From IMG/VR virus record IMGVR_UViG_3300005337_000001, positions 62,001-126,000 of that record: a DNA stretch of 64,000 nt. The stretch is one strand, 5' to 3'. How positions within the stretch are numbered: the first letter of the stretch is position 1; each line of letters opens with the position of its first letter. This document shows, piece by piece, positions 1 through 64,000 of this stretch. A program made the position numbers and the translations under genes. Below the pieces are notes generated by a model that saw nothing but the letters and a program-made list of their open reading frames with translations, was not told the origin of the DNA and ran no database searches. This stretch comes from a virus.

Positions 1-279
1 GGCGCCAAGGGCGCTGATGGTAAGGACGGCATCTCGCTTACCAAAGGCAACCTGTACGTGCGCAGCACCAATCTCACGGCCAGCGTCGCCATCGCGTACT
101 GCGATGACGAGAACGACATCGCGCTCTCAGGCTCCTGCGGCGGGCAGGGGATCTTCTGGGGCTCGATCGGCGTGTACCAACCCACGGACGAGAACACCAA
201 GTCCGGATGGGAATGCAGGAGCTCCAACATAGGCGGCAACCCCGTGACTGCCACGGTCGTCTGTGTGGGTGTTCCATGA
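1..279 (+). CDS. Collagen-like protein, C-terminal end (partial)
   Basis: The reading frame is open from the first base, so the gene starts outside the window. The visible part begins with Gly-x-x triplets (GAKGADGKDG), the hallmark of collagen-like regions in phage tail fibres and other surface proteins. It then runs into a roughly 75-residue end with four cysteines. The stop codon TGA overlaps the ATG of the next gene (ATGA). A fibre or virion surface protein is the likely role; this is inferred from the triplets only. Confidence 0.6.
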   Translation, partial: GAKGADGKDGISLTKGNLYVRSTNLTASVAIAYCDDENDIALSGSCGGQGIFWGSIGVYQPTDENTKSGWECRSSNIGGNPVTATVVCVGVP

Positions 280-629
280 CTGCCAAGAAAGCAGAGGAAG
301 GAGAATTCTGGATCGAGTTTGCTCCACCGTTCACGAGCAAGCTCGACAAGCTGAAAGAGTTCGTAGATGAGCACGACCAACTCGGCGGGCTCGACAAGAA
401 ATTCCTGCGTCAGGTGCTCGGAGAGATCGAAGCTAGCAACCTCCGAGTCACCCACTTCAAAGCTGGCATCAAGAAAGTGGACAACGAGAAGCACACGCAG
501 GTGTGGACCACAGCGTTCGTCATCAACAATGTGAAGGAGTTCAAAGGCGAAGCCGTAGACTTCGCCGATGCGTTCCTGGCCATGGCCGAGAACTTCGAGA
601 GCTTCATCGACCAAGCAAGCGCGAATTGA
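276..629 (+). CDS. Hypothetical protein, 117 aa
   Basis: The start is the ATG that overlaps the previous stop (ATGA), so the two genes are translationally coupled. The protein is acidic, has no membrane segment and seems to be a single small domain of mixed helix and strand (for example a VWTTAFVINNVKEFKG segment). No family is recognised. It is the last + strand gene before a terminator at 630-662. Confidence 0.6.
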   Translation: MTAKKAEEGEFWIEFAPPFTSKLDKLKEFVDEHDQLGGLDKKFLRQVLGEIEASNLRVTHFKAGIKKVDNEKHTQVWTTAFVINNVKEFKGEAVDFADAFLAMAENFESFIDQASAN

Positions 630-662
630 GAAGGGTACGGGGTCAAGCCCCGGCCTTCTTTT
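630..662 (+). terminator. Rho-independent terminator
   Basis: A GC-rich hairpin follows the stop at 629: outer arm GAAGG/CCTTC, inner arm CGGGG/CCCCG, loop TCAAG, then TTTT. It lies between convergent genes and its T-run overlaps the stop codon of the - strand gene at 661. On the - strand no T-run follows, so it should work mainly for the + strand. Confidence 0.75.
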
Positions 663-1425
663 AGCCCTCTGCTGCGAACATCGGGTCGTATGATGTGATG
701 CTGCTCACGTCGACGTCGAACACGTTCAAGTCGTCGCTGTGCATGACCTCGTCAGCGCTCGCTTTGTGCTTGCGCTTCTCTGCAGGTCGACCAGCTCCCA
801 TGATGTCGCGCTCGGTGAGCGTGCGGATGCGCTTGCGCACTTGATTCACGTCGAGCTCGAGCGCATCGCAGATCGCAACGAAGCCGGTGAGCTCCTTGTC
901 GTTGAACTCGCGCTGCTTCCACGCCGACGTGCCTTCCTCTTCCACGAAGAGCCAGTGGTACGCGTTGTCGGCCAGCATGCGATTGGCCAGCTTCGAGCTC
1001 GTACGGTAGAGCACCCAGTCGTAGCTGGCGCGCCTGATGATTTCCAGTAGGAGTGCACGGCAGGAGCTCGACTCGAGCAGAGGGTCCGAGTCCAAGCTGT
1101 ACGGCCGCTCGTCGGGGTCCCAGGCGCTGCGCAGGTCCAGGCCGTTGAGGTCTGGCGGCGCCGGCAGCTGCCCCGGCGCCAAGGCCTGGAGGGTGGGCTT
1201 GCGCGCCCGCCGACGCTTGCGTGGACGCCGCGCACGCTGCGGCTGAGGCTCGTCGCCGAGGAGCGACGAAAGCCGCTCGAGCGGGCCCGTTATGGTCTGG
1301 TAAATAAATTCCTCGGACACGTACACGTCCGACGACGCGTCAGACGCACGTCCGGCCTGGTACATCGCGGCGGCCCCCGCGGATACCTCCCGGAGGGCCA
1401 GCTGAAGCTGGCTGTTGTCGAGCAT
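661..1425 (-). CDS. Hypothetical protein with possible DNA-binding C-terminal region, 254 aa
   Basis: The start was set at the ATG at 1425, just downstream of the stop at 1428; longer frames only shadow the neighbour. Residues 70-85 form a strongly basic patch (RARRPRKRRRARKP). The second half has helices of the type ASYDWVLYR...NAYHWLFVEE...ICDALELDVNQVRKRI, which looks like a helix-turn-helix-type fold seen in unnamed phage and bacterial proteins. A regulatory or nucleic-acid-binding role is an inference. It is the last gene of the long - strand block. Confidence 0.55.
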   Translation of the reverse strand: MLDNSQLQLALREVSAGAAAMYQAGRASDASSDVYVSEEFIYQTITGPLERLSSLLGDEPQPQRARRPRKRRRARKPTLQALAPGQLPAPPDLNGLDLRSAWDPDERPYSLDSDPLLESSSCRALLLEIIRRASYDWVLYRTSSKLANRMLADNAYHWLFVEEEGTSAWKQREFNDKELTGFVAICDALELDVNQVRKRIRTLTERDIMGAGRPAEKRKHKASADEVMHSDDLNVFDVDVSSITSYDPMFAAEG

Positions 1426-1427
1426 GG

Positions 1428-2333
1428 CTAACCTACTGAGATGGCGGCTGGCACGTCCCCAAGTACCGGTGTGTTTGGGATGCGAATGATCGAGCGGTCG
1501 GCACGCAAGGCTTGGAGCTCGGCGGTGCCGACGCCAATGCCGCGCAGCACGAGCTTTGATGGCGTCACGTCGACAGCGGCGATGTTGGTGTCGCTGATGC
1601 GCCAGAGCACATCGACGAGCGCGGTGCCAGGCAGCTCTCGCCCCGACGACGCCCACACTGTAGGTATGATTTCGATTTCCGCCGAGGGGCCAAGGCCGAT
1701 GTTGTACGGGCCAGGCGGGTCCAGCGTGACGCGCTCGATAACCGGGAACAGCAGGTCCGGCAGATTGGAGCTCGGGTAGTCGGGGATGGTGATGCAACGC
1801 TGCTGATCTTCGAGACCTTCCACCGTCACGTCGTACTGACCAAAGCGCACGAGGTCGACTTCGAAGTAGCCGCGCTCGTCGGTGCGCCCATGCACACGCT
1901 CTTTGAGCATGGCGTCACCTTCGAACAGTAGCGGGTCGAACCGCGCAATGAAGTGGATGTCGTGGTTCGGAGCTACAGCGCCGTTGGGGTACAGGAAGAA
2001 GCCAGAGCAGCGGCATAGCCGCGGGTGCACAGCCTCTGGCGGCTTGTACACGTGCCCGGTGATGGGAAACTCGTTGGTCAGCGGAGCGACAGGGGCTTCG
2101 AGCACGCTGAAGTTCTGCACGGGGTAAAGCGAAAACTTTGTCTTGAAGAAACGCGCTTGGTAGCTCACTGGTGCTAGCAGGTTGAACAGCACCTTGCCGT
2201 CCGCATCGCTAGTGCCCTGCATGAGAAACGTGACGCCCGTGCTGTCGAAGACTCGAACCACCACACCGGGCACCGGCGTCTTAGCTGGATCGTCGTCGGT
2301 GCAGATGATGGTGACGAGCTCGAAAGACGACAT
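1428..2333 (-). CDS. Virion structural protein with Ig-like/carboxypeptidase-regulatory-like domains, 301 aa
   Basis: The start at 2333 is fixed by GGAGGA 8 bases upstream and by a TGATG overlap with the preceding stop. The N-terminal 80 residues (PVPGVVVRVFD...SDADGKVLFNLLAP) match the beta-sandwich pattern of carboxypeptidase-regulatory or Cna-B-like domains. A similar unit recurs at about 100-185 (GRTDERGYFEVDLVRFGQYDV). The end (NIAAVDVTPSKLVLRG to GTAELQA) resembles a bacterial Ig-like (Big_2) domain. Such modules decorate phage tails and baseplates. No enzyme motif is seen. Confidence 0.6.
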   Translation of the reverse strand: MSSFELVTIICTDDDPAKTPVPGVVVRVFDSTGVTFLMQGTSDADGKVLFNLLAPVSYQARFFKTKFSLYPVQNFSVLEAPVAPLTNEFPITGHVYKPPEAVHPRLCRCSGFFLYPNGAVAPNHDIHFIARFDPLLFEGDAMLKERVHGRTDERGYFEVDLVRFGQYDVTVEGLEDQQRCITIPDYPSSNLPDLLFPVIERVTLDPPGPYNIGLGPSAEIEIIPTVWASSGRELPGTALVDVLWRISDTNIAAVDVTPSKLVLRGIGVGTAELQALRADRSIIRIPNTPVLGDVPAAISVG

Positions 2334-2764
2334 CAGGAATTCCTCCACTCCATAAGCGGGACCATCGGTGGAACCATATTGAGCGTGTCGCCAGCTGCCG
2401 GTACGTACGACATCTGCACGCGCTTCAAGCCATTGATGTTCAGAGCCAGGCGCATGCGCGCGCCGATGAGCCCGGCCTCGCGTAGGTACTGCTTTAGAGC
2501 CACGCCCGTGCGGTGCGGGACTCGAATCGTACGCAGCTGGCGCGCGACCATGAGCCGAATGATTAGGGTGGGGGGCGTCTCCGAGTCGTTCTGATCTTCG
2601 GCGTCCGAATTACCCATCGGCGCCGCTTGGACCTGCAAAGGGATGAACGTAACGCCGCTTGCCAGCGGAGTTGGTCGACCAACGCCTTTGGCCTCGAATT
2701 CGTCTCGAGAGACTTGTTCAGGCCACATCCCACCGGTTCTCGGAGAGCCCCCCATAGGTTGCAT
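2333..2764 (-). CDS. Hypothetical protein with possible beta-grasp (MoaD/ubiquitin-like) C-terminal part, 143 aa
   Basis: It is coupled to both neighbours by TGATG overlaps. Residues 1-65 are polar and probably disordered. Residues 66-134 follow a strand-strand-helix-strand-strand order with LALNINGLKRVQ and AAGDTLNMVPP, which resembles the end of MoaD/ThiS proteins (NG...dGDev..PP). There is no terminal Gly-Gly, so sulfur carriage is unlikely; tail-assembly proteins also use beta-grasp folds. The fold assignment is tentative. Confidence 0.55.
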   Translation of the reverse strand: MQPMGGSPRTGGMWPEQVSRDEFEAKGVGRPTPLASGVTFIPLQVQAAPMGNSDAEDQNDSETPPTLIIRLMVARQLRTIRVPHRTGVALKQYLREAGLIGARMRLALNINGLKRVQMSYVPAAGDTLNMVPPMVPLMEWRNS

Positions 2765-3798
2765 CAGAAACTCCTGCGCTCCATGGTCGGGATCTGGGGG
2801 ACGCGAGCGCGGAAGTAATCGTCTTGCGTAGCGAACTTGGCGTCGACTAGCAAGAAAGAAGTGACGGTCTGGTCTGTCGGGGTAACGATCTCCTTGGCGA
2901 GGTTGGTGCCAGCAATGGCCAGCGTGTACGTTTGCCCACGCACCAGCGTGAATTCAACGTGGCCGTTGACATCCGTCTTCCTCATCAAGTCCTGGCCAGC
3001 CACGAGCTTGCCGGAGATGAGCTGCCCAACGAAAGGCGAACGCAGTGAAACTTCGATGCCAATCACCGGTGTGCCGTCGAGCGCAATCAGGTCGAGGTAG
3101 CCGAGCACTACGCTGGTCGAGTCGATACCGACCGCCAAGCTGGCGCTGTAGGTCTGGCTGAACGCGCTGGCGGTGTTGGTGAAGCGATTGCGGAAGCGTG
3201 TCTTGTAGAAGAAGGTACTGGCGCCCGCTTTGTCGTTGAAGGTGTAGCGGTTGACGCCTACCAAAAGAGGGATGCGAGCTTCGGTACCGAACGCGAAGTC
3301 GTCGGGCGCTGTCGTAGGCAGGCCTAGAAAAGAAGCTGCGTCGCTGGCGATCACGCGGAGCGTGGCTCCAGTGCCAGGCTCCGCTGTCTCCACAACCAGC
3401 TTCACGTTTTCGTCCACCCAGGAGCGCAGAAGGCCGAGGCTCTGCGCTGCGATTTGAACAGCGGCTTGCGCCAAGGTGAGCGGGTCCGAGCCGGTGAACG
3501 TGATGGACACCGGAGTCTTCTCGTTGAGCAAGAACTCGAGTGTCAGCCCAACCACGTTCACGTCGGGCCCCGTTTCCGGTGAAGCCGGAGGATCGAGGCC
3601 CACTCGTGGTAGGCGCGCGCCGCGCCACACGTCGCCGGTCAGCTCTTCGTACGGTCCACTCTCCGTGCCCCGCGACCGCCACACTTCGATGGTGTCGAAG
3701 CGTCCGACGAAATCGCCGTCGAGGGCGGTGATGTTCAGCGTCACCACCTCGAAGGCTGTGGAGCTCAGCGGACCTGGAGGGCTGACCGTGAAAAACAT
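2764..3798 (-). CDS. Tail/baseplate-type structural protein with Ig-like domains, 344 aa
   Basis: Residues 85-172 carry a module also present three times in the tail sheath: a TxTF strand, a helix with alternating Ala, then LVVET...GTGATLRVI and an LGL ending. Residues 235-315 (LIALDGTPVIGIEVSLRSPF, then TDVNGHVEFTLVRGQTYTLAI) form a Cna-B or carboxypeptidase-regulatory-like beta sandwich. Together these indicate a virion protein at the distal tail. The start ATG at 3798 is near the upstream stop. No catalytic motif is visible. Confidence 0.65.
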   Translation of the reverse strand: MFFTVSPPGPLSSTAFEVVTLNITALDGDFVGRFDTIEVWRSRGTESGPYEELTGDVWRGARLPRVGLDPPASPETGPDVNVVGLTLEFLLNEKTPVSITFTGSDPLTLAQAAVQIAAQSLGLLRSWVDENVKLVVETAEPGTGATLRVIASDAASFLGLPTTAPDDFAFGTEARIPLLVGVNRYTFNDKAGASTFFYKTRFRNRFTNTASAFSQTYSASLAVGIDSTSVVLGYLDLIALDGTPVIGIEVSLRSPFVGQLISGKLVAGQDLMRKTDVNGHVEFTLVRGQTYTLAIAGTNLAKEIVTPTDQTVTSFLLVDAKFATQDDYFRARVPQIPTMERRSF

Positions 3799-3801
3799 GA
3801 A

Positions 3802-4197
3802 CTATCTTCGCACGAGAGGAACGCGTGGCACCAAGTAGCCGTCGTCGGTGACTTTGTTGGCGCGCATGTCGACCCCGTACTTCGCCCCGAGCTTAGTGAG
3901 AAGCTCGCTGGCTTCGAAGCCAATCTGGTTTGCCTCACCCTGCGATCGTTGAAGCTCCCTGGTGTACATGGTGACCTGGAGCTCCGCGTAACTGGCGCGA
4001 GACCCCAGCAGTTTGTACTCCAGAAGATCTTCCCTGTCGATCTTGATGGGCGCCGACGGCTCGGTGGGCGTGGACGCCTCTTGTGCGCCAAAAGCTGCTT
4101 CGGCCTGCTGTACGACGCGGTCGAGTTGATCCTCCATTCCCTGCGCCACTTCGGGACTCGGCGGCCCTCCACCCAATCTATTTTCTGAGCTTTCCAT
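3802..4197 (-). CDS. Hypothetical protein, 131 aa
   Basis: A Pro/Ser/Ala-rich N-terminal third is followed by a helical stretch (residues 57-105, ELQVTMYTRELQRSQGEANQIG) and a short basic end. There are no cysteines or membrane segments. It lies 3 bases from its upstream neighbour in the tail-side block. No family is recognised; a small virion or assembly protein would fit the context. Confidence 0.55.
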   Translation of the reverse strand: MESSENRLGGGPPSPEVAQGMEDQLDRVVQQAEAAFGAQEASTPTEPSAPIKIDREDLLEYKLLGSRASYAELQVTMYTRELQRSQGEANQIGFEASELLTKLGAKYGVDMRANKVTDDGYLVPRVPLVRR

Positions 4198-4199
4198 GG

Positions 4200-4415
4200 T
4201 TATCCTGTCAAGAATTCATCGATTTTGCCAACGACCAGACCCACTGACTGCTGCACCGAAGCTTGGGCCAGGCGGTCTGAACCCGTACGTCCGCGCAGAA
4301 TCTGTTTGTTTTGGTCAACCCTGTGGGTGAGCGTCTTACGTTGTGCGGCAGCGTACTGCTTTACAGCTTTCTCGAGCTCGTCGAGACGCGCATTCCTCTC
4401 GGCGGTTGTCGCCAT
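4200..4415 (-). CDS. Small helical protein, 71 aa
   Basis: It is almost entirely charged, alanine-rich helix (RNARLDELEKAVKQYAAAQ), probably a coiled coil. Its ATG lies inside the end of the RNase HII gene, giving a 55-base overlap in another frame, and it ends 2 bases before the next gene. Function unknown. Confidence 0.5.
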   Translation of the reverse strand: MATTAERNARLDELEKAVKQYAAAQRKTLTHRVDQNKQILRGRTGSDRLAQASVQQSVGLVVGKIDEFLTG

Positions 4416-5119
4416 CCCAAGATCTTACCCGGCTGGGTCTTGGTTTGCGACGGTTTTGATGAAGCGGTGCCGTTCATCCCGAACTTCGCAGCCACTTCTT
4501 GAACGTTTCGGTAGCTGAACCGATGAATCGGGCAGGGCCCCCACCGCTGTAGGCCCGCCATGTGCTGGTCGGTGCCGTAGCCCACGTTGGTGTGGAAGCC
4601 GTAGTTTTTGTACTCATCGGCTGCCAAGATCATGAGCTCGTCGCGGTCGGCCTTTGCCAGGATGCTCGCTGCGCTCACGGCTTTCACCAGGTTGTCGGCC
4701 TTGGGCATGCAGATGACGTTCTGCACGTCGGACGGCAATGAGCTGCCGTCCATGACTGCCAAAGCGTCTGGGTAGAGCACACGGCAAGCTTCAATCGTTT
4801 TACGAACAAGGTCGTCGCGCGCGCGGATCACCCCTATGTAATCGATGACCATGCTGCTGTGGTTCATGATGACGTGGAACGGAACCGCCGGCGGCAAGAG
4901 CACCTCTTTCACCAGACGTACGTGCTGCGGACGCTCGAGCTTCTTCGAGTCCATCACCTGCGGGTGGTTCCAATCTGCGTAGGCCACGGCCGCACACACA
5001 GTCACAGGACCTGCGATGCAGCCGTAACCCACTTCGTCGACGCCGATGATGAGCTGGTGCCCACGCTTTCGAATCTCAGCAAGCCCTCGCTCTTGTAGCT
5101 GCCGCGTTGTTGGTTGCAT
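4361..5119 (-). CDS. rnhB: Ribonuclease HII
   Basis: RNase HII cuts the RNA strand of RNA-DNA hybrids and removes single ribonucleotides and primers from DNA. All motifs are present: GVDEVGYG (residues 26-33, acidic pair D28 E29), MDSKKL (56-61), VMDGSS (D124), PKADN (D142) and SAASILAKADRD (149-160). The core of about 210 residues is full length; the last 35 residues are a Lys/Thr/Pro/Arg-rich extension that overlaps the next gene. It sits beside ThyX inside a block of structural genes, an unusual place for a replication enzyme. Confidence 0.93.
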   Translation of the reverse strand: MQPTTRQLQERGLAEIRKRGHQLIIGVDEVGYGCIAGPVTVCAAVAYADWNHPQVMDSKKLERPQHVRLVKEVLLPPAVPFHVIMNHSSMVIDYIGVIRARDDLVRKTIEACRVLYPDALAVMDGSSLPSDVQNVICMPKADNLVKAVSAASILAKADRDELMILAADEYKNYGFHTNVGYGTDQHMAGLQRWGPCPIHRFSYRNVQEVAAKFGMNGTASSKPSQTKTQPGKILGWRQPPRGMRVSTSSRKL

Positions 5120-5136
5120 GAGCCTCCAGCTCGTCT

Positions 5137-6162
5137 CTACTCTTTCTTCTTAACCACGGGTACGTACTTTGCAGCCTCGTTGGCGAAGTACTGCGCCGTC
5201 TTGGCCTTGCTCAAGTCGAGCTCGAATGCTTCCGGCTCCCAGCTGACAGCTGGGTCGAAGGCCGCCAACAAGTCTTCCCATTCACGCTTGGATAGACCGG
5301 CTTCCGTAGCTTCCGTCTCGAAGAGCTGTTGATTGCCTGAAACCAACCGAACAATACCCTCAGCTGGTGTGCACTTCGAGATGAAGTAGTTGTTCAGCAG
5401 CTTCATCTCCATGCGGCTGAACGTACGTGATTGGTACTTGTAGTCGACCCAGGCTTCGAAGGCCATTGGCGCCAGGATCTTGGCAATGGCGGCCTTGATG
5501 CGAGCCGTCTCTTGAATCTCCCACTGCGCGTGCTTGTCGACACGTAGCTTCAAGAAGTCGAGGCAGTTCTTCAGGTCGATCTTCCAGTACCACTCGGTGT
5601 AAAGCGAGAGCGGCAGGTGCATGCGCGCCAGCTCACGCGCTAGGTCCACTTCTTCCGCAATCATTGCCTCATACAGCTCAGCGGACTCACGCTGCAGACG
5701 CCGCGTGTTCAAGTCGAACACCTTCTGCGCCATCGCGCTGATGGGCTCGCCACGCCCCTGCTTGTTCTTCTTGCTCTGCGATCCCAGGTTCTCGGGCAGC
5801 GGGTTGTAGAACTGCATCGGTGCCAACGAGTACCTCATTGAGTACTCGTTCACGCTGGCGGTCCGGTGACGAATTAGCTGCCGCGCTACGAATATGGGTA
5901 GCTTCACGTGGAACTTCAGCTCCACCATCTCAAAAGGCGTGGTGTGGTTGTGGCGCATGAGGTAGCGCAGCACGCCCCGCGTCTCGCTGATCTTGCGCGT
6001 GCCGGCGCCATAGCTCACGCGCGCGGCCTGCTCGATGGCAAGGTCGTCGCCCATCGAATCCACCAAGGCAACGAAGCCGTGATCAAGCACGGGGAAATAC
6101 ATCCCCTTCAAACGGTCACGCAGCGGCAGCTGCTCTTCCATAGCTTCATTTAGGTCCGACAT
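5137..6162 (-). CDS. thyX: Flavin-dependent thymidylate synthase ThyX
   Basis: ThyX makes dTMP from dUMP using methylene-tetrahydrofolate, FAD and NADPH. The signature RHR-x7-S is complete at residues 98-108 (RHRTASVNEYS), followed by MRYS. The N-terminal half has the usual RVSYGAGTRK and HTTPFEMVELKFHVK segments. At 341 residues it is longer than the common 220-300; the excess is a C-terminal extension of about 90 residues (from about 250). Its start overlaps the next gene by 17 bases. It supports phage DNA synthesis together with the dNMP kinase at 38618. Confidence 0.95.
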   Translation of the reverse strand: MSDLNEAMEEQLPLRDRLKGMYFPVLDHGFVALVDSMGDDLAIEQAARVSYGAGTRKISETRGVLRYLMRHNHTTPFEMVELKFHVKLPIFVARQLIRHRTASVNEYSMRYSLAPMQFYNPLPENLGSQSKKNKQGRGEPISAMAQKVFDLNTRRLQRESAELYEAMIAEEVDLARELARMHLPLSLYTEWYWKIDLKNCLDFLKLRVDKHAQWEIQETARIKAAIAKILAPMAFEAWVDYKYQSRTFSRMEMKLLNNYFISKCTPAEGIVRLVSGNQQLFETEATEAGLSKREWEDLLAAFDPAVSWEPEAFELDLSKAKTAQYFANEAAKYVPVVKKKE

Positions 6163-6514
6163 AGTCTTCGTTCTCCACTGGGTTGCCTGTGAAATAGATC
6201 TCGGTTGTGTTCCACTGCGATTCGAGAGAGCGCCACACTATTACGTAGCGCACCTTACCGTCGGGTCCGGGTGTGCCCTTCTCCGATACCATGACGAGCT
6301 TGCCTTCTTTTCTAGCTGGAGAGTGGGCCTGCTCGTCGCTGAGCGCCTCTTCCATCTCTTCGAGCAAGGCGCACTCGAGCGGAGCTCGTTGGTACGCCTC
6401 AGGCGGAGAGCCGCAAGTGCGGTCAGGGGTTGGTGACGTCCGACCGCACATCCTGCACACGAAGAGCGTCTTGCCACTCGGTGAAGTGGCGTAGAGCTCA
6501 ATCCAACGGCTCAT
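6146..6514 (-). CDS. Small zinc-ribbon-like protein, 122 aa
   Basis: Near the N-terminus CRMCG (residues 20-24) and a later TCG form a possible partial zinc-binding knuckle. The C-terminal half (KGTPGPDGKVRYVIVWRS, then TTEIYFTGNP) is beta-rich. The start codon overlaps the preceding stop as ATGA, and the end overlaps ThyX by 17 bases. No known family is recognised. Confidence 0.55.
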   Translation of the reverse strand: MSRWIELYATSPSGKTLFVCRMCGRTSPTPDRTCGSPPEAYQRAPLECALLEEMEEALSDEQAHSPARKEGKLVMVSEKGTPGPDGKVRYVIVWRSLESQWNTTEIYFTGNPVENEDYVGPK

Positions 6515-6801
6515 GCGCCGGGTACGGGACCCGGCGCGGGGGCTTGCGTCGCTGTCATTTGAGCCATGACAGCGTCCGTGAACGCTTTGGACGCGCGCTC
6601 ACCGAGCAGCATGGGGTTGAACAGAACGACGTCGTAGAAGACGGCAACACGCGGGCCGGCAGGCTCATCATACTTACGCTTAAACTGGTCGATGCGATAA
6701 GCCTGCATGCCCTCATCGACGTGTGCGTTGAGCACGTCTTCGAGCTTCTCGGCTTCCACGCCGAGCAAGACCTTCCAAACCTTCTTCGTTTCTTCAGCCA
6801 T
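6511..6801 (-). CDS. Hypothetical protein, 96 aa
   Basis: The ATG at 6801 follows AGGAAG. The first 75 residues look like a compact alpha/beta domain (KVWKVLLGVEAEKLEDVLN, then RVAVFYDVVLFNPML); the end is an Ala/Pro-rich tail. It is coupled to the next gene by ATGA. Function unknown. Confidence 0.55.
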   Translation of the reverse strand: MAEETKKVWKVLLGVEAEKLEDVLNAHVDEGMQAYRIDQFKRKYDEPAGPRVAVFYDVVLFNPMLLGERASKAFTDAVMAQMTATQAPAPGPVPGA

Positions 6802-6809
6802 GTGCTTCC

Positions 6810-8015
6810 TTACTTCGACTTCTCTTCGATTTTCAAGAAGGTTCCTGCAGCCTGCTTCAACTGCATGCTTTCCGTAGCATCAGCCGTCTTCTCCGATAGG
6901 TGCGCCAGGATGGAAGCCGCCCACCACTTGGTAAGCAGGGGCTCGCCGTCGCTGCCAACGCCGGCCGAGGGGAGCTCTTGGATACGCTCCTTCATCATAT
7001 TTTCCACCGTGCCCATGTCCTTCTTGGACAAGAACTTGCTGAGGTGCTGCTTCATGTCGACCCAAGGCACCTTCTCGTCATGCGCAGCAGCTATGGCGTC
7101 AAGCACCTTCTTCACCTGCTCGGGCTTCATGACCTCGCGCACCGCGCTGATCGTGGCGGCAGCCACAGCCTCGAGCTCCTTCTTTGCCACCAGCTCGTCG
7201 AGCACTAGGTCCGTGTCTTCGACAACGGAGCCAAGATGCATGCGGCTGAAAGCGTCGTCGGTGACGAGGTTGCCCATGCCGTTCAGGCGCAGCACCGTGT
7301 GGCTGATCTTGAGCTTGCCCTGACCGAAGTCGCTATTGCTCCACGCTGTGCCAAGCGCCACGAATTCACCGGGGATGGGCTCGAAGGCGTAGGGCATGTA
7401 GCACTGCAGGTGCACCCGCATGTCTGTGATGGTGGCCTTGGCCGGCTCCACACCCACCGACTTGATGGCGGCCAGGAACGGCTGGAGCATGACATTGCTC
7501 AAGAGGTGGCGGTTGTAGCTCTGCGTGAGCACGGCGCGCAGCTCATCGTTCACGATGCGGTGCAGGAACTCAGCCGGCTTCTTCAACCGATTGATAAACT
7601 TCTGGTGCGAGAAGAGCTCGTTCAGGTTCTCCGCCAGGAGGCTGCGCTTCCACGCACCTTCGCTAGCTTCATCCAACTTACCGGCGTACTGACGAGGCAT
7701 CCCACCGTAGTCACAAAGCTGGCCTAGGGCGTGCCTGTGGATGCGGAGCGCTTCATGCCGACCTCCTCCCAAGTCGTAGTCGATGACGAGGGGACCGTTC
7801 TTCACCTCTTCGGTGGTGTTCATCTTGTCGGTGAACGGCGTGTCGAAGTGCATCTTACTGGGCGGTACGTACCGATCGCGCGGGATGTTCTTCGCACAGT
7901 ATTCGATGAGGCGCGTCTGCTCGTTCGCCCCCACTCGGATGTAAGCAAGCACACGGTCACGTGCTGCTTTGGATGCAGCAGTGTCCTTCAAATCGTAGTC
8001 GGCGGCTGTGGGCAC
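6810..8015 (-). CDS. DUF932-like protein, 401 aa
   Basis: The start is a GTG at 8015 behind a strong AAAGGAG. The middle shows the order typical of DUF932 phage and plasmid proteins: a segment ELRAVLTQSYNRHLLSNV, a strand-rich part around ITDMRVHLQCYMPY, and GTAWSNSDFGQGKLKI followed by LRLNGMGNLVTDDAF. The biochemical role of DUF932 is not established; members occur near replication or early genes of phages and plasmids. The C-terminal third is helical. It directly follows the sigma-like gene, with a hairpin between them. Confidence 0.7.
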   Translation of the reverse strand: MPTAADYDLKDTAASKAARDRVLAYIRVGANEQTRLIEYCAKNIPRDRYVPPSKMHFDTPFTDKMNTTEEVKNGPLVIDYDLGGGRHEALRIHRHALGQLCDYGGMPRQYAGKLDEASEGAWKRSLLAENLNELFSHQKFINRLKKPAEFLHRIVNDELRAVLTQSYNRHLLSNVMLQPFLAAIKSVGVEPAKATITDMRVHLQCYMPYAFEPIPGEFVALGTAWSNSDFGQGKLKISHTVLRLNGMGNLVTDDAFSRMHLGSVVEDTDLVLDELVAKKELEAVAAATISAVREVMKPEQVKKVLDAIAAAHDEKVPWVDMKQHLSKFLSKKDMGTVENMMKERIQELPSAGVGSDGEPLLTKWWAASILAHLSEKTADATESMQLKQAAGTFLKIEEKSK

Positions 8016-8030
8016 AGTCGCTCCTTTCTA

Positions 8031-8058
8031 ACGTAGGTCACCGCTTGCGCGGCTACGT
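8031..8058 (-). other. RNA hairpin between sigma-like and DUF932-like genes
   Basis: On the - strand ACGTAG pairs with CTACGT and CCGC with GCGG around a GCAA loop (GNRA type), with a 4-base bulge TGAC on one side. The hairpin starts at the sigma gene stop and ends 10 bases before the AAAGGAG of the next gene. No T-run follows, so it is not a terminator. It may be an RNA-processing or stability element. Confidence 0.5.
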
Positions 8059-8819
8059 CACATGTGTTTCTTGATTTTGGCTGCGATGGACGTCTTGAGC
8101 CGAGAGATCTTCGGCTGCGAATGTCCCAGCTGCGTAGCGAGTGTCGTCGTATCGGTGATGCGCTTCACCCCGTTGCCGTAAATGTGGTTGAACACCTGCG
8201 CCTCGTCGGGCGTCAGGTAGTCGTGTGGCGTGCGCTGCATGAGTCGGATGACGTCCGCCTCACGTGAAGTACCGAAGGCGCCTGGGTCCGTCTCGAACTT
8301 GCTGGACGGCACGTCGTTGCGCATCGCCTTCATCAAGCTCGTGACCTTGGCCGTAGGCATGTCCAGGCGCTCGCCGAGCTCGGCGTGCGTCGGGGCGCGC
8401 CCGAACTCCTCGGTCAGCTGGTTCTGCGCCTGCTGCAGCGGGCCAATGTTCTTGGCTTGTCCCTCGGGGATGTAGCCAACGTTCTGGTGCTTGGCGTTGA
8501 ATCGCTTGGCCTTTTGGATGCGGTTCTGCACGTGCGTGTTGAAAGCCACGCCGCGCTCGGGGTCGAATGTCTGCGCTGCACCGATAAAATGCTTCGTGAG
8601 CTCGGCCTTGAACGCAGCCGGTGCCACCGCCGGCGCGCGCCACTCCCGCTCCTTGCGGTTGATGAGCGGCTGATAGCGCTGCATCAATGGTTGCAGCAGC
8701 TCCGGCGTACGCCCGCCCTGATCCCAGGCATGCCAAAGCCGGAGGTCGCCTTCTGCCTTGTCGGCGGCAACCTTCGTCTTCAAGCTGAGGAAATCCTCAG
8801 CTGGATTCGTCTTGGGCAC
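8058..8819 (-). CDS. Phage RNA polymerase sigma factor (sigma-70 type)
   Basis: Residues 45-110 match sigma region 2 (HFIGAAQTFDPERGVAFNTH, then QNRIQKAKRF). Residues 120-165 match region 3 (IGPLQQAQNQLTEEFGRAPT, HAELGERLDM). Residues 200-250 match region 4 with a helix-turn-helix near the end (TTTLATQLGHSQPKISRLK). The start is GTG, 5 bases after the preceding stop. It would direct host RNA polymerase to phage promoters, probably late ones. Its target promoter cannot be assigned here. Confidence 0.82.
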   Translation of the reverse strand: MPKTNPAEDFLSLKTKVAADKAEGDLRLWHAWDQGGRTPELLQPLMQRYQPLINRKEREWRAPAVAPAAFKAELTKHFIGAAQTFDPERGVAFNTHVQNRIQKAKRFNAKHQNVGYIPEGQAKNIGPLQQAQNQLTEEFGRAPTHAELGERLDMPTAKVTSLMKAMRNDVPSSKFETDPGAFGTSREADVIRLMQRTPHDYLTPDEAQVFNHIYGNGVKRITDTTTLATQLGHSQPKISRLKTSIAAKIKKHM

Positions 8820-8824
8820 GGCGT

Positions 8825-9301
8825 TCAGAAGCGACCAGTGGCGCGACGCACGCGGTCGGCCAGCGTCGGGGCTGGGGCAGCTGCTTCCTTGGCTTTGCCT
8901 AGAAGCAGAGCGGAGTGAGTAGTGAAGCGCCCGGTCTTGGCGTGGTCGAAGAGCGCGTTCACAGCAGCGCCGTCTTGCCGCTCGGCGGCTGGCATCTTGG
9001 CGAACGCCTTGCCCAGCGCTCCCGTGCGATCCTTCTGGCTCTCGGCGTAGGTGGCATCGTTGTGGTGGTTGAGCTCACCCTTGGTCTCCACGCCCCAGCG
9101 CGAGTCTAGGTTCTGACCATCCTTGCGGTCCGGTGGGTCAGCGTACAAGTCCACTGCCGGTTTCTTCGGCGTGGCCTCGTTGTCATCCGGCTTGATACCA
9201 CCCTCCGCTTCTTTTTGAAGCCAAGCACCAAGCTCGCTCTGGTGAGCGGGACGGTAGTTGGCAGCCAAAATCTCGATGGGCTTATCGTCGGTTAGGGCCA
9301 T
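8825..9301 (-). CDS. Hypothetical protein, 158 aa
   Basis: This hydrophilic protein is rich in Asp, Lys and Ala, with no cysteine and no membrane segment, and is probably largely disordered in the middle (PDDNEATPKKPAVDLYADPP). A GAGGA lies before the ATG at 9301. It is placed just upstream of the sigma factor gene in the same operon. Function unknown. Confidence 0.5.
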   Translation of the reverse strand: MALTDDKPIEILAANYRPAHQSELGAWLQKEAEGGIKPDDNEATPKKPAVDLYADPPDRKDGQNLDSRWGVETKGELNHHNDATYAESQKDRTGALGKAFAKMPAAERQDGAAVNALFDHAKTGRFTTHSALLLGKAKEAAAPAPTLADRVRRATGRF

Positions 9302-9339
9302 TGATTCCTCACTGTGAATGATACACCACCTTTTCGTAG

Positions 9340-9750
9340 TTACCCACCTGCCTTGCGCCTACGCTTATACTGCTCACGTTCGAGCGCATTATCTTCGAGG
9401 TCGTCTTCGATACTTTGTAGTAGCCCACGAAGCCGCGCGTTCTCTGTTTCTTTCTCGGCGTTGAGTGCTTCCAGCTGGGTGCAGCGGCGCTGCGCCTGCT
9501 GGAGCGTCTCCATGGTCCTGTCGAGCTCGGCGCCGATGGCGTCCACTATTTCCTCGGCGAGCTCCCCGAAGATCTTGAAGCCGTCGAGCTTCTTGACCGC
9601 TTCATCCCACATGCGTGGGTCGGTGAACTCGCAGCGCAGCTTGATGATGCCGTGCTGCGTACCAGCGACTGTTTTACCAGCCTTGGTGGCGTCTTCCACC
9701 CGCAGCTGCAGGCCCGGCATTTCCTTCTTTACGTCGGCAGTGGTTCCCAT
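9340..9750 (-). CDS. Coiled-coil protein, 136 aa
   Basis: Residues 1-60 are a small domain; residues 65-130 are a long, highly charged heptad-like helix (DRTMETLQQAQRRCTQLEAL, continuing to LERE) ending in a basic KRRRK. Its start overlaps the previous gene by 22 bases. No family is recognised. Confidence 0.5.
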   Translation of the reverse strand: MGTTADVKKEMPGLQLRVEDATKAGKTVAGTQHGIIKLRCEFTDPRMWDEAVKKLDGFKIFGELAEEIVDAIGAELDRTMETLQQAQRRCTQLEALNAEKETENARLRGLLQSIEDDLEDNALEREQYKRRRKAGG

Positions 9751-10319
9751 GCGCGTCGACCCATTCCTTCATTTTGTGCCAGCAGCTCCTCGGCGAAGCG
9801 CAGCATGTCTTCGATATGAAACTTCGAGACGTGCGCAGCAAGCGCCAATCGCTTGCCGACACGAGTCAAAGTCACCTCGGGATTTTTCAGAGACTGACGC
9901 AAGATGACGCACGCCTCACAGACCAGCTTGAAGAGCTCAGCGTTCTGATGATTTGTATCGTGCTTGATTTGCTCAACACCACGAGGACGTGACGCCAGGT
10001 AGTAGTACTCGGTCACCTCCGCCAGTAAGTCATCGCGCACCTCGTTGGCCTGCTCGAGCACATAGTTCAAGCCCTCGCGTGAGCGCTCCCAGGAAAGCCA
10101 CTTCAAAGTTTGCGGATCTTTCACGAAGCGCCACACCATGAGCTCGATGCTATAGAAAGCGCGTAGGTGCTGAACGCTACGAGAGCTGCCACCGTGAGCA
10201 GCACGCTCTCCCATCTCTTCAAGCGGCTCGAGCCACAGCTCGTTCTGCACCAACGTCAAATCGTAGAGGTTCCGCACGGTGTTGAGATACGCGCGCGTCA
10301 CCGGGCATGTAGTGTCCAT
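9729..10319 (-). CDS. Hypothetical helical protein, 196 aa
   Basis: It starts at the ATG at 10319 behind GGAGGTGATGC, a near-perfect ribosome binding site. The protein is mostly amphipathic helix (YNTVRNLYDLT-type segments, then LRAFYSIELMVWRFVKD). No motif or membrane segment is seen. A variant of the 20-base ATAAGA/TGAAGG motif (with TGGAGG) lies directly upstream at 10326-10345. Function unknown. Confidence 0.55.
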   Translation of the reverse strand: MDTTCPVTRAYLNTVRNLYDLTLVQNELWLEPLEEMGERAAHGGSSRSVQHLRAFYSIELMVWRFVKDPQTLKWLSWERSREGLNYVLEQANEVRDDLLAEVTEYYYLASRPRGVEQIKHDTNHQNAELFKLVCEACVILRQSLKNPEVTLTRVGKRLALAAHVSKFHIEDMLRFAEELLAQNEGMGRRAWEPLPT

Positions 10320-10337
10320 GCATCACCTCCATGGGTC

Positions 10338-11486
10338 TTATCCCGGGGGTAGTGCAGGAGTTGCCAGCGGTGCGACGTGGTCGATCATGCGCTCGAGCCC
10401 GCGCTTCATCCCGTGGTACGCAAGCGAGGCCCCAGGCACGGGGATCGCGTTGCTAGCCAGGGTGCCGATAGGGTCCTGCGCTACGAGCTTGGCGCCGCTG
10501 GTAGCTACGTTCTTGAGCTTGCCTTCCGGCAGCTTGCTCAAGCCCTTGTTCGCCACGTTCATCACGGGCTGCGTCACCTTCTTACCCCACCAGCTCTCGA
10601 CGCCGTGCTGCAAACCTGCAAGCTCTTGCGGAGAGCGCCGCTTCATCAGCAGCCGCGGCGTCTGCGGAATGTCGGTGGCACCTAGGCGCACAAGCCTTTC
10701 CAGAAGCGCCTCCTTGGCAAGGCCAGCGACCTTCATCCCGTGCCCGAGCGACTGCCCAAGCAGACCTGGTACCGCGGCCATCGGGATCTGCGAGGCGTAC
10801 GAACCGTAAGCGCGCAGCAGTTGCGACTTGGCGCGGGCCACCTGTTCTTCGGTAGCCCCGTTGTCGCGCATGTGTTGGATTGCTTTGTAACTGGCAACAA
10901 TCTCAGGGATGTTGCTGATAGCATTCACGAGCATGGGGGCTGCGATCGAGGCCATGCTCAGGGCCTTTCCTCCATGACCGGCGCCAGCGAACATCCCAGC
11001 TGCGACTCCACCGACATTGGCGAGGGATGAAGCGTCGTCGCCATGCCGTTGCAGCAGCCTACCGATGGTGCTCTTGTCGAAGTCGCCGTGCCCTATCTCG
11101 TGCGCCAGCACGCCGGGCACATTGGCCTTCGGGTTCATGATGATGCTCGTTTTGTCGGCGCTTGGTTTGAACCCGAACTCTTTCTCAACGGCCTCGAGCA
11201 CCTCAGGCGGCGCACCTGGCAGCAAAGCCGCGCCGTGCTCCATCTTCGGCGTCTTGTGCACCTTGTACTCGGAGTTATCGACGATACGCTCCGTAAGCAA
11301 GCGGTCGTCTTTGCTGCGTCGACTCTTGCTGATGTGCTTGTCCATCGAGTTGATGGCCATGCTGTTCAACCCCAAGCTTGCACCACCAACGCCGAGGCCG
11401 ACCAGCAGCTTCAGAACCTGCGCCTTGGTGTCCGCGGGCATCTCCGCCAACGTCGCGCGCATGGAGTTTAACGCGCGTGACTCCAT
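10338..11486 (-). CDS. HEIGH metallopeptidase-like protein, 382 aa
   Basis: Residues 125-136 read GVLAHEIGHGDF, the HExxH zinc site of gluzincin-type metallopeptidases; PEIVASYKA with E195 is a possible third ligand (ExxAS/D). Gly/Ala-rich hydrophobic segments occur at 28-45 and 150-190. The rest is basic and helical. It belongs to a run of Gly/Ala-rich virion-type proteins and is coupled to its neighbour by TGATG. It may process virion proteins or act on the host envelope at entry; both are inferences. Confidence 0.65.
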   Translation of the reverse strand: MESRALNSMRATLAEMPADTKAQVLKLLVGLGVGGASLGLNSMAINSMDKHISKSRRSKDDRLLTERIVDNSEYKVHKTPKMEHGAALLPGAPPEVLEAVEKEFGFKPSADKTSIIMNPKANVPGVLAHEIGHGDFDKSTIGRLLQRHGDDASSLANVGGVAAGMFAGAGHGGKALSMASIAAPMLVNAISNIPEIVASYKAIQHMRDNGATEEQVARAKSQLLRAYGSYASQIPMAAVPGLLGQSLGHGMKVAGLAKEALLERLVRLGATDIPQTPRLLMKRRSPQELAGLQHGVESWWGKKVTQPVMNVANKGLSKLPEGKLKNVATSGAKLVAQDPIGTLASNAIPVPGASLAYHGMKRGLERMIDHVAPLATPALPPG

Positions 11487-12529
11487 CAGATCTGGTTCTT
11501 CTGCGCTCCGGGCATCGGCGTGCCGAAGCCCTTGGGTTTCGCCACATCGGCGATGCTAGGCCCAGAAAAGCCAGTGGTCTTCGGTCCTGCCACACGCTGT
11601 GTAGCGTTGAGACTCGCTGCCGGCGACATGGCACCCGTAGCCGCAGTCGATGAAGCTTCCTTGCCGAAGAGCCGCACGAGCGCACGCGCCGCCGACTCCT
11701 TGTTCTGGCCGGTCATGTAACCGGGGGCGTCGAGCGATTCATCGTGCCTTGTAGCCGACGTGCGCCTGAAGGGCGGGATGCCGCTCGTCATCTTGAACGC
11801 GCCGTACGAAAGTGGGCCCGAGTACTGCGACGTCGACATACCAGCACCGACGCCTACGCCAGCTGCTTTCACTGCCAGCGGTGGTCTCGTGAACGCAGGC
11901 AGCTGGCTGTGAGACTTCATCCCCGGTCCGTTCTGCGCCACGTTACCTGCGTAAGCTGAATTGGCGAACGCGTGCTTGATTCTGGCTAGTGCAGGGCCGG
12001 CCAGCATGCCGAGGCCGCCCACTTCAAGAGCAGCGTGCCCACCTTCGCCCATGAGCTGCCGCTTCTCCACGGCGTGCTCTGAGCGATCACCAGCGATACG
12101 AGCTCGAGCCAAGGCCTGCATCTTGTCGATCGAAGGCACAGCCAGGACGCCGAGGCCACCAATCTCATTCAGGTGCTCCAAGTGCGGTGTGGCGCCGGTC
12201 ATGAGGTTCTTCGCTGCGCCGGGCAGCGCCTTCATCGCCGTCGGCGCTTGACGCGCCACGTCCATGAGCCCGGCCTGCTTCACGATGAGCACGAGGGCCG
12301 ACGCGAGCTTGGGGCTATCGAGCCCACCAGGGTTGGCGCGCTGCTCGTCGTTCTTCGGCGTGTCGAACTTCGCCTTCGCAGTCGCCTTGCCTTCAGCCGT
12401 ACCAAAACTTTTGGGCGTGTGCCCCGTAGCGTGAGCCTGCTGTGTGGCAATGGCGAACGCCATGCCCTTCGGCATCGAAGGGTTCTTTGCGAGGATGTGC
12501 TCGGCTCGATTGTGGACCCACTCAGGCAT
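11486..12529 (-). CDS. Gly/Ala-rich virion-type protein with AFAIATQQ motif, 347 aa
   Basis: The start was chosen at the ATG at 12529 behind GGAGAG; it begins MPEWVHNRAEHILAKNPS and continues to MAFAIATQQAHATG. To my knowledge this N-terminal signature recurs in uncharacterised phage proteins encoded near structural genes. The rest alternates Gly/Ala-rich hydrophobic patches with polar linkers. It overlaps the upstream gene by 8 bases. A structural or internal virion role is inferred. Confidence 0.6.
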   Translation of the reverse strand: MPEWVHNRAEHILAKNPSMPKGMAFAIATQQAHATGHTPKSFGTAEGKATAKAKFDTPKNDEQRANPGGLDSPKLASALVLIVKQAGLMDVARQAPTAMKALPGAAKNLMTGATPHLEHLNEIGGLGVLAVPSIDKMQALARARIAGDRSEHAVEKRQLMGEGGHAALEVGGLGMLAGPALARIKHAFANSAYAGNVAQNGPGMKSHSQLPAFTRPPLAVKAAGVGVGAGMSTSQYSGPLSYGAFKMTSGIPPFRRTSATRHDESLDAPGYMTGQNKESAARALVRLFGKEASSTAATGAMSPAASLNATQRVAGPKTTGFSGPSIADVAKPKGFGTPMPGAQKNQI

Positions 12530-13082
12530 TGGGACTCTCCTGCATGAACTTCCGCAGCGTACCCATCTCAGCGTGGCGGTCGCTGTGCGAGCGCAGCAGC
12601 GGCAGCGCGCCGCCGCCAATGGCGCCCTTCGCCGCAGCGGACACCAGGTTCAACGCCTTGGCTTTGGGCGTCGCCCCTTTGAGCGCGGTGCCGTGCTCAA
12701 TGGCGTTGCCGAGAGCACCAGCAGCGGCGCCGCCGAGCGCACCGATCCCGCCGTAGCGAGCGACCTGCCCCACGTTGGGCTTGTTCCGCTCGAGCGTGTC
12801 GAGCCGGTCGAGGCTGCGGCGCGCGGCGTCGGGGGAGACAGCGGCCGATTTCGCGAGCGCCAGAGCCTGGTCGGCCGTGACCGCGTTCAGGCGCAGGAGC
12901 TCGCGCGCGCAGGCGACCTTAACGGCCGGGTCGATTGCAGGCGCGCTGGACTTTTTCTTCTCCCACGGGAACGGCTCGTCGTGCGACGGCCGCTTGAACA
13001 TGAACATGTCGGCCAGCTTGCGCATCGACGTGCTGTACGCGCGCCCCAGCCCCTCCAGCTCATTCGGCTCGAGCAGATCCAT
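12522..13082 (-). CDS. Gly/Ala-rich virion-type protein, 186 aa
   Basis: Residues 17-25 contain SMRKLADMF, a variant of the ELxKxA peptide shared by several proteins here. The middle is helical. Residues 105-130 form a Gly/Ala-rich hydrophobic stretch (YGGIGALGGAAAGALGNAI) that could insert in a membrane. It is coupled to its neighbour by TGATG. Probably a minor virion protein; function unknown. Confidence 0.55.
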   Translation of the reverse strand: MDLLEPNELEGLGRAYSTSMRKLADMFMFKRPSHDEPFPWEKKKSSAPAIDPAVKVACARELLRLNAVTADQALALAKSAAVSPDAARRSLDRLDTLERNKPNVGQVARYGGIGALGGAAAGALGNAIEHGTALKGATPKAKALNLVSAAAKGAIGGGALPLLRSHSDRHAEMGTLRKFMQESPNA

Positions 13083-13855
13083 CAGTGGGCTCCCGCCGCC
13101 ATTGGGGGCGGCATCACGCTGTAGCCGGTGACGGGTTTGGCTACCGCCTTCGGTGCAAAGCCTGCAATGCGCCGTACCCTGTCAGCGACGTTGTGGGTGG
13201 CGTTGCCGACGACGTCGTGCGCCGCGTGCGCGGCGACGTGCCCGGCGCTGTGCAGGGCCTCGCCGACGGCAGGAGCCGCAGCAGAGGCGGCGCCCATGAC
13301 CTTGCCGCCGACGGCGCCGGCGAGCGACAGCGGCGCGTGCACGGCGCTGCCCAGGCCCGCGAGCCCAGCTACCTCGCCGGCCATCCCCATCGGCTTGGCA
13401 GCGCGCTGCAGGCCTTTACCGGCAGACTGCATAGCGCCGCCCAGGCCGCCGCCGACGTTGCCGCCGGCGCCGTGAAGCTCCTTACCCGCGCTGCGCGTCA
13501 GGCCCTCGGAGATACCACCGAGCGCGCCGCCGAGCGGGTTCATGAGGTTGCCGAGTGTGCTCTTGTGCGCGTAATGGTTACCAGCGGACTGCGCCACCTC
13601 ACTGGCGACGCGTGAGCCGATACCCGCCGGCGTGAACTTACCGACGCCAGTGAGCTTCTTGCTGCCGAGCATGGCTCCGCCGGCCATCAGGTCCTGGCCG
13701 AAGCGTTGGAACACGCCGGGCCCGCCCTTGAAGGGATTTGCGGCGCCGCCGGCTCCGAACAGCGCCACCTTCTCGAGCCCCGGCAACACACCGCCGTGCG
13801 CCGCTGCGATTTTCTGGAGCTCGTCGAGAAACGCTTGGTGAATGATCGATTCCAT
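13082..13855 (-). CDS. Gly/Ala-rich protein with N-terminal FLDELQKIAA peptide, 257 aa
   Basis: The ATG at 13855 overlaps the preceding stop (TGATG) and gives an N-terminus MESIIHQAFLDELQKIAA. The next two proteins upstream start with the same peptide. The remaining 230 residues are Gly/Ala/His-rich with several hydrophobic blocks (for example LSLAGAVGGKVMGAASAAAP). Such composition suggests a capsid-internal or membrane-active virion protein. No enzyme motif is seen. Confidence 0.6.
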   Translation of the reverse strand: MESIIHQAFLDELQKIAAAHGGVLPGLEKVALFGAGGAANPFKGGPGVFQRFGQDLMAGGAMLGSKKLTGVGKFTPAGIGSRVASEVAQSAGNHYAHKSTLGNLMNPLGGALGGISEGLTRSAGKELHGAGGNVGGGLGGAMQSAGKGLQRAAKPMGMAGEVAGLAGLGSAVHAPLSLAGAVGGKVMGAASAAAPAVGEALHSAGHVAAHAAHDVVGNATHNVADRVRRIAGFAPKAVAKPVTGYSVMPPPMAAGAH

Positions 13856-14874
13856 CACAGCCTCGTTGTGGCCCCAGTACCAGACGACGCCTGTGCCCCG
13901 TTGGTGGGTAGTGTAGTGGCACTGCCGCGCCCGTCTTCAGTTTTCTCGGAGCCAACGGTACCAGGATTAGTGCCGTCCATCGAAGGTACATCACCGCGCT
14001 TGCCAGGCTCTGGTTGTGCGTCACGGTCCACATACGGAGAAATCAGCGACGCCGTCGCGAGCTTCGTATGCTTGCGCTTCTCCTCGAGTTTGCGTTTGAG
14101 CTCGTCGACGGTGATGGTCGAGATGGGCCCGAGCAGCTTCGGCCCCACCTTGTTGTAGTGGTCGAGGTAGGCCCCACGCGCATCGTCCTTCGAATCGAAG
14201 CCGAGCATGACCTTATCCTCGTCGTGGCCACGCCCGTCGAGGTTGCGCTGGTGCACGACGAAAGCATGCGGCGCGCTCTTGTTCGGGCCGACGTAGGCGT
14301 CGATCTCCTCGCCGTCTTTGCCCTCAGTGTTCTTGATGTAGCCGTACGGGTGCTTGAAAATTGTGCGCCACTTCTTGCCGTCTTTGTCGATGCCCTTACG
14401 CACCGAGCCTCGATCGTTCTCGATGGCGAGCGACAAGCCCTGGTGCACTACATGCCCGTGTAGCTTGTGCTCCGTCTTCAGAGCGCCGTGCTCTTTAGCC
14501 GCACCTTTGTACAGGTCGCCGAAGCCAAGTCGCTTGAGCTCATCGCCACCAATGCTGGTCACACCATTCATCGTGCGCGTGCCGCTCACAGTTCGCAGCG
14601 GCGCCTTCTTCGCAATGCGCGCAGCGCCCTGCAACCCCTGCTTGCCGGTGTTGACCACCCAATCCTTGGTGCCAGGGATAGGCGTCTTCAACAGATCCAT
14701 GAGGCCTGCGTGCTTCTTGAAGAGCGTGCCTTCTTTGTCCTTCTTGAGCAGTGTCGACACGCTTAGTGAACGACGCCCGCTGCGCGCCTTAGAGATGGAG
14801 AGCCTACCCTTGGAGGCTGCAATCTTTTGCAACTCATCCAAGAAACTCTCGAGGAGAGCGAGGTCTGTGGCCAT
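13855..14874 (-). CDS. Protein with inorganic-pyrophosphatase-like (InPase) domain, 339 aa
   Basis: It begins MATDLALLESFLDELQKIAA, with the shared N-terminal peptide. Residues 149-265 match the pyrophosphatase-like domain known from phage polyvalent proteins: IENDRGSVRKG, HPYGYIKNTEGKDGEEIDAY, FVVHQRN, then KVMLGFDSKDDARGAYLDHY. The family I signature D-x-D-x-x-D appears as DGEEID (187-192), with Glu for the middle Asp. A Ser/Thr/Gly-rich tail follows. Activity on pyrophosphate is plausible but unproven. Confidence 0.72.
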   Translation of the reverse strand: MATDLALLESFLDELQKIAASKGRLSISKARSGRRSLSVSTLLKKDKEGTLFKKHAGLMDLLKTPIPGTKDWVVNTGKQGLQGAARIAKKAPLRTVSGTRTMNGVTSIGGDELKRLGFGDLYKGAAKEHGALKTEHKLHGHVVHQGLSLAIENDRGSVRKGIDKDGKKWRTIFKHPYGYIKNTEGKDGEEIDAYVGPNKSAPHAFVVHQRNLDGRGHDEDKVMLGFDSKDDARGAYLDHYNKVGPKLLGPISTITVDELKRKLEEKRKHTKLATASLISPYVDRDAQPEPGKRGDVPSMDGTNPGTVGSEKTEDGRGSATTLPTNGAQASSGTGATTRL

Positions 14875-15155
14875 TACGCAGCTACGGAGCCAAGGCCGGG
14901 TGCCGAGCGAGGCATGGAGAGCGTGGCACGGCTCTCTGCCGGGCCCTTCAAGAAGCCGCGCACGCTGTTGGCTATTTCAGCGGCACGTCCACGGTTGCCA
15001 GCAGCGGCGATGTTGCCGACCTGCTTGATGCCTGGCACCTGCGCAGGGTTCACGCCCTTGCGCGTTGCCAGCGAGGTAAGGAGCTGCCCGATGTCACGCC
15101 CTGCCGCGATCTTCGAGAGCTCATCCTGAAACGCACGGAACATCAGGTCGTCCAT
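14874..15155 (-). CDS. Small protein with N-terminal FQDELSKIAA peptide, 93 aa
   Basis: The start was set at ATG 15155 (MDDLMFRAFQDELSKIAA); a second ATG at 15143 is possible. The N-terminal peptide matches those of the two following genes, so the three probably share a destination. The rest is a basic Gly/Ala-rich tail. TAATG couples it to the next gene. Function unknown. Confidence 0.6.
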   Translation of the reverse strand: MDDLMFRAFQDELSKIAAGRDIGQLLTSLATRKGVNPAQVPGIKQVGNIAAAGNRGRAAEIANSVRGFLKGPAESRATLSMPRSAPGLGSVAA

Positions 15156-15192
15156 GCCACTATTTGTACCATTACGGCACGGCTGAACGGAA

Positions 15193-18100
15193 TCAACCGA
15201 TGATTGCGCGGCCAATTCCTAGGCCTGCGAGGAAGTCCTTCACCGCATCCTGCTTCACCTTGCGGGTGTCACCCTTCTGCGCTGCGGTGGTTCCGCGCTT
15301 CAGCCCAACCACATCTTCGATCTCGGGGGTGACCAGACCGAAGAGGTTGTTGTACTGACCGAACGCGCGTGAGTGAAACCCTTCGATGCCCTGCACGACG
15401 AAGTTACCGTCGGGGCTTAGCTGCAGGTCGCGCGTGCCGAAGATGTCGACCATCGTGGCGATGGGCCGCCAGGTGTAGGCGCGGATGAACTCTTCGACGT
15501 CGAGCCCGGCGAGCTTGATGTGGCTGTACGTAGCCTGCAGAAACGCAGAAGCCTGCTCGATAGAAGCGCCGGCCAAAAGCTGATAGGCGACGGGCGCGTC
15601 CTTGCGCGCGTCGTTCGGATCGTCAGTCTCTGCAGCGGAGTTCAGCGCGTCCTGCGCTTGGTCGTTCGACCTGAAGACGTTGTGCGGGTCGGTGATAGCA
15701 CCGGTTGCGAAGAACAGATCGTAAGCCTCGCCAATCTTGGACGGGTGCCAGATGTCGCCGTACCAGCCTGGCCGGATGTACTCCTCGGCGGGCAGGTCCA
15801 CTACATCTTGCCTGAATCGTGGCACCTCTTCCTCGATGCGGAAGACACGGATGGTGACAAGGTGTGACTGCGCGTAGAAGTTGGTGGTCTTCCCCGTATA
15901 ACTAGGCTTGGTGGCCACACCAGTCTGGCGCGGCTGGTCCGGGGTGATTCCGAGCTCGGCGATGACGTTCTTGTCGAGCAGGCGCGCGTCGACTTCAATA
16001 CCCACCGGCACTCGAGCGCGCACACGCTGTGAAGCAGGGCGCGGCTTTTGTCCCGGTACAGAGTTGCTGAAGAGTAGGAGCGGCTTCGAGCTCGTCGAGT
16101 TCTCGATAGTCTTCGTCTCGCCGGCGGCGCGGTAAAGCTGGGTCACTTCCTGCACGCGCGTGATGCGACCAAGGTTTGGGCCGAGCGACTGCACCCGCGG
16201 CTGGTCAATAGAAGCCACATCGGTAGAGCGTGTCGCGTCGTCATCAAAGCGTTTGCTGACACTGACTTCGTCGATGTCCGTAGCGCCCAAGAACTCCACG
16301 CTCTCGTCAGGCTGGCGTGGGTAGCTGAGTACGACCTCGGTTGAACCGGACTGCTGGTTCACCGAGATCGTGACCTGCGTCGCATTACCGAGGAACGCGG
16401 TGCCTAGCAGCTTGTTGACGTCACGCGTCGGCTGTCCGATCTTCTGCAGCAGCTCGTTGTGCAGCGCCAGGATGTTGGCGTCGACGTACTTGTCGATAAC
16501 CAGCGTGGGGAAGCCGAGCGCTAGATACGGGTTGAACCGACCGCTCACCACCATCTGACGCGAGGCGAAGCGGTACTTGAAGTAGAGAAAGTTGGCCGAG
16601 CGCTGAGCCAAGCCCACCTGCGGGACACGGTCCTTCACCACACCGCCGCGTGCGGCGAAGATGTTGAGCTCGCCCATCTTCTCGAACACCGGCAAGATGC
16701 CCGTGAAAAGCTCGTGTTCGAGCAGGTCGTTGGTGAGTAGTGCCTGCAGGTTAACCTGGCTCTTCTTCAAGCTCTTGGTCTTCGGCGCAAAGTAGAAGCG
16801 GTCGAAGAGCTCATCCTCTCCAAAGAACTCGTCGTTGGTCTTGAGCAGCAAGCGCGTCGGCTCTTCCATGAAAGCGCGACGGTAGTTGAGCCTGTTGTAA
16901 TGCTCGGGGAAAATGACGTTGCAGCGCGGCGGCGCGCTGAACCACACGTCGGGACGCAGGATCTGTTGTACCAGCCGCGCCGGCGTGCGGTTCTTGCGTG
17001 AGTTCGTGACTACGCTGAGGTTCGCCACGCGTCGTAGCTTGTCGATGGCGTCGTCGATTGGGGTGATGCAAGCGGCAATGGACTTGTCGTTGTTAGGACT
17101 CCAGCGCGCCGTCAATGTAGCGGCCGTACCGATGCGCTGCTGCGCCGTGTTCAAGAGCGAGCTCGCCGACGGCACGGCTGGCTTCACCTTGCTCAGCTGC
17201 ATGATCGTGCTCTTCAAAAACGTCTGCTGCTTCTTGAGGCGGGTGATGATTTGATCGCGCAGGTTCTTCTGCACACTGGTGCTGTTGGCGAACAGTGCCA
17301 CATCACCACGGTTGGACGCCACATTCAGCTGCAGCTTGATGTCGGCGAGAGCATCGGCGACGCCTGTGGCGTTACGCACAATGAAGACCGTGTTCGGAGA
17401 CTGGTCGAGGCGCTTGCGCACTTGGCCGCTCACCGTTCCCTCGGTACCAGGAATGTACTTGGGGCACGGCTGGGCGTAGGTTTCGTGGAAGATGATGCCC
17501 TGCAGCGCCGTGATGCTCTGCCGAATCGAGGTCTGCCCGCCCATACCACCGAGCAGGCGGTTCAAGAGCCCGCCGTAGCCTTGCAGCGCGAGCAGCCGCG
17601 ACGCCGTCGGGTCGTCTTCTACCGCCACAATCATCTGGTTGATGTGCAGGCGGAGCTCGGCGAGCGTGAAGAAGATGTTCTGCCCGGCAATCTTCTTGTC
17701 GTAGTAGTAGCTGCCGCCAATCGACTCGAGCAGGTGAATGATGCCGCCGCCCAGGCCCTTCAGGTTGGGGAAGCTGATGCTCGGCGTACGCAGGACATTG
17801 GTGATGACCTCAGCCGAGCTCGACAAGAAGTCGGTGAAGAGGTTCGTCGAACCGCCGCTGAACAGCGCCTTGATGCCAGGGCCGAAGAGCCCAGTGTTGG
17901 TCCACTGGTAGGCGTAGTCCCAGTAGTTCGAAAGGTCAGCACACTGCAGCACCAGCGCGCGCTGGCTCGAGTCCTTGGTCCACTCGAACCCCAAGATCTC
18001 CCCCATGAAGAGAACCTTGTAGCGGGTGAGGTCCTCCTCCATGCTTTGCGTATCCCCGCCACTCTCGGTGTCAGTGGCGTTGCGTGTGTTGAGCACGTTC

Positions 18101-18366
18101 TGGTAGGCGGTCGGGTCACGCTGATCGGTGGCTGCAGTGCTTGCACGTTGAGCTGCCAGAAAGGGGCTCTCTTCCTCGTAGCCGTCGAGGAAGAAGACGT
18201 GCACCAACGTGCGCGGCAGCAAGCGCGTGCCTTCTGGCACGGGCGGTACTTGAATCGCGCCTAGCAGCGGGGCGTTCGGCAGGCCCTGGATTTGGATGCC
18301 GACGATGGGGACTTCAACCCCTTCAAGAAACATCCGAAGGCGAAGACGTTGGGCTCTGGCCGACAT
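15193..18366 (-). CDS. Large tail/baseplate structural protein, 1057 aa
   Basis: A beta-rich start (residues 1-60) is followed by a segment YKVLFMGEILGFEWTKDSSQ and VLQCADLSNYWDYAYQW, reminiscent of hub-type domains of baseplate proteins. Most of the rest is mixed and soluble, and the last 120 residues again contain a sheet-like GTRDLQLSPDGNFVV. It lies downstream of the tape measure and a tail protein, the usual place of baseplate genes. The exact equivalent in T4 or other phages is not certain. Confidence 0.6.
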   Translation of the reverse strand: MSARAQRLRLRMFLEGVEVPIVGIQIQGLPNAPLLGAIQVPPVPEGTRLLPRTLVHVFFLDGYEEESPFLAAQRASTAATDQRDPTAYQNVLNTRNATDTESGGDTQSMEEDLTRYKVLFMGEILGFEWTKDSSQRALVLQCADLSNYWDYAYQWTNTGLFGPGIKALFSGGSTNLFTDFLSSSAEVITNVLRTPSISFPNLKGLGGGIIHLLESIGGSYYYDKKIAGQNIFFTLAELRLHINQMIVAVEDDPTASRLLALQGYGGLLNRLLGGMGGQTSIRQSITALQGIIFHETYAQPCPKYIPGTEGTVSGQVRKRLDQSPNTVFIVRNATGVADALADIKLQLNVASNRGDVALFANSTSVQKNLRDQIITRLKKQQTFLKSTIMQLSKVKPAVPSASSLLNTAQQRIGTAATLTARWSPNNDKSIAACITPIDDAIDKLRRVANLSVVTNSRKNRTPARLVQQILRPDVWFSAPPRCNVIFPEHYNRLNYRRAFMEEPTRLLLKTNDEFFGEDELFDRFYFAPKTKSLKKSQVNLQALLTNDLLEHELFTGILPVFEKMGELNIFAARGGVVKDRVPQVGLAQRSANFLYFKYRFASRQMVVSGRFNPYLALGFPTLVIDKYVDANILALHNELLQKIGQPTRDVNKLLGTAFLGNATQVTISVNQQSGSTEVVLSYPRQPDESVEFLGATDIDEVSVSKRFDDDATRSTDVASIDQPRVQSLGPNLGRITRVQEVTQLYRAAGETKTIENSTSSKPLLLFSNSVPGQKPRPASQRVRARVPVGIEVDARLLDKNVIAELGITPDQPRQTGVATKPSYTGKTTNFYAQSHLVTIRVFRIEEEVPRFRQDVVDLPAEEYIRPGWYGDIWHPSKIGEAYDLFFATGAITDPHNVFRSNDQAQDALNSAAETDDPNDARKDAPVAYQLLAGASIEQASAFLQATYSHIKLAGLDVEEFIRAYTWRPIATMVDIFGTRDLQLSPDGNFVVQGIEGFHSRAFGQYNNLFGLVTPEIEDVVGLKRGTTAAQKGDTRKVKQDAVKDFLAGLGIGRAIIG

Positions 18367-18367
18367 G

Positions 18368-20338
18368 TCACAGCAAGCTCAACAGGTTTATTGCGCCGCG
18401 GGTAGTGTCTAGGCACGGTACATTGAACGGATTGGTGTTTGTGCGGCCAATTCGACGTCCTGTTGCTGTGAGCGCGTTGCCGTCCGGGTTGATTGTCCCC
18501 GGAGCTGCAAGCATGGAGAAGGCGGTGATGGAGCCGCCGACGAACACGGACGCACCCGCGCCAGCGCCAGCAAAGCTGTCGGCAGCACCCACGCCGCCAA
18601 AGCCAGAGCCGAAGCCGGGCGACGGCTTGAGCAGACGCTCGAGGTCACTACGCTGGTCTTCCGCGCCAGCGAACGTGAAGTCGGAGGGCGGAAGGTAGCC
18701 AGGATCGCCGGTGACGCCGAGGCTCGAGCCAAAACCCAGACCGCCGTAGTCGCCGTACCCAGCTTTGCCGAAGCCCGGCCCGCCGTAGGGACTGTCGTAG
18801 CCGTAGGTAGGGTCGCCGAAGCCTGTGTCGAATGGGTTCTGCTGCGCGAGGTTCGAAGAGCGTGAGCCTGCGCCTGCGCTGAAGAGAACGCCGGCGCCGG
18901 CGTCTACACCAAGCTGCCCAGGTGTGAACGCGTTCGATGGAGGGGCCACGGCCGGCGCGAAGCCGTTGGCCGTGCGGCCTGCCTGCGATCCGTTGGAGCC
19001 GAAGGTGCCAGGGCCGGCGAACACACCGCTGGTAAAACCCGATCCGGCGCCGGCGCCCCAGCCAAAGCCGGCCCCGGCGCTGCCGCCAAAGCCGACGCCC
19101 GCGCGTGCGACAGCACCAAAGGTGGCCCCAGCTCCAATGCCTGACCCCATGCCTACGCCATTGCCGATACCTACGCCCGCACCGGCGCCGAAGCTAACGC
19201 CCATACCGAGCCCAGCGATTGCCGTGTAGTTGTTGATGTCGGCGCCGAAGCACGCCATCCAGCTGATGGCCTCCTTGAACAGGTCTTCGACTTCCAGAGC
19301 GCCGCGTACGCGCGGATCGAACACCTCGGGAAGCGTGCCATGCAAGTAGTCAGTGGTGATGTTGCCGTTTCCTGTGAACTCATCCTGGTTGTCGGCGATG
19401 AGCGAACGCAGTGGCTTGGAATGCAAGCGGTCGAAGACATCGAGGGCAGGAATGTCTTGTTGGTTCGACGTACGCAAGTAGTCGATGTACGCCTGCACTG
19501 AGCCAGGGAAGGCGATGGAGCGCGTGCCGCGCGTCAAAGTGTCCGCGAGCCTGCCACGCGAACCGAATTGAGCCGGGTTTGCGTTGCGGTTCACTTCATC
19601 GTCCCAGGCTGCGTACTGGCCCTGCACGTCCGACGCTGACCTGAAAGCCTGGGTGAGCTCTCCGTAGGCGTCGGCGTCGGTGAGCGTGACGTCGGGCGGC
19701 AGCTCCACCGAAGCATGCACTGGGAAGTTCGGGTCGCCGACGAACGAGACGTTGCGCGTGCTCGACACGAACATGCGCCAGGTGAGCATGATTTGAAACG
19801 GCTCGGTGCTCACCTTCACGGCTTGCGCCATGAGCATGTACCCCTCGACCACGTTGTCGTCGTAGAAAAGGTACGTGCGCGCGCCCTGCTCCACGCTCTT
19901 CGAACCGCGCAGCGTGTTCTCCCAGTTCGCCCACCACTCCGCTTCCCAGTTGAAGTCGTGGCTGTTGATGAGCACCGCCTGAATGTCCAAGAAGCGCGGC
20001 GCCTCACCGAAGAAGTAGATGAACGGCTCGCCGAACGTCTCGATGATCTGGTGCTTCTCCATGCGCGCTTCCTGCACGCTCTGAAGAATGAAGTTCGAGT
20101 AGGCACGCGACTCACCGGTGGCCGAGCTCGAGTCGATGAACGGGACCTCGCTGCCGTCGGCACGAATCACCTTGAGCGAAGCGTAGGTGTCTTCTTTGAT
20201 CTCAAGGCCACGCAGTGGACGGCGCACGTTCGTCAAACCAGCGCGTCCGGGGCGCGACAGCGACGGGTCGTTGCGATCCTTCAAGCGCTTGTAGTTTGCT
20301 TCGAAGGGGTCGGTGGTGAGCTCAATGAAGACGGCCAT
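18368..20338 (-). CDS. Tail/baseplate protein with long Gly-rich region, 656 aa
   Basis: The ATG at 20338 overlaps the preceding TAA (TAATG). Residues 1-290 are a folded part (FIYFFGEAPRFLDIQAVLIN, MLMAQAVKVSTEPFQIMLTW) typical of tail proteins encoded just after the tape measure. Residues about 375-480 are a near-periodic Gly-x repeat (GAGAGVGIGNGVGMGSGIGA) with Ala, Val, Met and Phe, followed by Gly/Tyr/Pro-rich sequence to about 590. The Gly-rich part could form an extended or polyproline-II-like structure. Baseplate placement is inferred. Confidence 0.6.
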   Translation of the reverse strand: MAVFIELTTDPFEANYKRLKDRNDPSLSRPGRAGLTNVRRPLRGLEIKEDTYASLKVIRADGSEVPFIDSSSATGESRAYSNFILQSVQEARMEKHQIIETFGEPFIYFFGEAPRFLDIQAVLINSHDFNWEAEWWANWENTLRGSKSVEQGARTYLFYDDNVVEGYMLMAQAVKVSTEPFQIMLTWRMFVSSTRNVSFVGDPNFPVHASVELPPDVTLTDADAYGELTQAFRSASDVQGQYAAWDDEVNRNANPAQFGSRGRLADTLTRGTRSIAFPGSVQAYIDYLRTSNQQDIPALDVFDRLHSKPLRSLIADNQDEFTGNGNITTDYLHGTLPEVFDPRVRGALEVEDLFKEAISWMACFGADINNYTAIAGLGMGVSFGAGAGVGIGNGVGMGSGIGAGATFGAVARAGVGFGGSAGAGFGWGAGAGSGFTSGVFAGPGTFGSNGSQAGRTANGFAPAVAPPSNAFTPGQLGVDAGAGVLFSAGAGSRSSNLAQQNPFDTGFGDPTYGYDSPYGGPGFGKAGYGDYGGLGFGSSLGVTGDPGYLPPSDFTFAGAEDQRSDLERLLKPSPGFGSGFGGVGAADSFAGAGAGASVFVGGSITAFSMLAAPGTINPDGNALTATGRRIGRTNTNPFNVPCLDTTRGAINLLSLL

Positions 20339-20607
20339 TAAATCACCGTGTCCGTCTTGATGAGGAAGTCCTTCACGCTGCGCGGCGGCGGGGTGCCGGC
20401 GTAGGGCTCGCCCTGACTGATGGCAAAGGCGGTGGCCTTCACCATGATAGAGAGCAAGTCTTCCGGTACGATTTTGTCGCGCAGCATGAAGCGGTAGATG
20501 CGCCCATTCTTGCGCAGAGAAATCGGCACTTCGATGCGCTCGCCGAGCGCGCAGCCCGGCGGGATGCGGAGCTCGGTCACGTCTTGGAACAGCAGAGACT
20601 TGGCCAT
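20338..20607 (-). CDS. Small tail-region protein, 89 aa
   Basis: A beta-rich first half (LRIPPGCALGERIEVPISLR) is followed by a helix (EDLLSIMVKATAFAISQGEP). It lies between the tape measure and a tail protein and overlaps both (TGATG and TAATG). Genes at this place often encode small baseplate or tail-tip parts. No family is recognised. Confidence 0.55.
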   Translation of the reverse strand: MAKSLLFQDVTELRIPPGCALGERIEVPISLRKNGRIYRFMLRDKIVPEDLLSIMVKATAFAISQGEPYAGTPPPRSVKDFLIKTDTVI

Positions 20608-23600
20608 CAGGGTGTCTTTTCGGGGTCTGTCTTGCCGGTGTTGCCGGCGATCTCGGCGAGCTTGGCGCGCGCGGCCTCGTTGGACTTGACCATGGCTTCC
20701 AAATATCGGTTGCTCTCGCCGATCTTGTCGATGATCTTTTCCTCGGGGGACTGGTTGCTTTTCGCCTGCTCCTCGAGCTTCTTCTTTGTCTCGTCGGTAG
20801 CACCAGCCATGGCCCGCGACAGGATGGCGCCGCCCTGAATACCGCCGCCCTTCTTGCTGGCTGCTGCGATGGATTCTTCGAGGCTCTTGACGAAGTTCTC
20901 GTCGCCGCCCACGCCGAGTCGTGCGGCCAGAGCTGCGGCAGCGCCGGCAGCGTCCTTGCCCTTGAGGCCCTTGAGCTCGTCGGCCCCGAACTGCAGGCCC
21001 AGCTGCGACGCAATAGCTCCCGCCGCACCCATCTTTCGCTTCGAGCCCTCGATGGCCTGGCCGCGCATGATCATCTCAGATGCCTGACCTCCGACCTCCG
21101 TACCGGCCATCTGCGAGCCAAGCGCGCGCAAGCTCTTCACGTCCATGCCGGACATCTGGTTGTACAGGTCTCCGCCCTTAGCGGTCATCTTCTCGTAGAT
21201 CGCCGCCTTCTCTTCCGGCGTCGACGCCTTGCTCATCTCCATGCCCAACGACTGCACTTCGAGCGCCATCTGCGCTGCCTGTACCGCACCCTGGCCGCCC
21301 TGCTTGGCCAGTTTCATCTTGGCGTCGTCAGTGAGCATGAGCGTGTCGACGACGGTGCCGCCGGCGCCACGACCGTCGCTGCCTGTGCGCACGCCCACGA
21401 GCTTGGCGATGCCGCCAGCACGCAGCGCCTGCATTTCTTGACGCGCGCTCTTACCAACCTGGCTTGCCAGCTGGTTGATGATCTCTTTGCGCTGCTCAGA
21501 AGCTGCGCCTTGCACCCCCTGCGCCTGGGCCAAGATGCTCTCCTTGGTGACAGCGTCGGGGTCGCCGCCCATCTCAGACACGGTCTTCTTGCGACGAGCG
21601 ATGAGCTTGCCCCAGTCCGCGTTCGACATCTTGTCGACGCCACCCTTGGCGTTGGCGGTCTTCATGAGGTCGGCAGTCAGTCGTACCGACTCGAGCGCGC
21701 CGAGTCGGCCCTGCTCATCCTCGCTCAGCTTGTCGATACCACCACGCTCGGCGCCGGCGCCACGGATGTTCGAGATAGCGCTGAGCAGGCTTTCTTCAGA
21801 ACCAGCGGCGCCCGAGAGCGCGTCGAACGCAACGCGGCGCATCTCAGGGTCGTCGAGCGCAGCGCCGGCGGCACGGGCGCGCTTGGCGTTGCCGTTCCAC
21901 TCTTCGAGCATTTGGCCACCCAAACCGCCAAGCTTTTTACCCAGGAAACCACCAGCGGCCATGCCGGCTGCGCCGCCTAGAAAACCACCAGCAGCGCCGA
22001 GCGCGCTGCCGATCGCACCGGAAGCGCGGGCCATCCCGCTCTTACCAAGGCCGAGCATCGAACGACCCATCACCTCTTGGCGTTGAGCTTCCGTACGCAA
22101 GCTGCCGCCGCCCACCATGTCCGACAGACCAGGGACCTGGAAGGTCTCGCTCAAACGTCCGGACTTGATACCAATCTCGCCTTCCATCTGCTGCATGAAC
22201 TCGGCCTGCTCACGCTGGTCCATGCCGCGGAACTTCTTCCCCATCGCCGTGTCTTTGCCAAAGTGGCGCTTGAATGCAGCCATGCGGTCCTCGCCGCCCA
22301 GACCGCTGAGCTCGTCAGCGTACGCGCGCTTGAGCTCGAGCGAGTTGCCCTTCACCAAGCCGGCCATCTCGTCGCTCATGCTGCCAGCGGTGCCAAGGCG
22401 TGCGGAGAACTGCAGGTCCTCCACGTGCTCTTTGTAACGAGATTGGCTGAAGTTCTCGCGGGGGCCACCCATCCCGGTCATGGCACCACCGCCCAGGTTG
22501 CGGATGAAGCCATTGCTGCCGGTCAGGCTGCCGCGCGCTGCCGCGCCTTCACGCCCGCCCATCATAGCCACGCGGTGCGCCTCGCGCACACCGGTGATGA
22601 TGTGCTCCTCGTAGGTACCGGCGATGCGGTTGCCCCACTCAGAAATCTTGTCGGTGGCCACGTTCAAGATGTCCTGCCCGGCCTTGTTCATCTCGTTGTT
22701 GACCTTGTCGCGCGCAGCCTCGAGCTTGCGCTTCACACCTTCGATGCCCGAGTTCTGAGCGCGAAGACCATGCTCGCGCACCATCGAGTCGTCCTGCTGC
22801 GCCTCGCGCCGGTGCTGCATCATCTCCGGCATCTTCCGGACCATCTTCATCATCGAGTCCATCTCGTCGCGCCCCATGCCGAGCTGCCGCTGCATGAACA
22901 GCATTTCGCGGTCGCCCATCGAGTGAACGTCGATCCCCTTGCCCTGCGCCCAGCCCATCATCGCCATGGCCGGAGCCATGCCACCGAACTCTTCCATCAC
23001 AGCACCACGCAGGCGCCCTTCGTTACGGATGAAGTTGGCGCGGCCCACACCAGCCAGGTTCTTGTGCGCGGCGTTGCGTGTGTCGTTCACGCTCATGCCG
23101 CCCGTGAGAAAGTCGTTGACTGAGCCTTGGTTGAGCTTCCCGTCCTTGCCGGCGAGCGAAGCCAGAAGCCAGCGGCCTTTGCTGGACTTCAAAAAGCTAC
23201 CCGTCTGCATCATGTTCTGCTGCGCCATGGCAGCACGGCCTTCAGCCCCGGTTTGGCCCGTGGCTTGGAAGATGTCCTCTTCGCTCAGCGCGCCGACCTG
23301 CTGCGCGATGCCGACTTGCTCGATGGCTTTGATGCCGCCCATCGCGCCCTGTCTGCCGGTACCGCCGAACATGCGGCTGATCTGCGAGCCGGCGTTCATC
23401 ATGCCGGTGACTTCGGTCGTAGCCAGACCGCCGCTCACTGACGCAGCACGGATCGCTCCGCTCACACCAGCCTGGTTACGGAAGACGCCCGACCCTTTCA
23501 TGGAGGCCATCGTCTTTTGCGCCTCCTCGAGCGTCGTACCCATGTCCTCGGCGATGGCCTTCACCGACTTCATCATCTCGCGAAACTTCTCGGTGAACTC

Positions 23601-24209
23601 CTTGGAGTTGCGCACGCCGTCGGCGAGACCCATACGACCCATGTTCGACGCGAGACGACCGAGCTCGTTGAAGCTAGGCCCTAGCTCGGTGAGGCCACCC
23701 TCACCTGCCATGCTGCGCATGTTGCCGCCGATGGATCGAATATCACCTTCGGAGAAGCCACGACCGTGGCTAGCGCCAGGATTGAAGAACGAGTAGCCGT
23801 TGCGCATCGACTGGTTGAATTGCTGGCCCTGCTGCATGCCCTGCATGACCTGGTTGCCCATGTAGCTGATGGCGCCGATGCCAAGAGCCATACCGCCGCC
23901 TACTGCAGCACCAGTCAACGCAGCTCCACCAAACCCAGCACCTGCCCCCATCGCTCCGGCGCCGGCGCGCACGCCTATTGACATCGGGTCGAGCCCCATC
24001 ATGCCAAGGCCGAGCATTGCCGCGGGAGCGCCGATAGCACTCGACGTGTTGAGCGCGCTGGCGGCCATACCTTCGCTCTGTCCACGCGTGTTCATCCCGC
24101 CGAAGTTGTAGCCGTTCGGTTGAATCATCCCCGCGTACTGCATCTGCTGCATGTGCTGCTGGGTGAAGGACCCATTCAGCTGGGCGATTTGTGCGGAGGA
24201 AAGCGGCAT
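20607..24209 (-). CDS. Tail tape measure protein, 1200 aa
   Basis: The tape measure sets tail length and leaves the tube at DNA injection. The protein is the longest in the window, rich in Met, Gln, Gly and Ala, with hydrophobic Gly/Ala segments at about 55-130 and 730-765 and long charged helical stretches between them. It is the first gene of the - strand tail block, with GGGAAG before the ATG. It is about 26 kb from the sheath and tube genes, so the tail module is split. Confidence 0.78.
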   Translation of the reverse strand: MPLSSAQIAQLNGSFTQQHMQQMQYAGMIQPNGYNFGGMNTRGQSEGMAASALNTSSAIGAPAAMLGLGMMGLDPMSIGVRAGAGAMGAGAGFGGAALTGAAVGGGMALGIGAISYMGNQVMQGMQQGQQFNQSMRNGYSFFNPGASHGRGFSEGDIRSIGGNMRSMAGEGGLTELGPSFNELGRLASNMGRMGLADGVRNSKEFTEKFREMMKSVKAIAEDMGTTLEEAQKTMASMKGSGVFRNQAGVSGAIRAASVSGGLATTEVTGMMNAGSQISRMFGGTGRQGAMGGIKAIEQVGIAQQVGALSEEDIFQATGQTGAEGRAAMAQQNMMQTGSFLKSSKGRWLLASLAGKDGKLNQGSVNDFLTGGMSVNDTRNAAHKNLAGVGRANFIRNEGRLRGAVMEEFGGMAPAMAMMGWAQGKGIDVHSMGDREMLFMQRQLGMGRDEMDSMMKMVRKMPEMMQHRREAQQDDSMVREHGLRAQNSGIEGVKRKLEAARDKVNNEMNKAGQDILNVATDKISEWGNRIAGTYEEHIITGVREAHRVAMMGGREGAAARGSLTGSNGFIRNLGGGAMTGMGGPRENFSQSRYKEHVEDLQFSARLGTAGSMSDEMAGLVKGNSLELKRAYADELSGLGGEDRMAAFKRHFGKDTAMGKKFRGMDQREQAEFMQQMEGEIGIKSGRLSETFQVPGLSDMVGGGSLRTEAQRQEVMGRSMLGLGKSGMARASGAIGSALGAAGGFLGGAAGMAAGGFLGKKLGGLGGQMLEEWNGNAKRARAAGAALDDPEMRRVAFDALSGAAGSEESLLSAISNIRGAGAERGGIDKLSEDEQGRLGALESVRLTADLMKTANAKGGVDKMSNADWGKLIARRKKTVSEMGGDPDAVTKESILAQAQGVQGAASEQRKEIINQLASQVGKSARQEMQALRAGGIAKLVGVRTGSDGRGAGGTVVDTLMLTDDAKMKLAKQGGQGAVQAAQMALEVQSLGMEMSKASTPEEKAAIYEKMTAKGGDLYNQMSGMDVKSLRALGSQMAGTEVGGQASEMIMRGQAIEGSKRKMGAAGAIASQLGLQFGADELKGLKGKDAAGAAAALAARLGVGGDENFVKSLEESIAAASKKGGGIQGGAILSRAMAGATDETKKKLEEQAKSNQSPEEKIIDKIGESNRYLEAMVKSNEAARAKLAEIAGNTGKTDPEKTP

Positions 24210-24260
24210 CTACTTCCCAAGATCCTAACACGTGGCACCAAGCAAAAAGCTCGGGGCATC

Positions 24261-24280
24261 GGAGATAAGAATGATGAAGG
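24261..24280 (+). promoter_or_regulatory. 20-base motif copy 1 (ATAAGA-N4-TGAAGG)
   Basis: The sequence ggagATAAGAatgaTGAAGG is shared in register with 24874-24893 and 25881-25900. It lies 183 bases before the ATG at 24463. It may be a promoter element or a transcript-start element. Confidence 0.4.
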
Positions 24281-24348
24281 CGCTGGAAGCCCTCTCTTCG
24301 GAGAACCTCCTGCGAGATTGCTCCTCCTTCTTGGGCCAGCGCCTCGGC

Positions 24349-24367
24349 GTGCCCTTCGGCAAGGCAC
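24349..24367. other. Small hairpin
   Basis: GTGCC pairs with GGCAC, and TT with AA inside it, around a CGGC loop. It is 20 bases upstream of the larger hairpin at 24387 and may fold with it into one structured element. Confidence 0.4.
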
Positions 24368-24386
24368 GTCATCGTGTCCCCCACAC

Positions 24387-24421
24387 CCCCACCAGCAGGA
24401 CTCGTCATCCTGTTGGTGGGG
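24387..24421. other. Strong 14-bp hairpin in divergent region
   Basis: CCCCACCAGCAGGA pairs with TCCTGTTGGTGGGG (one G-T pair) around a 7-base loop. No T-run follows on either strand, so it is not a simple terminator. It lies in the leader of either the tape-measure transcript or the + strand operon. Confidence 0.55.
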
Positions 24422-24462
24422 TGCCGCTTGCTGTGAAAGTCGACCAAGCTTCAAAACTAGCC

Positions 24463-24900
24463 ATGCATCGAAACCAAACATCCATCATCTTCACGCCGGA
24501 CCAGCTGCTACGAGCCGTCAAAGGCTGGTGCTGGGACTGCGGCGAGAGAGTGCCTGACTACATCGTGCAGAAAGAGGTTTGGAATGCAGCCTGGCCCGGC
24601 GACGATCGAATGGGTACTAAACGTCTCAAGCGTCTGAAGCAAGCAGCGACCAGGGTCTTTCCTGAACGCGCTCGCTCCATCGACAGCAACCTCGTGCACG
24701 TTCACGTCCACCTGTGCTTCCCCTGCTTGGAGAAGAGGCTGGGCAGGAAACTAGTCATCACCGACTTCACCACCAAGACCAGAGCGGGGAAGATCGTCAA
24801 GGAGAACGCTGGGATCTTCCTCGGCTTCATGTTGGGGCAGAAGGTAGAGCGTGCGAAAAAAGGCGAGGAAACCGGGGATAAGAAAGATGAAGGAGGATAG
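24463..24900 (+). CDS. Small zinc-binding protein with two CxxC pairs, 145 aa
   Basis: The start was set at ATG 24463. C23-W-D-C26 and C85-F-P-C88 form a four-cysteine zinc site. The pattern HLCFPCLEKRLGRKLVITDF is familiar from unnamed phage and bacterial proteins. A helix-rich Lys tail follows. The last codons overlap the second 20-base motif copy and supply the ribosome binding site for the next frame. Function unknown; nucleic-acid contact is possible. Confidence 0.6.
   Translation: MHRNQTSIIFTPDQLLRAVKGWCWDCGERVPDYIVQKEVWNAAWPGDDRMGTKRLKRLKQAATRVFPERARSIDSNLVHVHVHLCFPCLEKRLGRKLVITDFTTKTRAGKIVKENAGIFLGFMLGQKVERAKKGEETGDKKDEGG
24874..24893 (+). promoter_or_regulatory. 20-base motif copy 2 (ATAAGA-N4-TGAAGG)
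   Basis: The sequence ggggATAAGAaagaTGAAGG lies at the end of the gene above and directly before AGGAGG and an ATG at 24903. Confidence 0.4.
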
Positions 24901-24902
24901 CA

Positions 24903-24938
24903 ATGTCCCAACAATCAGGTGAGCTGGCGCCGTGCTGA
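24903..24938 (+). CDS. Possible 11-residue leader peptide
   Basis: AAGGAGG sits 6 bases before this ATG, the best ribosome binding site in the area. The frame encodes MSQQSGELAPC and then stops, overlapping the GTG of the next frame. It may only serve to load ribosomes for the coupled gene at 24932. Confidence 0.25.
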   Translation: MSQQSGELAPC

Positions 24939-25045
24939 GCGTAGCCAGCCTCATCGCCGCCGAGTGGTTAGTTGAATTCGCCATCGGCTGGCACAACGGT
25001 TTCATGCGGAAGTACCGCCAAGCGCAAAAGGAAGGACGACTCTGA
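24932..25045 (+). CDS. Small membrane-associated protein candidate, 37 aa
   Basis: From a GTG start the frame encodes VLSVASLIAAEWLVEFAIGW and then a basic amphipathic tail (RKYRQAQKEGRL). It ends in TGATG, overlapping the ATG of the next gene, which supports its being real. The first 20 residues are hydrophobic and could sit in the membrane. Function unknown. Confidence 0.45.
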   Translation: MLSVASLIAAEWLVEFAIGWHNGFMRKYRQAQKEGRL

Positions 25046-25365
25046 TGCTGACCCCCGTACGTGAGATGGCTGAGCCGGAGCGTCGCCGCCACCAACAGAA
25101 CCTAGGCCTGGTCATTGTGACCCGGCGTTCCGATCCACCACTAACCGAGAAGAGAAAAAGAATGGACGAGACGGCACGACCCCAAACCCCTCGCGCTGGC
25201 ATGAGCCGCGCTGCCCAGACCCTCGAGCGAATGACGGAGACGCCGACCTTCAAAGAGGTCGCGCTCCACGAGCTCCAGCGCGCGTCGGTCTACGTGCCGA
25301 TGCTGTTTTCAGCAGGAATTGGGCTGCTTTGGCTCAACAAGCGCTTCTTCCTGAAGGTCATCTGA
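25045..25365 (+). CDS. Small protein with C-terminal membrane segment, 106 aa
   Basis: The start ATG overlaps the previous stop (TGATG); an alternative ATG at 25162 would give 67 residues. The N-terminal part is basic and polar; residues about 82-98 (VYVPMLFSAGIGLLWLN) form one membrane-spanning helix followed by KRFFLKVI. It is the last gene before the terminator at 25388. Function unknown. Confidence 0.5.
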   Translation: MLTPVREMAEPERRRHQQNLGLVIVTRRSDPPLTEKRKRMDETARPQTPRAGMSRAAQTLERMTETPTFKEVALHELQRASVYVPMLFSAGIGLLWLNKRFFLKVI

Positions 25366-25387
25366 CCGACGCCAGGCAGAGGCGGAG

Positions 25388-25419
25388 AAGGCACAAGACC
25401 AATCGGTCACGTGCCTTTT
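25388..25419 (+). terminator. Rho-independent terminator
   Basis: AAGGCAC pairs with GTGCCTT, and GACC with GGTC inside it, around an AATC loop; TTTT closes the hairpin. It ends the + strand group 24463-25365. Confidence 0.75.
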
Positions 25420-25559
25420 CGTAGCCCTGTGGCGGACATGTGGCGCCTCAATTGTGGTGATGAGCTGCCCACACCCCAAGATGAATTCCCTTGAACTTCG
25501 CTGAGAATTCCCCAAACTACGGACCAGGCAATCAAGCCTATCCGAAATGCAGGTGCACC

Positions 25560-25853
25560 ATGGCCAAGCAGACCTTCTTCCAGATGGGTATGAACCCGCT
25601 CGGAAATGCCGAGGTGATGCTGGACGTGTGCCGTAAAGAGTATGAGAAAGCTGGTCGCGCTGCGGATGTCGAGGAGCTCAAGAGCATCTCGGTCCGTAAC
25701 GCAGACGGCGCTCGTCTCGCGCTGCTCACCGTCTGGCACCTCCCGGAAGACATTCACGTCACCGACATCAAGCGCTACACCGTCGTAGCAATGCGCTTGG
25801 CGGTACGTGCGACCGATCGCCAGCGTGGTTCGCAGCTTCAGCTAGCCAGCTGA
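25560..25853 (+). CDS. Hypothetical protein, 97 aa
   Basis: The start was set at ATG 25560 behind AGGTG; upstream in-frame codons have no ribosome binding site. It is a compact acidic-to-basic alpha/beta protein (NAEVMLDVCRKEYEKAG, LALLTVWHLPEDIHVTDIKR) ending in a Gln/Arg-rich tail. It stands alone between a terminator and the structured leader at 25869, so it probably has its own promoter in 25420-25559. No family is recognised. Confidence 0.55.
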   Translation: MAKQTFFQMGMNPLGNAEVMLDVCRKEYEKAGRAADVEELKSISVRNADGARLALLTVWHLPEDIHVTDIKRYTVVAMRLAVRATDRQRGSQLQLAS

Positions 25854-25868
25854 CAGCAGCTGCAAAAC

Positions 25869-25929
25869 ACCTCCTTCGCACGGAATAAGAGAAGTGAAGG
25901 CACAGACGTGGGGTCTGTGCGAAGGAGGT
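25869..25929 (+). promoter_or_regulatory. Leader RNA that can sequester the ribosome binding site
   Basis: A perfect 13-base inverted repeat, ACCTCCTTCGCAC (25869-25881) and GTGCGAAGGAGGT (25917-25929), encloses the Shine-Dalgarno GGAGG (25924-25928) of the gene at 25935. A second hairpin, GCACAGAC (25900-25907) with GTCTGTGC (25913-25920), shares bases 25917-25920 with the long stem, so the two cannot fully coexist. This is the layout of a translational on/off switch. The signal is unknown. Confidence 0.65.
25881..25900 (+). promoter_or_regulatory. 20-base motif copy 3 (ATAAGA-N4-TGAAGG)
   Basis: The sequence cggaATAAGAgaagTGAAGG lies in the loop of the leader structure and its first and last bases touch the two stems. 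Confidence 0.4.
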
Positions 25930-25934
25930 TCCAC

Positions 25935-26546
25935 ATGTTGCTGTTCGAAGTACACGAAAGCGTGCGCCCAGGTTTCAACTTAGTCTTGGACGATGGTGAA
26001 GCAGGCGTGCCAATGGGCTACGACGACAAGGTCGGCGGTAAAACTTGGTTGCCGCTCGGCAACTCCGTCGAGCGGTGGCTGACTCATCCCGAAGATCAAC
26101 GGGAAGAGTTCAAGCTGCTGCACGCGCATCTCGAAGAGAAGAACATCGGCTTCTGCCTGACGGGGCAGACCGCCGAAGAAGCAGCGCTAGAAAAAAGAGC
26201 GCTGGTGTTGATCGACGGCTGTACCGATCCCGAGGTAGGCGTCACCATCATCGCAGAGGCTTTCGGAAAGACCATGCCGGAGCTGGTGACGCACACACAC
26301 GGCGATGGACATTCGAGGCAGCTCTACATCTTCAATCACGGCGACGCGCTGTTCATCAGCTGGTCTGCTGCGTCGTTGGAGGCGAGCCGCCCCAAACGTT
26401 TCATCGTTACCTGGGACGCGGAGAAGAAGCAGTTGTTGGAGACGTCCGTTGGCCGCCCGCGCCGGAACTCGAGGCCGACGAAGAAGCAGGAGAAGAAGCG
26501 CCAACAGCAGGCACCTGCGGTGGGTCAGGAGTTACGACCGGAATGA
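25935..26546 (+). CDS. Hypothetical protein under leader control, 203 aa
   Basis: The ATG at 25935 follows GGAGG by 6 bases. Residues 1-155 look like a folded domain (LLFEVHESVRPGFNLVLDDG, LVLIDGCTDPEVGVTIIAEA, HTHGDGHSRQLYIFNHGDA); the His-rich HTHGDGH could bind metal. The last 40 residues are Lys/Arg/Gln-rich and may bind nucleic acid. The end overlaps the convergent gene at 26407 by 140 bases. No family is recognised. Confidence 0.6.
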   Translation: MLLFEVHESVRPGFNLVLDDGEAGVPMGYDDKVGGKTWLPLGNSVERWLTHPEDQREEFKLLHAHLEEKNIGFCLTGQTAEEAALEKRALVLIDGCTDPEVGVTIIAEAFGKTMPELVTHTHGDGHSRQLYIFNHGDALFISWSAASLEASRPKRFIVTWDAEKKQLLETSVGRPRRNSRPTKKQEKKRQQQAPAVGQELRPE

Positions 26547-26820
26547 CAGGCGGGTCGGTGGACGAGGGCTTTCCCTTGTCTGCCGATTCCTCTTTTTTCT
26601 TAGCCCTGGGCGCGCGTGGCTTGGTGAAGTCCTTGGCGATCGACTTCAGCAGACTGGTCACGGTCTTGGTACACCCGTCACACAGGCAGCCGTACTTGGC
26701 TTCGAACTTTTCGCCTGCGAGCTCGGCCACCAACTCGAGCTTCACCTCGACTGCTTTGTCGGTATACCAAACGCGCGTACAGCGCTCACACGCGTTCTGA
26801 ACTACTGTCTTGCTCGGCAT
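26407..26820 (-). CDS. Zinc-ribbon protein, 137 aa
   Basis: The start was set at ATG 26820 behind GGAG. C-ERC near residue 10 and CLCDGC near 43 give a four-cysteine zinc ribbon within the first 50 residues. Then come a basic helix (KPRAPRAKKKEE) and a Pro/Ser/Ala-rich disordered tail. The tail region lies antisense to the end of the + gene at 25935. A possible nucleic-acid-binding protein; function unknown. Confidence 0.55.
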   Translation of the reverse strand: MPSKTVVQNACERCTRVWYTDKAVEVKLELVAELAGEKFEAKYGCLCDGCTKTVTSLLKSIAKDFTKPRAPRAKKKEESADKGKPSSTDPPVIPVVTPDPPQVPAVGASSPASSSASSSGAGGQRTSPTTASSPRPR

Positions 26821-27049
26821 CGTGCTTCTCCGGATGGGTTTTCCACCAAAGGTAGGTCTTGAGAATCGCCTTCTCAGACTTGCTGAGTGGTTCATCGTTC
26901 TTGAGCTCCCGCTGGAAGTACTCGCCGAAGGCTGCGATGTCGGCGTCGACTACGGCTGCGATGAAGTCACCTTCCGTCGTAGTGAAAGAGCGATGGGCGT
27001 CGTCCTCTAAGTAAACGACGACTTTGTAATTCTCAGGTGTACCAGCCAT
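26786..27049 (-). CDS. Hypothetical protein, 87 aa
   Basis: A small acidic domain with a beta-hairpin start (YKVVVYLEDDAHRSFTT) is followed by helices (IAAFGEYFQRELKNDEPLSK). Its end overlaps the next gene by 35 bases, and its start is back to back with the acetyltransferase gene. Function unknown. Confidence 0.55.
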   Translation of the reverse strand: MAGTPENYKVVVYLEDDAHRSFTTTEGDFIAAVVDADIAAFGEYFQRELKNDEPLSKSEKAILKTYLWWKTHPEKHDAEQDSSSERV

Positions 27050-27072
27050 AGACCCTGATGTACCATGCCTTC

Positions 27073-27501
27073 ATGCGTACTGTCACGGTGGACGACGCTG
27101 ATGAACTTGCCGAGCTGGACAAGCAGCTCTTCCCGAACAACTGCCTCAACGAGTTTACGTTGGCCAGGGAGATTGCCTTGGGCTCCGGCTGGTGCTTCGT
27201 CGAAGCCGGTGACATCGTCGCGTACATACTGTGCCGCGGAGACAGCTACCTCACCGACATTATGCGGCTCGGCGTGCTACCTGCGTACGAGGGGCGCGGC
27301 CTTGGTCGCTCGCTACTGCTGCGCGGCATGATGACGACGCCGCACACCATGCTCACGGTCGCCACTGACAACACCCGCGCCCTACGTCTCTACCACCACT
27401 TGGGCTTTGAGATCGTAGGGCGACTTCTCGGCGACAGCGCTTGGGTAATGGGCAAGGCCCAGCAGAACATGACCCGCTACTTCATCGGCTTGGACCGGTA
27501 G
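27073..27501 (+). CDS. GNAT-family N-acetyltransferase
   Basis: The core RLGVLPAYEGRGLGRSLL holds the acetyl-CoA binding motif (Q/R-x-x-G-x-G/A), followed by MLTVATDNTRALRLYHHLGF, the second half of the fold. The length is normal for the RimI-like group. The start at 27073 gives the usual N-terminus (MRTVTVDDADELAELDKQLF); ATG 27058 is an alternative. The substrate is unknown: a protein N-terminus, a polyamine or a drug. It is a lone + gene among - strand genes, and its end overlaps the next - gene by 25 bases. Confidence 0.85.
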   Translation: MRTVTVDDADELAELDKQLFPNNCLNEFTLAREIALGSGWCFVEAGDIVAYILCRGDSYLTDIMRLGVLPAYEGRGLGRSLLLRGMMTTPHTMLTVATDNTRALRLYHHLGFEIVGRLLGDSAWVMGKAQQNMTRYFIGLDR

Positions 27502-27677
27502 GTCCTGCCGTCGGGCGACTTCAAAACGGTCGATCCGTCACGAGCCCTGGTCTCTACCGCCAGCTGGTGCCCCGGCGTGCGAATCTTTCGCATACCACCG
27601 GGGGCCGACTCGTGGATGATGACCTTGCCGCCTTCAACCCGTCGAGCTTGCCTCGAGTCCGGTACTAGTCTCGCCAT
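27477..27677 (-). CDS. Small basic protein, 66 aa
   Basis: AAAGGAC precedes the ATG at 27677. The protein is basic and beta-rich (GGKVIIHESAPGGMRKIRTP). It starts 44 bases inside the preceding gene and its end overlaps the acetyltransferase gene on the other strand. Function unknown. Confidence 0.4.
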   Translation of the reverse strand: MARLVPDSRQARRVEGGKVIIHESAPGGMRKIRTPGHQLAVETRARDGSTVLKSPDGRTYRSKPMK

Positions 27678-28230
27678 TGCTACTGTCCTTTCCGCCGAAC
27701 ACGACGTCGTCGTCGGCTGATTCTGTTTCGCCCTCGGGCGTGATGAGTGGATCGAAGGGCTCCGTCTGCGGCGCCGCCGAAGCGTGCTTCGCCTTCAGCT
27801 CCTCGAGCTCTTCGTTCACCTGCGTCAAGTACATCTTGATGTACCCAGGCCAGTGTACTCCACCAACCGAACGGTGCTGAAGGCTCGGCGCTTCGAGAGC
27901 GCTCAGCTTGGAAATGTTGTCGACGCCACCACGCACGAGGTCGTCGAGGATCAAGGAGATGGCACCGACGCGTGAGTCGAGGTGCTGGATCGAGTTGCCG
28001 AAGCCCTGCCAATTTGCGTTGTAGGCTTCGACGAGCTCGTTATGACCTTTGACCACCAGCTGCAGCTGCTGGTTGAGCTGCTGGATGTGCGGGTTTTTGT
28101 CCCCCGCGTCCAGGTCCTGCAGCCTTTTGATGTGGGTGGCTACCTTTGCCCTTTCCTTTTCCTGCTGACGGGCTAGAGCCTTTTTGACTTGGCTGGGGCG
28201 CGGGCGGTTCCTCTGTCCATTCCTGCTCAT
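27634..28230 (-). CDS. Helical protein, 198 aa
   Basis: GGAGAG precedes the ATG at 28230. A basic start (NRPRPSQVKKALARQQEKER) leads into long helices (IQQLNQQLQLVVKGHNELVE) and a second helical hairpin near 130-150; the end is acidic and disordered. The first 64 codons are read in a different frame from the end of the preceding gene (191-base overlap). Possibly a structural or assembly protein; not recognised. Confidence 0.5.
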   Translation of the reverse strand: MSRNGQRNRPRPSQVKKALARQQEKERAKVATHIKRLQDLDAGDKNPHIQQLNQQLQLVVKGHNELVEAYNANWQGFGNSIQHLDSRVGAISLILDDLVRGGVDNISKLSALEAPSLQHRSVGGVHWPGYIKMYLTQVNEELEELKAKHASAAPQTEPFDPLITPEGETESADDDVVFGGKDSSNGETSTGLEASSTG

Positions 28231-28486
28231 CGTTTCTCTCCGCTAGTACGTGGTTGAACTTCGACATCTCGAGCTCGCGGTTCTTCGCAAGCCTCTGAAG
28301 CTTCATCACCACGTCGATGATGACGTCTTCAGGTACGGTACTCTCATTCCGCGTAAGCTCCTCACATTCGAGGCGCCGCTGCGGGTCTTCTTCGCCCTCA
28401 GGCGGCAGCAGGTACTCGTGCGCCAATCCGATCAGCGCGAGGATTGCGGTCCGTTCGTAGGCGAGCTTTCTGTATTCGGAGTTCAT
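28040..28486 (-). CDS. Helical protein with Pro/Gly/Lys-rich tail, 148 aa
   Basis: The start ATG at 28486 overlaps the preceding stop (ATGA). Residues 1-85 are helical and acidic (YERTAILALIGLAHEYLLPP, VIIDVVMKLQRLAKNRELEM). Residues 86-148 are low complexity (Pro, Gly, Lys, Gln, Ala). This tail is the part that shares DNA with the next gene in another frame, so the tail may be shaped by the overlap. Function unknown. Confidence 0.5.
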   Translation of the reverse strand: MNSEYRKLAYERTAILALIGLAHEYLLPPEGEEDPQRRLECEELTRNESTVPEDVIIDVVMKLQRLAKNRELEMSKFNHVLAERNDEQEWTEEPPAPQPSQKGSSPSAGKGKGKGSHPHQKAAGPGRGGQKPAHPAAQPAAAAGGQRS

Positions 28487-29151
28487 GCGACTAGGAAGGC
28501 GTAGAACCTGGACAGGAGGTCGGCACCGGCCGAGGTATCCTTGATTATGTTCCGAAGGGGGTAGATGTGTCGAGCCCGCCGGGCCCGGGTCCGCTCCAGA
28601 GCCTGGCTGCCCTTCCACGTCGCTTTGTCCACTTGAGCCAAGGAAATCGAGCGGATGTCCTCCTTGGCGTGCTTCAGGTAGATGTCGGCGTTGTAGTCGC
28701 AGAGCCGGTAGTACCGGTAGATTACCTCCGCCCACTTGCGCATAGGCAGGTTGAAGAACAGCTCCCCGATGACATCCTCGTGCCTCCACATCGTGCCACA
28801 GGCGGGGCACACGATCCCCTGCGAGTTGTTGTACTGGTCGAGCAGCAGCGCCTGGCACTGGTTCTTGCCAAGGCGTGAGCCCGGGCACAGGTAGAGCTTG
28901 TCGTCGCCACCACCATGCAGCTTGGCGCCACTTCCCCAGAAGCTCATCACCCCGGGCGTTGGGTTCGACGTCGACCGCTGCTTGCCGAACAGGATTTCGA
29001 TCTTGAACTTGGCCTTGACCTCTTTGTCCGCCAGCAGCTTGGCGAGCACGGTCGCCTGCTTGGCAAAGCGTTCAGCCTCCTCGTTCGTGAGGATGATCTC
29101 GCCGTCACGCACGTCGTCGTAACGAATCGCTCCTTCATGCTGCTCGGTCAT
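28483..29151 (-). CDS. Zinc-binding hypothetical protein, 222 aa
   Basis: LCPG, NQC and VCPAC around residues 88-120 form a likely zinc site. The C-terminal 90 residues are helical and rich in Tyr, Arg and Asp (YRYYRLCDYNADIYLKHAKE, LERTRARRARHIYPLRNI). It is coupled on both sides by ATGA. The family seems phage-specific and has no name that I know. Confidence 0.55.
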   Translation of the reverse strand: MTEQHEGAIRYDDVRDGEIILTNEEAERFAKQATVLAKLLADKEVKAKFKIEILFGKQRSTSNPTPGVMSFWGSGAKLHGGGDDKLYLCPGSRLGKNQCQALLLDQYNNSQGIVCPACGTMWRHEDVIGELFFNLPMRKWAEVIYRYYRLCDYNADIYLKHAKEDIRSISLAQVDKATWKGSQALERTRARRARHIYPLRNIIKDTSAGADLLSRFYAFLVA

Positions 29152-29615
29152 CCGCGTTGCCTTGTCTGTGCCATGACGGGCGAGCCAGCTGACTGCGAGC
29201 CCTTGCCCCTGGCGTTCACACCACCACGCACGTCACCTTCCTTGTAGCCAGGTAGCAACTGCCGGGTGAGCTCGACGCGCGCGGGCTGCGACGACGACAT
29301 GATGGTGGCCACGATGTTCTGGTACTGCGCGGCCAGGTCTGGGCTCTGGAAGATGAGTCGCCAGACGTAGCGAATTTTGTCGCCGTGGATGATGTACTTC
29401 TTGGAGATGTCCAGCGTCCACGGGTTACCGGGCTTCTCCGACGTGGTGAGCAGCTGGTAGATGACCGGAGCGAAGAACGCCCAGCGGTCCTGGTGGCTAC
29501 GCCCGGAGATGCGCAGCTGCTTGGCCCCCTCCAGCTCCTCGAGAACCTCGAAGCCACACTTCTGCATGAGCGCAGCGTAAACGTTAGCCTTGGTGATCGG
29601 TGCTGCGTTTGGCAT
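29148..29615 (-). CDS. Hypothetical protein, 155 aa
   Basis: The start was chosen at ATG 29615 (MPNAAPITKANVYAALMQKC). The body is alpha/beta (WTLDISKKYIIHGDKIRYVW, IVATIMSSSQPARVELTRQL) with a Gly/Ser/Gln-rich tail. Overlaps with both neighbours (32 and 4 bases) place it in the operon. Function unknown. Confidence 0.5.
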   Translation of the reverse strand: MPNAAPITKANVYAALMQKCGFEVLEELEGAKQLRISGRSHQDRWAFFAPVIYQLLTTSEKPGNPWTLDISKKYIIHGDKIRYVWRLIFQSPDLAAQYQNIVATIMSSSQPARVELTRQLLPGYKEGDVRGGVNARGKGSQSAGSPVMAQTRQRG

Positions 29616-30093
29616 TGCCTTCTCGAATGGGGGTGCAGATGATGAACGCTTTGGTGTCTTCGAAGTAGAGGTCCAGCACGGACGAGAAGAAAACCTTCTT
29701 TTTATCGTCGAGCAAGTACGACTCACCGTTGGTGAGCATCGCCTCGATAGAATCGTTGTTCCATGGGATGATGTAGTCGATGTAGTTGCGCCGGTTGATG
29801 GTGCCGAAAGTAACGTTCAGCGTACCGCTCGAGCCGTTCTCAGTGACGAGATGAAGCTTCCCAGACTTGCGGGTCTGCAAAAAGTTCTTGAGGATGTCCA
29901 AGTCGGTGACGCGCACCTCAACCTGGTTGGCGCTGGTCATCGCTTCTTCGATGGCTTCGATCGCTTCCTCCGGCGACTTGAACCCATCACCCTCAGGTAC
30001 CACCACGCCTGGCAGCTTCCACTTCTTGAGCTCCTGCAGCATGGTCTCGTCGAGAGCTCCAGACTGCGTGACAGCGCGCGCTAGTTCACTCAT
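29584..30093 (-). CDS. Hypothetical protein, 169 aa
   Basis: The start ATG at 30093 overlaps the preceding stop (ATGA). Helices at 1-60 (SPEEAIEAIEEAMTSANQVE) precede a beta-rich part (KLHLVTENGSSGTLNVTFGT, NRRNYIDYIIPWNNDS). There is no cysteine pair or catalytic motif. It could be a virion or assembly factor, but nothing fixes this. Confidence 0.5.
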   Translation of the reverse strand: MSELARAVTQSGALDETMLQELKKWKLPGVVVPEGDGFKSPEEAIEAIEEAMTSANQVEVRVTDLDILKNFLQTRKSGKLHLVTENGSSGTLNVTFGTINRRNYIDYIIPWNNDSIEAMLTNGESYLLDDKKKVFFSSVLDLYFEDTKAFIICTPIREGNAKRSTDHQG

Positions 30094-30641
30094 GATTTTG
30101 GTCTTTCCTTCAGGAAGGGGATGGTGATCTTGTAGGAGCGCACCGTATCCGGCAAGGCGGCGCGCCGGCCGTACCCAGCGCACAGGAACAATGCCTCGTC
30201 CGGAAGCTCGGGATCGGCCAAGAACGACAGGCCGTAGCACTCCTCCTTGGCCAGCACTACGTTCGTCGTCCGCGCGTGCCAGGGGAAGAAGAGAGAGTTC
30301 GGCCCGCCGGCGAACGCGATGGGGTTCATCCCATCCATATGCGCCTTGGCGAAGAGCTGGCCCACAGCCGCCGCCGCGTTGGTCTCTGTGAGAAGCCGAA
30401 GCTCTTCCAGCTGCGAGTTACGGATCACAGCGAACGGCATCAGCGTGGCCAGGTCTATCTCGAGCTCGGTCTCCGCTTCATCATCACGACGGAAGCGACG
30501 GTACGTGATCTTGTCCTTGCTCAGAACAATCTCCTGCACCCGCGGGCGCTCGAGGATGCCGGCTACGACCTTCAAGAAACCAGGAACGCCGGTAGCCGGC
30601 GGTACGGGGATCTCTTTCGTCTCTTCGATGTAAGCTGGCAT
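30090..30641 (-). CDS. Hypothetical protein, 183 aa
   Basis: It is a beta-rich protein (VQEIVLSKDKITYRRFRRDD, ELEIDLATLMPFAVI) with a middle segment GGPNSLFFPWHARTTNVVLA. It is coupled upstream to the ribbon-helix-helix gene (TGATG) and downstream by ATGA. No known family is recognised. Confidence 0.5.
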   Translation of the reverse strand: MPAYIEETKEIPVPPATGVPGFLKVVAGILERPRVQEIVLSKDKITYRRFRRDDEAETELEIDLATLMPFAVIRNSQLEELRLLTETNAAAAVGQLFAKAHMDGMNPIAFAGGPNSLFFPWHARTTNVVLAKEECYGLSFLADPELPDEALFLCAGYGRRAALPDTVRSYKITIPFLKERPKS

Positions 30642-30835
30642 CAGACTTGCTCCGCGTCGTACTTGACCTGTTCCTCGGCGGCTAGTAGCTGCTCAAAGAG
30701 CTGCGTTGCCACAGCGGACAGGCTAGTGCTGTGCCGCTCCACGTAGTCGTGCATCTTCTGCTCGAGCGCTTCAGACACTCTAAGGTGAATCCGCCCGGCC
30801 TTCTTCTTGGCGCGGACCTTCTTGGGTTTTGACAT
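30641..30835 (-). CDS. Ribbon-helix-helix (Arc/CopG-like) DNA-binding protein, 64 aa
   Basis: After a Lys/Arg-rich start (KPKKVRAKKKAG) comes RIHLRVSEALEQKMHDYVER and a second helix LSAVATQLFEQLL, the strand-helix-helix order of Arc/CopG repressors. Such proteins bind DNA as dimers of dimers. It may control phage transcription; its target site is unknown, and the 11-base repeat at 36146 is one place to test. Confidence 0.7.
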   Translation of the reverse strand: MSKPKKVRAKKKAGRIHLRVSEALEQKMHDYVERHSTSLSAVATQLFEQLLAAEEQVKYDAEQV

Positions 30836-31088
30836 CGGTCTCCACGTACTTTAGGCCATCGAGGTACTCGAAGATGCCCTTGATGTTGGGGAACTTACCG
30901 GACAAGTACTGCACCACCGCGTCGCCAGCGCGGTCGAGTATCTCATCGGTGAGCGGCTGCCCTACGAAGATAGGCGAGATGTGCTCACCGATTTCCTTGA
31001 TGAGCTGCCCGTTCATGCCAATCCACGTGGGCAGCCACATGTAGTTGAGGCTGACCTCACCGGGACCTGTGCGTTGAACGAGCTTCAC
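30780..31088 (-). CDS. Hypothetical protein, 102 aa
   Basis: The start is a GTG that overlaps the preceding stop (GTGA). A small domain (EVSLNYMWLPTWIGMNGQLI, GQPLTDEILDRAGDAVVQYL) is followed by a polar tail that overlaps the ribbon-helix-helix gene by 56 bases in another frame. Function unknown. Confidence 0.5.
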   Translation of the reverse strand: MKLVQRTGPGEVSLNYMWLPTWIGMNGQLIKEIGEHISPIFVGQPLTDEILDRAGDAVVQYLSGKFPNIKGIFEYLDGLKYVETDVKTQEGPRQEEGRADSP

Positions 31089-31423
31089 AACGTGACCTCG
31101 ACCTCTCCCTCTTCGAGAATGAAGAGCACGTCGCTGGCGCGGATCATGACCTCGTTGTCTTCGAGCAGCATGGCAAAGGCGTGGCCCTGCTTGGTTTCGC
31201 TCGCGCCCTTGAAGAACGGGAAGCGGTCACCCGGCTTCACCTCGGACGGCACGAGGTACTCGCGCTTGAGCTTCTTGCTGTAGAAGCGACGGCCAGGCCC
31301 CACCTCTTTGCATACGGCAAAGCGAATGGGGTCAGGCCCTACTTTGATGATGCCGCCTTTCGTAGTCTTCGGCGCAGGCTCGACTACGGCCACCATCCAA
31401 TCGCTCCAGAGCTCGATCTTCAT
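31085..31423 (-). CDS. GroES-like co-chaperonin (Cpn10 fold), 112 aa
   Basis: The order of features matches GroES: an N-terminal strand (MVAVVEPAP), a mobile-loop-like KTTKGGIIKVG at residues 20-29, VCKEVGPGRRF, VKPGDRFPFFKG and a final ASDVLFILEE. Its length is that of bacterial GroES plus short insertions. It should cap host GroEL and help fold phage proteins, as T4 gp31 does. No phage GroEL is in this window. The start is fixed by ATGA with the upstream gene. Confidence 0.75.
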   Translation of the reverse strand: MKIELWSDWMVAVVEPAPKTTKGGIIKVGPDPIRFAVCKEVGPGRRFYSKKLKREYLVPSEVKPGDRFPFFKGASETKQGHAFAMLLEDNEVMIRASDVLFILEEGEVEVTL

Positions 31424-31776
31424 AGCGAAGGTGCAGCTCCGCCGAGGACGTCGACCGTGTCGTCCTTCGGGATGTTCACCGGCGCGCTGTCCTTCTGGAA
31501 CTCGGCGACGCCAGCGGCGAGCCAGTCGGTCATGGGCTTGAGCGTGGAGCACCAGGCGACGGTGTCGCTCGGCGCGTAGTGTTGGCCGCCGACCTCGAAG
31601 AACATGGCCACCGTGGGGCGGCCTTGCTCGTCGTTGTAGTTGACGAAGATCACCTTGCCCTCCACGACGTGCATGACCTTCTGCGAAGGCCCAACGGATG
31701 CGCCGGTGGCGTCGCGCGCCGTGCGTACACCTTGCATACGAGCCGCGAGTGGATTGTTCTGATTACCTAGAGACAT
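31420..31776 (-). CDS. Hypothetical protein, 118 aa
   Basis: The start was set at ATG 31776. A beta-rich core (KVMHVVEGKVIFVNYNDEQG, PTVAMFFEVGGQHYAPSD) is followed by a short helix and an acidic end. It directly precedes the GroES-like gene with an ATGA overlap, so the two may be co-regulated. No family is recognised. Confidence 0.55.
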   Translation of the reverse strand: MSLGNQNNPLAARMQGVRTARDATGASVGPSQKVMHVVEGKVIFVNYNDEQGRPTVAMFFEVGGQHYAPSDTVAWCSTLKPMTDWLAAGVAEFQKDSAPVNIPKDDTVDVLGGAAPSL

Positions 31777-32464
31777 TTGCTTTGTCCTTCCTGAATTTCT
31801 CGATCTTCGCTTGCAGCTGTTCCTTGGTGATCCAGCTGCCAAATTCGTTCCACTCGCGGGGGTAGTAGAACCGCTCCGCGTGGGTCTTGAGCAAGAGCTC
31901 CACCTTGATGAGGAGCCAACCGCCGGTATCACTCGACGGTCGTACTTCCGTATCGTGAGAACTGAGCCAGTGCTCGATGGTCTGTAAGTCCGACCAGCGC
32001 CCAGTGGCTGGGTGCTCGTAGCGCCAATAACCACCGGCCATGGGCTTGGCTTTGGCGTAGAGCACTTCGCCGAATGCATCGGCCAGGGTGTCGAGACCGT
32101 GGCGCAAGCCCACGCTCTTCGGCACTACATGATCATCGCTCTCGGCGAGTTTGCTCTTGCGTGTGGAGTCACGCAGGTCCAGCACACGGTCGGGCACCGA
32201 GTTGGCCTTGATGTAAGCCACCGGGTCCGTGCGCAGTAGATGCAGCAGCTGTGGCTCAAGCCGCGCTGGTAGCAGGCCCTTACGATCCGTTCGCTTGATG
32301 ACCAAACCTACATGGGGGTCGACTAGCTGAAGACGAAGCGACGCTTCCGTCATCATTTTGGCGAAGCTCCAGTCGCTGAACGCCACAGTAATACTGCTGG
32401 CGGTGATCTCACCTTCGTAATGCTCACCCACGCGCTTGTACGTGAGCTCCACGTCATTCGACAT
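31763..32464 (-). CDS. Hypothetical protein, 233 aa
   Basis: The start was set at ATG 32464 behind AAAGG. The protein is soluble and mixed alpha/beta, with a beta-rich start (GEHYEGEITASSITVAFSDW), a central HGLDTLADAFGEVLYAKAK and a Lys-rich C-terminal helix (EQLQAKIEKFRKDKAN). No motif is recognised. It overlaps both neighbours by 11-14 bases. Confidence 0.5.
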   Translation of the reverse strand: MSNDVELTYKRVGEHYEGEITASSITVAFSDWSFAKMMTEASLRLQLVDPHVGLVIKRTDRKGLLPARLEPQLLHLLRTDPVAYIKANSVPDRVLDLRDSTRKSKLAESDDHVVPKSVGLRHGLDTLADAFGEVLYAKAKPMAGGYWRYEHPATGRWSDLQTIEHWLSSHDTEVRPSSDTGGWLLIKVELLLKTHAERFYYPREWNEFGSWITKEQLQAKIEKFRKDKANVSR

Positions 32465-32918
32465 CGTTTGCCTTTCGATAGCTGTGCGGCTTGGTGATGC
32501 GATAGATGGCCGCACCCTGTGGACTCGCACCAAAGTGAAACTTGGTTCCGTCTGGCAGCTCGAGCTCGTCCAAGAAGTAGCGCGTCATGCCCCGATACTC
32601 CTTGCCCTTCACCTTCAGGCCGAGCGCCGTCAGCATAGGAACGATGACGTCGGCACAGCACACACGCTCCTCAGGGATGCCAAGACCGTTCAACGCAGCG
32701 AATGCCTCCTGCACCGTCACATCGTAGATGTCGAGCTCGCCGAGCGCTGCTGCACTGATCTGCGGTGTAAGAAAACCTGTGGCTACGCCACCACACGAGA
32801 AGCACGTGTACTTGTTGGGCCAGTACTCGCTGCGCTGACCAACGAGCTGGTCCACTTCGGACATCTCGCCGACTACGTTCAGCGCCTTCTTGCAGTCAGT
32901 GCAGACAATCGAGATCAT
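32454..32918 (-). CDS. Zinc-ribbon protein, 154 aa
   Basis: CTDCKK (residues 6-11) and CFSCGG (39-44) form a zinc ribbon. The rest is alpha/beta (IPEERVCCADVIVPMLTALG, YRGMTRYFLDELELPDG). It is one of several cysteine-paired small proteins in the 26-37 kb block. Function unknown. Confidence 0.55.
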   Translation of the reverse strand: MISIVCTDCKKALNVVGEMSEVDQLVGQRSEYWPNKYTCFSCGGVATGFLTPQISAAALGELDIYDVTVQEAFAALNGLGIPEERVCCADVIVPMLTALGLKVKGKEYRGMTRYFLDELELPDGTKFHFGASPQGAAIYRITKPHSYRKANDVE

Positions 32919-33604
32919 ATTTGACCGGCGTCTTCTTCACCTTCGGTGTTGCCACCCACGAGGCTGCGTGGGTCCACCAGGCCCGCGCCTTTGATGACAG
33001 GGTTGCCGAAACTGTCGGCCTCGACATGCGGAGCCGTCTTGAGCGGTGAGCGCGCCATGATGTTCGGCACAGGCATGGCCGGCCCCGAGTTGGTGATGCG
33101 AGACACCACCTGGCGAAGCTCTGCCGGACTCGCGGTGGTAGTGTCGCCGATGGCGCTAGCCAACTTGCTTTCGGCTTGAGCCAGCTGTTGTTCGATAGCA
33201 TGCAGCTGAGCTTGATCTTCTCCGGTGTAGTCCCCTCCGAATGGCACGACGTCATCGCCGCCACCACCATCAGAGAAGTCCACCGGCGAGAACGATCGCT
33301 TCTGCAATCCTTCTGACTGAGCGCGCTCCATCTGGCTGAACGCCCCGTCCTCTGGCTCCGACTGCGCCTGAATTGAGGGTGGGGGAGAGGGTGCCCCATC
33401 CACCGAAGCCTGCACGCGCGCGGTCGCTGCCTGAGCTGCAGGGCTGCCACTGTTCATGAAGACGGCGGTCAGCTCAGCGATGACGTCGTCAGCCACAGTG
33501 GCGCGTACCTCCTTGCCCGTAGGTAGCAAAAGCGTGAGGTAGCTGTACGTCTCACCCGTTTGGAACGAGAGAGCTTGGGCAATGCCCACGATTTGAACGA
33601 GCAT
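32915..33604 (-). CDS. Hypothetical protein with N-terminal beta domain and disordered middle, 229 aa
   Basis: The ATG at 33604 overlaps the preceding stop (TGATG). Residues 1-55 are beta-rich (GETYSYLTLLLPTGKEVRAT). Residues 60-135 are Ser/Pro/Gln/Gly-rich, then a helix (LHAIEQQLAQAESKLASAIG) and an acidic tail. Function unknown; the composition would fit an assembly or scaffold-like factor. Confidence 0.5.
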   Translation of the reverse strand: MLVQIVGIAQALSFQTGETYSYLTLLLPTGKEVRATVADDVIAELTAVFMNSGSPAAQAATARVQASVDGAPSPPPSIQAQSEPEDGAFSQMERAQSEGLQKRSFSPVDFSDGGGGDDVVPFGGDYTGEDQAQLHAIEQQLAQAESKLASAIGDTTTASPAELRQVVSRITNSGPAMPVPNIMARSPLKTAPHVEADSFGNPVIKGAGLVDPRSLVGGNTEGEEDAGQI

Positions 33605-33903
33605 CAACCAACTCCCGGCGGCGTCTTCTGCCGTACTGCTTCAGCCTCAGCTTTGCGCTGAACGCTAACGAGCTTCGAACCGACGTCAGCCAGCACCACC
33701 AGGTGGCGGCCTTGCCGATCCATGTTCACGAGCACGTGGCAGTGAGCCCACTGCTCGCCGATGTATGCCTTGCCTTCCGGCTTCTGCGGTAGATACGCCA
33801 TGCAGTCTGGCCCGCAGATGCGCGCCTGGTCGCGGTAGCAGCTAGCGCCTTTTATAGGTCCGTCGCTACCTTCCAGAGCTACTTCTTCAGCTTGCTGCAC
33901 CAT
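33604..33903 (-). CDS. Small cysteine-containing protein, 99 aa
   Basis: CYRDQARICGPDCMAYLP near residue 22 and a later HCHV suggest a metal site or a disulfide knot. The start was set at ATG 33903; GTG at 33906 is possible. It overlaps both neighbours. No known family is recognised. Confidence 0.5.
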   Translation of the reverse strand: MVQQAEEVALEGSDGPIKGASCYRDQARICGPDCMAYLPQKPEGKAYIGEQWAHCHVLVNMDRQGRHLVVLADVGSKLVSVQRKAEAEAVRQKTPPGVG

Positions 33904-34315
33904 CACTCTTCTCCTTGGTTTGTAAAGCCTTGCCCTCGCTCTGCTTCGTGCGCTCGAGAATCACGGCCGTGAGGATGGAATGGCCGATGACTGCGAGGTA
34001 GCGCGCGAACTTCTTGCGGTCGAGCGTGCCCGCCAAGTTGTCGATGTTGCCTTCCAAAAAGCCCCACTTCAACATGAAGCGTAGGTAAGGCAGACCGAGC
34101 TCGCCGGCGAGCAGCCGGCGCACATCGTTCATCATCTCGACGAGCATCGAAGCGTTGCCGAACGTGAACTCGTGTTGGATGGGAACGATCAACAGCTCGT
34201 CGTCCTTGCCTTCCCAGTGGCAGCCACGGCAGCGTGCAGTACTGCCAGCCAACACCGAGAAGTCGACGCTGGCGCTGCCACACTGCGGACAAAACTTGAC
34301 GGTGTCGTTGGTCAC
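33887..34315 (-). CDS. Zinc-ribbon protein, 142 aa
   Basis: It starts at a GTG overlapping the preceding stop. CPQCG (residues 9-13) and CRGCHW (29-34) form a classical zinc ribbon, followed by helices (ASMLVEMMNDVRRLLAGELG, KKFARYLAVIGHSILTAVIL). Zinc ribbons of this kind often contact nucleic acid or RNA polymerase. Function unknown. Confidence 0.55.
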   Translation of the reverse strand: MTNDTVKFCPQCGSASVDFSVLAGSTARCRGCHWEGKDDELLIVPIQHEFTFGNASMLVEMMNDVRRLLAGELGLPYLRFMLKWGFLEGNIDNLAGTLDRKKFARYLAVIGHSILTAVILERTKQSEGKALQTKEKSDGAAS

Positions 34316-34785
34316 AGATGGCCGCCAATCTTCTTCGTGATTCTTCGTGTCGATGCCAATTCTTCCTCCGCGCTACGCGCTACGTGCCGCGTCTTGAGCT
34401 TGCTCTTGACCTGCTTCTGCATCACGGGTGCGATCGACATCGGACCGCGTGCCACCTCGTCCATGAGGTGCTTGATGTGTTGGTTCCTGTCGCTCTTCTG
34501 GATGCGCGACAGGTACGGCATGAGCGTGTCGCGATAGACCTTGAGCGCCTCGTCGGCGGCGTCCTTGTTGATGGTTGCCTGAATGATGGCGCGCGTGCGC
34601 GTGTACTCGACTTGGTCGCGGCGTAAGAGGAGTGCCTGTAGAACGTACGCTTGTACGGACCCCCGAGGAGGCGGCCTCCTCAGCGTCGCAAGCATCAGAT
34701 TCGCTTGCGCCCAACCCTCGGGGGTATCTAGCCATTTCCCAGGGCCTCGGCTTTGAACAGGTGGCGTACTCGAAGGTCGAACCAA
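34312..34785 (-). CDS. Hypothetical helical protein, 157 aa
   Basis: The upstream limit is a TTG at 34785; ATG 34695 would give a shorter product, so the start is uncertain. The protein is helical and basic (AYVLQALLLRRDQVEYTRTR, DEALKVYRDTLMPYLSRIQK). It overlaps the end of the preceding gene by 58 bases with the longer start. Function unknown. Confidence 0.5.
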   Translation of the reverse strand: MVRPSSTPPVQSRGPGKWLDTPEGWAQANLMLATLRRPPPRGSVQAYVLQALLLRRDQVEYTRTRAIIQATINKDAADEALKVYRDTLMPYLSRIQKSDRNQHIKHLMDEVARGPMSIAPVMQKQVKSKLKTRHVARSAEEELASTRRITKKIGGHL

Positions 34786-36134
34786 AACCAGTTCACCACC
34801 AAGCTTCCAATCATGTGGAAGTTGAACTTGGCCACCAACCTGTACTTCTTCCAGAAGAGGTCGTTGTCCCAGTTCCCGTTGGCGTCATAGATGTCAGGTA
34901 ACTGACGCTTGTTGATCGCCTTCATCGAAACCGAGAGGCCCATGATGGTGTAGCGGTCGGTGATGTAGCGCTCCATGCCAGCGTTCATCGGCTTGAGATT
35001 CTCCATCTCCTCGCCGAGCAGTCGCTTGATAATGAGGTCCTCGTCGCCGCCGTACGATTGAAACTCCGGCTCAAATTTGCCTGGGATGATCGGCACAGTC
35101 TGCGTCACACGTCCGTTGATGACCAGGTCGCTCAGGTCCAGGGGCGCGAGCCGCGCTTCGATGATCTTTTTTTGGTCTTCGTTGTTGAGCAGATCCTTGT
35201 AGATGGCGTTGCGCAGACGAGTGATGTCGAACTCGTCCATCTCGTCCAGGAGGTTCTTCTTTTCCTCGCCCGACATCGCAGCCTTCGTAACGCCAGCGCC
35301 CTGCCCTGCGACGCCGCGCTGCGCCTCTTCCGCAATGCGCTGGTCCTCACCGACGAGACCACGCTCGGCGCGGTCTCGTTCCGCGTTGAACTTCTCGAGC
35401 GCAGCGAGTCCTGCAGCTGTCTCCGCGCTGACCTGAGGCACGTTCTGCTGCGTCTTGGCACCACCAACCTGACGCGCACCAGGTTGCATGCGCTGTTGGA
35501 AATGCTGCGGTGCAATGAATTGGCCGCTGCGAAGCACACCGTACTTCACCGCCATCTCAGGCTGGTTCATGGCGACCATGTCACCTTGCCCCTGGCGGAA
35601 GGCTGGGTCTTGGCGCGCGGTAGCGGGCAGCATGTCACCTGGAGCCAAGCCGCTTGGCATGGCGGGTCCGCCCGCACGCTGCTGTTGCGGAGGCGGCACC
35701 AAGTGCTCGACGCCCGACACGATGCCCGCCGGCGCTGGCAGCCCAGCAGGCCGACCGAGCGCTGGCTCCGACGGCACCATGGCAGGGTCGAAGGAAGGCT
35801 GCGGCAGAGGGCGCATCGCCGCCGCCTGCGCCGCCATGGTCAGCCCGCCGACGGCTTCGCTGTCGAGCCGCGGGATGGACATGTCGGGACCACCGGCGAC
35901 AGGGTCGGTGTAGCGCGGGATCGGCGCCGGCCGGCGCCGCTCAGCAGCGCCAGCGGCGTACCGCAGCGCAGCTGGGTCGGAGATGCCAGGGTGTACGAAA
36001 GGCTGCGGAGCTGTGGGGTCGCCGCCGAGCCGCGTGGGATTTGACGGGTCCCTGCGCGTCGTCGTGGAGGGTATCCCCGGACCGCCAGGTGACTCGATTA
36101 TGGTGCCGCTACCGCCGTCTTCACGCTTCGCCAT
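34728..36134 (-). CDS. Pro-rich protein with folded C-terminal domain, 468 aa
   Basis: The ATG at 36134 follows GGAGATGC. Residues 1-245 are Pro/Gly/Ala/Gln-rich and probably disordered; residues 300-468 are folded (FDITRLRNAIYKDLLNNEDQ, MERYITDRYTIMGLSVSMKA, LVVNWFWFDLRVRHLF). The C-terminal part resembles tail-assembly or baseplate chaperone-like proteins only in general features, so the role stays open. Upstream lie an 11-base tandem repeat and a terminator, so this gene probably starts a new transcript. Confidence 0.55.
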   Translation of the reverse strand: MAKREDGGSGTIIESPGGPGIPSTTTRRDPSNPTRLGGDPTAPQPFVHPGISDPAALRYAAGAAERRRPAPIPRYTDPVAGGPDMSIPRLDSEAVGGLTMAAQAAAMRPLPQPSFDPAMVPSEPALGRPAGLPAPAGIVSGVEHLVPPPQQQRAGGPAMPSGLAPGDMLPATARQDPAFRQGQGDMVAMNQPEMAVKYGVLRSGQFIAPQHFQQRMQPGARQVGGAKTQQNVPQVSAETAAGLAALEKFNAERDRAERGLVGEDQRIAEEAQRGVAGQGAGVTKAAMSGEEKKNLLDEMDEFDITRLRNAIYKDLLNNEDQKKIIEARLAPLDLSDLVINGRVTQTVPIIPGKFEPEFQSYGGDEDLIIKRLLGEEMENLKPMNAGMERYITDRYTIMGLSVSMKAINKRQLPDIYDANGNWDNDLFWKKYRLVAKFNFHMIGSLVVNWFWFDLRVRHLFKAEALGNG

Positions 36135-36145
36135 GCATCTCCATT

Positions 36146-36167
36146 CTTGGCGTACACTTGGCGTACA
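36146..36167. repeat. 11-base perfect tandem direct repeat
   Basis: CTTGGCGTACA occurs twice without spacing (36146-36156 and 36157-36167). It sits between the terminator at 36185 and the gene starting at 36134. One unit equals about one DNA turn, so two protein molecules could bind on the same face. It is a candidate operator or activator site for the - strand gene. Confidence 0.6.
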
Positions 36168-36184
36168 CCAAAACAAGTAGCTAG

Positions 36185-36210
36185 AAAAAAGGCCTCGGTC
36201 AAGCCGGGGC
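36185..36210 (-). terminator. Rho-independent terminator
   Basis: On the - strand GCC-C-CGG pairs with CCG-A-GGC (one internal mismatch) around CTTGA, followed by CTTTTTT. The stop codon of the gene at 36199 is inside the hairpin. It closes the transcript arriving from 37-41 kb. Confidence 0.75.
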
Positions 36211-36669
36211 AGAGTCTGAGACCAGCGCTGCCAGCAATTCCGTGGGGGAAATGCCGACAGGAACCTCGCCCAGCTGGGCCAGGACCAAGCCGGTGAGCCG
36301 CGAAACCGGACGCCACGGCTCCCATGGATCCACACGCAGCAGCAGGTGGGCGAGCTGCACACGCGTCTCGCCGAGCTCCACGCTGTGGTTGGGGATGAGC
36401 AGCTGCGACAGCGACTTGCCCTGCAGTAGCAGCAACGCGGTGGTGCGCTCGAGCACGAGCTCGGGGATGTCGACGCGCATCCACGAGATCCACTTGCCCT
36501 GCACGTTGGAGCGCAGCGCCGTCGTCTGCATGAAGTCGAATGAAGCGACCGGGTTGGGCCAGTCGCTTCGTCTCCAGATTACTTGTCCGGGACTTTTGAA
36601 AAGCCCTTCGGTGGTGGTGGGAGCGGTGGCTCCGGAGCCTTGATAATCCTGAGCGAGTACCTCTTGCAT
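36199..36669 (-). CDS. Hypothetical protein, 156 aa
   Basis: The start was set at ATG 36669; the N-terminal 35 residues are polar. The core is beta-rich with Leu-rich helices (VLERTTALLLLQGKSLSQLL, ETRVQLAHLLLRVDPWEPWR). It overlaps the preceding small gene by 91 bases in another frame, and its stop lies in the terminator hairpin. Function unknown. Confidence 0.45.
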   Translation of the reverse strand: MQEVLAQDYQGSGATAPTTTEGLFKSPGQVIWRRSDWPNPVASFDFMQTTALRSNVQGKWISWMRVDIPELVLERTTALLLLQGKSLSQLLIPNHSVELGETRVQLAHLLLRVDPWEPWRPVSRLTGLVLAQLGEVPVGISPTELLAALVSDSAPA

Positions 36670-36836
36670 CGTGGACACTTTCCGAACTCTGAATCGCTGG
36701 GCGACGGCGGCACCATGTCGCCAGGCTTCAGCCCCGCGGAGAGTCCTTGTTCGAAGACACGGGTGCCGCCGCATGGATGCGTGCCAACGTGCGTACATGC
36801 GGCGGTGTAGCTTCCGTAGAGGGGGTGGGTTGGCAT
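36579..36836 (-). CDS. Small cysteine-paired protein, 85 aa
   Basis: CTHVGTHPC and CPRCKR give four cysteines and two histidines that could hold zinc. The end is Pro-rich. It overlaps both neighbours by about 90-110 bases in other frames, which is more than usual here, so its reality is less certain. Confidence 0.4.
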   Translation of the reverse strand: MPTHPLYGSYTAACTHVGTHPCGGTRVFEQGLSAGLKPGDMVPPSPSDSEFGKCPRCKRYSLRIIKAPEPPLPPPPKGFSKVPDK

Positions 36837-37120
36837 GACTTTTCTTTCGCGCGGTGCTCTTCCATCTTCAAGATTTCCTCGAGCACCTGCCGTTTCGACG
36901 GTTCACCAGCTGGCCCCTCGGGGAAAGAGAACTTGCCCTCGACCAGAGAGATTCGAATCGACTCCCTAGCAATGACGAGCAGGTACTTGAGCTCGCGCTC
37001 GAGGCGTTCATGGAAGTGCTGCGCCATCGTGTGGCAGCTCTCGCACAAGAACACCTCAGCGAAAAACTTACCGGCGCCAGGCGCTACGTCGGCTTTGCAA
37101 TTCAGACAGGGCAGGTTCAT
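36728..37120 (-). CDS. Zinc-binding protein, 130 aa
   Basis: CLNCKAD (residue 5) and CESCHTMAQH (residue 26) form a four-cysteine site, followed by a helix (FHERLERELKYLLVIARESI) and a disordered tail. The start overlaps the preceding stop (ATGA). It belongs to the same cysteine-paired group as its neighbours. Function unknown. Confidence 0.5.
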   Translation of the reverse strand: MNLPCLNCKADVAPGAGKFFAEVFLCESCHTMAQHFHERLERELKYLLVIARESIRISLVEGKFSFPEGPAGEPSKRQVLEEILKMEEHRAKEKSCQPTPSTEATPPHVRTLARIHAAAPVSSNKDSPRG

Positions 37121-37389
37121 CCGGTTTGTTGCACCTTGTCAGAGGTGCGTTCCCAAAGAGTAGACCACGCATCATCACGCTCTTCGGCCTCGGCGGGTAC
37201 ATAAATGATGCGCTTGATGAGCCTCCAGGGAATTACCAGGGCGCAGCTGTCCTTGTTCACTAGCGACAGAACCGAGCTGTCGGCGAGCGCGTTGGCCAGC
37301 GCCTTCCTCAGATCGGCAGCGCGCACGTTCAAGAATTGGAAGAAGTCCCCCTCTTCCGTCTCGATAGCAACGTCTTGTACTTCAGTCAT
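37117..37389 (-). CDS. Hypothetical protein, 90 aa
   Basis: The start was set at ATG 37389. It is a small alpha/beta protein (FLNVRAADLRKALANALADS, CALVIPWRLIKRIIYVPAEA) with an acidic N-terminus. It is coupled to the next gene by ATGA. Function unknown. Confidence 0.5.
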   Translation of the reverse strand: MTEVQDVAIETEEGDFFQFLNVRAADLRKALANALADSSVLSLVNKDSCALVIPWRLIKRIIYVPAEAEERDDAWSTLWERTSDKVQQTG

Positions 37390-37891
37390 CACGGGCTTTC
37401 GCTAAGCGCTCGATCAGGTCGCGCTTGATTTCTTCAGCATCGAGCCTATCAAATGTCTGTCCAACCAATTGGCGAGCGACGGCAGACAGATGAGAAGTCG
37501 GTGCTACTGCACCAACGACAAGTTTCCCGACGTCTAGCTTTACTACATCGCTTTCCTGCACACCTTGGTGGACGAAGTCCGCCTTCGGCAGCGACGTTTC
37601 AATGCGTTGCTCCTGCCTGGCGGCGATGATCTCGACAAGCTTCTCCGGGATCTCACCGTGATTCAGCAGAATAAATTCGACGAGCGTGTCGAACGCCACG
37701 CACAGAGTCTTGAGCTGCTCGTCTGCTTCGTCTGCACTCTTCTTGTGCAAGGCCCTAGCGTCGACTAAATCCTGCTCTGCCTTACGCGCCCACGTTTGAG
37801 CATCTTTCTCACGCTGCTGTGCACGTTGCAACAGCGTGTTGTTCGTCTGCTCTCGAATCCTGGCGGCACTATCTCTACTTGAAGAACTCAT
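37382..37891 (-). CDS. Coiled-coil protein, 169 aa
   Basis: Residues 1-65 are a long charged helix (LLQRAQQREKDAQTWARKAE), then a helical hairpin (VAFDTLVEFILLNHGEIPEK) and a final basic helix (EEIKRDLIERLAKARD). The start was set at ATG 37891. No family is recognised. Confidence 0.5.
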   Translation of the reverse strand: MSSSSRDSAARIREQTNNTLLQRAQQREKDAQTWARKAEQDLVDARALHKKSADEADEQLKTLCVAFDTLVEFILLNHGEIPEKLVEIIAARQEQRIETSLPKADFVHQGVQESDVVKLDVGKLVVGAVAPTSHLSAVARQLVGQTFDRLDAEEIKRDLIERLAKARDD

Positions 37892-38270
37892 CGAGCTCCG
37901 TCCAGCCCACAAGTGCAGCTGGATCTCTGGTTACGAGGATGCTGGTCGGCTTCTTGGCGCGTACGGCCAGCAGACTGGTGACGTCCGACTTAGCAATGGC
38001 ACGAGACACCAACGACAGTGGAGCGCGCAGCTCAGGCGGCCACTTCTTTGGGAAGTTGACACCAGGCGGAAGCGGGGCGTCTTGTTCCTGCCACTGCACC
38101 CACACAAAGCTTCGCACCACGCCGTTCTTCTGTTCGATCATTCGGAGCCAGGCGTTCAGGCCGATGGCCTTGTCCTGGTTCACCGTACCGTCAGAGTTCA
38201 GCGTACCCTGACGCGCGAACTCGATGATGGTTTCGTATTCGCCTTGTTCTAGTTGTAGTGGGAATCCCAT
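37875..38270 (-). CDS. Hypothetical protein, 131 aa
   Basis: It contains a helix-turn region (YETIIEFARQGTLNSDGTVN), a beta hairpin with Trp (VVRSFVWVQWQEQDAPLPPG) and an end that may bind a nucleotide or strand (KPTSILVTRDPAALVGW). It overlaps the next gene by 17 bases. Function unknown. Confidence 0.5.
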   Translation of the reverse strand: MGFPLQLEQGEYETIIEFARQGTLNSDGTVNQDKAIGLNAWLRMIEQKNGVVRSFVWVQWQEQDAPLPPGVNFPKKWPPELRAPLSLVSRAIAKSDVTSLLAVRAKKPTSILVTRDPAALVGWTELDEFFK

Positions 38271-38274
38271 GTGG

Positions 38275-38616
38275 TTACCTTCGCTGCAGCAGCTGCTCTT
38301 CAGTATAGCCGGCCAAGGCGTCGAGGATGCTGGACGGGGGCTCCTTGCCCTCTATGTAGTTGCGGATGGCGCGCGTACGCACCTTGGAAGAGATGCCGTA
38401 CCTGATGAGGTACTTGTTCAAGCGCACGAGGTACGCCGGCGCCCACCACTGGCCTTCCGACCTGAGGCCGATGTTGCGCTCCTCGCCAATCCCAAGTGCT
38501 CTGAAGAACGGGGCCTCCTTGCCTGCGCTCAGAAGCCCAGACCGTTCAATAGACTCACGCTCCTCCGCTAGTTTGCGCTCCTGCTCCTTACGCTTCCACC
38601 GTTTAGCTACGGTCAT
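38275..38616 (-). CDS. Hypothetical basic protein, 113 aa
   Basis: The start was set at ATG 38616, two bases after the dNMP kinase stop; the upstream ATGs at 38670 and 38667 would only add residues shadowing that gene. It opens with a highly basic helix (VAKRWKRKEQERKLAEERES); the end (LVRLNKYLIRYGISSKVRTR) is helical and may bind nucleic acid. Function unknown. Confidence 0.5.
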   Translation of the reverse strand: MTVAKRWKRKEQERKLAEERESIERSGLLSAGKEAPFFRALGIGEERNIGLRSEGQWWAPAYLVRLNKYLIRYGISSKVRTRAIRNYIEGKEPPSSILDALAGYTEEQLLQRR

Positions 38617-38617
38617 C

Positions 38618-39550
38618 TCACGTCGATGGTTGGCGTAGAAACGGCGGAACGTCCTTCTGGTCTTCATCATACGGACGGATCTTCCCAGTGAACACGTCGA
38701 CCATCCTATCGACGTTCATGGCAAGGTCGTGGAGCGACCCGCTATTGTCGATGATGTAGTCGAACTGGTCATCGCCGTAGCCAGACAGTTGCGTCTCGCT
38801 GGCGTGCTGCTTGTCGACCGCTGTGTTGAACTTCGTCCAGCTGAAACGACGCACGCGCACCATCTTGCCGCCGGCGTCTTTGATGGCCTTGTACTCATTG
38901 AAAAAGCGCACGTCGGAGAAGACCACGCCCTTCAACGGCTTCGGCCAATTCTCAACAGCCTCGAACTCACCCTGCGGGTACTGCTGCACGAGCGGTATCA
39001 GCCCATCCTTGGCGGTGTACGCCATGGACTTATCCTTGAGCAGCTCGTGGGCAATGCGCAAGCCGTAGTTGATCCAGACGTCGCCGTAACAGTCGCGGCC
39101 CCACTGCGTGCCGAGCTGCTGCAGAGCATGACGCGGCGTGAGCCAGCCCCAGCTTTCGTAGTTGTTGATTTCTTCGCGAAGCTTTTTGAGATCGAACTCC
39201 GACATCGGCTTCAAGTCGGTGGCTGGTAAGTTGGTACCAGCTGGAGGACCGTTCAACCGCCTGTCTAACTCTTGGCTCAGCTCGTTGTACTTATTACGAT
39301 TGGCTGCGCCGTGCTCATGCCCACGCGGATAGCGTTTGTCTGGCGCGTTGCGGCTGTCGCTCGGACCCCACAGCTGGTCGTCGCTGAAGTCGAAGACCTC
39401 GCGGCAGATACGCTTCAACGGGTCGGCCAGGCCGATGCGGACGAAGCCGTGCTTGCTGATAAGCACCTCGGCAGTAGCGTCCTTGCCAGCGCCGATGGTC
39501 TGCCTCGAGCCAGCTTCATCACGATGTAACCCTGTGATACCTACGATCAT
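38618..39550 (-). CDS. Deoxynucleoside monophosphate kinase (T4 gp1-like)
   Basis: The N-terminus MIVGITG and the P-loop GAGKDATAEVL (residues 20-30) mark a nucleotide kinase. Later come GLADPLKRICREVF, a TPRHALQQLGTQWGRD segment, VVFSDVRFFNEYKAIKDAGG and VRVRR, in the order found in phage dNMP kinases. At 310 residues it is longer than T4 gp1 (241), mainly through an insertion at about 65-120. It phosphorylates dNMPs for phage DNA synthesis. The start is coupled to the previous gene by ATGA. Confidence 0.8.
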   Translation of the reverse strand: MIVGITGLHRDEAGSRQTIGAGKDATAEVLISKHGFVRIGLADPLKRICREVFDFSDDQLWGPSDSRNAPDKRYPRGHEHGAANRNKYNELSQELDRRLNGPPAGTNLPATDLKPMSEFDLKKLREEINNYESWGWLTPRHALQQLGTQWGRDCYGDVWINYGLRIAHELLKDKSMAYTAKDGLIPLVQQYPQGEFEAVENWPKPLKGVVFSDVRFFNEYKAIKDAGGKMVRVRRFSWTKFNTAVDKQHASETQLSGYGDDQFDYIIDNSGSLHDLAMNVDRMVDVFTGKIRPYDEDQKDVPPFLRQPST

Positions 39551-39861
39551 AAAACTCCTCGCTTCTCGAGCACCTCTTTCACGAAGGCTCGAGCGTAATC
39601 TTTTGTACAACCACGCGTTCCCTGACGCAGCACACCGGCTACGTCGTACAACTTCTCGTGCTCCCCGTCTGCCCACTTTGCCACAAGCTTGAAGGCGTTG
39701 CCCTGCCCGGTGGGCGCGATGCGCACCTCGGCCTTGGTGGCAATCTTCAACCAGGGTAGCCAGGCTGCGAACCTTCGTCGCAATTGTTGCAGCACCTGCT
39801 CTTGGTAGGGCATATTGGACACGTGGACCAAGAGTACATCCATGGCTCCTACTTCATCCAT
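39547..39861 (-). CDS. Hypothetical protein, 104 aa
   Basis: It starts at ATG 39861 or ATG 39843 (MDVLLVHVSNMPYQEQVLQQ, with GGAG close upstream). The protein has an alpha/beta pattern and a basic C-terminal helix (KDYARAFVKEVLEKRG). It precedes and is coupled to the dNMP kinase gene. Function unknown. Confidence 0.5.
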   Translation of the reverse strand: MDEVGAMDVLLVHVSNMPYQEQVLQQLRRRFAAWLPWLKIATKAEVRIAPTGQGNAFKLVAKWADGEHEKLYDVAGVLRQGTRGCTKDYARAFVKEVLEKRGVL

Positions 39862-39909
39862 GAAGAACTACTTCGGCGTTGCGCTACGCTCACCGACCGC
39901 GTCACACAG

Positions 39910-40254
39910 ATGTTCCGGAAGGACAAGCGCATCTACCCGACGCTGCTCATCTGGCCCTCCGACTCAGTGAAAGCTGTCGACGGCACGCAATTCACCGGAG
40001 TTATCTTCACCGAGCTCTCTGAAGACCCGACTCTGCGCAAGGAGGAGATCAAGAACTCCATCCTCAGCACCGCCGCTTTCGCCGCGCTCGTCACTGAGCA
40101 GCTCGAGACCGACATCCGCATGATCTTCGAGAGCGGACACGGTACGAGGACCTGGAGACTCCCCATCAGAAACCACGGGGACATCCAGATCCTCGGCCGT
40201 GCCGTGCAGCGCGACAACGCCGAGAGCATCGGCGTGTTGTGGAAAGCGAACTAA
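39910..40254 (+). CDS. Hypothetical protein, 114 aa
   Basis: A lone + strand gene among - strand genes. The start was set at ATG 39910, although no good ribosome binding site precedes it; GTG 39823 is an alternative that would overlap the divergent gene. The protein is alpha/beta (YPTLLIWPSDSVKAVDGTQF, AAFAALVTEQLETDIRMIFE). Its stop TAA overlaps the convergent stop TAG at 40251. Function unknown. Confidence 0.5.
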   Translation: MFRKDKRIYPTLLIWPSDSVKAVDGTQFTGVIFTELSEDPTLRKEEIKNSILSTAAFAALVTEQLETDIRMIFESGHGTRTWRLPIRNHGDIQILGRAVQRDNAESIGVLWKAN

Positions 40255-41096
40255 CCTTCGGGATTCGCCTGCGTCGTACGAGCCAGGCGCAGTTGCTCCT
40301 GCTCTTCTTCACTGAGGTCGTTCTCGTCCTGCGAGCCATTCGCCGGCGGCTCTGCCGGGGCAGGTGGGCTGGCCTTGGCCCTTGTGCCCTTCTTCGATCC
40401 CTTCTTGCGACCCGCCGGCGCTGTGGCGGAGGCAGGCGCATCGTCACTGAGGCGTGGCGCCATGATTTCTTGGTCGATGATTCTGACCGCTCGAGTCATG
40501 GCGCCCGTGGCTACACCCACGTCATGCTCGAGCTGTGCTTTTGGGAAGAGACGCTTCGCAGTCTCCATCGCCTTGAGCGCCTCGGCAGCGGTGCTGATGA
40601 CCTGGCCCATCTCCAGCACGACGTTGCTCTTCGGTGCGGGGTGCGCGCTCTTCAGCGGGTTCCCTTTGACTACCGCATCTTTCTTTTGATCTTCTACGAC
40701 CTCCGGAGTTGAGCCGCCTTGGTCGCCCTCCGCTGAAGCCGCCGGCTTCGAGCGCCTCGTCTTCTTCGCAGCCTTCTTGGCCACTGCTTTCTTCGGAGCA
40801 GCGGCAGCCACAGGCTTGGCCGCTTTGGCTCGCGCAGCCTTGGGCTTCGTCGCCGCTTTCTTCGCGGCTTTCTTTGCCGCCTTCTTGGCAGCCTTCTTCG
40901 CGCGCGGCGCCTTGGTCTTCGGCGCATCCTCTACGCCGAAATGCTTTCGCACCATGGCGCGGGCCTTTTCCTTGTCGCCTTCGCTGAGCTCCTGCGTCTT
41001 ACCGATAGCACGCATGGCGCCGACGGGGGCTTCGTACTCGCCGTTCTTGAGCTTCTGCTTGATGGTGTCGAGGGTGAATTTCTTGTAGTTGCTCAT
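40251..41096 (-). CDS. Histone H1-like Lys/Ala-rich protein, 281 aa
   Basis: Residues 1-60 form a small helical domain (MSNYKKFTLDTIKQKL, EGDKEKARAMVRKHFG). Residues 63-118 are repeated K-A-A-K units (APRAKKAAKKAAKKAAKKAA) like the tail of histone H1 and bacterial HC2-type proteins. A helical region (VISTAAEALKAMETAKRLFP) and an acidic end follow. It should bind DNA without sequence choice and could compact phage or host DNA. The stop overlaps a convergent stop codon. Confidence 0.65.
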   Translation of the reverse strand: MSNYKKFTLDTIKQKLKNGEYEAPVGAMRAIGKTQELSEGDKEKARAMVRKHFGVEDAPKTKAPRAKKAAKKAAKKAAKKAATKPKAARAKAAKPVAAAAPKKAVAKKAAKKTRRSKPAASAEGDQGGSTPEVVEDQKKDAVVKGNPLKSAHPAPKSNVVLEMGQVISTAAEALKAMETAKRLFPKAQLEHDVGVATGAMTRAVRIIDQEIMAPRLSDDAPASATAPAGRKKGSKKGTRAKASPPAPAEPPANGSQDENDLSEEEQEQLRLARTTQANPEG

Positions 41097-41518
41097 GTAG
41101 TTCCTGCTTTTTCTCTCAGCGTTCGCCGCGTTGGTACTACGGCCTCAAAATACTCGTAAAGTTTGTTGAACGTGCCCGGGTCGCTAGGTCTGCCAGTCTT
41201 CTCGTCGACGGGCAACATGCCGGCCGAAGTTTCAATGCAGTCGAGGAGCTCGCGCGTGTCGTAGTGCAGCTCTACCTTGCCATCGAGTGAAGGCATGATC
41301 GAGACGATGGGCACGAAGCCCAAGACCATCTTGTCCATCAAGAACCAGAGCAGGTCGCGGCCACCGCCTAGCTCATAGCCCTCGAAGTCATCCTCCGGTA
41401 CGGGCACGTACGCCATACCGTCGACATCCCACTTGTAGTAGAAGAACCAGCTCTTGGTGTCACCGCCGGTGGCGGGAGCCGGGTCTACGGAGTTCATGGA
41501 GTAGATGAAGTGGTTCAT
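41093..41518 (-). CDS. Hypothetical protein, 141 aa
   Basis: The start was set at ATG 41518. It is an acidic, aromatic-rich soluble protein (WFFYYKWDVDGMAYVPVPED, LLWFLMDKMVLGFVPIVSIM). It is the first gene of the long - strand block and shares a short divergent region with the + operon. ATGA couples it to the H1-like gene. Function unknown. Confidence 0.55.
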   Translation of the reverse strand: MNHFIYSMNSVDPAPATGGDTKSWFFYYKWDVDGMAYVPVPEDDFEGYELGGGRDLLWFLMDKMVLGFVPIVSIMPSLDGKVELHYDTRELLDCIETSAGMLPVDEKTGRPSDPGTFNKLYEYFEAVVPTRRTLREKAGTT

Positions 41519-41523
41519 GGTTG

Positions 41524-41529
41524 TATACT
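41524..41529 (+). promoter_or_regulatory. Possible -10 element (TATACT)
   Basis: TATACT, preceded by TG, lies in the 38-base divergent gap, 28 bases before the ATG at 41557. No clear -35 is seen, which would fit an extended -10 or a phage sigma factor. Confidence 0.35.
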
Positions 41530-41556
41530 GGGGTGGTTCATCACAGAGGAGCAAGC

Positions 41557-42285
41557 ATGCCGAACACATTGACGGGGAGCAAGCGTCTTGAAGTAGCCGA
41601 CCTCATGAATTCGTCCGTCATCCTGTCGGAATACGACGAAGACAGCCAAAGGGAGTACTTCGGCAGCCTGGCGCACATGTACGTAGGGGCTAAGGTTGGA
41701 GACGAGAAGTTCAAAGAGATATGCCAAGGTCGCGCTGAAGCGCCGGCTGCCGCTGGTCACCTCTTCAGTACTTGCGGAGAGTGGGCGCAGTTCCTGCTCG
41801 AGCGCGCCGGCTACCGCGGGCCAATATTGAACCGTGATCTGTGGTACGCGGGGCAGAAAAGCCAAGCGTGGCAGGACGGTAAGAACATCGAGTACCTGTT
41901 CAGTCGTGCGCGCAAGGCCGGCGCATTCTCCGAGTACCTGTTGAGCAAACAAAAGAGCAAGCGACCGCAGTGCGGCGACATCTGCTACATCGCGGTTCAA
42001 GGCCAACCGTCGACGGAACACGTCTTCATGTTCGAAGGTAACGACCCGCTGGACGGTTCGACTTACGAACTGTGGACCAGCTTCGACGGTGGTCAAGGCG
42101 GCCTCACTACCCAGCACATCGCCGAGTGTCATCGAATGTTCAAGGACGGCATCCTGTACGGCGCCCACCAAGATGCGAACGGGCGCTGGTTGCCCGCAGG
42201 TGAAGGCAGGCCGCTCATCGGCTGGCTCAACATCGCGCTGCTCGAGTTCACAGCACCGGCAAACCTCATCGTGCCGTCGGCATAA
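41557..42285 (+). CDS. CHAP/NlpC-like cysteine hydrolase candidate, 242 aa
   Basis: GAGGAG precedes the ATG. The order Cys-Gly-x-W (TCGEWAQFLL, C73), then PQCGDICYIA (GD at 140-141), then STEHVFMFEG (H155) matches the Cys...GD...His pattern of CHAP and NlpC/P60 amidases. No signal peptide or wall-binding domain is visible. It could cut peptidoglycan (lysis or entry) or another amide bond; the family fit is by motif order only. It opens the + strand operon. Confidence 0.5.
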   Translation: MPNTLTGSKRLEVADLMNSSVILSEYDEDSQREYFGSLAHMYVGAKVGDEKFKEICQGRAEAPAAAGHLFSTCGEWAQFLLERAGYRGPILNRDLWYAGQKSQAWQDGKNIEYLFSRARKAGAFSEYLLSKQKSKRPQCGDICYIAVQGQPSTEHVFMFEGNDPLDGSTYELWTSFDGGQGGLTTQHIAECHRMFKDGILYGAHQDANGRWLPAGEGRPLIGWLNIALLEFTAPANLIVPSA

Positions 42286-42310
42286 GAGAGACAGCAACAC
42301 GTCTGCGCGC

Positions 42311-42340
42311 AAGGGCTGTCGGTAACACGGCGGCCCTTTT
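42311..42340 (+). terminator. Rho-independent terminator
   Basis: AAGGGCTGTCG pairs with CGGCGGCCCTT (two G-T pairs) around GTAACA, followed by TTTT. It separates the first gene from the rest of the + strand group, so read-through or a second promoter is needed for the genes after it. Confidence 0.75.
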
Positions 42341-42357
42341 CATTTCTGGAGGACACG

Positions 42358-42636
42358 ATGAGTGATCTACGAGGAGCGACTATGGTTCGCTTCGGCCCAT
42401 TCGACGCCATGGTTACGGCTGGGAAGCTGGAAGATAGCGATGCTGGCAAACCGGTCTGGAAGGTTTGGTGGCCAGTCGAAGACGAAAGTCAGGCCACCAA
42501 GCTGGCGGAAGGCATGACCAGAGAGGCTGCAGTGCAACTCGCACAGCGCACGGCGGAGCTCTGGCGCACAGCAGGACGTCCTACGTTAACCCCTGAGCTA
42601 GCCAAGAGCCTGATCGCTAAAGCCAATGAACTATGA
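42358..42636 (+). CDS. Hypothetical protein, 92 aa
   Basis: GGAGGA precedes the ATG. A beta-rich first half (MVRFGPFDAMVTAGKLEDSD, VWKVWWPVEDES) is followed by helices (REAAVQLAQRTAELWRTAG). It ends 11 bases inside the next gene. Function unknown. Confidence 0.55.
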   Translation: MSDLRGATMVRFGPFDAMVTAGKLEDSDAGKPVWKVWWPVEDESQATKLAEGMTREAAVQLAQRTAELWRTAGRPTLTPELAKSLIAKANEL

Positions 42637-43513
42637 AGAGGCGAAAGAGATCATCGACAAGCAGGGACGCCGCGTGCGTGGCGGCGTCGGCATTGTCTCG
42701 ACGCACAACCCGACAGCCAAGAAGCTGAAGAACCAGACGTGGTTGCACTACGACAAGGACGGCCACTACACCCTCGCCTACTTCAACAAGCAGATCATCG
42801 AGTTCCATCCGAAGTACATGGTGTTCAACGACCACGACTACTTCAGCAGCTCGACGATGCAGCGCTTCAACGAGTACATGCCGCGTGGCTTTCACATCAG
42901 AGGTTGTACTTACCCTGCGTTCAAGCTGCAGCGACCGCTTGGTTTTATAACCACGCCGGTGGGTACCTACCCCTACCGAATGCCGTGCTCGTACACCTAC
43001 GAAGGTGAATCGTTCGACCATGGTGGGCTATACGCCGATGCACGCACTGTGCTCATGAAGATCCCCAAGTACGTCGACGTCTACTTGGATGAACTATTGA
43101 AGAACAAGCCTTGTTTCATCGACGACGAGGAGACAACGCAACGTGCCTTCCAAGAACAGTTAGTAGGCCGCAACTTCGAGGAAGAGAAGTTCCGCATCAG
43201 CAGGCTCATAGGAACCAGCATCGAACAGGGGCGCACGTACAAGCACCTCGCTGTGTTGGCCGCAGAGAACTCCGGTACTTCGCTGGAAGGCTTGCGCATC
43301 GAAGGTATAGCTCGTGCGGTTGCTGACTACGGCGCCGTCATCTTCAAGACGCAGACTCCTGCTGGCCAGATGGAGTCGGCGCTTCGCTTCGCCATGAAGC
43401 TGCCGCCTATCAAAGAGCCGCAGATACGAAAAACCATTCGGTACTTAGTCATCGAGCACATCATAAACCTTCTCGGCTTCGACGTCGTGCAGTGGAACAG
43501 GAGAGAAAGATGA
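42626..43513 (+). CDS. Hypothetical protein, 295 aa
   Basis: A Lys/Tyr/His-rich alpha/beta protein. The N-terminal half (WLHYDKDGHYTLAYFNKQII, YMPRGFHIRGCTYPAF) is beta-rich and could be a phage-specific domain; the second half is helical (RISRLIGTSIEQGRTYKHLA). It overlaps both neighbours. I recognise no named family. Confidence 0.55.
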   Translation: MNYEEAKEIIDKQGRRVRGGVGIVSTHNPTAKKLKNQTWLHYDKDGHYTLAYFNKQIIEFHPKYMVFNDHDYFSSSTMQRFNEYMPRGFHIRGCTYPAFKLQRPLGFITTPVGTYPYRMPCSYTYEGESFDHGGLYADARTVLMKIPKYVDVYLDELLKNKPCFIDDEETTQRAFQEQLVGRNFEEEKFRISRLIGTSIEQGRTYKHLAVLAAENSGTSLEGLRIEGIARAVADYGAVIFKTQTPAGQMESALRFAMKLPPIKEPQIRKTIRYLVIEHIINLLGFDVVQWNRRER

Positions 43514-44040
43514 AAGTACTTCTAGGTGATCACGTCGTAATCCATCGCTATGTGGAGCTGCCGGACGTGTGTCCACGTTGTCGAGCCAAGATCGAGCCGG
43601 GGGAGATAGTCACCGGCTGGCAGCTGCGTCCGCGTTTCGAAAAGATGCGGTTGACCACGTTGAAAGACAAGAACAAGCTCACCGAACTGGCTGGCACCAT
43701 CAACGCCGTGCGCTGGGGAGACAAGTGGTCGGTGCGTATACCACTGGACTACCGATGCAAGTGCAACCACATCTTGGCCTCTGCGCACAACCGTGCGTAC
43801 GAGCTCGTCTCCATGAACATGCTCACTGCATTCAAGCTGCGCGGCTTGCTCTACGATTCGAACGCCGAAGATCCCCAGGTCCAGCGCAAGTGCTACGACG
43901 AAACGCAGGGCTATCACGGTGACTGCGTCGCCTGTAATATCGAGGCAGACATCGGCACCGAAGAGGTACCTCATCCTATTGACCTACGCGTGCACACCTG
44001 CGTAAGAAACCCAGAGCATGTCCAGCACGAACCGCGGTGA
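43510..44040 (+). CDS. Zinc-binding hypothetical protein, 176 aa
   Basis: The start was set at ATG 43510 behind GGAGAG. CPRCRA near residue 20, CKC near 87 and CVAC near 142 point to one or two zinc sites. The rest is mixed and beta-rich. It is coupled to its neighbour by a 4-base overlap and runs 23 bases into the methyltransferase-like gene. Function unknown. Confidence 0.55.
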   Translation: MKVLLGDHVVIHRYVELPDVCPRCRAKIEPGEIVTGWQLRPRFEKMRLTTLKDKNKLTELAGTINAVRWGDKWSVRIPLDYRCKCNHILASAHNRAYELVSMNMLTAFKLRGLLYDSNAEDPQVQRKCYDETQGYHGDCVACNIEADIGTEEVPHPIDLRVHTCVRNPEHVQHEPR

Positions 44041-44752
44041 AGAATCGACAGAGAACTGGGAGACACCCTTCTGGACAGTACGCAGGCTGCTCGAAGAAGT
44101 GTGGTTCCCCGCCGGCGAGTGGCTCGAGCCCATGGCGGGTACCGGACGGCTCATCCAAGCAGTGAACGAGAATGGGCCGTCGGGCATTCGCTGGACAGCG
44201 TGCGAGCTACGCGCCGAGTGCGCGCCACGTCTGAAGAACCTACAGCTGGCCAAGGTTAGCTGCCCCGAAGACTTCATCCTCGATTTCAGCCCAAACCTCA
44301 ACCGTGGGAAGAAGCCAATCGACGTCGACCCGCTGGTGTCGATGTACGACGTCGGCATCGCCAACCCAGCCTTCTCGCTCACCTTCGAGACGCTCAGCAA
44401 AATGCTGGTGTGCTGCGAGCACGTAGCGATCTTGCAGCGCGCCAACTGGCTGGGCAGCGGCGTGAACAACGGCAAGTACGACTTCCTCAGGAACTTCCAC
44501 CCCGACGTCTACCAGCTGCCTGACCGCGTGAAGTTCTTGCTCGACGGCAAGTTCCCGCGACACCCACCAGGTACCAAGGATGCCAACGGCGTGAACATCG
44601 GCGGTCACCTCAAGTCGGGCGACTCCATCGAGTACGCCTGGTTCGTGTGGGGACCGAAGGCCACACGCCGACGTCTGAAAGGTCAAATCATGCAGCTAGC
44701 TGCAACACGCAAAGAAGAACGTACGTTCATGGAGGAGGCCATCGCAGCATGA
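44018..44752 (+). CDS. SAM-dependent DNA methyltransferase-like protein, 244 aa
   Basis: Residues 33-50 hold motif I (WLEPMAGTGRLIQAV), residues 60-65 an acidic strand end (ACELRA) and residues 111-121 a motif IV region DVGIANPAFSL. The order I then IV is that of gamma-type adenine methyltransferases, whose catalytic motif is D/N-P-P-Y/F; here the third residue is Ala (NPAF). Activity is therefore open to doubt. No specificity domain is evident in the last 120 residues. Confidence 0.65.
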   Translation: MSSTNRGEESTENWETPFWTVRRLLEEVWFPAGEWLEPMAGTGRLIQAVNENGPSGIRWTACELRAECAPRLKNLQLAKVSCPEDFILDFSPNLNRGKKPIDVDPLVSMYDVGIANPAFSLTFETLSKMLVCCEHVAILQRANWLGSGVNNGKYDFLRNFHPDVYQLPDRVKFLLDGKFPRHPPGTKDANGVNIGGHLKSGDSIEYAWFVWGPKATRRRLKGQIMQLAATRKEERTFMEEAIAA

Positions 44753-45240
44753 AACCAGCGGTCAGACAGAAGGCACTGCTGTTCATCTCGAAGCACCCTG
44801 GCACGCGACACAAAGCGTTCCCCGCAGGGCATGCCTATCACTTCGATGCGCCAGAGCTGGGGCGCGCGCCGTTCCGTGCGTCGACCATCAACCAGCTCAT
44901 CGCAGAAGGCTTCGTTACAGACAAAGGCCCAGTCACACTTACAGCGAAAGGTGAGCACGAGCTACACAAGCCACCCAACCTTTCGCCTGCGGTGAAAGGT
45001 CGCGTCATCTACAGCATGATCAGGCAAGGCACCCGTCGAAACTTCTCGCTACAAGCCACGCTACTGAATGGAAGTGGTCTTGAAGTGCACGGGGCTAAGT
45101 TCTACCCCACGTACGCAGACATCGTGGCGCACATCAGGAACATGCCGAAGCGTGACAAGCAGCGCGTGCTGCGCGAGCTCATCAAAGACCTGGCTGAGCA
45201 AGCGACGAAGAGGAGCGAAGATGTCCGAGCTGAAGAGTAG
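44749..45240 (+). CDS. Hypothetical protein, possibly winged-helix, 163 aa
   Basis: The ATG overlaps the methyltransferase stop (ATGA). Residues 40-75 (FRASTINQLIAEGFVTDKGP, VTLTAKGEHELHK) follow the helix-helix-wing order of winged-helix DNA-binding domains. The C-terminal helices are basic (RDKQRVLRELIKDLAEQATK). A regulator is possible; the evidence is weak. Confidence 0.5.
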   Translation: MKPAVRQKALLFISKHPGTRHKAFPAGHAYHFDAPELGRAPFRASTINQLIAEGFVTDKGPVTLTAKGEHELHKPPNLSPAVKGRVIYSMIRQGTRRNFSLQATLLNGSGLEVHGAKFYPTYADIVAHIRNMPKRDKQRVLRELIKDLAEQATKRSEDVRAEE

Positions 45241-45811
45241 GAGGGGCATCCCGCTCATCTGGACGCACGTCGCAGTCGAGCTGCCGCACAGAGGTACGCT
45301 GACAGCTGAGCTCTACGTGAAGTGGTACACGCTGTACCTCGTAGACACTGACGGGCGTGCGTACCCGATCGACTTCTGGGACTTGGAGCCGTACGCACCG
45401 GAGGGTGAGTCGGCTTTCGTCGACCACGTGCCCAACCCTCGCGCAATCGAAGAGTACTGCGAGCAGCGCAGCATCAGCGTAGACCCGGTGTTCTTGGAGG
45501 TGGCACACGGGCGCTGGCTACTGGAAGTGAAGCAGCTCTATCAAGAACCCCAAGCCGCCACGCCAGAGCGCAGTCCGAGCAAGGCAGCACTATCCTCCGC
45601 TATCGATCGGCTTTACCAGCAGGTCGAAGGTCGCACGCCGCAACCTGGGGTTGTTTCGCACCACACAGCAATCTGCACGCGAGGCTGTTGCTGCCTGGCT
45701 TGTAACCTGCATTGTGATTGCGGCGCAGCGCGAGGGAAGCCCCACACGTCAGCATGCCGTTTGACGCATGAATGCCGGAAAGCGCACGAGGAAGTCAAAG
45801 AAACCTCATGA
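45221..45811 (+). CDS. Protein with cysteine-rich C-terminal knot, 196 aa
   Basis: The start was set at ATG 45221, overlapping the previous gene by 20 bases. Residues 1-110 are a beta-rich domain (YVKWYTLYLVDTDGRAYPID). Residues 152-185 hold nine cysteines (C-x3-CCC-x2-C-x3-C-x-C-x11-C-x5-C), suited to bind zinc or another metal cluster. The spacing fits no family I know. Function unknown. Confidence 0.55.
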   Translation: MSELKSRRGIPLIWTHVAVELPHRGTLTAELYVKWYTLYLVDTDGRAYPIDFWDLEPYAPEGESAFVDHVPNPRAIEEYCEQRSISVDPVFLEVAHGRWLLEVKQLYQEPQAATPERSPSKAALSSAIDRLYQQVEGRTPQPGVVSHHTAICTRGCCCLACNLHCDCGAARGKPHTSACRLTHECRKAHEEVKETS

Positions 45812-46107
45812 GCGAAGAACAACCAGACGTTGCCTTGGAGTCGCGTCTCGAATCATGGCAGGTGCGCTTCCGCTGTCCGTTCTCTGGCCGATGGGAGTGG
45901 AGCGACTTCTTCAAAGCTAGGCGTGCTGACGCGGCTGAAAAAGAAGCTCCGGCCGCACTGGCTAAATTGATTCGCGAAAGTGCAGAGCGCTGCGAGGCCG
46001 AGGCGCGCAAGTTCCTGAACATGGCCGCTAACCTGCGCACCCGCGCCCACCTAATCGAACACGGCGAAGAACCAGGGCCCAAAGCCATCCGGCGTCGACG
46101 CCGGTAA
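45808..46107 (+). CDS. Hypothetical protein, 99 aa
   Basis: The ATG at 45808 overlaps the previous stop (ATGA). A Trp-rich start (WQVRFRCPFSGRWEWSDFFK) leads into a long Ala/Glu/Arg helix and a basic end (RRRRR). Function unknown. Confidence 0.5.
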   Translation: MSEEQPDVALESRLESWQVRFRCPFSGRWEWSDFFKARRADAAEKEAPAALAKLIRESAERCEAEARKFLNMAANLRTRAHLIEHGEEPGPKAIRRRRR

Positions 46108-46146
46108 GTAGCGGCCAGACAGAACAGCAGGTACACTGGATAGCTC

Positions 46147-46650
46147 ATGAAGCTGCTCACGAAGTACCACGCAGCAGGGCCTGCCATGTTCCCCCAAGTG
46201 TGGGAGCTGCTTCGCATGTACACGTTCGTGGTCAACGAAAAGATGAAGCGCCGCGGGTTGCCTCACAGGAGTCAGCTCGCGGTGATGGGCGCAATCTGCT
46301 CGCGCTTTCTTCTAGCCATGCGTTCGAGGATTATCGATGAGTACCAAACCGAAATGGCAGCCAGGACCATCCGAAACCACGGCGCTCCTCTCTCTGCCAA
46401 AGATAGAGCCGCTCTCACCGCCAACATTCCCGACATTCCAACAGCTGGTGGAAGCCGATCGCGTAAGCCAGCTGTCGACCTCATCTGTCCCGAAGAAGAT
46501 GAACGACCTATTCGATGGCATTCTGGGAACCCTCGAACCATTACTGGCGGACTTCCAGGATCACCCGGAGAAGTACGGCGAAGAGACGCACGAGCTCCTC
46601 GGGCAGCTGACCCTTGGGAGCAAATCACTCGAGCAGCTCTCACCGAATGA
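46147..46650 (+). CDS. Hypothetical protein, 167 aa (C-terminal part shared with next gene)
   Basis: Residues 1-70 look like a genuine helical protein (FPQVWELLRMYTFVVNEKMK, AICSRFLLAMRSRIIDEYQT). After the next gene starts at 46337 the composition turns to Pro/Arg/Gly low complexity, as expected of a frame that only follows another gene. The overlap is 314 bases. Either both frames are used or a frameshift or shorter product exists. Function unknown. Confidence 0.45.
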   Translation: MKLLTKYHAAGPAMFPQVWELLRMYTFVVNEKMKRRGLPHRSQLAVMGAICSRFLLAMRSRIIDEYQTEMAARTIRNHGAPLSAKDRAALTANIPDIPTAGGSRSRKPAVDLICPEEDERPIRWHSGNPRTITGGLPGSPGEVRRRDARAPRAADPWEQITRAALTE

Positions 46651-46888
46651 ACGCAGGCTCTTGAACCTGGCGACGTTCGACTTCTACCAAGCACCGAAGC
46701 CCAAGCCGCCGGAGGAGCCAGAGCCGCTGGTGAAAGAAGCTGAAGCCGAGGACGGCGAGGACACGCTCGACGAGCTCGAAGAAGAGGCCGTGGAAAGACT
46801 GGCCGCCAAAAACGGCGAAGGCCGGGGCCCAATCCCAGGGGTTGATGTCCCTGTGACCGAGCTCCCGGCCTACTGGTGGCTCAGCTGA
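46337..46888 (+). CDS. Hypothetical protein with acidic C-terminal region, 183 aa
   Basis: GAGG lies 8 bases before the ATG. The protein has a Pro/Ser-rich start, a helical core (FDGILGTLEPLLADFQDHPE, LGSKSLEQLSPNERRLLNLA) and a Pro- then Glu/Asp-rich end. It is the last gene of the + strand operon and ends 3 bases from a convergent gene. Function unknown. Confidence 0.55.
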   Translation: MSTKPKWQPGPSETTALLSLPKIEPLSPPTFPTFQQLVEADRVSQLSTSSVPKKMNDLFDGILGTLEPLLADFQDHPEKYGEETHELLGQLTLGSKSLEQLSPNERRLLNLATFDFYQAPKPKPPEEPEPLVKEAEAEDGEDTLDELEEEAVERLAAKNGEGRGPIPGVDVPVTELPAYWWLS

Positions 46889-46891
46889 GCC

Positions 46892-47917
46892 TTACGGCGC
46901 CGTGAAATCGCCTTCGTAGAAGATGGCGTAGTCGTGCACGTCATTGGGTGCAGCGTTCGGCGTGTAGCTGCCGTTCGGCAGGTCGGTAGTGGTCGGAGCC
47001 GCGAAGGTACCGTTGGTCACGACCGCGCCGTCCACGATCTCTTTGAGCGGCGAGACCAAGCCCGCACGCGTCTTGATCTTGCGGCGCAAGCCCACCGGAG
47101 CTGCGTAACCGATGGCAATGGTGCCGCCGGTGCCGTCGCCTGCCGGGAAGGCAAGGCTGATGATCTTGGACCAGTACTTCACCGACGTCGCCGTCGTTGC
47201 GGTCTGAGCCAGGGTCACCGTTTCCGTCTGCGGGTTGCCGTTCGGATCGAGGCCCGTGATGAGCACGTTGGCTGGCACGTCAGCAGCAGTGCCGCCGGCG
47301 GTCGTGAACACCAGCTGGCGCGGGGCGTCCGCGAAGCTGGACTGCACGAGCTGCGCACCTTGAATCGTCGTCGCCGCGCGCACCGAAGCCGTTGCCGGAT
47401 AGACGAAGGCCGCGCCGATACCCACCGCGATGGTGGCGCCAGTACCGTCAGCAGCTGGGTACACCAGACTGACGATGGTCTTGTACGCCTTCACGCTGGT
47501 GACGGTCGCTGCGGTCTGCGCCAAGTTCAGAGTCTCGCTCTGCGCAGCGCCGTTGAAGTCGGTGCCCGTGATGACCACGTTCGCCGGCGCGTCGGCAGCG
47601 GTACCGCCCGCCGTGGTGAACGTGATTTGCCGGGGATGCTTCACCAGCATTGCGAGGCCAGCGGCCAAGAGACCAGCGGTTAGCACCGTCACCGGTGCAG
47701 CAACCGTCGCCGTGGCTGCCTTGAGCACCGCGGTGCCCGGCGCGGCAGCGCCTGGAAGATTGGTGTACTCTTCGACCACGAAGGCAGCCGACGAGCTCAT
47801 CTCGCGGACCAGGTCCCTTCGAAGGTCGAAAATCTCACCAGAGAGACCGCTGCCTGGGTTCACCAGGTGGTCAAACTTTTCCTTCATCCTGCTGAAAAAA
47901 CCAGAACCTGCGGTCAT
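46892..47917 (-). CDS. Structural protein with two tandem repeats, 341 aa
   Basis: Residues 93-174 and 198-277 are near-copies (QITFTTAGGTAADAPANVVI and QLVFTTAGGTAADVPANVLI), each a beta-rich unit with TETL or TETV and a final IAVGIG or IAIGYA. Between residues 60 and 92 lies an Ala/Val-rich hydrophobic stretch. Repeats of this kind are usual in virion decoration or fibre proteins. It ends the head-tail block of this strand. Confidence 0.6.
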   Translation of the reverse strand: MTAGSGFFSRMKEKFDHLVNPGSGLSGEIFDLRRDLVREMSSSAAFVVEEYTNLPGAAAPGTAVLKAATATVAAPVTVLTAGLLAAGLAMLVKHPRQITFTTAGGTAADAPANVVITGTDFNGAAQSETLNLAQTAATVTSVKAYKTIVSLVYPAADGTGATIAVGIGAAFVYPATASVRAATTIQGAQLVQSSFADAPRQLVFTTAGGTAADVPANVLITGLDPNGNPQTETVTLAQTATTATSVKYWSKIISLAFPAGDGTGGTIAIGYAAPVGLRRKIKTRAGLVSPLKEIVDGAVVTNGTFAAPTTTDLPNGSYTPNAAPNDVHDYAIFYEGDFTAP

Positions 47918-47957
47918 GTGACTTCCTCCATGAATTACCCGGAACTTCTTACGTTTC

Positions 47958-47973
47958 GGGCTTCCGGAAGCCC
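47958..47973. repeat. 16-base perfect palindrome
   Basis: GGGCTTCCGGAAGCCC reads the same on both strands. It can fold as a 6-bp hairpin with a CCGG loop. It lies in the 99-base gap between two - strand genes (46892 and 48017). On the + strand TTT follows, but no + gene ends nearby. It could be a protein-binding site or a weak terminator. Confidence 0.5.
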
Positions 47974-48016
47974 TTTCAAACCTGATCGTAAACCAGAGTC
48001 AGTGAGCAAGAGAAGA

Positions 48017-48700
48017 CTAGCCCATCGTCGGCACGCCGTACTGGTTTACGTACGACGGCAGAGCCGCGGAATGCCCGCCCAAAGCGTGCTCTTGCGGCGG
48101 CGCCATGCCGAATTCACCAGCCTTCTTTGCGCCCTTCGCCGCCAGCATTCCGGCTCCCAGCACGCCTGCGCCGATGGCTGCCTTACCTAGCAAGCCAGGG
48201 CCTGGGATGGCGCTCACCACCGGCTTCAAGAGCTTCTGAGCTCCACTGACCAGCGCGTTAGGTGCCTTGTTCACCGCGCCGAGCGCTGAGCCAAGCATGC
48301 CTCCGATCCCCGCGGTCTTGGCCAAGACCCGACCGGCTTCTTCGCCGATGGCAGCTGCGGCTTTGTCGAACAAGCTCATGTCACCGGGTATGTCGCTGTC
48401 GGAACGCTCACCCTGGTAAAGCATCGATCCCATCGGATCGAGCGGCACGCCGCCGCGCAGCGCCGCATTCATCGGCGCGTTGCGGTTGGCCTCCTCGAAG
48501 CGCTGGACGTTGTGCTTCAGCTCCGCTTTGGCAACGCCGGCGTCAGCGCTACGGCTCATGCCGCGCGCAAGCAGCAGCCCGCCTACCAGCGCAGCCAGGG
48601 GTAGTCCGCCCTTCATCGGCGACCACTTGGCCTGCGCTTCGGCGACTTTCTCCATGTCGCCCGTGCCCATGTACGCGGCCAAAACCGTGTGCAAGCTCAT
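48017..48700 (-). CDS. Gly/Ala-rich virion-type protein, 227 aa
   Basis: Residues 12-20 (GTGDMEKVAEA) carry a variant of the shared ELxKxA peptide. Hydrophobic Gly/Ala/Leu segments lie at about 31-47 (GGLPLAALVGGLLLARGMSR) and 130-180. It resembles the small proteins at 10-15 kb in composition. Probably an internal or membrane-interacting virion protein. Confidence 0.55.
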   Translation of the reverse strand: MSLHTVLAAYMGTGDMEKVAEAQAKWSPMKGGLPLAALVGGLLLARGMSRSADAGVAKAELKHNVQRFEEANRNAPMNAALRGGVPLDPMGSMLYQGERSDSDIPGDMSLFDKAAAAIGEEAGRVLAKTAGIGGMLGSALGAVNKAPNALVSGAQKLLKPVVSAIPGPGLLGKAAIGAGVLGAGMLAAKGAKKAGEFGMAPPQEHALGGHSAALPSYVNQYGVPTMG

Positions 48701-48712
48701 ACCCAGAGGATA

Positions 48713-49360
48713 CTACTTCGGCGGCGGCGTCGGAACAGGGGTCCGCACCGTGACTGGAGTCTGCCGGCGCGCGCCGAGCGGAAGCGGGTCGGACAGAATG
48801 GGGCTGCCGGTACCGGGCACATTCACGCCTGCCTTGGGCAACACACCTACCAAGAAGCCAGCCAGATTGGCCTGCGTCTCACGGAGCTCGGCAATCTCCC
48901 GGCTCTGTTCGGTGAGGCGCTTGTCCTGCTCGTCGAGACGCGTGTCCTTGGAGGTGCTCAAGGTCACCAGCGCTTTCACCTGGCGCTGCAGCTCGAGGTA
49001 CTGCTGCACGACAGCCCAACCAGCGGCCAAGACCGGCACCAGAATAGCCAGCGGGATGCCGACCTTCAGGCCCTTAGCCTGCACAGTGAGCACACCAGGG
49101 CGCATCGAAGACTTGGGCGTGTCGTTGGCGAGCTCGACCTTGGGCGTCGCTGCCGCCTTGGCCACAGCATCGAGCTGGCGCTGCACCTCCGCTGCCTTGT
49201 AGCGCTCGAGCTCGGCCTCTGCGTCCTCACGCGCCATTCGCTCGTCGTTCATCAGACGCAGCGCTGCCGTAGCGCGGGACTCAGCGGCGTCTATCGCAGC
49301 GACCCCTTCCAGGTCGTCAGAGCTTTGGCTCTTGGGGCGCGGGGGCAGTGGCTTCTGCAC
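48713..49360 (-). CDS. Membrane-anchored coiled-coil protein, 215 aa
   Basis: The start is a GTG at 49360. Residues 20-75 are a charged Ala-rich helix, 100-118 one membrane segment (VGIPLAILVPVLAAGWAVV), 120-165 a coiled coil (RLDEQDKRLTEQSREIAELR) and the end is Pro-rich. The shape (membrane helix, coiled coil) would fit a spanin-like or tail-associated protein, but neither is proven. Confidence 0.5.
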   Translation of the reverse strand: MQKPLPPRPKSQSSDDLEGVAAIDAAESRATAALRLMNDERMAREDAEAELERYKAAEVQRQLDAVAKAAATPKVELANDTPKSSMRPGVLTVQAKGLKVGIPLAILVPVLAAGWAVVQQYLELQRQVKALVTLSTSKDTRLDEQDKRLTEQSREIAELRETQANLAGFLVGVLPKAGVNVPGTGSPILSDPLPLGARRQTPVTVRTPVPTPPPK

Positions 49361-49375
49361 AACCCCGGTAGAGTA

Positions 49376-49762
49376 TCAGCCGAAGAGCCGTACTCGAACC
49401 ACGCCGTCAGTGGTGCGCACTAGCGAGATCTCCGTGATGCTCGTGGCCGGCGACGGGTTCGTGTACAGGATGAGCCCGCCGGGCTTCAGCTCGATGCCGT
49501 CGGCCGACCCGTTGAACTTCACGAGGATGGAATCTGCAGCAGGGTCGGCTTCGTACTCGATGATCGCCACCTTGACGCCGGGCGTGTCGATGGAGCCGAA
49601 CGGCACTGCCGTGGTACCTGAACCGACGAGGCTGAGCCTCGAGTCGACGACCTGCGTGTACTGTCCGGAGAAGCCGAACTGCACCGGCACCGGCTGTTGC
49701 CCCTCGTCTGGGGGAAACTGCACGGTGCCTTGCACGATGATCGGGTTCGTAGAAGCTGACAT
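49376..49762 (-). CDS. Small beta-rich structural protein, 128 aa
   Basis: Almost entirely strands and turns (IIVQGTVQFPPDEGQQPVPV, VAIIEYEADPAADSILVKFN) with no Cys, typical of virion or decoration proteins. It lies next to the tube gene. The exact role is unknown. Confidence 0.55.
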   Translation of the reverse strand: MSASTNPIIVQGTVQFPPDEGQQPVPVQFGFSGQYTQVVDSRLSLVGSGTTAVPFGSIDTPGVKVAIIEYEADPAADSILVKFNGSADGIELKPGGLILYTNPSPATSITEISLVRTTDGVVRVRLFG

Positions 49763-49776
49763 GTAGCGCCCTCAGA

Positions 49777-50541
49777 TCACGAGCCAGGAATGCCGAGGAA
49801 TGTCGCCGAGACGTTGGAGCCTCCGGCGTTCGGGTTGGTCGCGCTCGAGATGAGCGTGAGCGCCGAGATGGCCACTGGCACGGCGCGCTCGAATTGCACC
49901 GCCACCGACTCTTGGATGAGCACGCCTTGCGCGTCCGTCGCCCAGGTGTGGTTCGGCAGGTAGCAAGCTTCGAAGTACACGGCGCCGAGCGCGTCCTGAT
50001 TGATGTCGCGGATGTACATCAACAAGCCGATGGGCTGCGTGAACAGGTCGGACGCCAAGTTGAGGTAGATGTTCTCGTAGCCCGGCGGGATGATGACGTT
50101 GTGCGGGTTGGAGACCGACGCCGCGCCAGCGTTGAGGAACATCGCCGGCACCACGGTGGGCGGCAGCAGGTCCTGGTAGTACGAGTACAGCAGCCGCAGC
50201 AGCGACGCGCCGTGGTAATAGATGCGGCCGAGGCCGATCTGTCCGACGGTGCGACCGGTGATGAAGTAGCTGCGCTCCGAACCGATTTCGAAGATGCGGT
50301 TGAACTGGCGCGTGTGCGACAGCTGGAAGTTCTGCACGATGCCGATGGGCAGAACGATTTGGTTGGCAGCCTGCCCGGTACCGCTCACCGCTTGTGCGAA
50401 CGCGGCGGCACCGCCGATGTTGGCGATGCGAGGCGGGCCGGCAGCGAGCATGGTGAAGCCGGCGTTCGCGTACGCGCCATCCACCAAACCTGCCTGCACG
50501 TAGTTGGTGTAGGGACTCCAGTCGGAAAAGTTGCCGGCCAT
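49777..50541 (-). CDS. Probable tail tube protein, 254 aa
   Basis: It lies two genes after the sheath, where contractile-tail phages keep the tube gene. The sequence is soluble and beta-rich (LSHTRQFNRIFEIGSERSYF, GRTVGQIGLGRIYYHGASLL), with the F-x-I-G-S pattern common among tube proteins. Length and composition suit a tube subunit. The assignment rests on context and pattern. Confidence 0.6.
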   Translation of the reverse strand: MAGNFSDWSPYTNYVQAGLVDGAYANAGFTMLAAGPPRIANIGGAAAFAQAVSGTGQAANQIVLPIGIVQNFQLSHTRQFNRIFEIGSERSYFITGRTVGQIGLGRIYYHGASLLRLLYSYYQDLLPPTVVPAMFLNAGAASVSNPHNVIIPPGYENIYLNLASDLFTQPIGLLMYIRDINQDALGAVYFEACYLPNHTWATDAQGVLIQESVAVQFERAVPVAISALTLISSATNPNAGGSNVSATFLGIPGS

Positions 50542-50568
50542 CTTGCTGTTGCTCCTTCTCTCAGAATA

Positions 50569-50868
50569 TCACGGCGTCTGCGTCTGCTTGCCGCCCAAGA
50601 TCTCATCCCACTTCTTCGTGCTCACGCCTTTGGGCGGCGGGGGCTCGGCGACCTTGAACTTCCCACCGAGCTTCACGTAGTACTCGAGCGGGGCTTCTGG
50701 GCTGTACGTCGCCGCCAGCTTCAGGAGCTCGGGGTCTTCAGCCGCGCCGGCGCGCGCGAGGTTCGCGAGCTGCACAGCAGAAACGGCCGGAGCCGAGGCA
50801 GCCTTCTCTTGCAAAAGCTGCTCGGCTCGAACGCGGCCCACGGCCGCTATGAACGGCGCGCGGTCCAT
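50569..50868 (-). CDS. Small protein between sheath and tube genes, 99 aa
   Basis: A helical Ala-rich N-terminal part (IAAVGRVRAEQLLQEKAASA) is followed by a short domain (YYVKLGGKFKVAEPPPPK). Its start overlaps the sheath stop (TAATG). No family is recognised; perhaps an assembly helper. Confidence 0.5.
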   Translation of the reverse strand: MDRAPFIAAVGRVRAEQLLQEKAASAPAVSAVQLANLARAGAAEDPELLKLAATYSPEAPLEYYVKLGGKFKVAEPPPPKGVSTKKWDEILGGKQTQTP

Positions 50869-53800
50869 TAGATCACCAGGGTGACGCGGATGTAGTTGCA
50901 GGGGAAGGGCGGGTCGATCAACACGTCGACCAGCACCGTATCGGGCGCGTCCTCGTCCTGGATGATGTTGTTCAGGTTGAAGCCGACGAGCACGCCGACC
51001 TCGACCAGGTACCCGCCGACGCCACCGATGACGGTGCCGAGCTGGTCCAGGAAGGCCTGGGTGATGTTGAACCGACCGATGAAGTTCTTCAGCGAACGGC
51101 GCAGGAACTTGGCCGTGAAGTCGACCACTTTCGTGATCGAGTCCGTGCGGGTCTCCACCGAGGTGAGGTCGGTGGTGAGCGCCATACGGCTGATGAGCGG
51201 TGCCGATGGCGCGTCTTGCACGATGATGTACGTGCCGCCTGCCGCCATGATGTTCATCTGCGACTCGGAGAAGAAGTCGTTGCTTCCGAGCACGCGGGTG
51301 AACCCAGCCATCGGGAAGTTCGTGAACGACTGCTGGGGCGGTTGCTGCCCGATCATGCCCGCGATGGCCGCGTTCATGTAGAAGCCGTTGACGATCTGTT
51401 CGATGCCCTCGATGGTGGCCGCAGCCTGGTCCGGCGCCGTGTGCCAGAAGCGGCGGTCGCCGAAGCTCTGGCTGAGCGCCTGGTAGGTCTCGGCAATCTT
51501 GGCCTTGTCGGGCGCGCCCTCGGACGTGACCAGGGCCGCGCCGCGTACGCGAACGGCAAAGGCCTCGCTGATGAGCTGGCTTGGCAGCGGCGGGGTGTTG
51601 AGTGCCGTCGTCGCATAGTAGCCGTCGTCATTGTCGCCGGCGTTGAACGACGTGCGGATGGTGACGACCGAGCCACTGATGCCAGCCACCGAGTAGCGCT
51701 TGGCGTCGCTCGCGATGTCGATGAACACCCCCGACGTGGCCAAGATGGTGCCGACGGGGCTCACACCCTTGGCCAACAGCAGAGCGCTCAGGTTGGGGAT
51801 ACCGGTGTCGAAGGTCAGGCCGGACGAGCCGGTCGTGTTGCCGTCGGCGCCGGAAGCCACCAACGTGTCGAGCATGTTGGCCGGCTGCTCACTGTTGAAC
51901 AGCGTGATGCGCTCGCCCTTCTGAGCAGGTTCGCTCATGAAGTCGGTGTGGGTCTTGAAGATCTGCGCGACGGTCTGGTCGTGCGTGAGCGGCGCCAGCG
52001 CGTAGACCTCGAAGGCTTCGAGCAATTCAGCGGCGCGCGTGAAGGCCTCGGGCGTGCCGAACGGCGCATCCGCGCTCACTGCGTCGATGCCCAAGCCCGT
52101 GATCTGCACGCCGGGGGCGTTGACCAGGGCGAAGAACATACCGAGCGCCAGCGGGTTCTGCGTGGTGATGGGAGCCATCACCGACTCGAGCTGGGTCTGG
52201 CTGTCGATGCGAATGAGCGAGGCCTGGTCGGCCAGAGCCGACAGGTCCTTGCGGATGGCCGTGTACGACAGGTACACCGGCGCGCGGCCCTGCGACGGGT
52301 GAATCGCAGCGCCCGTGGTGTCGCGCAGCAGATTGTTCTTCAGCGTCGCCGTCTTGTTGGCGTCGACCACCAAGCTCGGCACCGGCCGGTCAGAGCCGAG
52401 ACCCGTCAGGTTCTTGGCGATGATGTACCAGTACCGGCCCGCGTTGAGCGTGATGGTCTTCTGCTCGCTCATCTTCAGGATGGAGACCTGCCCACCTGGG
52501 GCGACCTGACTGATGATGCCGGCGGACACACCATCGACGATGAGCTCGTCGCCGGGCTCCGCGTGGCCGAGGGCGCCGTACGCGCGCGTGTCGGCGACCA
52601 AACCGAGAGTCGTGAGCGCAGTGCCGCTCTTGATCCAGATGAAGGCGTCGGCGCCCGTGAGGCTGTGCGTAAAACGCAGGAAGTTGGTGCTGAGCGAAGC
52701 CGTGAGGCGTCCGCCTGCAGCCGTACCCATCACCGCGTTGATCTCGGAGAGCACCGCCGCAGCGTTGGCGATACCAGACGAGAAGGTGATGGTCTGCAGC
52801 TGCTGACCATCGCTGATCTCGATGGTCTTGCCGGCGAGGTCGCCCGGGTAGGATAGCGCCGTGATGTTGACGTTGCCCGTCACGACCGCCGCAGTGCTGA
52901 CCGCCGTGAAGTCGTAACCGAGGAACTTCATGAGCGGCGAGAAGTTGTCGCCGTTGCCATCGTCGGTCACTTCGATGGACTGGCCGACGTCGGTCTCGTT
53001 CGTGGTGAAACCGAGCGTAGTGTTGGCGGTACCGACCTTGATGACGAGCTTCGAGTCAGCGCCACCGTTGTCGTCGAGCAATTGCAAGAAGTTGGTAGTA
53101 GGCGTCAGCGAAGCAGTGAGCCCCGTGGTAGACGAGTTGACGCGAGCTACGACCAGTGAGGGCGTCGTGTCGCCCACCTGGAACGTGACCGTCTGGTCAG
53201 CACCATCGTCTACCGAAATGACGAGAGTCTTGGCCGTGAGATCGCCAGGCAGCGTGAGCGTGGTGACGTCGACGGTACCGACCAGGACAGCCGCGTCATC
53301 GACTACGCCGTTGCGAAGGAAGGCCTCCGTACGCAGCTCTTCGATGAAGTTGTTCGCTGCCATCGCGAGGAACGCGCGCACGCTGTTCGACTCGATGACG
53401 AGCTCTTCGATGTTGCCGCGAGGGTCCGGAAAGTTGGTCGCCGGGATGGGCTCCTCGAGCTGCGAGTAGCTGTCGACACCCGTCGCCGTACGCGCTGCAC
53501 CGAAGCCGAAGGCAGAGAGCACTGCGGGCGAGCTCGTACCGATGATCTGCAGCGTCTGAAATTCACCGACGCCAACGGTGCGCAGGCGCCACACCGTGGA
53601 GCTCAGCACCTCAGCCTTCGACGACGTAACGCCAGCAGCGGCGAGCGCCTTGTTGATCGCAGTCACCACCGACGCGGGCGTGAGCCCGGTCGTAGTCGGA
53701 TCGGCGAAGAGAACGGTGACGTTCGGTCCGTGATTTGTCGAGAAGATGAGCTGCAAGCCGTCGAGCCCGGTGTAGACGGGCGGGCTGCCCGTAGCTGCCT

Positions 53801-54002
53801 TCGCGTCGAAGAACGCGGGCAGGTTGATGAGCGCGTCACCGTTCAATACCGACGTGCCGCTACCATCGGGGACCAAAAGGTCGACGACTTGGCGAGCCAC
53901 ACCGATGATGCACGGCACCAGCGTAGGGGTAACGACCGACGGCGTCGTCGTACGGATGACTTGAATTACTTCTACGCCGGGGCGGGGCAGCTGAGCGGCC
54001 AT
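50868..54002 (-). CDS. Tail sheath protein, 1044 aa
   Basis: The N-terminus LPRPGVEVIQVIRTTTP and the C-terminal 250 residues (LKNFIGRFNITQAFLDQLGT, ending in IDPPFPCNYIRVTLVI) match contractile sheath proteins. At 1044 residues it is much longer than the usual 450-700. The extra length comes from three inserted modules at about 80-172, 250-335 and 382-470, related to modules in other proteins here. The modules probably stick out from the tail surface. Confidence 0.85.
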   Translation of the reverse strand: MAAQLPRPGVEVIQVIRTTTPSVVTPTLVPCIIGVARQVVDLLVPDGSGTSVLNGDALINLPAFFDAKAATGSPPVYTGLDGLQLIFSTNHGPNVTVLFADPTTTGLTPASVVTAINKALAAAGVTSSKAEVLSSTVWRLRTVGVGEFQTLQIIGTSSPAVLSAFGFGAARTATGVDSYSQLEEPIPATNFPDPRGNIEELVIESNSVRAFLAMAANNFIEELRTEAFLRNGVVDDAAVLVGTVDVTTLTLPGDLTAKTLVISVDDGADQTVTFQVGDTTPSLVVARVNSSTTGLTASLTPTTNFLQLLDDNGGADSKLVIKVGTANTTLGFTTNETDVGQSIEVTDDGNGDNFSPLMKFLGYDFTAVSTAAVVTGNVNITALSYPGDLAGKTIEISDGQQLQTITFSSGIANAAAVLSEINAVMGTAAGGRLTASLSTNFLRFTHSLTGADAFIWIKSGTALTTLGLVADTRAYGALGHAEPGDELIVDGVSAGIISQVAPGGQVSILKMSEQKTITLNAGRYWYIIAKNLTGLGSDRPVPSLVVDANKTATLKNNLLRDTTGAAIHPSQGRAPVYLSYTAIRKDLSALADQASLIRIDSQTQLESVMAPITTQNPLALGMFFALVNAPGVQITGLGIDAVSADAPFGTPEAFTRAAELLEAFEVYALAPLTHDQTVAQIFKTHTDFMSEPAQKGERITLFNSEQPANMLDTLVASGADGNTTGSSGLTFDTGIPNLSALLLAKGVSPVGTILATSGVFIDIASDAKRYSVAGISGSVVTIRTSFNAGDNDDGYYATTALNTPPLPSQLISEAFAVRVRGAALVTSEGAPDKAKIAETYQALSQSFGDRRFWHTAPDQAAATIEGIEQIVNGFYMNAAIAGMIGQQPPQQSFTNFPMAGFTRVLGSNDFFSESQMNIMAAGGTYIIVQDAPSAPLISRMALTTDLTSVETRTDSITKVVDFTAKFLRRSLKNFIGRFNITQAFLDQLGTVIGGVGGYLVEVGVLVGFNLNNIIQDEDAPDTVLVDVLIDPPFPCNYIRVTLVI

Positions 54003-54018
54003 GTACTGGCTCCTTCCT

Positions 54019-54987
54019 TCAAACCTTCGTCTTGATAGGCGGTGACGGTTTCGATTCTTCCACGGCGCATTCGGCTATGGGAATAGCGCGTCCTCCCATG
54101 GAAGGTGGGCGAAGCCCTGGTCGAAACGGGTGAATGGTGCGCACGCGCACTTGGCGCGCAGGATCGAGTGGGTGTGTCGCGTAAGTCGGCGCCGCCGGCA
54201 GTAATCCAGCAGGATCTGGCGAGCGCCCACGAGCATCCGATGCCAGCGGATCAAAGGCAGGCGGACCGTCGACACAGAAATGAAGCGGCAGCTCGACGCC
54301 GTTGTGGCTCATTGCCGGACCGCCAGTTTGCAGCTCACGCGTCTTCAACAGCTGGGTGCGAATCTGTAGTTCAATGGACTGCACGATGTGCTGGTTCAAC
54401 GGCGTGTACTGACTCATGCGCGGGAACTGGAATGGCGATGAAACAACCGTGGCGTACCAGCCTTCAGCGTTATCACCAGCAACGATGCCTTCCGCCGGTG
54501 ATGGCGAAGAGATTTGCGGCTGCCGTCCCACTTCGAAGAACAAGTTCGAACCGATGAGCTGCTGACGCAAAAGCCAGAGGTGCTCGGCTACGACGAAGGC
54601 AATCTTGTCGCACTCAAGCGTGACACGCGACACGCAGTTGATGCTCATTACACCGGGGATGAGCACGCCCTTCGTCTTCTGGCCAGTGTCGAACTGGAAG
54701 GCCAGCATGTCGTCCTGGCCAAGCGAATAGAACTGCACCGGCCCGCGCGTGAACGAGATGGCGGGGCGCGCGCCGATGGTGTCGCTGTTGATCGCACCCT
54801 CGCCGACGATGAAGATTTCCGTACGGTCGTTGTCCGGCGACCAGTGATAGCTACCGGGCGGAGCTGCCGCAAAGAGACCCTGCACGAAAGCCACGTAGAG
54901 CATACGCAGCTGTGTGAGCGGGTCGTCTTTGAAACTACTCTGCGGAAACTGCCCGTGAGGGTTGACTCTTGTAGGCTTCGTGGGCAC
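54019..54987 (-). CDS. Tail completion/neck-type structural protein, 322 aa
   Basis: The start is a GTG at 54987 behind AAGGAG. The first 230 residues form a beta-rich domain (DMLAFQFDTGQKTKGVLIPG, RVTLECDKIAFVVAEHLWLL); the rest is Pro/Arg-rich. It lies directly before the sheath gene, where tail terminator or completion genes are often placed. The role is inferred from position. Confidence 0.5.
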   Translation of the reverse strand: MPTKPTRVNPHGQFPQSSFKDDPLTQLRMLYVAFVQGLFAAAPPGSYHWSPDNDRTEIFIVGEGAINSDTIGARPAISFTRGPVQFYSLGQDDMLAFQFDTGQKTKGVLIPGVMSINCVSRVTLECDKIAFVVAEHLWLLRQQLIGSNLFFEVGRQPQISSPSPAEGIVAGDNAEGWYATVVSSPFQFPRMSQYTPLNQHIVQSIELQIRTQLLKTRELQTGGPAMSHNGVELPLHFCVDGPPAFDPLASDARGRSPDPAGLLPAAPTYATHPLDPARQVRVRTIHPFRPGLRPPSMGGRAIPIAECAVEESKPSPPIKTKV

Positions 54988-55345
54988 GACCGAGCTCCTT
55001 GCTCGCGCGCGAGTGGTACTGCTGCATGGCCAAGGCCAGGCCGCCGCCCATGAACGGAGCTACCTTGCGCATGGTAGGCGCCGCCGACGGACTGAGGCCA
55101 AGGCCGTGCGTGATCCCGCGTCCAGCAAGTGCGCCGGCCGCTGTGCCAACACCGAACGCCGCTGCCGGCGCCATCACCGCTTTGAGCGCATGAAGGATGG
55201 GGTGCTTGATGTCTCCAGGCTGGTTCTTCACCTCTTCCTGCGGCACCTCACCCGAGTCGGGCGGCGGCTCCGGCAGGTTGGCGAGCTTGAGCAACTCGCG
55301 CGCCATCGGGGCGCGGTCGTAGGTGAAGGGGAGAGCCAAGCTCAT
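54935..55345 (-). CDS. Small Gly/Ala-rich virion-type protein, 136 aa
   Basis: The start was set at ATG 55345 (ATGA with the preceding stop). Residues 13-21 read PMARELLKLAN, another copy of the ELxKxA peptide. A Gly/Ala hydrophobic segment lies at about 57-80 (MAPAAAFGVGTAAGALAGRG) and a basic helix ends the protein. It runs 53 bases into the next gene. A minor virion protein is likely. Confidence 0.55.
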   Translation of the reverse strand: MSLALPFTYDRAPMARELLKLANLPEPPPDSGEVPQEEVKNQPGDIKHPILHALKAVMAPAAAFGVGTAAGALAGRGITHGLGLSPSAAPTMRKVAPFMGGGLALAMQQYHSRASKELGRAHEAYKSQPSRAVSAE

Positions 55346-56247
55346 GGTTCTTTCGGGTACGACGTCGGGTACAACGCAAAGATACCAGGGATTTCCTCGT
55401 CCTCGAAGTTGGCCAGGTTGAAGGGGTTTGTGTAGTTGCGCGCCGGCGTGATGAAGAGGTTCTTGAGCGCAGAGGAGAAGCTCACTGGGATAGAGAACTC
55501 GATGTCCTTCGTCTCGATGGCATGAACCTGCACCTCTTGATGAACCGCCGCCCGGCTGTGCTCGGTCTGCGTCTGGCCAACGACCTTCCAACGCAGGTTC
55601 TCCGCCTCGATCACCAGGTCGCCGGGTTTGAGGATGGGGTAGAAGCCCAACCGCAACGTCGTGTTGTCCTGCTGCGTCTCGCCCGTGTTCAAGTGCTGTG
55701 TGCTCTTCGAGCTCGGATCGATCTGAATGAACGTCTCGATGGGATGCAGATAGCCGCGCACAAAGCCGGTGCAAAAACAGGTGATGCAGCCGCTCTTTGT
55801 CACCTGGTTCAGCGTTTCATTCCAGCAATCTGGGCAGCGCTGGCCAAAAGTGCGTCGTGGCAGCACGATGCAGCGGCGCCCAGCGAACTCCCGCATCAGC
55901 AGGCGGATATGCCGCCGAAGCTCAGTAGCGATGATGTCGGCCTCGGGCTCATGTGCCACAGGCCCGAAGTCCTTCACGTCGCCCGAGCTCTTCTCACGCA
56001 CACGGATGAGGTACTGGTACTCGCGCCAGCGATGCGCGATCTGAATCACGTTGTCGACGAACGTGTACTGGTCCTGAAAGGGCGGCGTGAGCGTGTCCCA
56101 CGGGCCTTCCGGCGACTCGGACCGCAACACCTGAAACTCGAAGTCGAAGATGTCGCGTGTCGTCGGCGCGACGCGCCAAGTCACCTCGTGGAAGTCGATG
56201 TCCAGCGAGATGACTCGGAGCTTGTCGAGCTCGATCGGTACCGGCAT
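55342..56247 (-). CDS. Neck/head-tail protein with FN3-like domain and zinc cluster, 301 aa
   Basis: Residues 1-105 form a fibronectin-type-III-like domain (HEVTWRVAPTTRDIFDFEFQ, YQYLIRVREKSSGDVKDFGP). Residues 138-165 hold RCPDCWNETLNQVTKSGCIT followed by CFCTGFVRGY, a four-cysteine zinc module. The rest is beta-rich. Proteins of this plan occur between capsid and sheath genes of phages, as here. A connector or neck role is inferred. Confidence 0.6.
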   Translation of the reverse strand: MPVPIELDKLRVISLDIDFHEVTWRVAPTTRDIFDFEFQVLRSESPEGPWDTLTPPFQDQYTFVDNVIQIAHRWREYQYLIRVREKSSGDVKDFGPVAHEPEADIIATELRRHIRLLMREFAGRRCIVLPRRTFGQRCPDCWNETLNQVTKSGCITCFCTGFVRGYLHPIETFIQIDPSSKSTQHLNTGETQQDNTTLRLGFYPILKPGDLVIEAENLRWKVVGQTQTEHSRAAVHQEVQVHAIETKDIEFSIPVSFSSALKNLFITPARNYTNPFNLANFEDEEIPGIFALYPTSYPKEP

Positions 56248-57404
56248 TACTGCCTGGGTTGCGTGTTCGACAGCATCTTGCCCGCAACCAGGCCGCCAGC
56301 GCCGGCGACGCCTGCCGCTGCGAGCGGGTTCTTCTGCGCGAAGTTCTTGGCGACGTTGCCGAACGAGCTGGCAACCTGACCCAGGCCGCCGCTCTTGTAG
56401 GCCGACGTAGCCAGGCTCTTGCCTGCGCTGAGCGCATTGCCGACGGCAGGCAGCGCAGCTTTACCAGCGTTCAGCGCGGTACCGAGGATGCCTGCGGTCT
56501 TGTCGGTCTTTTCCAGGCCGGGGAACTTCTTCGCCACCGCAGCACGCACCTTGCTCTTCTCCGAATCAGAGCCGTGCATGCCGACCAAGCCCAGCGCCGA
56601 GCGCGCGTGCTTGGCGTCGGGGATTGGGTACTTGCCGGTGTCACCAGGGCCGTCTGCCTTAGGCTCGGCGAAGTTCTTGTCGGCGATGTGCTCACGCGCA
56701 TTCAACGTGAGTGGCGCCGCCGTCTTCGCGAGGAAGCGACCGGCTTCGATGATGGCAGCGACCTTGGCGGCCGATTGCTTCACCTCTTCCTCTTTCGGCA
56801 GTGCTTTCGGTTTCGCCTTCGGAGGTTGCGGAGGCGCACCTTCACCGCCGCCAGCGTGCGCCTGCTCGAGCAGCTTGATGGCCTCGTCCTCGGTCGCTTC
56901 ATGAGCGGCATCTTCACCGCCACCGACAGCAGCTTCTTCCTGCTGCGCGCCCTCGAGCTCAGCGATAGCCTTCTCTTCCTTGGCCTCCGGAGAAGCCGCC
57001 GGCTCGCCGGCGCCGCCGTTCTGAGCCATGACCAGGTCTAGATCCAGCATACGCTTCTGCAGCTGGATGGCGTCGCGCTTGGCCCAGGTGTCGCTGGGCT
57101 GCGGCTTCATCGCTCGCTCCTGCTCACGCAGCTGCTGATCTTCCATGTCGAGCTGCAGCAGCGCCTTCTCGAGCTCCACCGCCTTAGCGAATAGCGGAGT
57201 GCCCGTGTACTTGCCGAGCCAGGTGTTGTCGCTGCCGCCAGGACCGCAGGCGTCCATGCCGTAGGCAAGCTTGCAGGTCTCGTCGCCGCTTGCGAGCTTC
57301 TGTAGCTCCTCGAGCGGGAACTGCTTGAGCTTGTCGACGAGCTGGCGCGAAGCCGTCTTCTCGGTGGCAGAGCGGTAAGAAACTTCCAGGAATTTGTCGA
57401 GCAT
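56247..57404 (-). CDS. Virion protein with DUF6582-like segment, 385 aa
   Basis: Residues 30-42 hold FPLEELQKLASGD, again the shared peptide. A helical middle (ELEKALLQLDMEDQQLREQE) and an acidic linker follow. Residues 237-300 (ADKNFAEPKADGP, KYPIPDAKHARSALGLVGMH, then AAVAKKFPGL) match the segment seen in DUF6582-type phage proteins. The end is Gly/Ala-rich with a hydrophobic patch (NPLAAAGVAGAGGLVAGKML). Function unknown. Confidence 0.6.
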   Translation of the reverse strand: MLDKFLEVSYRSATEKTASRQLVDKLKQFPLEELQKLASGDETCKLAYGMDACGPGGSDNTWLGKYTGTPLFAKAVELEKALLQLDMEDQQLREQERAMKPQPSDTWAKRDAIQLQKRMLDLDLVMAQNGGAGEPAASPEAKEEKAIAELEGAQQEEAAVGGGEDAAHEATEDEAIKLLEQAHAGGGEGAPPQPPKAKPKALPKEEEVKQSAAKVAAIIEAGRFLAKTAAPLTLNAREHIADKNFAEPKADGPGDTGKYPIPDAKHARSALGLVGMHGSDSEKSKVRAAVAKKFPGLEKTDKTAGILGTALNAGKAALPAVGNALSAGKSLATSAYKSGGLGQVASSFGNVAKNFAQKNPLAAAGVAGAGGLVAGKMLSNTQPRQ

Positions 57405-57413
57405 GATGGTCTC

Positions 57414-59210
57414 CTACGCGCCACGATGAAATGAGGCGGCTTGTCGAACGAGGTCGGCAATCTTGGGTCCAGCTGAGGCACCAACCGTGGCGCCACCGAT
57501 ACCTCCAGCAATGGTAGCGGGGATGGGATGCGCGCGCGTAGCCTCGCCCAGGCCGAGACGCATCTTCTCTTCGACCTGCAACAGCGCGTCGGCAAAGCCG
57601 CGTAGACCAGGGCGCTTCGGCGCTGCTTCACGCTCCGCGATGCTCGCGCGCATCTTGTCGAGGTCCGGGCCGTGTCCAGCTGCTTCGAGCCCAGCAGCAC
57701 CAGCGCCTAGTGCGCCGCCGGCAAGAGCGCCGACCGTCGACGCCGTGCTGGCGGTCTTGAAGAGCTCGGGCATAGCTGCGGCAAGCTTCTCGCGTCGAGA
57801 CTCAGCGCTCGCCTTGCCTGCAGCCACGCCAGCTGCCCCCGCGAGTGCGCCGCCAGCGAGGGCGCCACGCACGCCGCTGGTAAGTGCCCGTTCTTTGGAC
57901 GCATTACCGACGGCCGCACGGCCTACCTCGCCCAATTGCGGCGCAAACCGATCGGCTTCCCCCTGCCACGCGCGCGCGGTAGAGCCGCTCAACACGCGGG
58001 CCGTACGGTCCAGCCCTTTGCGCAGGCCTTTGCTGATCGCGCTTCCAACCTTGATGGAAACCTGGCCTGTGGGTTTCCTGGGAGCGGGCTGGCCTTCCTC
58101 GCTGGCGTTCGCCTGCGGGGGCGCGCTGGCGCCGCCTCCAGTCCCGCCGCCGCCGGCGCCGGGCGGCACAGCTCCAGGCGCAGCCTCAGCTGGCGTGCCC
58201 TCGGGAGCTGGCGCTTCCTCCTGCTCTGCAATGCCGTCGCTCGACGCCGTGGCGCCCTGCTCAGCGTCGGTGGTGGGGACGTCGCCGCCTTCGGCCGGAG
58301 CACCCTCCGTGCCTTCCCCGCTACCTGGTACCGGAGCACCACCTTCAGCAGGGGCTTCCTCGCCCGGCGCACCCTCGGCGCCCTCGGCACCAACCTCCTG
58401 CGGTGCCAGCGGCTCCATGCCGCCGGCAGCTCCACCTTCGCCGCCGAGCTCTGGCTCGGTGCCAGGTAGGCCTTGGGAAGCCAGGTCGAAGAGCTGTGAG
58501 CGCACGCCCTGCACCTCGATCTTGGCCGCCGCCTCTTGACCCTTGGCTTGTAGGGCCTGGTTGGACGCGCCGACGGCCTGTTGCATGGCCTGTGTCGCTG
58601 CCAGATTGGCTGTTTCGACCTGCTGCATGGCGGCCTGCTGCGCGATCTGGCCCTCCTGCTGCGCAGCCGACAGCTGCTGCTGGTGAGCTTCCTGCTCGGC
58701 GGTCAGCTGCTCAACCTGCTGCTGAGCCTGCGCTGCCTGCTCGGTGGCAGCAGCGGCCTGGGCGCGCGCTTCCTCGAGCCGCGCCTGGTAGTACTCGACT
58801 GCGCTCTGTTCCTCGGCCGCCATACCAGCCTGTTCGTTGGCCAGGTACTCGGCTTGCGCCGGCACCGCCGCCGGCGTCGGTGAAGAAATGGTAGCGGCAG
58901 ACGCGTCTTCGCTCGCCGCGGTCTCGTCGCCTGCCGTCTTCATGAACGTACGGCCGAGCAGCTTGAAGCGCAGCGAGGCGCTCTTCACGTTAAGGAACGG
59001 CTGCGGATCGGTCTGCGCGCTGTCCGCGGGTGCCTCTTCATGGAGCGGCACTTTCTGCGGCGCGCGGTCGGCGGCAGCTTGTTTCACGCACTCAGCCATG
59101 AGCGCGTCATCCTCGTGTGTCACCTTGCCGAAGTCTTTCAGCCCCACGAAGAACGAAGCCGCTTTGTCGAGCGGAATGGGACGGCTGAGACCACGTTCGA
59201 TGGCATTCAT
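57414..59210 (-). CDS. Large Ala/Gln/Glu-rich virion-type protein, 598 aa
   Basis: Residues 115-235 are an Ala/Gln-rich coiled coil (EQAAQAQQQVEQLTAEQEAH), 255-395 a Gly/Pro/Glu low-complexity stretch, and 440-598 Gly/Ala-rich with hydrophobic segments (GVRGALAGGALAGAAGVAAG, IPATIAGGIGGATVGASAG). No enzyme motif is seen. It could be a capsid-internal or ejected protein; the ejection idea is an inference from composition and context. Confidence 0.55.
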   Translation of the reverse strand: MNAIERGLSRPIPLDKAASFFVGLKDFGKVTHEDDALMAECVKQAAADRAPQKVPLHEEAPADSAQTDPQPFLNVKSASLRFKLLGRTFMKTAGDETAASEDASAATISSPTPAAVPAQAEYLANEQAGMAAEEQSAVEYYQARLEEARAQAAAATEQAAQAQQQVEQLTAEQEAHQQQLSAAQQEGQIAQQAAMQQVETANLAATQAMQQAVGASNQALQAKGQEAAAKIEVQGVRSQLFDLASQGLPGTEPELGGEGGAAGGMEPLAPQEVGAEGAEGAPGEEAPAEGGAPVPGSGEGTEGAPAEGGDVPTTDAEQGATASSDGIAEQEEAPAPEGTPAEAAPGAVPPGAGGGGTGGGASAPPQANASEEGQPAPRKPTGQVSIKVGSAISKGLRKGLDRTARVLSGSTARAWQGEADRFAPQLGEVGRAAVGNASKERALTSGVRGALAGGALAGAAGVAAGKASAESRREKLAAAMPELFKTASTASTVGALAGGALGAGAAGLEAAGHGPDLDKMRASIAEREAAPKRPGLRGFADALLQVEEKMRLGLGEATRAHPIPATIAGGIGGATVGASAGPKIADLVRQAASFHRGA

Positions 59211-59213
59211 TGC

Positions 59214-59660
59214 TTACTCCTCCGTCAACACGTAGAGCGTATCGCCTTGTGACTCGAATTGCATAACGCGCGGCGCCGCGCCGCTTGATGGCGCGTAAAC
59301 CTTGCCAGAGAGGGCTTCGTTGTTGGGCAGTCCAAGCTTCGCGCGCCCCGTCTCGTTCACGGCAGCAAGCGTCACAGCCGCCCCAGACGTTTGTTTGAAG
59401 ATGATCTTTCCGTCGAGCTGCAACACCACCAACGTGGCGATGGCAGCTTCGAGCTGCGTCTTGATCTCGGCGAAGGTGAGCCTGCCCTGGAACTGCGCAC
59501 CCTGCGTAAAGGTCTTGGTTCCAGCGGGTGAAGTAAAGGTAATGGTCGTGCCGACAATATCGTCGACAGCGGGGCCGATGTTGCCACCTTCCAACGCGCC
59601 GTTGAGCAGGAGGTTGGCCGTTTCGATGTTGCGGAACTTACGGAATTTGAGAGCTGCCAT
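59214..59660 (-). CDS. Small structural protein built around the shared module, 148 aa
   Basis: The start was set at ATG 59660. Residues 36-115 (VGTTITFTSPAGTKTF, LTFAEIKTQLEAAIATLVVL, IIFKQTSGAAVTL, AKLGL) carry the same module as the sheath. The final 30 residues form extra strands. It is placed among head and neck genes, so it is probably a virion surface or connector part. Confidence 0.6.
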   Translation of the reverse strand: MAALKFRKFRNIETANLLLNGALEGGNIGPAVDDIVGTTITFTSPAGTKTFTQGAQFQGRLTFAEIKTQLEAAIATLVVLQLDGKIIFKQTSGAAVTLAAVNETGRAKLGLPNNEALSGKVYAPSSGAAPRVMQFESQGDTLYVLTEE

Positions 59661-59668
59661 GTTGCCTC

Positions 59669-60190
59669 TTAGTACTGAGCGTAGGTGCCGTTGACCGCCC
59701 AGTACTCGGAGAACACCCCCGAATTGCTCGGGCCAAGGATGCCTTCGATGTTGAGCGCTACCTTCACCCGCTGCTTCATCTGCTCGGTGGAGGCCTTGAA
59801 ATACTGCAGCCACTGCATGAGCATCGGCGTCTTGTCGTTCACACCAACGTTGATACCACCCGTCGAGTAGTTGATGTGGTTGCGCGTCTGCAGCAAGCCC
59901 ACCTGCTCGATCAAGCTGATGACCGTCATGCGTAAAAGCAACGCGTGTTGGTTGCGCTGCAGCAAGTCGTCGATCGACAACGACGTGAAGTGAGGCGTGC
60001 CGTTGAAATCAGCGAGAGCGTCGACGACCGACCAAGCAATCTGCCGGTCCGTCGACTCCTCACCTGCGATGATGCGATTGAGCTCCGGGAAGTCGCGCGT
60101 GTAGCCACGCACCATCTGCACGAACGCCCGGAACATCGGAGTGACGCCGGGCAGTCCTTGCAGATTTCTTGTGGTGGCTAGCGCGTCCAT
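59669..60190 (-). CDS. Helical neck/head-completion-type protein, 173 aa
   Basis: A mostly helical soluble protein (GVTPMFRAFVQMVRGYTRDF, DDLLQRNQHALLLRMTVISL) ending in an aromatic tail (WAVNGTYAQY). It lies in the head-to-tail stretch after the capsid gene. No named family is recognised; a head-completion role is a guess from position. Confidence 0.5.
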   Translation of the reverse strand: MDALATTRNLQGLPGVTPMFRAFVQMVRGYTRDFPELNRIIAGEESTDRQIAWSVVDALADFNGTPHFTSLSIDDLLQRNQHALLLRMTVISLIEQVGLLQTRNHINYSTGGINVGVNDKTPMLMQWLQYFKASTEQMKQRVKVALNIEGILGPSNSGVFSEYWAVNGTYAQY

Positions 60191-60655
60191 TTACCGGTTC
60201 TTTTTCTGCTTCGATTGCCCTCCCACCGGCACTTGATTCGGCGGTGGGTCTTCTGCCATGGGCGGCGGCGTGCGTTCTTCAGGTGGCGGTGGTGGGTCGG
60301 GAGGCCCTAGTTCCTCGCGACCCAGAGTAACCTGCTCACCTTCGGCAGGTGGGCTGAGCGGCGGCTCGCCGGCGACCTTGGTCTCACCGACCTCCACGTG
60401 CTGCCTCATACGAGGCCCGCCGGCGCTCGCTTGAGCCTGCTGTCGTGCCAACACGTACGGCGGGGGCAGCTGGTCGATGGCAACGGCACCAACTTGGAGA
60501 AGGTACGCCAGGTTGCCGCGTGAAGTAGGTGTGTCCTCGACATCGACGAATTCGCCAGGGTTCACGATGCGCCCGGCAATGGCGATGCCCTGATCGGAGA
60601 GCCCGCGCTGCTCGAGCACGGGCGTTTTGATGTCGGTCAGGTTGTAGACCTTCAC
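60191..60655 (-). CDS. Small structural protein with Pro-rich tail, 154 aa
   Basis: The start is a GTG overlapping the preceding stop (GTGA). Residues 1-75 form a beta-rich domain (KVYNLTDIKTPVLEQRGLSD, PGEFVDVEDT); the rest is a Pro/Glu/Gly tail ending in KQKKNR. It is coupled to the gene upstream in the head module. Function unknown. Confidence 0.5.
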   Translation of the reverse strand: MKVYNLTDIKTPVLEQRGLSDQGIAIAGRIVNPGEFVDVEDTPTSRGNLAYLLQVGAVAIDQLPPPYVLARQQAQASAGGPRMRQHVEVGETKVAGEPPLSPPAEGEQVTLGREELGPPDPPPPPEERTPPPMAEDPPPNQVPVGGQSKQKKNR

Positions 60656-61743
60656 CGGTGGCTACCTTTCTTGTGGCTCTTCGAAGAGCCACCCTTTGAG
60701 CTCGAGGACGACCCAGTCTTGGCCGGCTCATCCTTCGGAGGCTCGACGGCCTCAGCCTCGGTGTCGGTGTCAGCCAGGGCTGGGTCCTGTTGCTCTTCGG
60801 CTTCGCCTTTGAACGCCGGCGCCGTAGGGGTTTCCGTTGAAGTCTCGGTGTTGGTGTCGGGCGCCGGCTGAATTGGGGTGAGGTTGCCGTCCACGCCCAC
60901 GGGCGGCTGCTCGAGCTCGGTCGGTACCACCGGCGTCGTAGTAGCAGCAGCATCAGGCGCGGGCGTCGCCGCAGGCTTCGCAGGGTCTGCAGGATCGACG
61001 AAGTCACCAGACCCTTCGGTCGACGCTTCACCGGAGCCCGGGGACTCCTTCTTCGCAATTTCAGCCTCTTTCTCAGCCTTCATCGCGTCGACCGCATCGT
61101 CGGCCGCCGGGTCGTTGACGAAAGTGCCGTCCAGGTACTGCGGCATAGCCTCGCCCGCAGGCGTGTCGTTGGCGGCCGAGTCGAGCGGCGGGTTGGGCAT
61201 TGGCGGCGTTGGTGCCACAGCCGACATGACCACGCGGCCTGCCTTCAAAGCAGCCAGGTCGATGCGAGCTCCGTTCGGGGCGTGCACCGACAAGATGCCA
61301 ACGCGTTCCTTCTCGATTAGCTCGTCGAGATTGGCACGCACGAGCTCGGCGGAGACGCGCAGCGGACGCTTGCGCACCAGGCGCTTCGACGGGTCCGCAA
61401 AAAGGTACTGCTTGAAGCGATGCCGGGTGGGGTTCCGCGCGCGCTGCGTGCGGTTGCCGACGGCGCGTACTTGGCTGCGCACGTGCAGAAGGTCAGGCAG
61501 GCCGTCGCCGTCGGCGTCGACCATCTCGTCTTCGAGATCATCTTCGGCACGCGCGGCTACCTCGGCTTCGTACGCTTCATCCGTCAGCGCACCCGAGGTG
61601 TAAGCCACAGACAGTGCCGATTCGTACTCGGCCATGCTCTTCTCGTAGTTCTCCTCCGAGTAGCCTTGGCTGAGGTAACGCTTCAACGTCGGCCTCACAT
61701 AGGCCTTAGGGAACTTCAACTCGGTCTTCGTGTCTTCGCTCAT
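60652..61743 (-). CDS. Structural protein with acidic tail, 363 aa
   Basis: Residues 1-170 are folded (LKFPKAYVRPTLKRYLSQGY, DDLEDEMVDADGDGLPDLLH, with a calcium-loop-like DADGDGLPD). Residues 195-340 are Pro/Ala/Thr/Glu-rich and disordered, ending in a Ser/Lys/Gly tail. It lies directly after the capsid gene terminator. A capsid-linked role is likely but unproven. Confidence 0.55.
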   Translation of the reverse strand: MSEDTKTELKFPKAYVRPTLKRYLSQGYSEENYEKSMAEYESALSVAYTSGALTDEAYEAEVAARAEDDLEDEMVDADGDGLPDLLHVRSQVRAVGNRTQRARNPTRHRFKQYLFADPSKRLVRKRPLRVSAELVRANLDELIEKERVGILSVHAPNGARIDLAALKAGRVVMSAVAPTPPMPNPPLDSAANDTPAGEAMPQYLDGTFVNDPAADDAVDAMKAEKEAEIAKKESPGSGEASTEGSGDFVDPADPAKPAATPAPDAAATTTPVVPTELEQPPVGVDGNLTPIQPAPDTNTETSTETPTAPAFKGEAEEQQDPALADTDTEAEAVEPPKDEPAKTGSSSSSKGGSSKSHKKGSHR

Positions 61744-61788
61744 GACAACTCCTTACACGGCAGCGTACCCCGATCCCTAAAACCAAGA

Positions 61789-61821
61789 AAGGGCGCCGGG
61801 CCACTCGGCACCGACGCCCTT
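61789..61821 (-). terminator. Rho-independent terminator after the capsid gene
   Basis: On the - strand AAGGGCGTCGG pairs with CCGGCGCCCTT (one G-T pair) around an 11-base loop, followed by TCTTGGTTTT. The T-tract is interrupted, so partial read-through into the next gene is likely. This would give more capsid protein than downstream proteins. Confidence 0.65.
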
Positions 61822-61848
61822 CTTCCGCCCTCACAAGGCGAACTCAGG

Positions 61849-62964
61849 TCAGAACTGAGTGACTTGCGGGAACTTCAAGCCCGCATCGACACGGTTGTTC
61901 ACCGCGCCCAGCTGATCCTCGGTCTTCGGGATGAAGCTCGAGAGCAAGCCGTCGGCGTTCGTGGTCGGGTTCGCGTCAGCCGAGTAGAGCTCGAGCTTGC
62001 GGACCGCCGCGATGTTGATCACCGACATGCCGATGTCCTCCCATGCCTGGAAGGTGATCATGTTCGCGATCTTGTCGATGTAGAACTTCGTGTTGTTGAG
62101 CACGTAGAACTTGCCGAAGAACTCCGGCTTCGTGAACACGTAGATGTTGCCGGGGCGCAGGATGTCCGTCTTGATCGTACGGATGTACGCACGGCCCAAG
62201 ATGGTGTTGTACTTGTAGCCGTCGACCGTCGTCTCCGACTGCACCCTGTCGCCGAAGTCCTCGACCGTCCACTGCAGCAGGTCGTCCCAGTCGACCTCGG
62301 TGCAGAGCAGGCGCTCCGACCGCAAGCGGTTGCCGTCGAGCATCTTGAACAGGTTCACGAAGTCGGGGCGCTGTACGGGCAGCACCTCGGCCGTGTTCGT
62401 GCTCGCGTTGCGCGCCAGCTCGCCCTTGCGAACCGAGAACTCCACCGTGGTGCCGATGGTCGACGCAGACAGGGCCGTGGCGGTACCGCCGTTGGCTTCC
62501 GTCTGCAGCGCTTGCACCGCCGCCTCGATGTGGATCGTGAACTCGCGGTCCTCGATCTCTTGGATGTCCTTCACCGAGTTCTCCTCGATGATCTTCGTGA
62601 TGGGCATCTCGTACGCCATCAACTCCTGCTCCGTCTTCTGGAACATCTCGGAGCTGATGGTGAAGAACGCCACCTCCGCGCGCGAGCCGCGGATGAATCG
62701 TGCGTCTGGGGTGCCACGAAAGGTGATCGCCATCGCGCGGCTCTGAGGCTCCACGTCGATGATCTTCACCAGGGTATCGTGGTTGACCGAGCGCTGGCAG
62801 TCTGCACGCGTGACCTGCTCCGGCGGAACGACTTTCCGAGCGAAGCTCACCTCACGGAGGCGGTCACGAATGTAAGAACCGCTGTACTCGGCGATCTTTT
62901 CCTTGCCCTCGGAGCTGTTCAGCTTCGATGCAAAGAGCTCGTTGATAACGCTCGCCGGAACCAT
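61849..62964 (-). CDS. Probable major capsid protein (HK97-fold type), 371 aa
   Basis: The sequence has the features of capsid proteins of this kind: a central AVQALQTEANGGTATAL segment, then VNLFKMLDGNRLRSERLLCT, TDILRPGNIYVFTKPEFFGK and IANMITFQAWEDIGMSVINI. It sits between two small capsid-associated genes and a strong terminator, as expected of a highly expressed gene. The length suits a capsid subunit. The shell-proximal scaffold or protease would lie beyond 64000. Confidence 0.72.
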   Translation of the reverse strand: MVPASVINELFASKLNSSEGKEKIAEYSGSYIRDRLREVSFARKVVPPEQVTRADCQRSVNHDTLVKIIDVEPQSRAMAITFRGTPDARFIRGSRAEVAFFTISSEMFQKTEQELMAYEMPITKIIEENSVKDIQEIEDREFTIHIEAAVQALQTEANGGTATALSASTIGTTVEFSVRKGELARNASTNTAEVLPVQRPDFVNLFKMLDGNRLRSERLLCTEVDWDDLLQWTVEDFGDRVQSETTVDGYKYNTILGRAYIRTIKTDILRPGNIYVFTKPEFFGKFYVLNNTKFYIDKIANMITFQAWEDIGMSVINIAAVRKLELYSADANPTTNADGLLSSFIPKTEDQLGAVNNRVDAGLKFPQVTQF

Positions 62965-63002
62965 GTTCGTTTCTCCTTCTTCCTGTAGGGGTGGGTCGAG
63001 CG

Positions 63003-63527
63003 TTAGCTACGGTACCCCGAGATGAACCTGAGCTTACCACCGTTGCTGGCGGGAAGCCGAGTGACGTAGCCCACGATCGGGGCGGTATCGGCAGAACCAC
63101 CGTGGCCGACGAGGCCCGTGTAGCTGCGCGGACCGATGGCGATGGTCGCAACCTTGAGAGGCTGCATGACCGAAGTGATGGCCGCACCCGAACCGATGGC
63201 GGCGGTCGCGTCGTAGATGCGGGTGTCGCACTCGAACTCACCACGGAATAGGCAGGTGGTCTTCTTGTCTGCCATGCCCATGCGGTCCGAGCGACCACGC
63301 TCGTTGAACAGCGGGAAGCTGCGCACGGTTGCGGGGTCGGCGGGAGTGCCAACGACGCTCGCCCGTACCCACTGGTACGAGGCGTTCAACGTCATCCACT
63401 CGCCATCGACGAGCGCTACGGCGTTGAGGGGGTCGGCCAGCGTTTTGTCAGCCAGAGGAAGGTCTTTCCTCCAGATGTTCAAGACGTCGGTGACAGGCTC
63501 GAGGTTTACTTTTTGAACGGTCGACAT
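63003..63527 (-). CDS. Capsid-associated structural protein, 174 aa
   Basis: A soluble beta-rich protein (LVDGEWMTLNASYQWVRASV, VGHGGSADTAPIVGYVTRLP). It lies immediately before the capsid gene. A decoration or minor capsid role fits its size and place; a direct match to a named family was not made. Confidence 0.55.
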   Translation of the reverse strand: MSTVQKVNLEPVTDVLNIWRKDLPLADKTLADPLNAVALVDGEWMTLNASYQWVRASVVGTPADPATVRSFPLFNERGRSDRMGMADKKTTCLFRGEFECDTRIYDATAAIGSGAAITSVMQPLKVATIAIGPRSYTGLVGHGGSADTAPIVGYVTRLPASNGGKLRFISGYRS

Positions 63528-63545
63528 GACTTCTTTCTACTCCTT

Positions 63546-63899
63546 TCAGCTCAGGAGAAACCGCTCGAGGTCACTTGACCCTGCGGCGCCCGAGAGCTCG
63601 TCGGACACGTGTGCACGTTTGCCCATGTCCGGGCCCACGAGCTCCACCGCTTTTTCCGTGACGTCGAGATTCAGAGAGCCTGCGGCGGCCTGCTTCTGAA
63701 GCTCGTCTGCAACCTCGTCGACCGTCCCGGACTTGATGCCCTTGTCGATCATCGAAGTTGCAATCTTTTCGACGCGCTGCCGCGACGCATTCTCGAGGAA
63801 CGCATCGCGGTAGAGGTCACGCTCACTTGCGAGCTTGCGGAGGGTCTCGGGGACTTCCGCGAGGACCTCGCGTTTCATTGCTGCACTCAGCTTGTCCAT
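63546..63899 (-). CDS. Helical protein with ELxKxA-type peptide, 117 aa
   Basis: Residues 14-26 read AEVPETLRKLASE, another form of the shared peptide. The rest is helical (ASRQRVEKIATSMIDKGIKS, VDEVADELQKQAA) with an acidic Ser-rich end. Its place beside capsid genes suggests a scaffold-like or internal head protein. Confidence 0.55.
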   Translation of the reverse strand: MDKLSAAMKREVLAEVPETLRKLASERDLYRDAFLENASRQRVEKIATSMIDKGIKSGTVDEVADELQKQAAAGSLNLDVTEKAVELVGPDMGKRAHVSDELSGAAGSSDLERFLLS

Positions 63900-63916
63900 C
63901 GTTTCTGTCCTCCGAC

Positions 63917-64000
63917 TTACGTGCCAGAGCCGGCGACACCGCCGACGGGGGGAGCTGTATAGGTGCCCATGCCACCCATCGACTCCTTTTTCTTGTCCTT
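63917..64000 (-). CDS. C-terminal end of a further head-module gene (partial)
   Basis: An open - strand frame enters from beyond the window and ends at TAA (63917-63919), giving KDKKKESMGGMGTYTAPPVG and then GVAGSGT. The 27 visible residues are Lys- then Gly/Pro-rich and disordered. No function can be given; the gene belongs to the capsid region. Confidence 0.5.
   Translation of the reverse strand, partial: KDKKKESMGGMGTYTAPPVGGVAGSGT

Follow-up and report, generated by a model that had tools for sequence, protein, structure and literature searches.

The 203-aa gene considered here lies in a phage record of 195,580 bases (60.5% G+C), of which the window, i.e. the whole stretch of DNA that was analysed (64,000 nucleotides), corresponds to G000:C1:62001-126000. 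The features that surround the gene are as follows (positions are those of the window).

24873-24883, plus strand: putative promoter at the front of the operon (CGGGGATAAGA, a motif match), of the same class as the internal promoter listed below and the likely source of read-through mRNA
24932-25045, plus strand: small upstream gene, 37 aa, with one hydrophobic stretch (by eye), found in three of four relatives
25045-25365, plus strand: upstream co-directional gene, 106 aa, with a probable C-terminal membrane anchor (by eye), synteny kept
25560-25853, plus strand: upstream co-directional gene, 97 aa, synteny kept in the relatives
25935-26546, plus strand: gene for the 203-aa protein, which has a basic C-terminal tail and four homologues
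26552-26589, plus strand: terminator-like hairpin of 17 pairs with a T run, which would end the operon after the 203-aa gene

The start codon of the 203-aa gene (ATG at 25935) is backed by alignment of the homologues. Two of the small genes, of 37 and 106 aa (24932-25365), stand at the operon front; both are conserved and have hydrophobic stretches. Read-through into the 203-aa gene is plausible, since between the operon front and this gene no strong terminator was found, but one weak terminator-like site (25282-25303), whereas a strong terminator comes after the gene. Further downstream lies a GNAT acetyltransferase gene (27058-27501; Pfam E = 8e-10) that is kept in three relatives.

The 203-aa product had no relative in Pfam, PHROGs, NCBIfam or the PDB sequences, and its AlphaFold model (pLDDT 64) yielded nothing usable with Foldseek. 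Neither the locus nor the product matched anything by BLAST among 50,697 phage records, and a single-sequence search of IMG/VR with the product was also negative. Relatives were reached through the capsid protein, whose matches belong to a large group of uncultured phages. Four of these, of 186-190 kb, carry a gene for the 203-aa product, with 38-43% identity where the proteins align, and a later profile search with the product returned the same four. Synteny in the relatives extends to the three small upstream genes and to the flanking genes on the minus strand; a few of these went undetected in single relatives.

Immediately upstream of the 203-aa gene is a leader in which promoter-like elements and two hairpins are interleaved.

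25854-25860, plus strand: 5' strand (CAGCAGC) of a flanking helix, pairing with GTTGCTG (25937-25943) across the start codon region in the minimum-energy fold
25862-25867, plus strand: GCAAAA, the -35-like box that belongs to the internal promoter; present in every one of the five leaders
25869-25884, plus strand: 5' arm of the outer, putatively locking stem, within the promoter spacer between -35 and -10
25881-25890, plus strand: -10-like element CGGAATAAGA (consensus TTCGGGnATAAGA), recognized by recurrence of the motif
25895-25902, plus strand: predicted transcription start region, placed from the position of the -10 element
25900-25920, plus strand: inner 8-bp hairpin GCACAGAC-GTGGG-GTCTGTGC, perfectly paired, with compensatory changes in four relatives
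25905-25915, plus strand: invariant GACGTGGGGTC, loop and closing pairs of the inner hairpin, identical in all five leaders and a candidate protein-binding operator
25914-25929, plus strand: 3' arm of the outer stem, holding the Shine-Dalgarno sequence (SD) AAGGAGGT (25922-25929)

An earlier note on this DNA had described a perfect 13-base inverted repeat that hides the ribosome-binding site (RBS) of the gene at 25935, together with an 8-bp hairpin sharing four bases with it, and both were recovered. The outer stem comprises 13 perfect base pairs (25869-25881/25917-25929), or 16 including one G-U pair (25869-25884/25914-25929), with AAGGAGGT inside it; the arms of the inner hairpin are 25900-25907 and 25913-25920, so that 25917-25920 are used by both helices. 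On thermodynamic folding, which had been proposed as a check, the leader proved far more stable than shuffled sequence (-40.8 versus -24.7 +/- 3.2 kcal/mol; z = -5.0; 0 of 200 shuffles as good). The upstream arm had also been held to copy the anti-SD of 16S rRNA. The sequence in question, ACCTCCTT, is indeed present, but the likeness is incidental, because any perfect complement of AAGGAGGT resembles the anti-SD and the arms of the relatives do not; the idea of the arm as an anti-SD mimic was rejected.

The ATAAGA/TGAAGG motif that had been noticed in the loop is present at 25885-25900, and also at 24265 and 24878 (three found in the window versus 0.03 expected). It recurs genome-wide, chiefly as [T]CGGGnATAAGA, and most sites lie 20-55 bases before a start codon. 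Among 33 related phage records, 16 contain CGGGnATAAGA, with 52 occurrences in all, and the reversed control pattern has one match. Alignment of 53 sites, picked by the -10 element alone, revealed a -35 box of consensus GCAAA, with AA at positions -21/-20 counted from ATAAGA (1.5-1.7 bits), and a conserved TG at +10/+11 after ATAAGA, and the sequence between the two boxes is barely conserved. Since the -35 box was unselected, its presence at a fixed distance from the -10 element argues for a two-box promoter, GCAAA-N13-TTCGGGnATAAGA, of which there are about 55 sites in the phage group, mostly just 5' of start codons. The loop motif is best read as the -10 element of a promoter with its own -35 box, a reading that had been overlooked. 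Further sites of the class are found in the genome (G000) at 6951+, 6903-, 10960+, 12623+, 19934+, 23343-, 28422-, 37291-, 61011+ and 150990+, with 6903-/6951+ forming the one divergent pair, and in the window at 24265+, 24878+ and 10341-. None was seen beside the major capsid and tail sheath genes of the window, and so the class is apparently not late structural. A sigma70-type promoter was sought between 24000 and 26800 and none was found. In all four relatives a same-class promoter lies approximately 1 kb upstream, as the counterpart of the operon-front promoter. The leader promoter deviates from the consensus at CGGG, reading ACGGA in this phage, and may therefore be weak.

A candidate reader of the GCAAA-N13-TTCGGGnATAAGA promoters, to judge from protein profiles, is encoded by the phage itself.

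Genome 9314-9871 (L010:9314-9868), plus strand: FliA/WhiG-like sigma factor gene, identified by profile match

The best profile of this 185-aa sigma factor is FliA/WhiG (sigma28; E = 1.5e-34). The Escherichia coli sigma28 consensus is TAAAGTTT-n11-GCCGATAA (PMC2859248), and sigma28 (FliA/WhiG) promoters and the phage class are alike in having a -35 with AAA, a -10 with nGATAA and similar spacing (PMC2859248), although the phage class has CGGGnATAAGA in place of GCCGATAA; set against TAAA-n15-GCCGATAA, the phage promoters are similar but not identical. Across the relatives, presence of the sigma factor and presence of the motif do not match cleanly: this phage and G003 have a FliA-like sigma, as does G004 by family profile, and no clear copy was seen in G005 or G006, both of which have the motif. 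A second sigma-like protein is encoded in the window (8058-8819, minus strand; Sigma70 region 3, E = 1.3e-9), and several relatives have weak sigma-like matches in open frames of approximately 200-360 aa.

The internal promoter lies between the arms of the outer stem. With its -35 box at 25862 and its -10 at 25885, the 5' arm (25869-25884) is promoter spacer, and RNA from this promoter therefore cannot contain the arm. In this phage the computed cost of opening the RBS is 11.7-14.0 kcal/mol in upstream-started RNA versus 3.2 kcal/mol in promoter-started RNA, and in the relatives it is 20.1 versus 6.6, 16.6-18.5 versus 5.5, 12.5 versus 5.0 and approximately 17.8 versus 6.3 kcal/mol. By this computation upstream-started RNA would sequester the SD and/or AUG at 11.7-20 kcal/mol in five phages, and RNA from the predicted internal start would have an open RBS, the promoter-started costs (3.2-6.6 kcal/mol) assuming a start 5 nt after ATAAGA and reaching at most about 10 kcal/mol if the start is 3 nt earlier.

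Such a promoter-in-hairpin lock is documented for T4 and related phages (PMC3014915, PMC2988022). The T4 genes e (lysozyme), soc and 49 have a late promoter inside an RBS-sequestering hairpin, so that upstream-started mRNA hides the SD/AUG and the promoter, located in the DNA of the 5' strand, yields mRNA without that strand (PMC3014915). The genes for I-TevI, I-TevII, I-TevIII, segB and Aeh1 mobE have the same plan, each within a longer transcription unit (PMC2988022). The leader described here shares both the predicted closure of the RBS in upstream mRNA and the position of a promoter that would give armless mRNA (PMC3014915), as well as the placing of the gene in a longer transcription unit (PMC2988022), and we consider a transcript-start-dependent translational lock of the T4 gene e/I-TevI type to be its best explanation, and a probable one. 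Under this hypothesis, mRNA from the operon-front promoters (near 24878 and 24265) would carry the arm 25869-25884, which would pair with the SD region and close the RBS of the gene at 25935, leaving the last gene of the operon untranslated from the operon mRNA. Transcripts from the internal promoter, perhaps read by the FliA/WhiG-type sigma factor that the phage encodes, would begin near 25895-25902 without the arm and would fold the small inner hairpin alone, which should then lie close to the 5' end of the short mRNA, directly before the SD; their RBS would stay open. We infer the transcription start, the read-through and the difference in translation from the sequence.

There are differences from the T4 genes. 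The phage group is unrelated, and its promoter is GCAAA-N13-TTCGGGnATAAGA whereas that of T4 is TATAAATA; instead of the TATAAATA -10 element without a -35 that marks a T4 late promoter (gp55), we find CGGGnATAAGA with a clear -35. An inner hairpin with an invariant 11-mer is present in addition. The upstream promoters are here of the same class as the internal one, so the clean early/late timing of T4 cannot be read across; because the visible upstream promoters share the class of the internal promoter, the control may be one in which only the gene's own promoter counts rather than one of early off, late on. Unlike I-TevI and its group, the 203-aa product has no detected homing endonuclease domain, and, with the same synteny in all five phages, nothing points to a mobile gene.

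The earlier note had suggested a search for covariation in relatives, and had held that loss of the two stems in phages that keep the open reading frame would count against the leader. The outcome favours the leader: all five phages with the gene keep the layout of -35, -10 motif at -47 to -50 from the ATG, inner hairpin and RBS-closing upstream arm. The outer arms differ in sequence among the phages, yet each closes its own RBS, and in G003-G006 it is the end of the SD and the AUG that the outer stem spans, not the SD in full. Arm-swap energies were used for this comparison instead of a pair count from the MAFFT alignment, which misplaces gaps in the inner stem. The native combination of arms and RBSs in the five leaders is the best of 120 permutations, and the upstream DNA of 51 other promoters never matches the native RBS closure of any of the five phages. 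Shuffled arms equalled the native one in 0, 0, 4, 4 and 1 of 200 cases; G004 and G005, with 4 of 200, have a modest outer stem, and in G004 the RBS is closed equally well by the G003 arm and by its own. When the 42 class promoters with an SD were ranked by arm-specific closure, the leaders, five being the number on which the conservation analysis rests, took ranks 1-5 (z = 6.5, 5.3, 4.3, 3.6 and 3.1), an ordering with a chance of approximately 1 in 850,000 by a combinatorial estimate that treats the sites as independent. Broader scans for the leader pattern gave L171 (viral) and 11 genome matches, which were without the gene or its neighbours and were taken as chance. An inverted repeat running from promoter spacer to SD could also be a DNA-level operator, a repressor or activator site over the promoter, with RNA folding as a by-product, and I-TevI has such an operator over its promoter (PMC2988022). 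A protein site would be expected to keep its sequence, however, whereas here the sequence changes and the pairing is kept, and we regard this explanation as improbable.

The two helices had been thought to exclude each other in part. This holds for the present phage, the only one with four bases claimed by both; in each of its four relatives, outer and inner helix are stacked and compatible. The suggestion of a translational switch outside the known riboswitch classes is borne out in part, inasmuch as the RBS-hiding leader is conserved in four relatives, but what is conserved is not a two-state riboswitch, because both helices coexist in the relatives. A metabolite riboswitch or RNA thermometer toggling two exclusive folds would fit the partly exclusive helices of this phage and the Rfam result for the window, where nothing reached gathering level and the best permissive match (E = 0.16) was far below the cut-off. 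Such a device is nevertheless very improbable, given that the exclusion is not conserved, that there is no aptamer-like conserved core beyond one small hairpin, and that a promoter sits between the arms.

The inner hairpin is conserved in a different manner. Its arms still pair although as many as 10 of their 11 bases differ between phages (native mean -15.5 versus swapped -8.2 kcal/mol, best of 120), and on top of these compensatorily changed stems the 11-mer GACGUGGGGUC is invariant, 19-20 nt from the AUG. Each of the five genomes has a single copy of the top, GACGTGGGGTC, and eight relatives without the gene have none. By analogy, an invariant hairpin top beside the SD suggests a second layer of control. 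In T4 and RB69, gp43 binds a hairpin on the gene 43 leader as a translational repressor (PMC3014915), and the present hairpin resembles that operator in its conserved top, its proximity to the RBS and the identity of the top between relatives on stems of differing length (PMC3014915); it differs in loop sequence and gene, and is a candidate operator. The leader might accordingly be mainly an operator, at which the GACGUGGGGUC hairpin beside the SD is recognized by a repressor, be it the 203-aa product itself or some other protein of the phage, and the outer stem merely modulates. The fixed distance from the AUG, the constancy of the 11-mer above a compensating stem, its restriction to the 203-aa gene, the basic tail of the product and the T4/RB69 precedent of identical tops on unequal stems (PMC3014915) all speak for this reading, to which we would give somewhat less than an even chance: no RNA-binding domain or fold was recognized in the product, and co-variation of the spacer arm with the RBS is left unexplained.

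A short hairpin between promoter and SD is also seen at other long-leader sites of the class (6951+, 28422- and 150990+ in the genome; L110, L112 and L130), without the invariant top. It could be argued from the first three of these, and from the fact that every visible upstream promoter is of the same class, that the inner hairpin is a mere 5' stabilizing stem-loop and that the outer pairing insulates the gene from read-through noise, with no regulated switch. We think this rather unlikely, as those other hairpins are without the 11-mer and none of the arms upstream of them closes the RBS.

The preferred reading, then, is the transcript-start-dependent lock, and to it we would add, with lower confidence, a second layer in which the GACGUGGGGUC hairpin would bind a protein, which might be the basic-tailed 203-aa product itself. 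The fuller proposal, of a two-layer RNA control not described before, in which a promoter-in-hairpin lock is combined with a nested, invariant GACGUGGGGUC hairpin as a new protein or ligand recognition element, in a phage group with a sigma28-like promoter regulon and its own FliA/WhiG-type sigma factor, is put forward tentatively, as a possibility that we would not yet bet on. That a lock should be kept by compensatory change in a distant group with another promoter class suggests repeated evolution of this means of silencing one gene of an operon. The analysis also offers a new RNA hairpin that can be tested, the one with the invariant GACGUGGGGUC, as well as a consensus for promoters in uncultured phages of approximately 190 kb, with which part of their transcription programme becomes readable from sequence.
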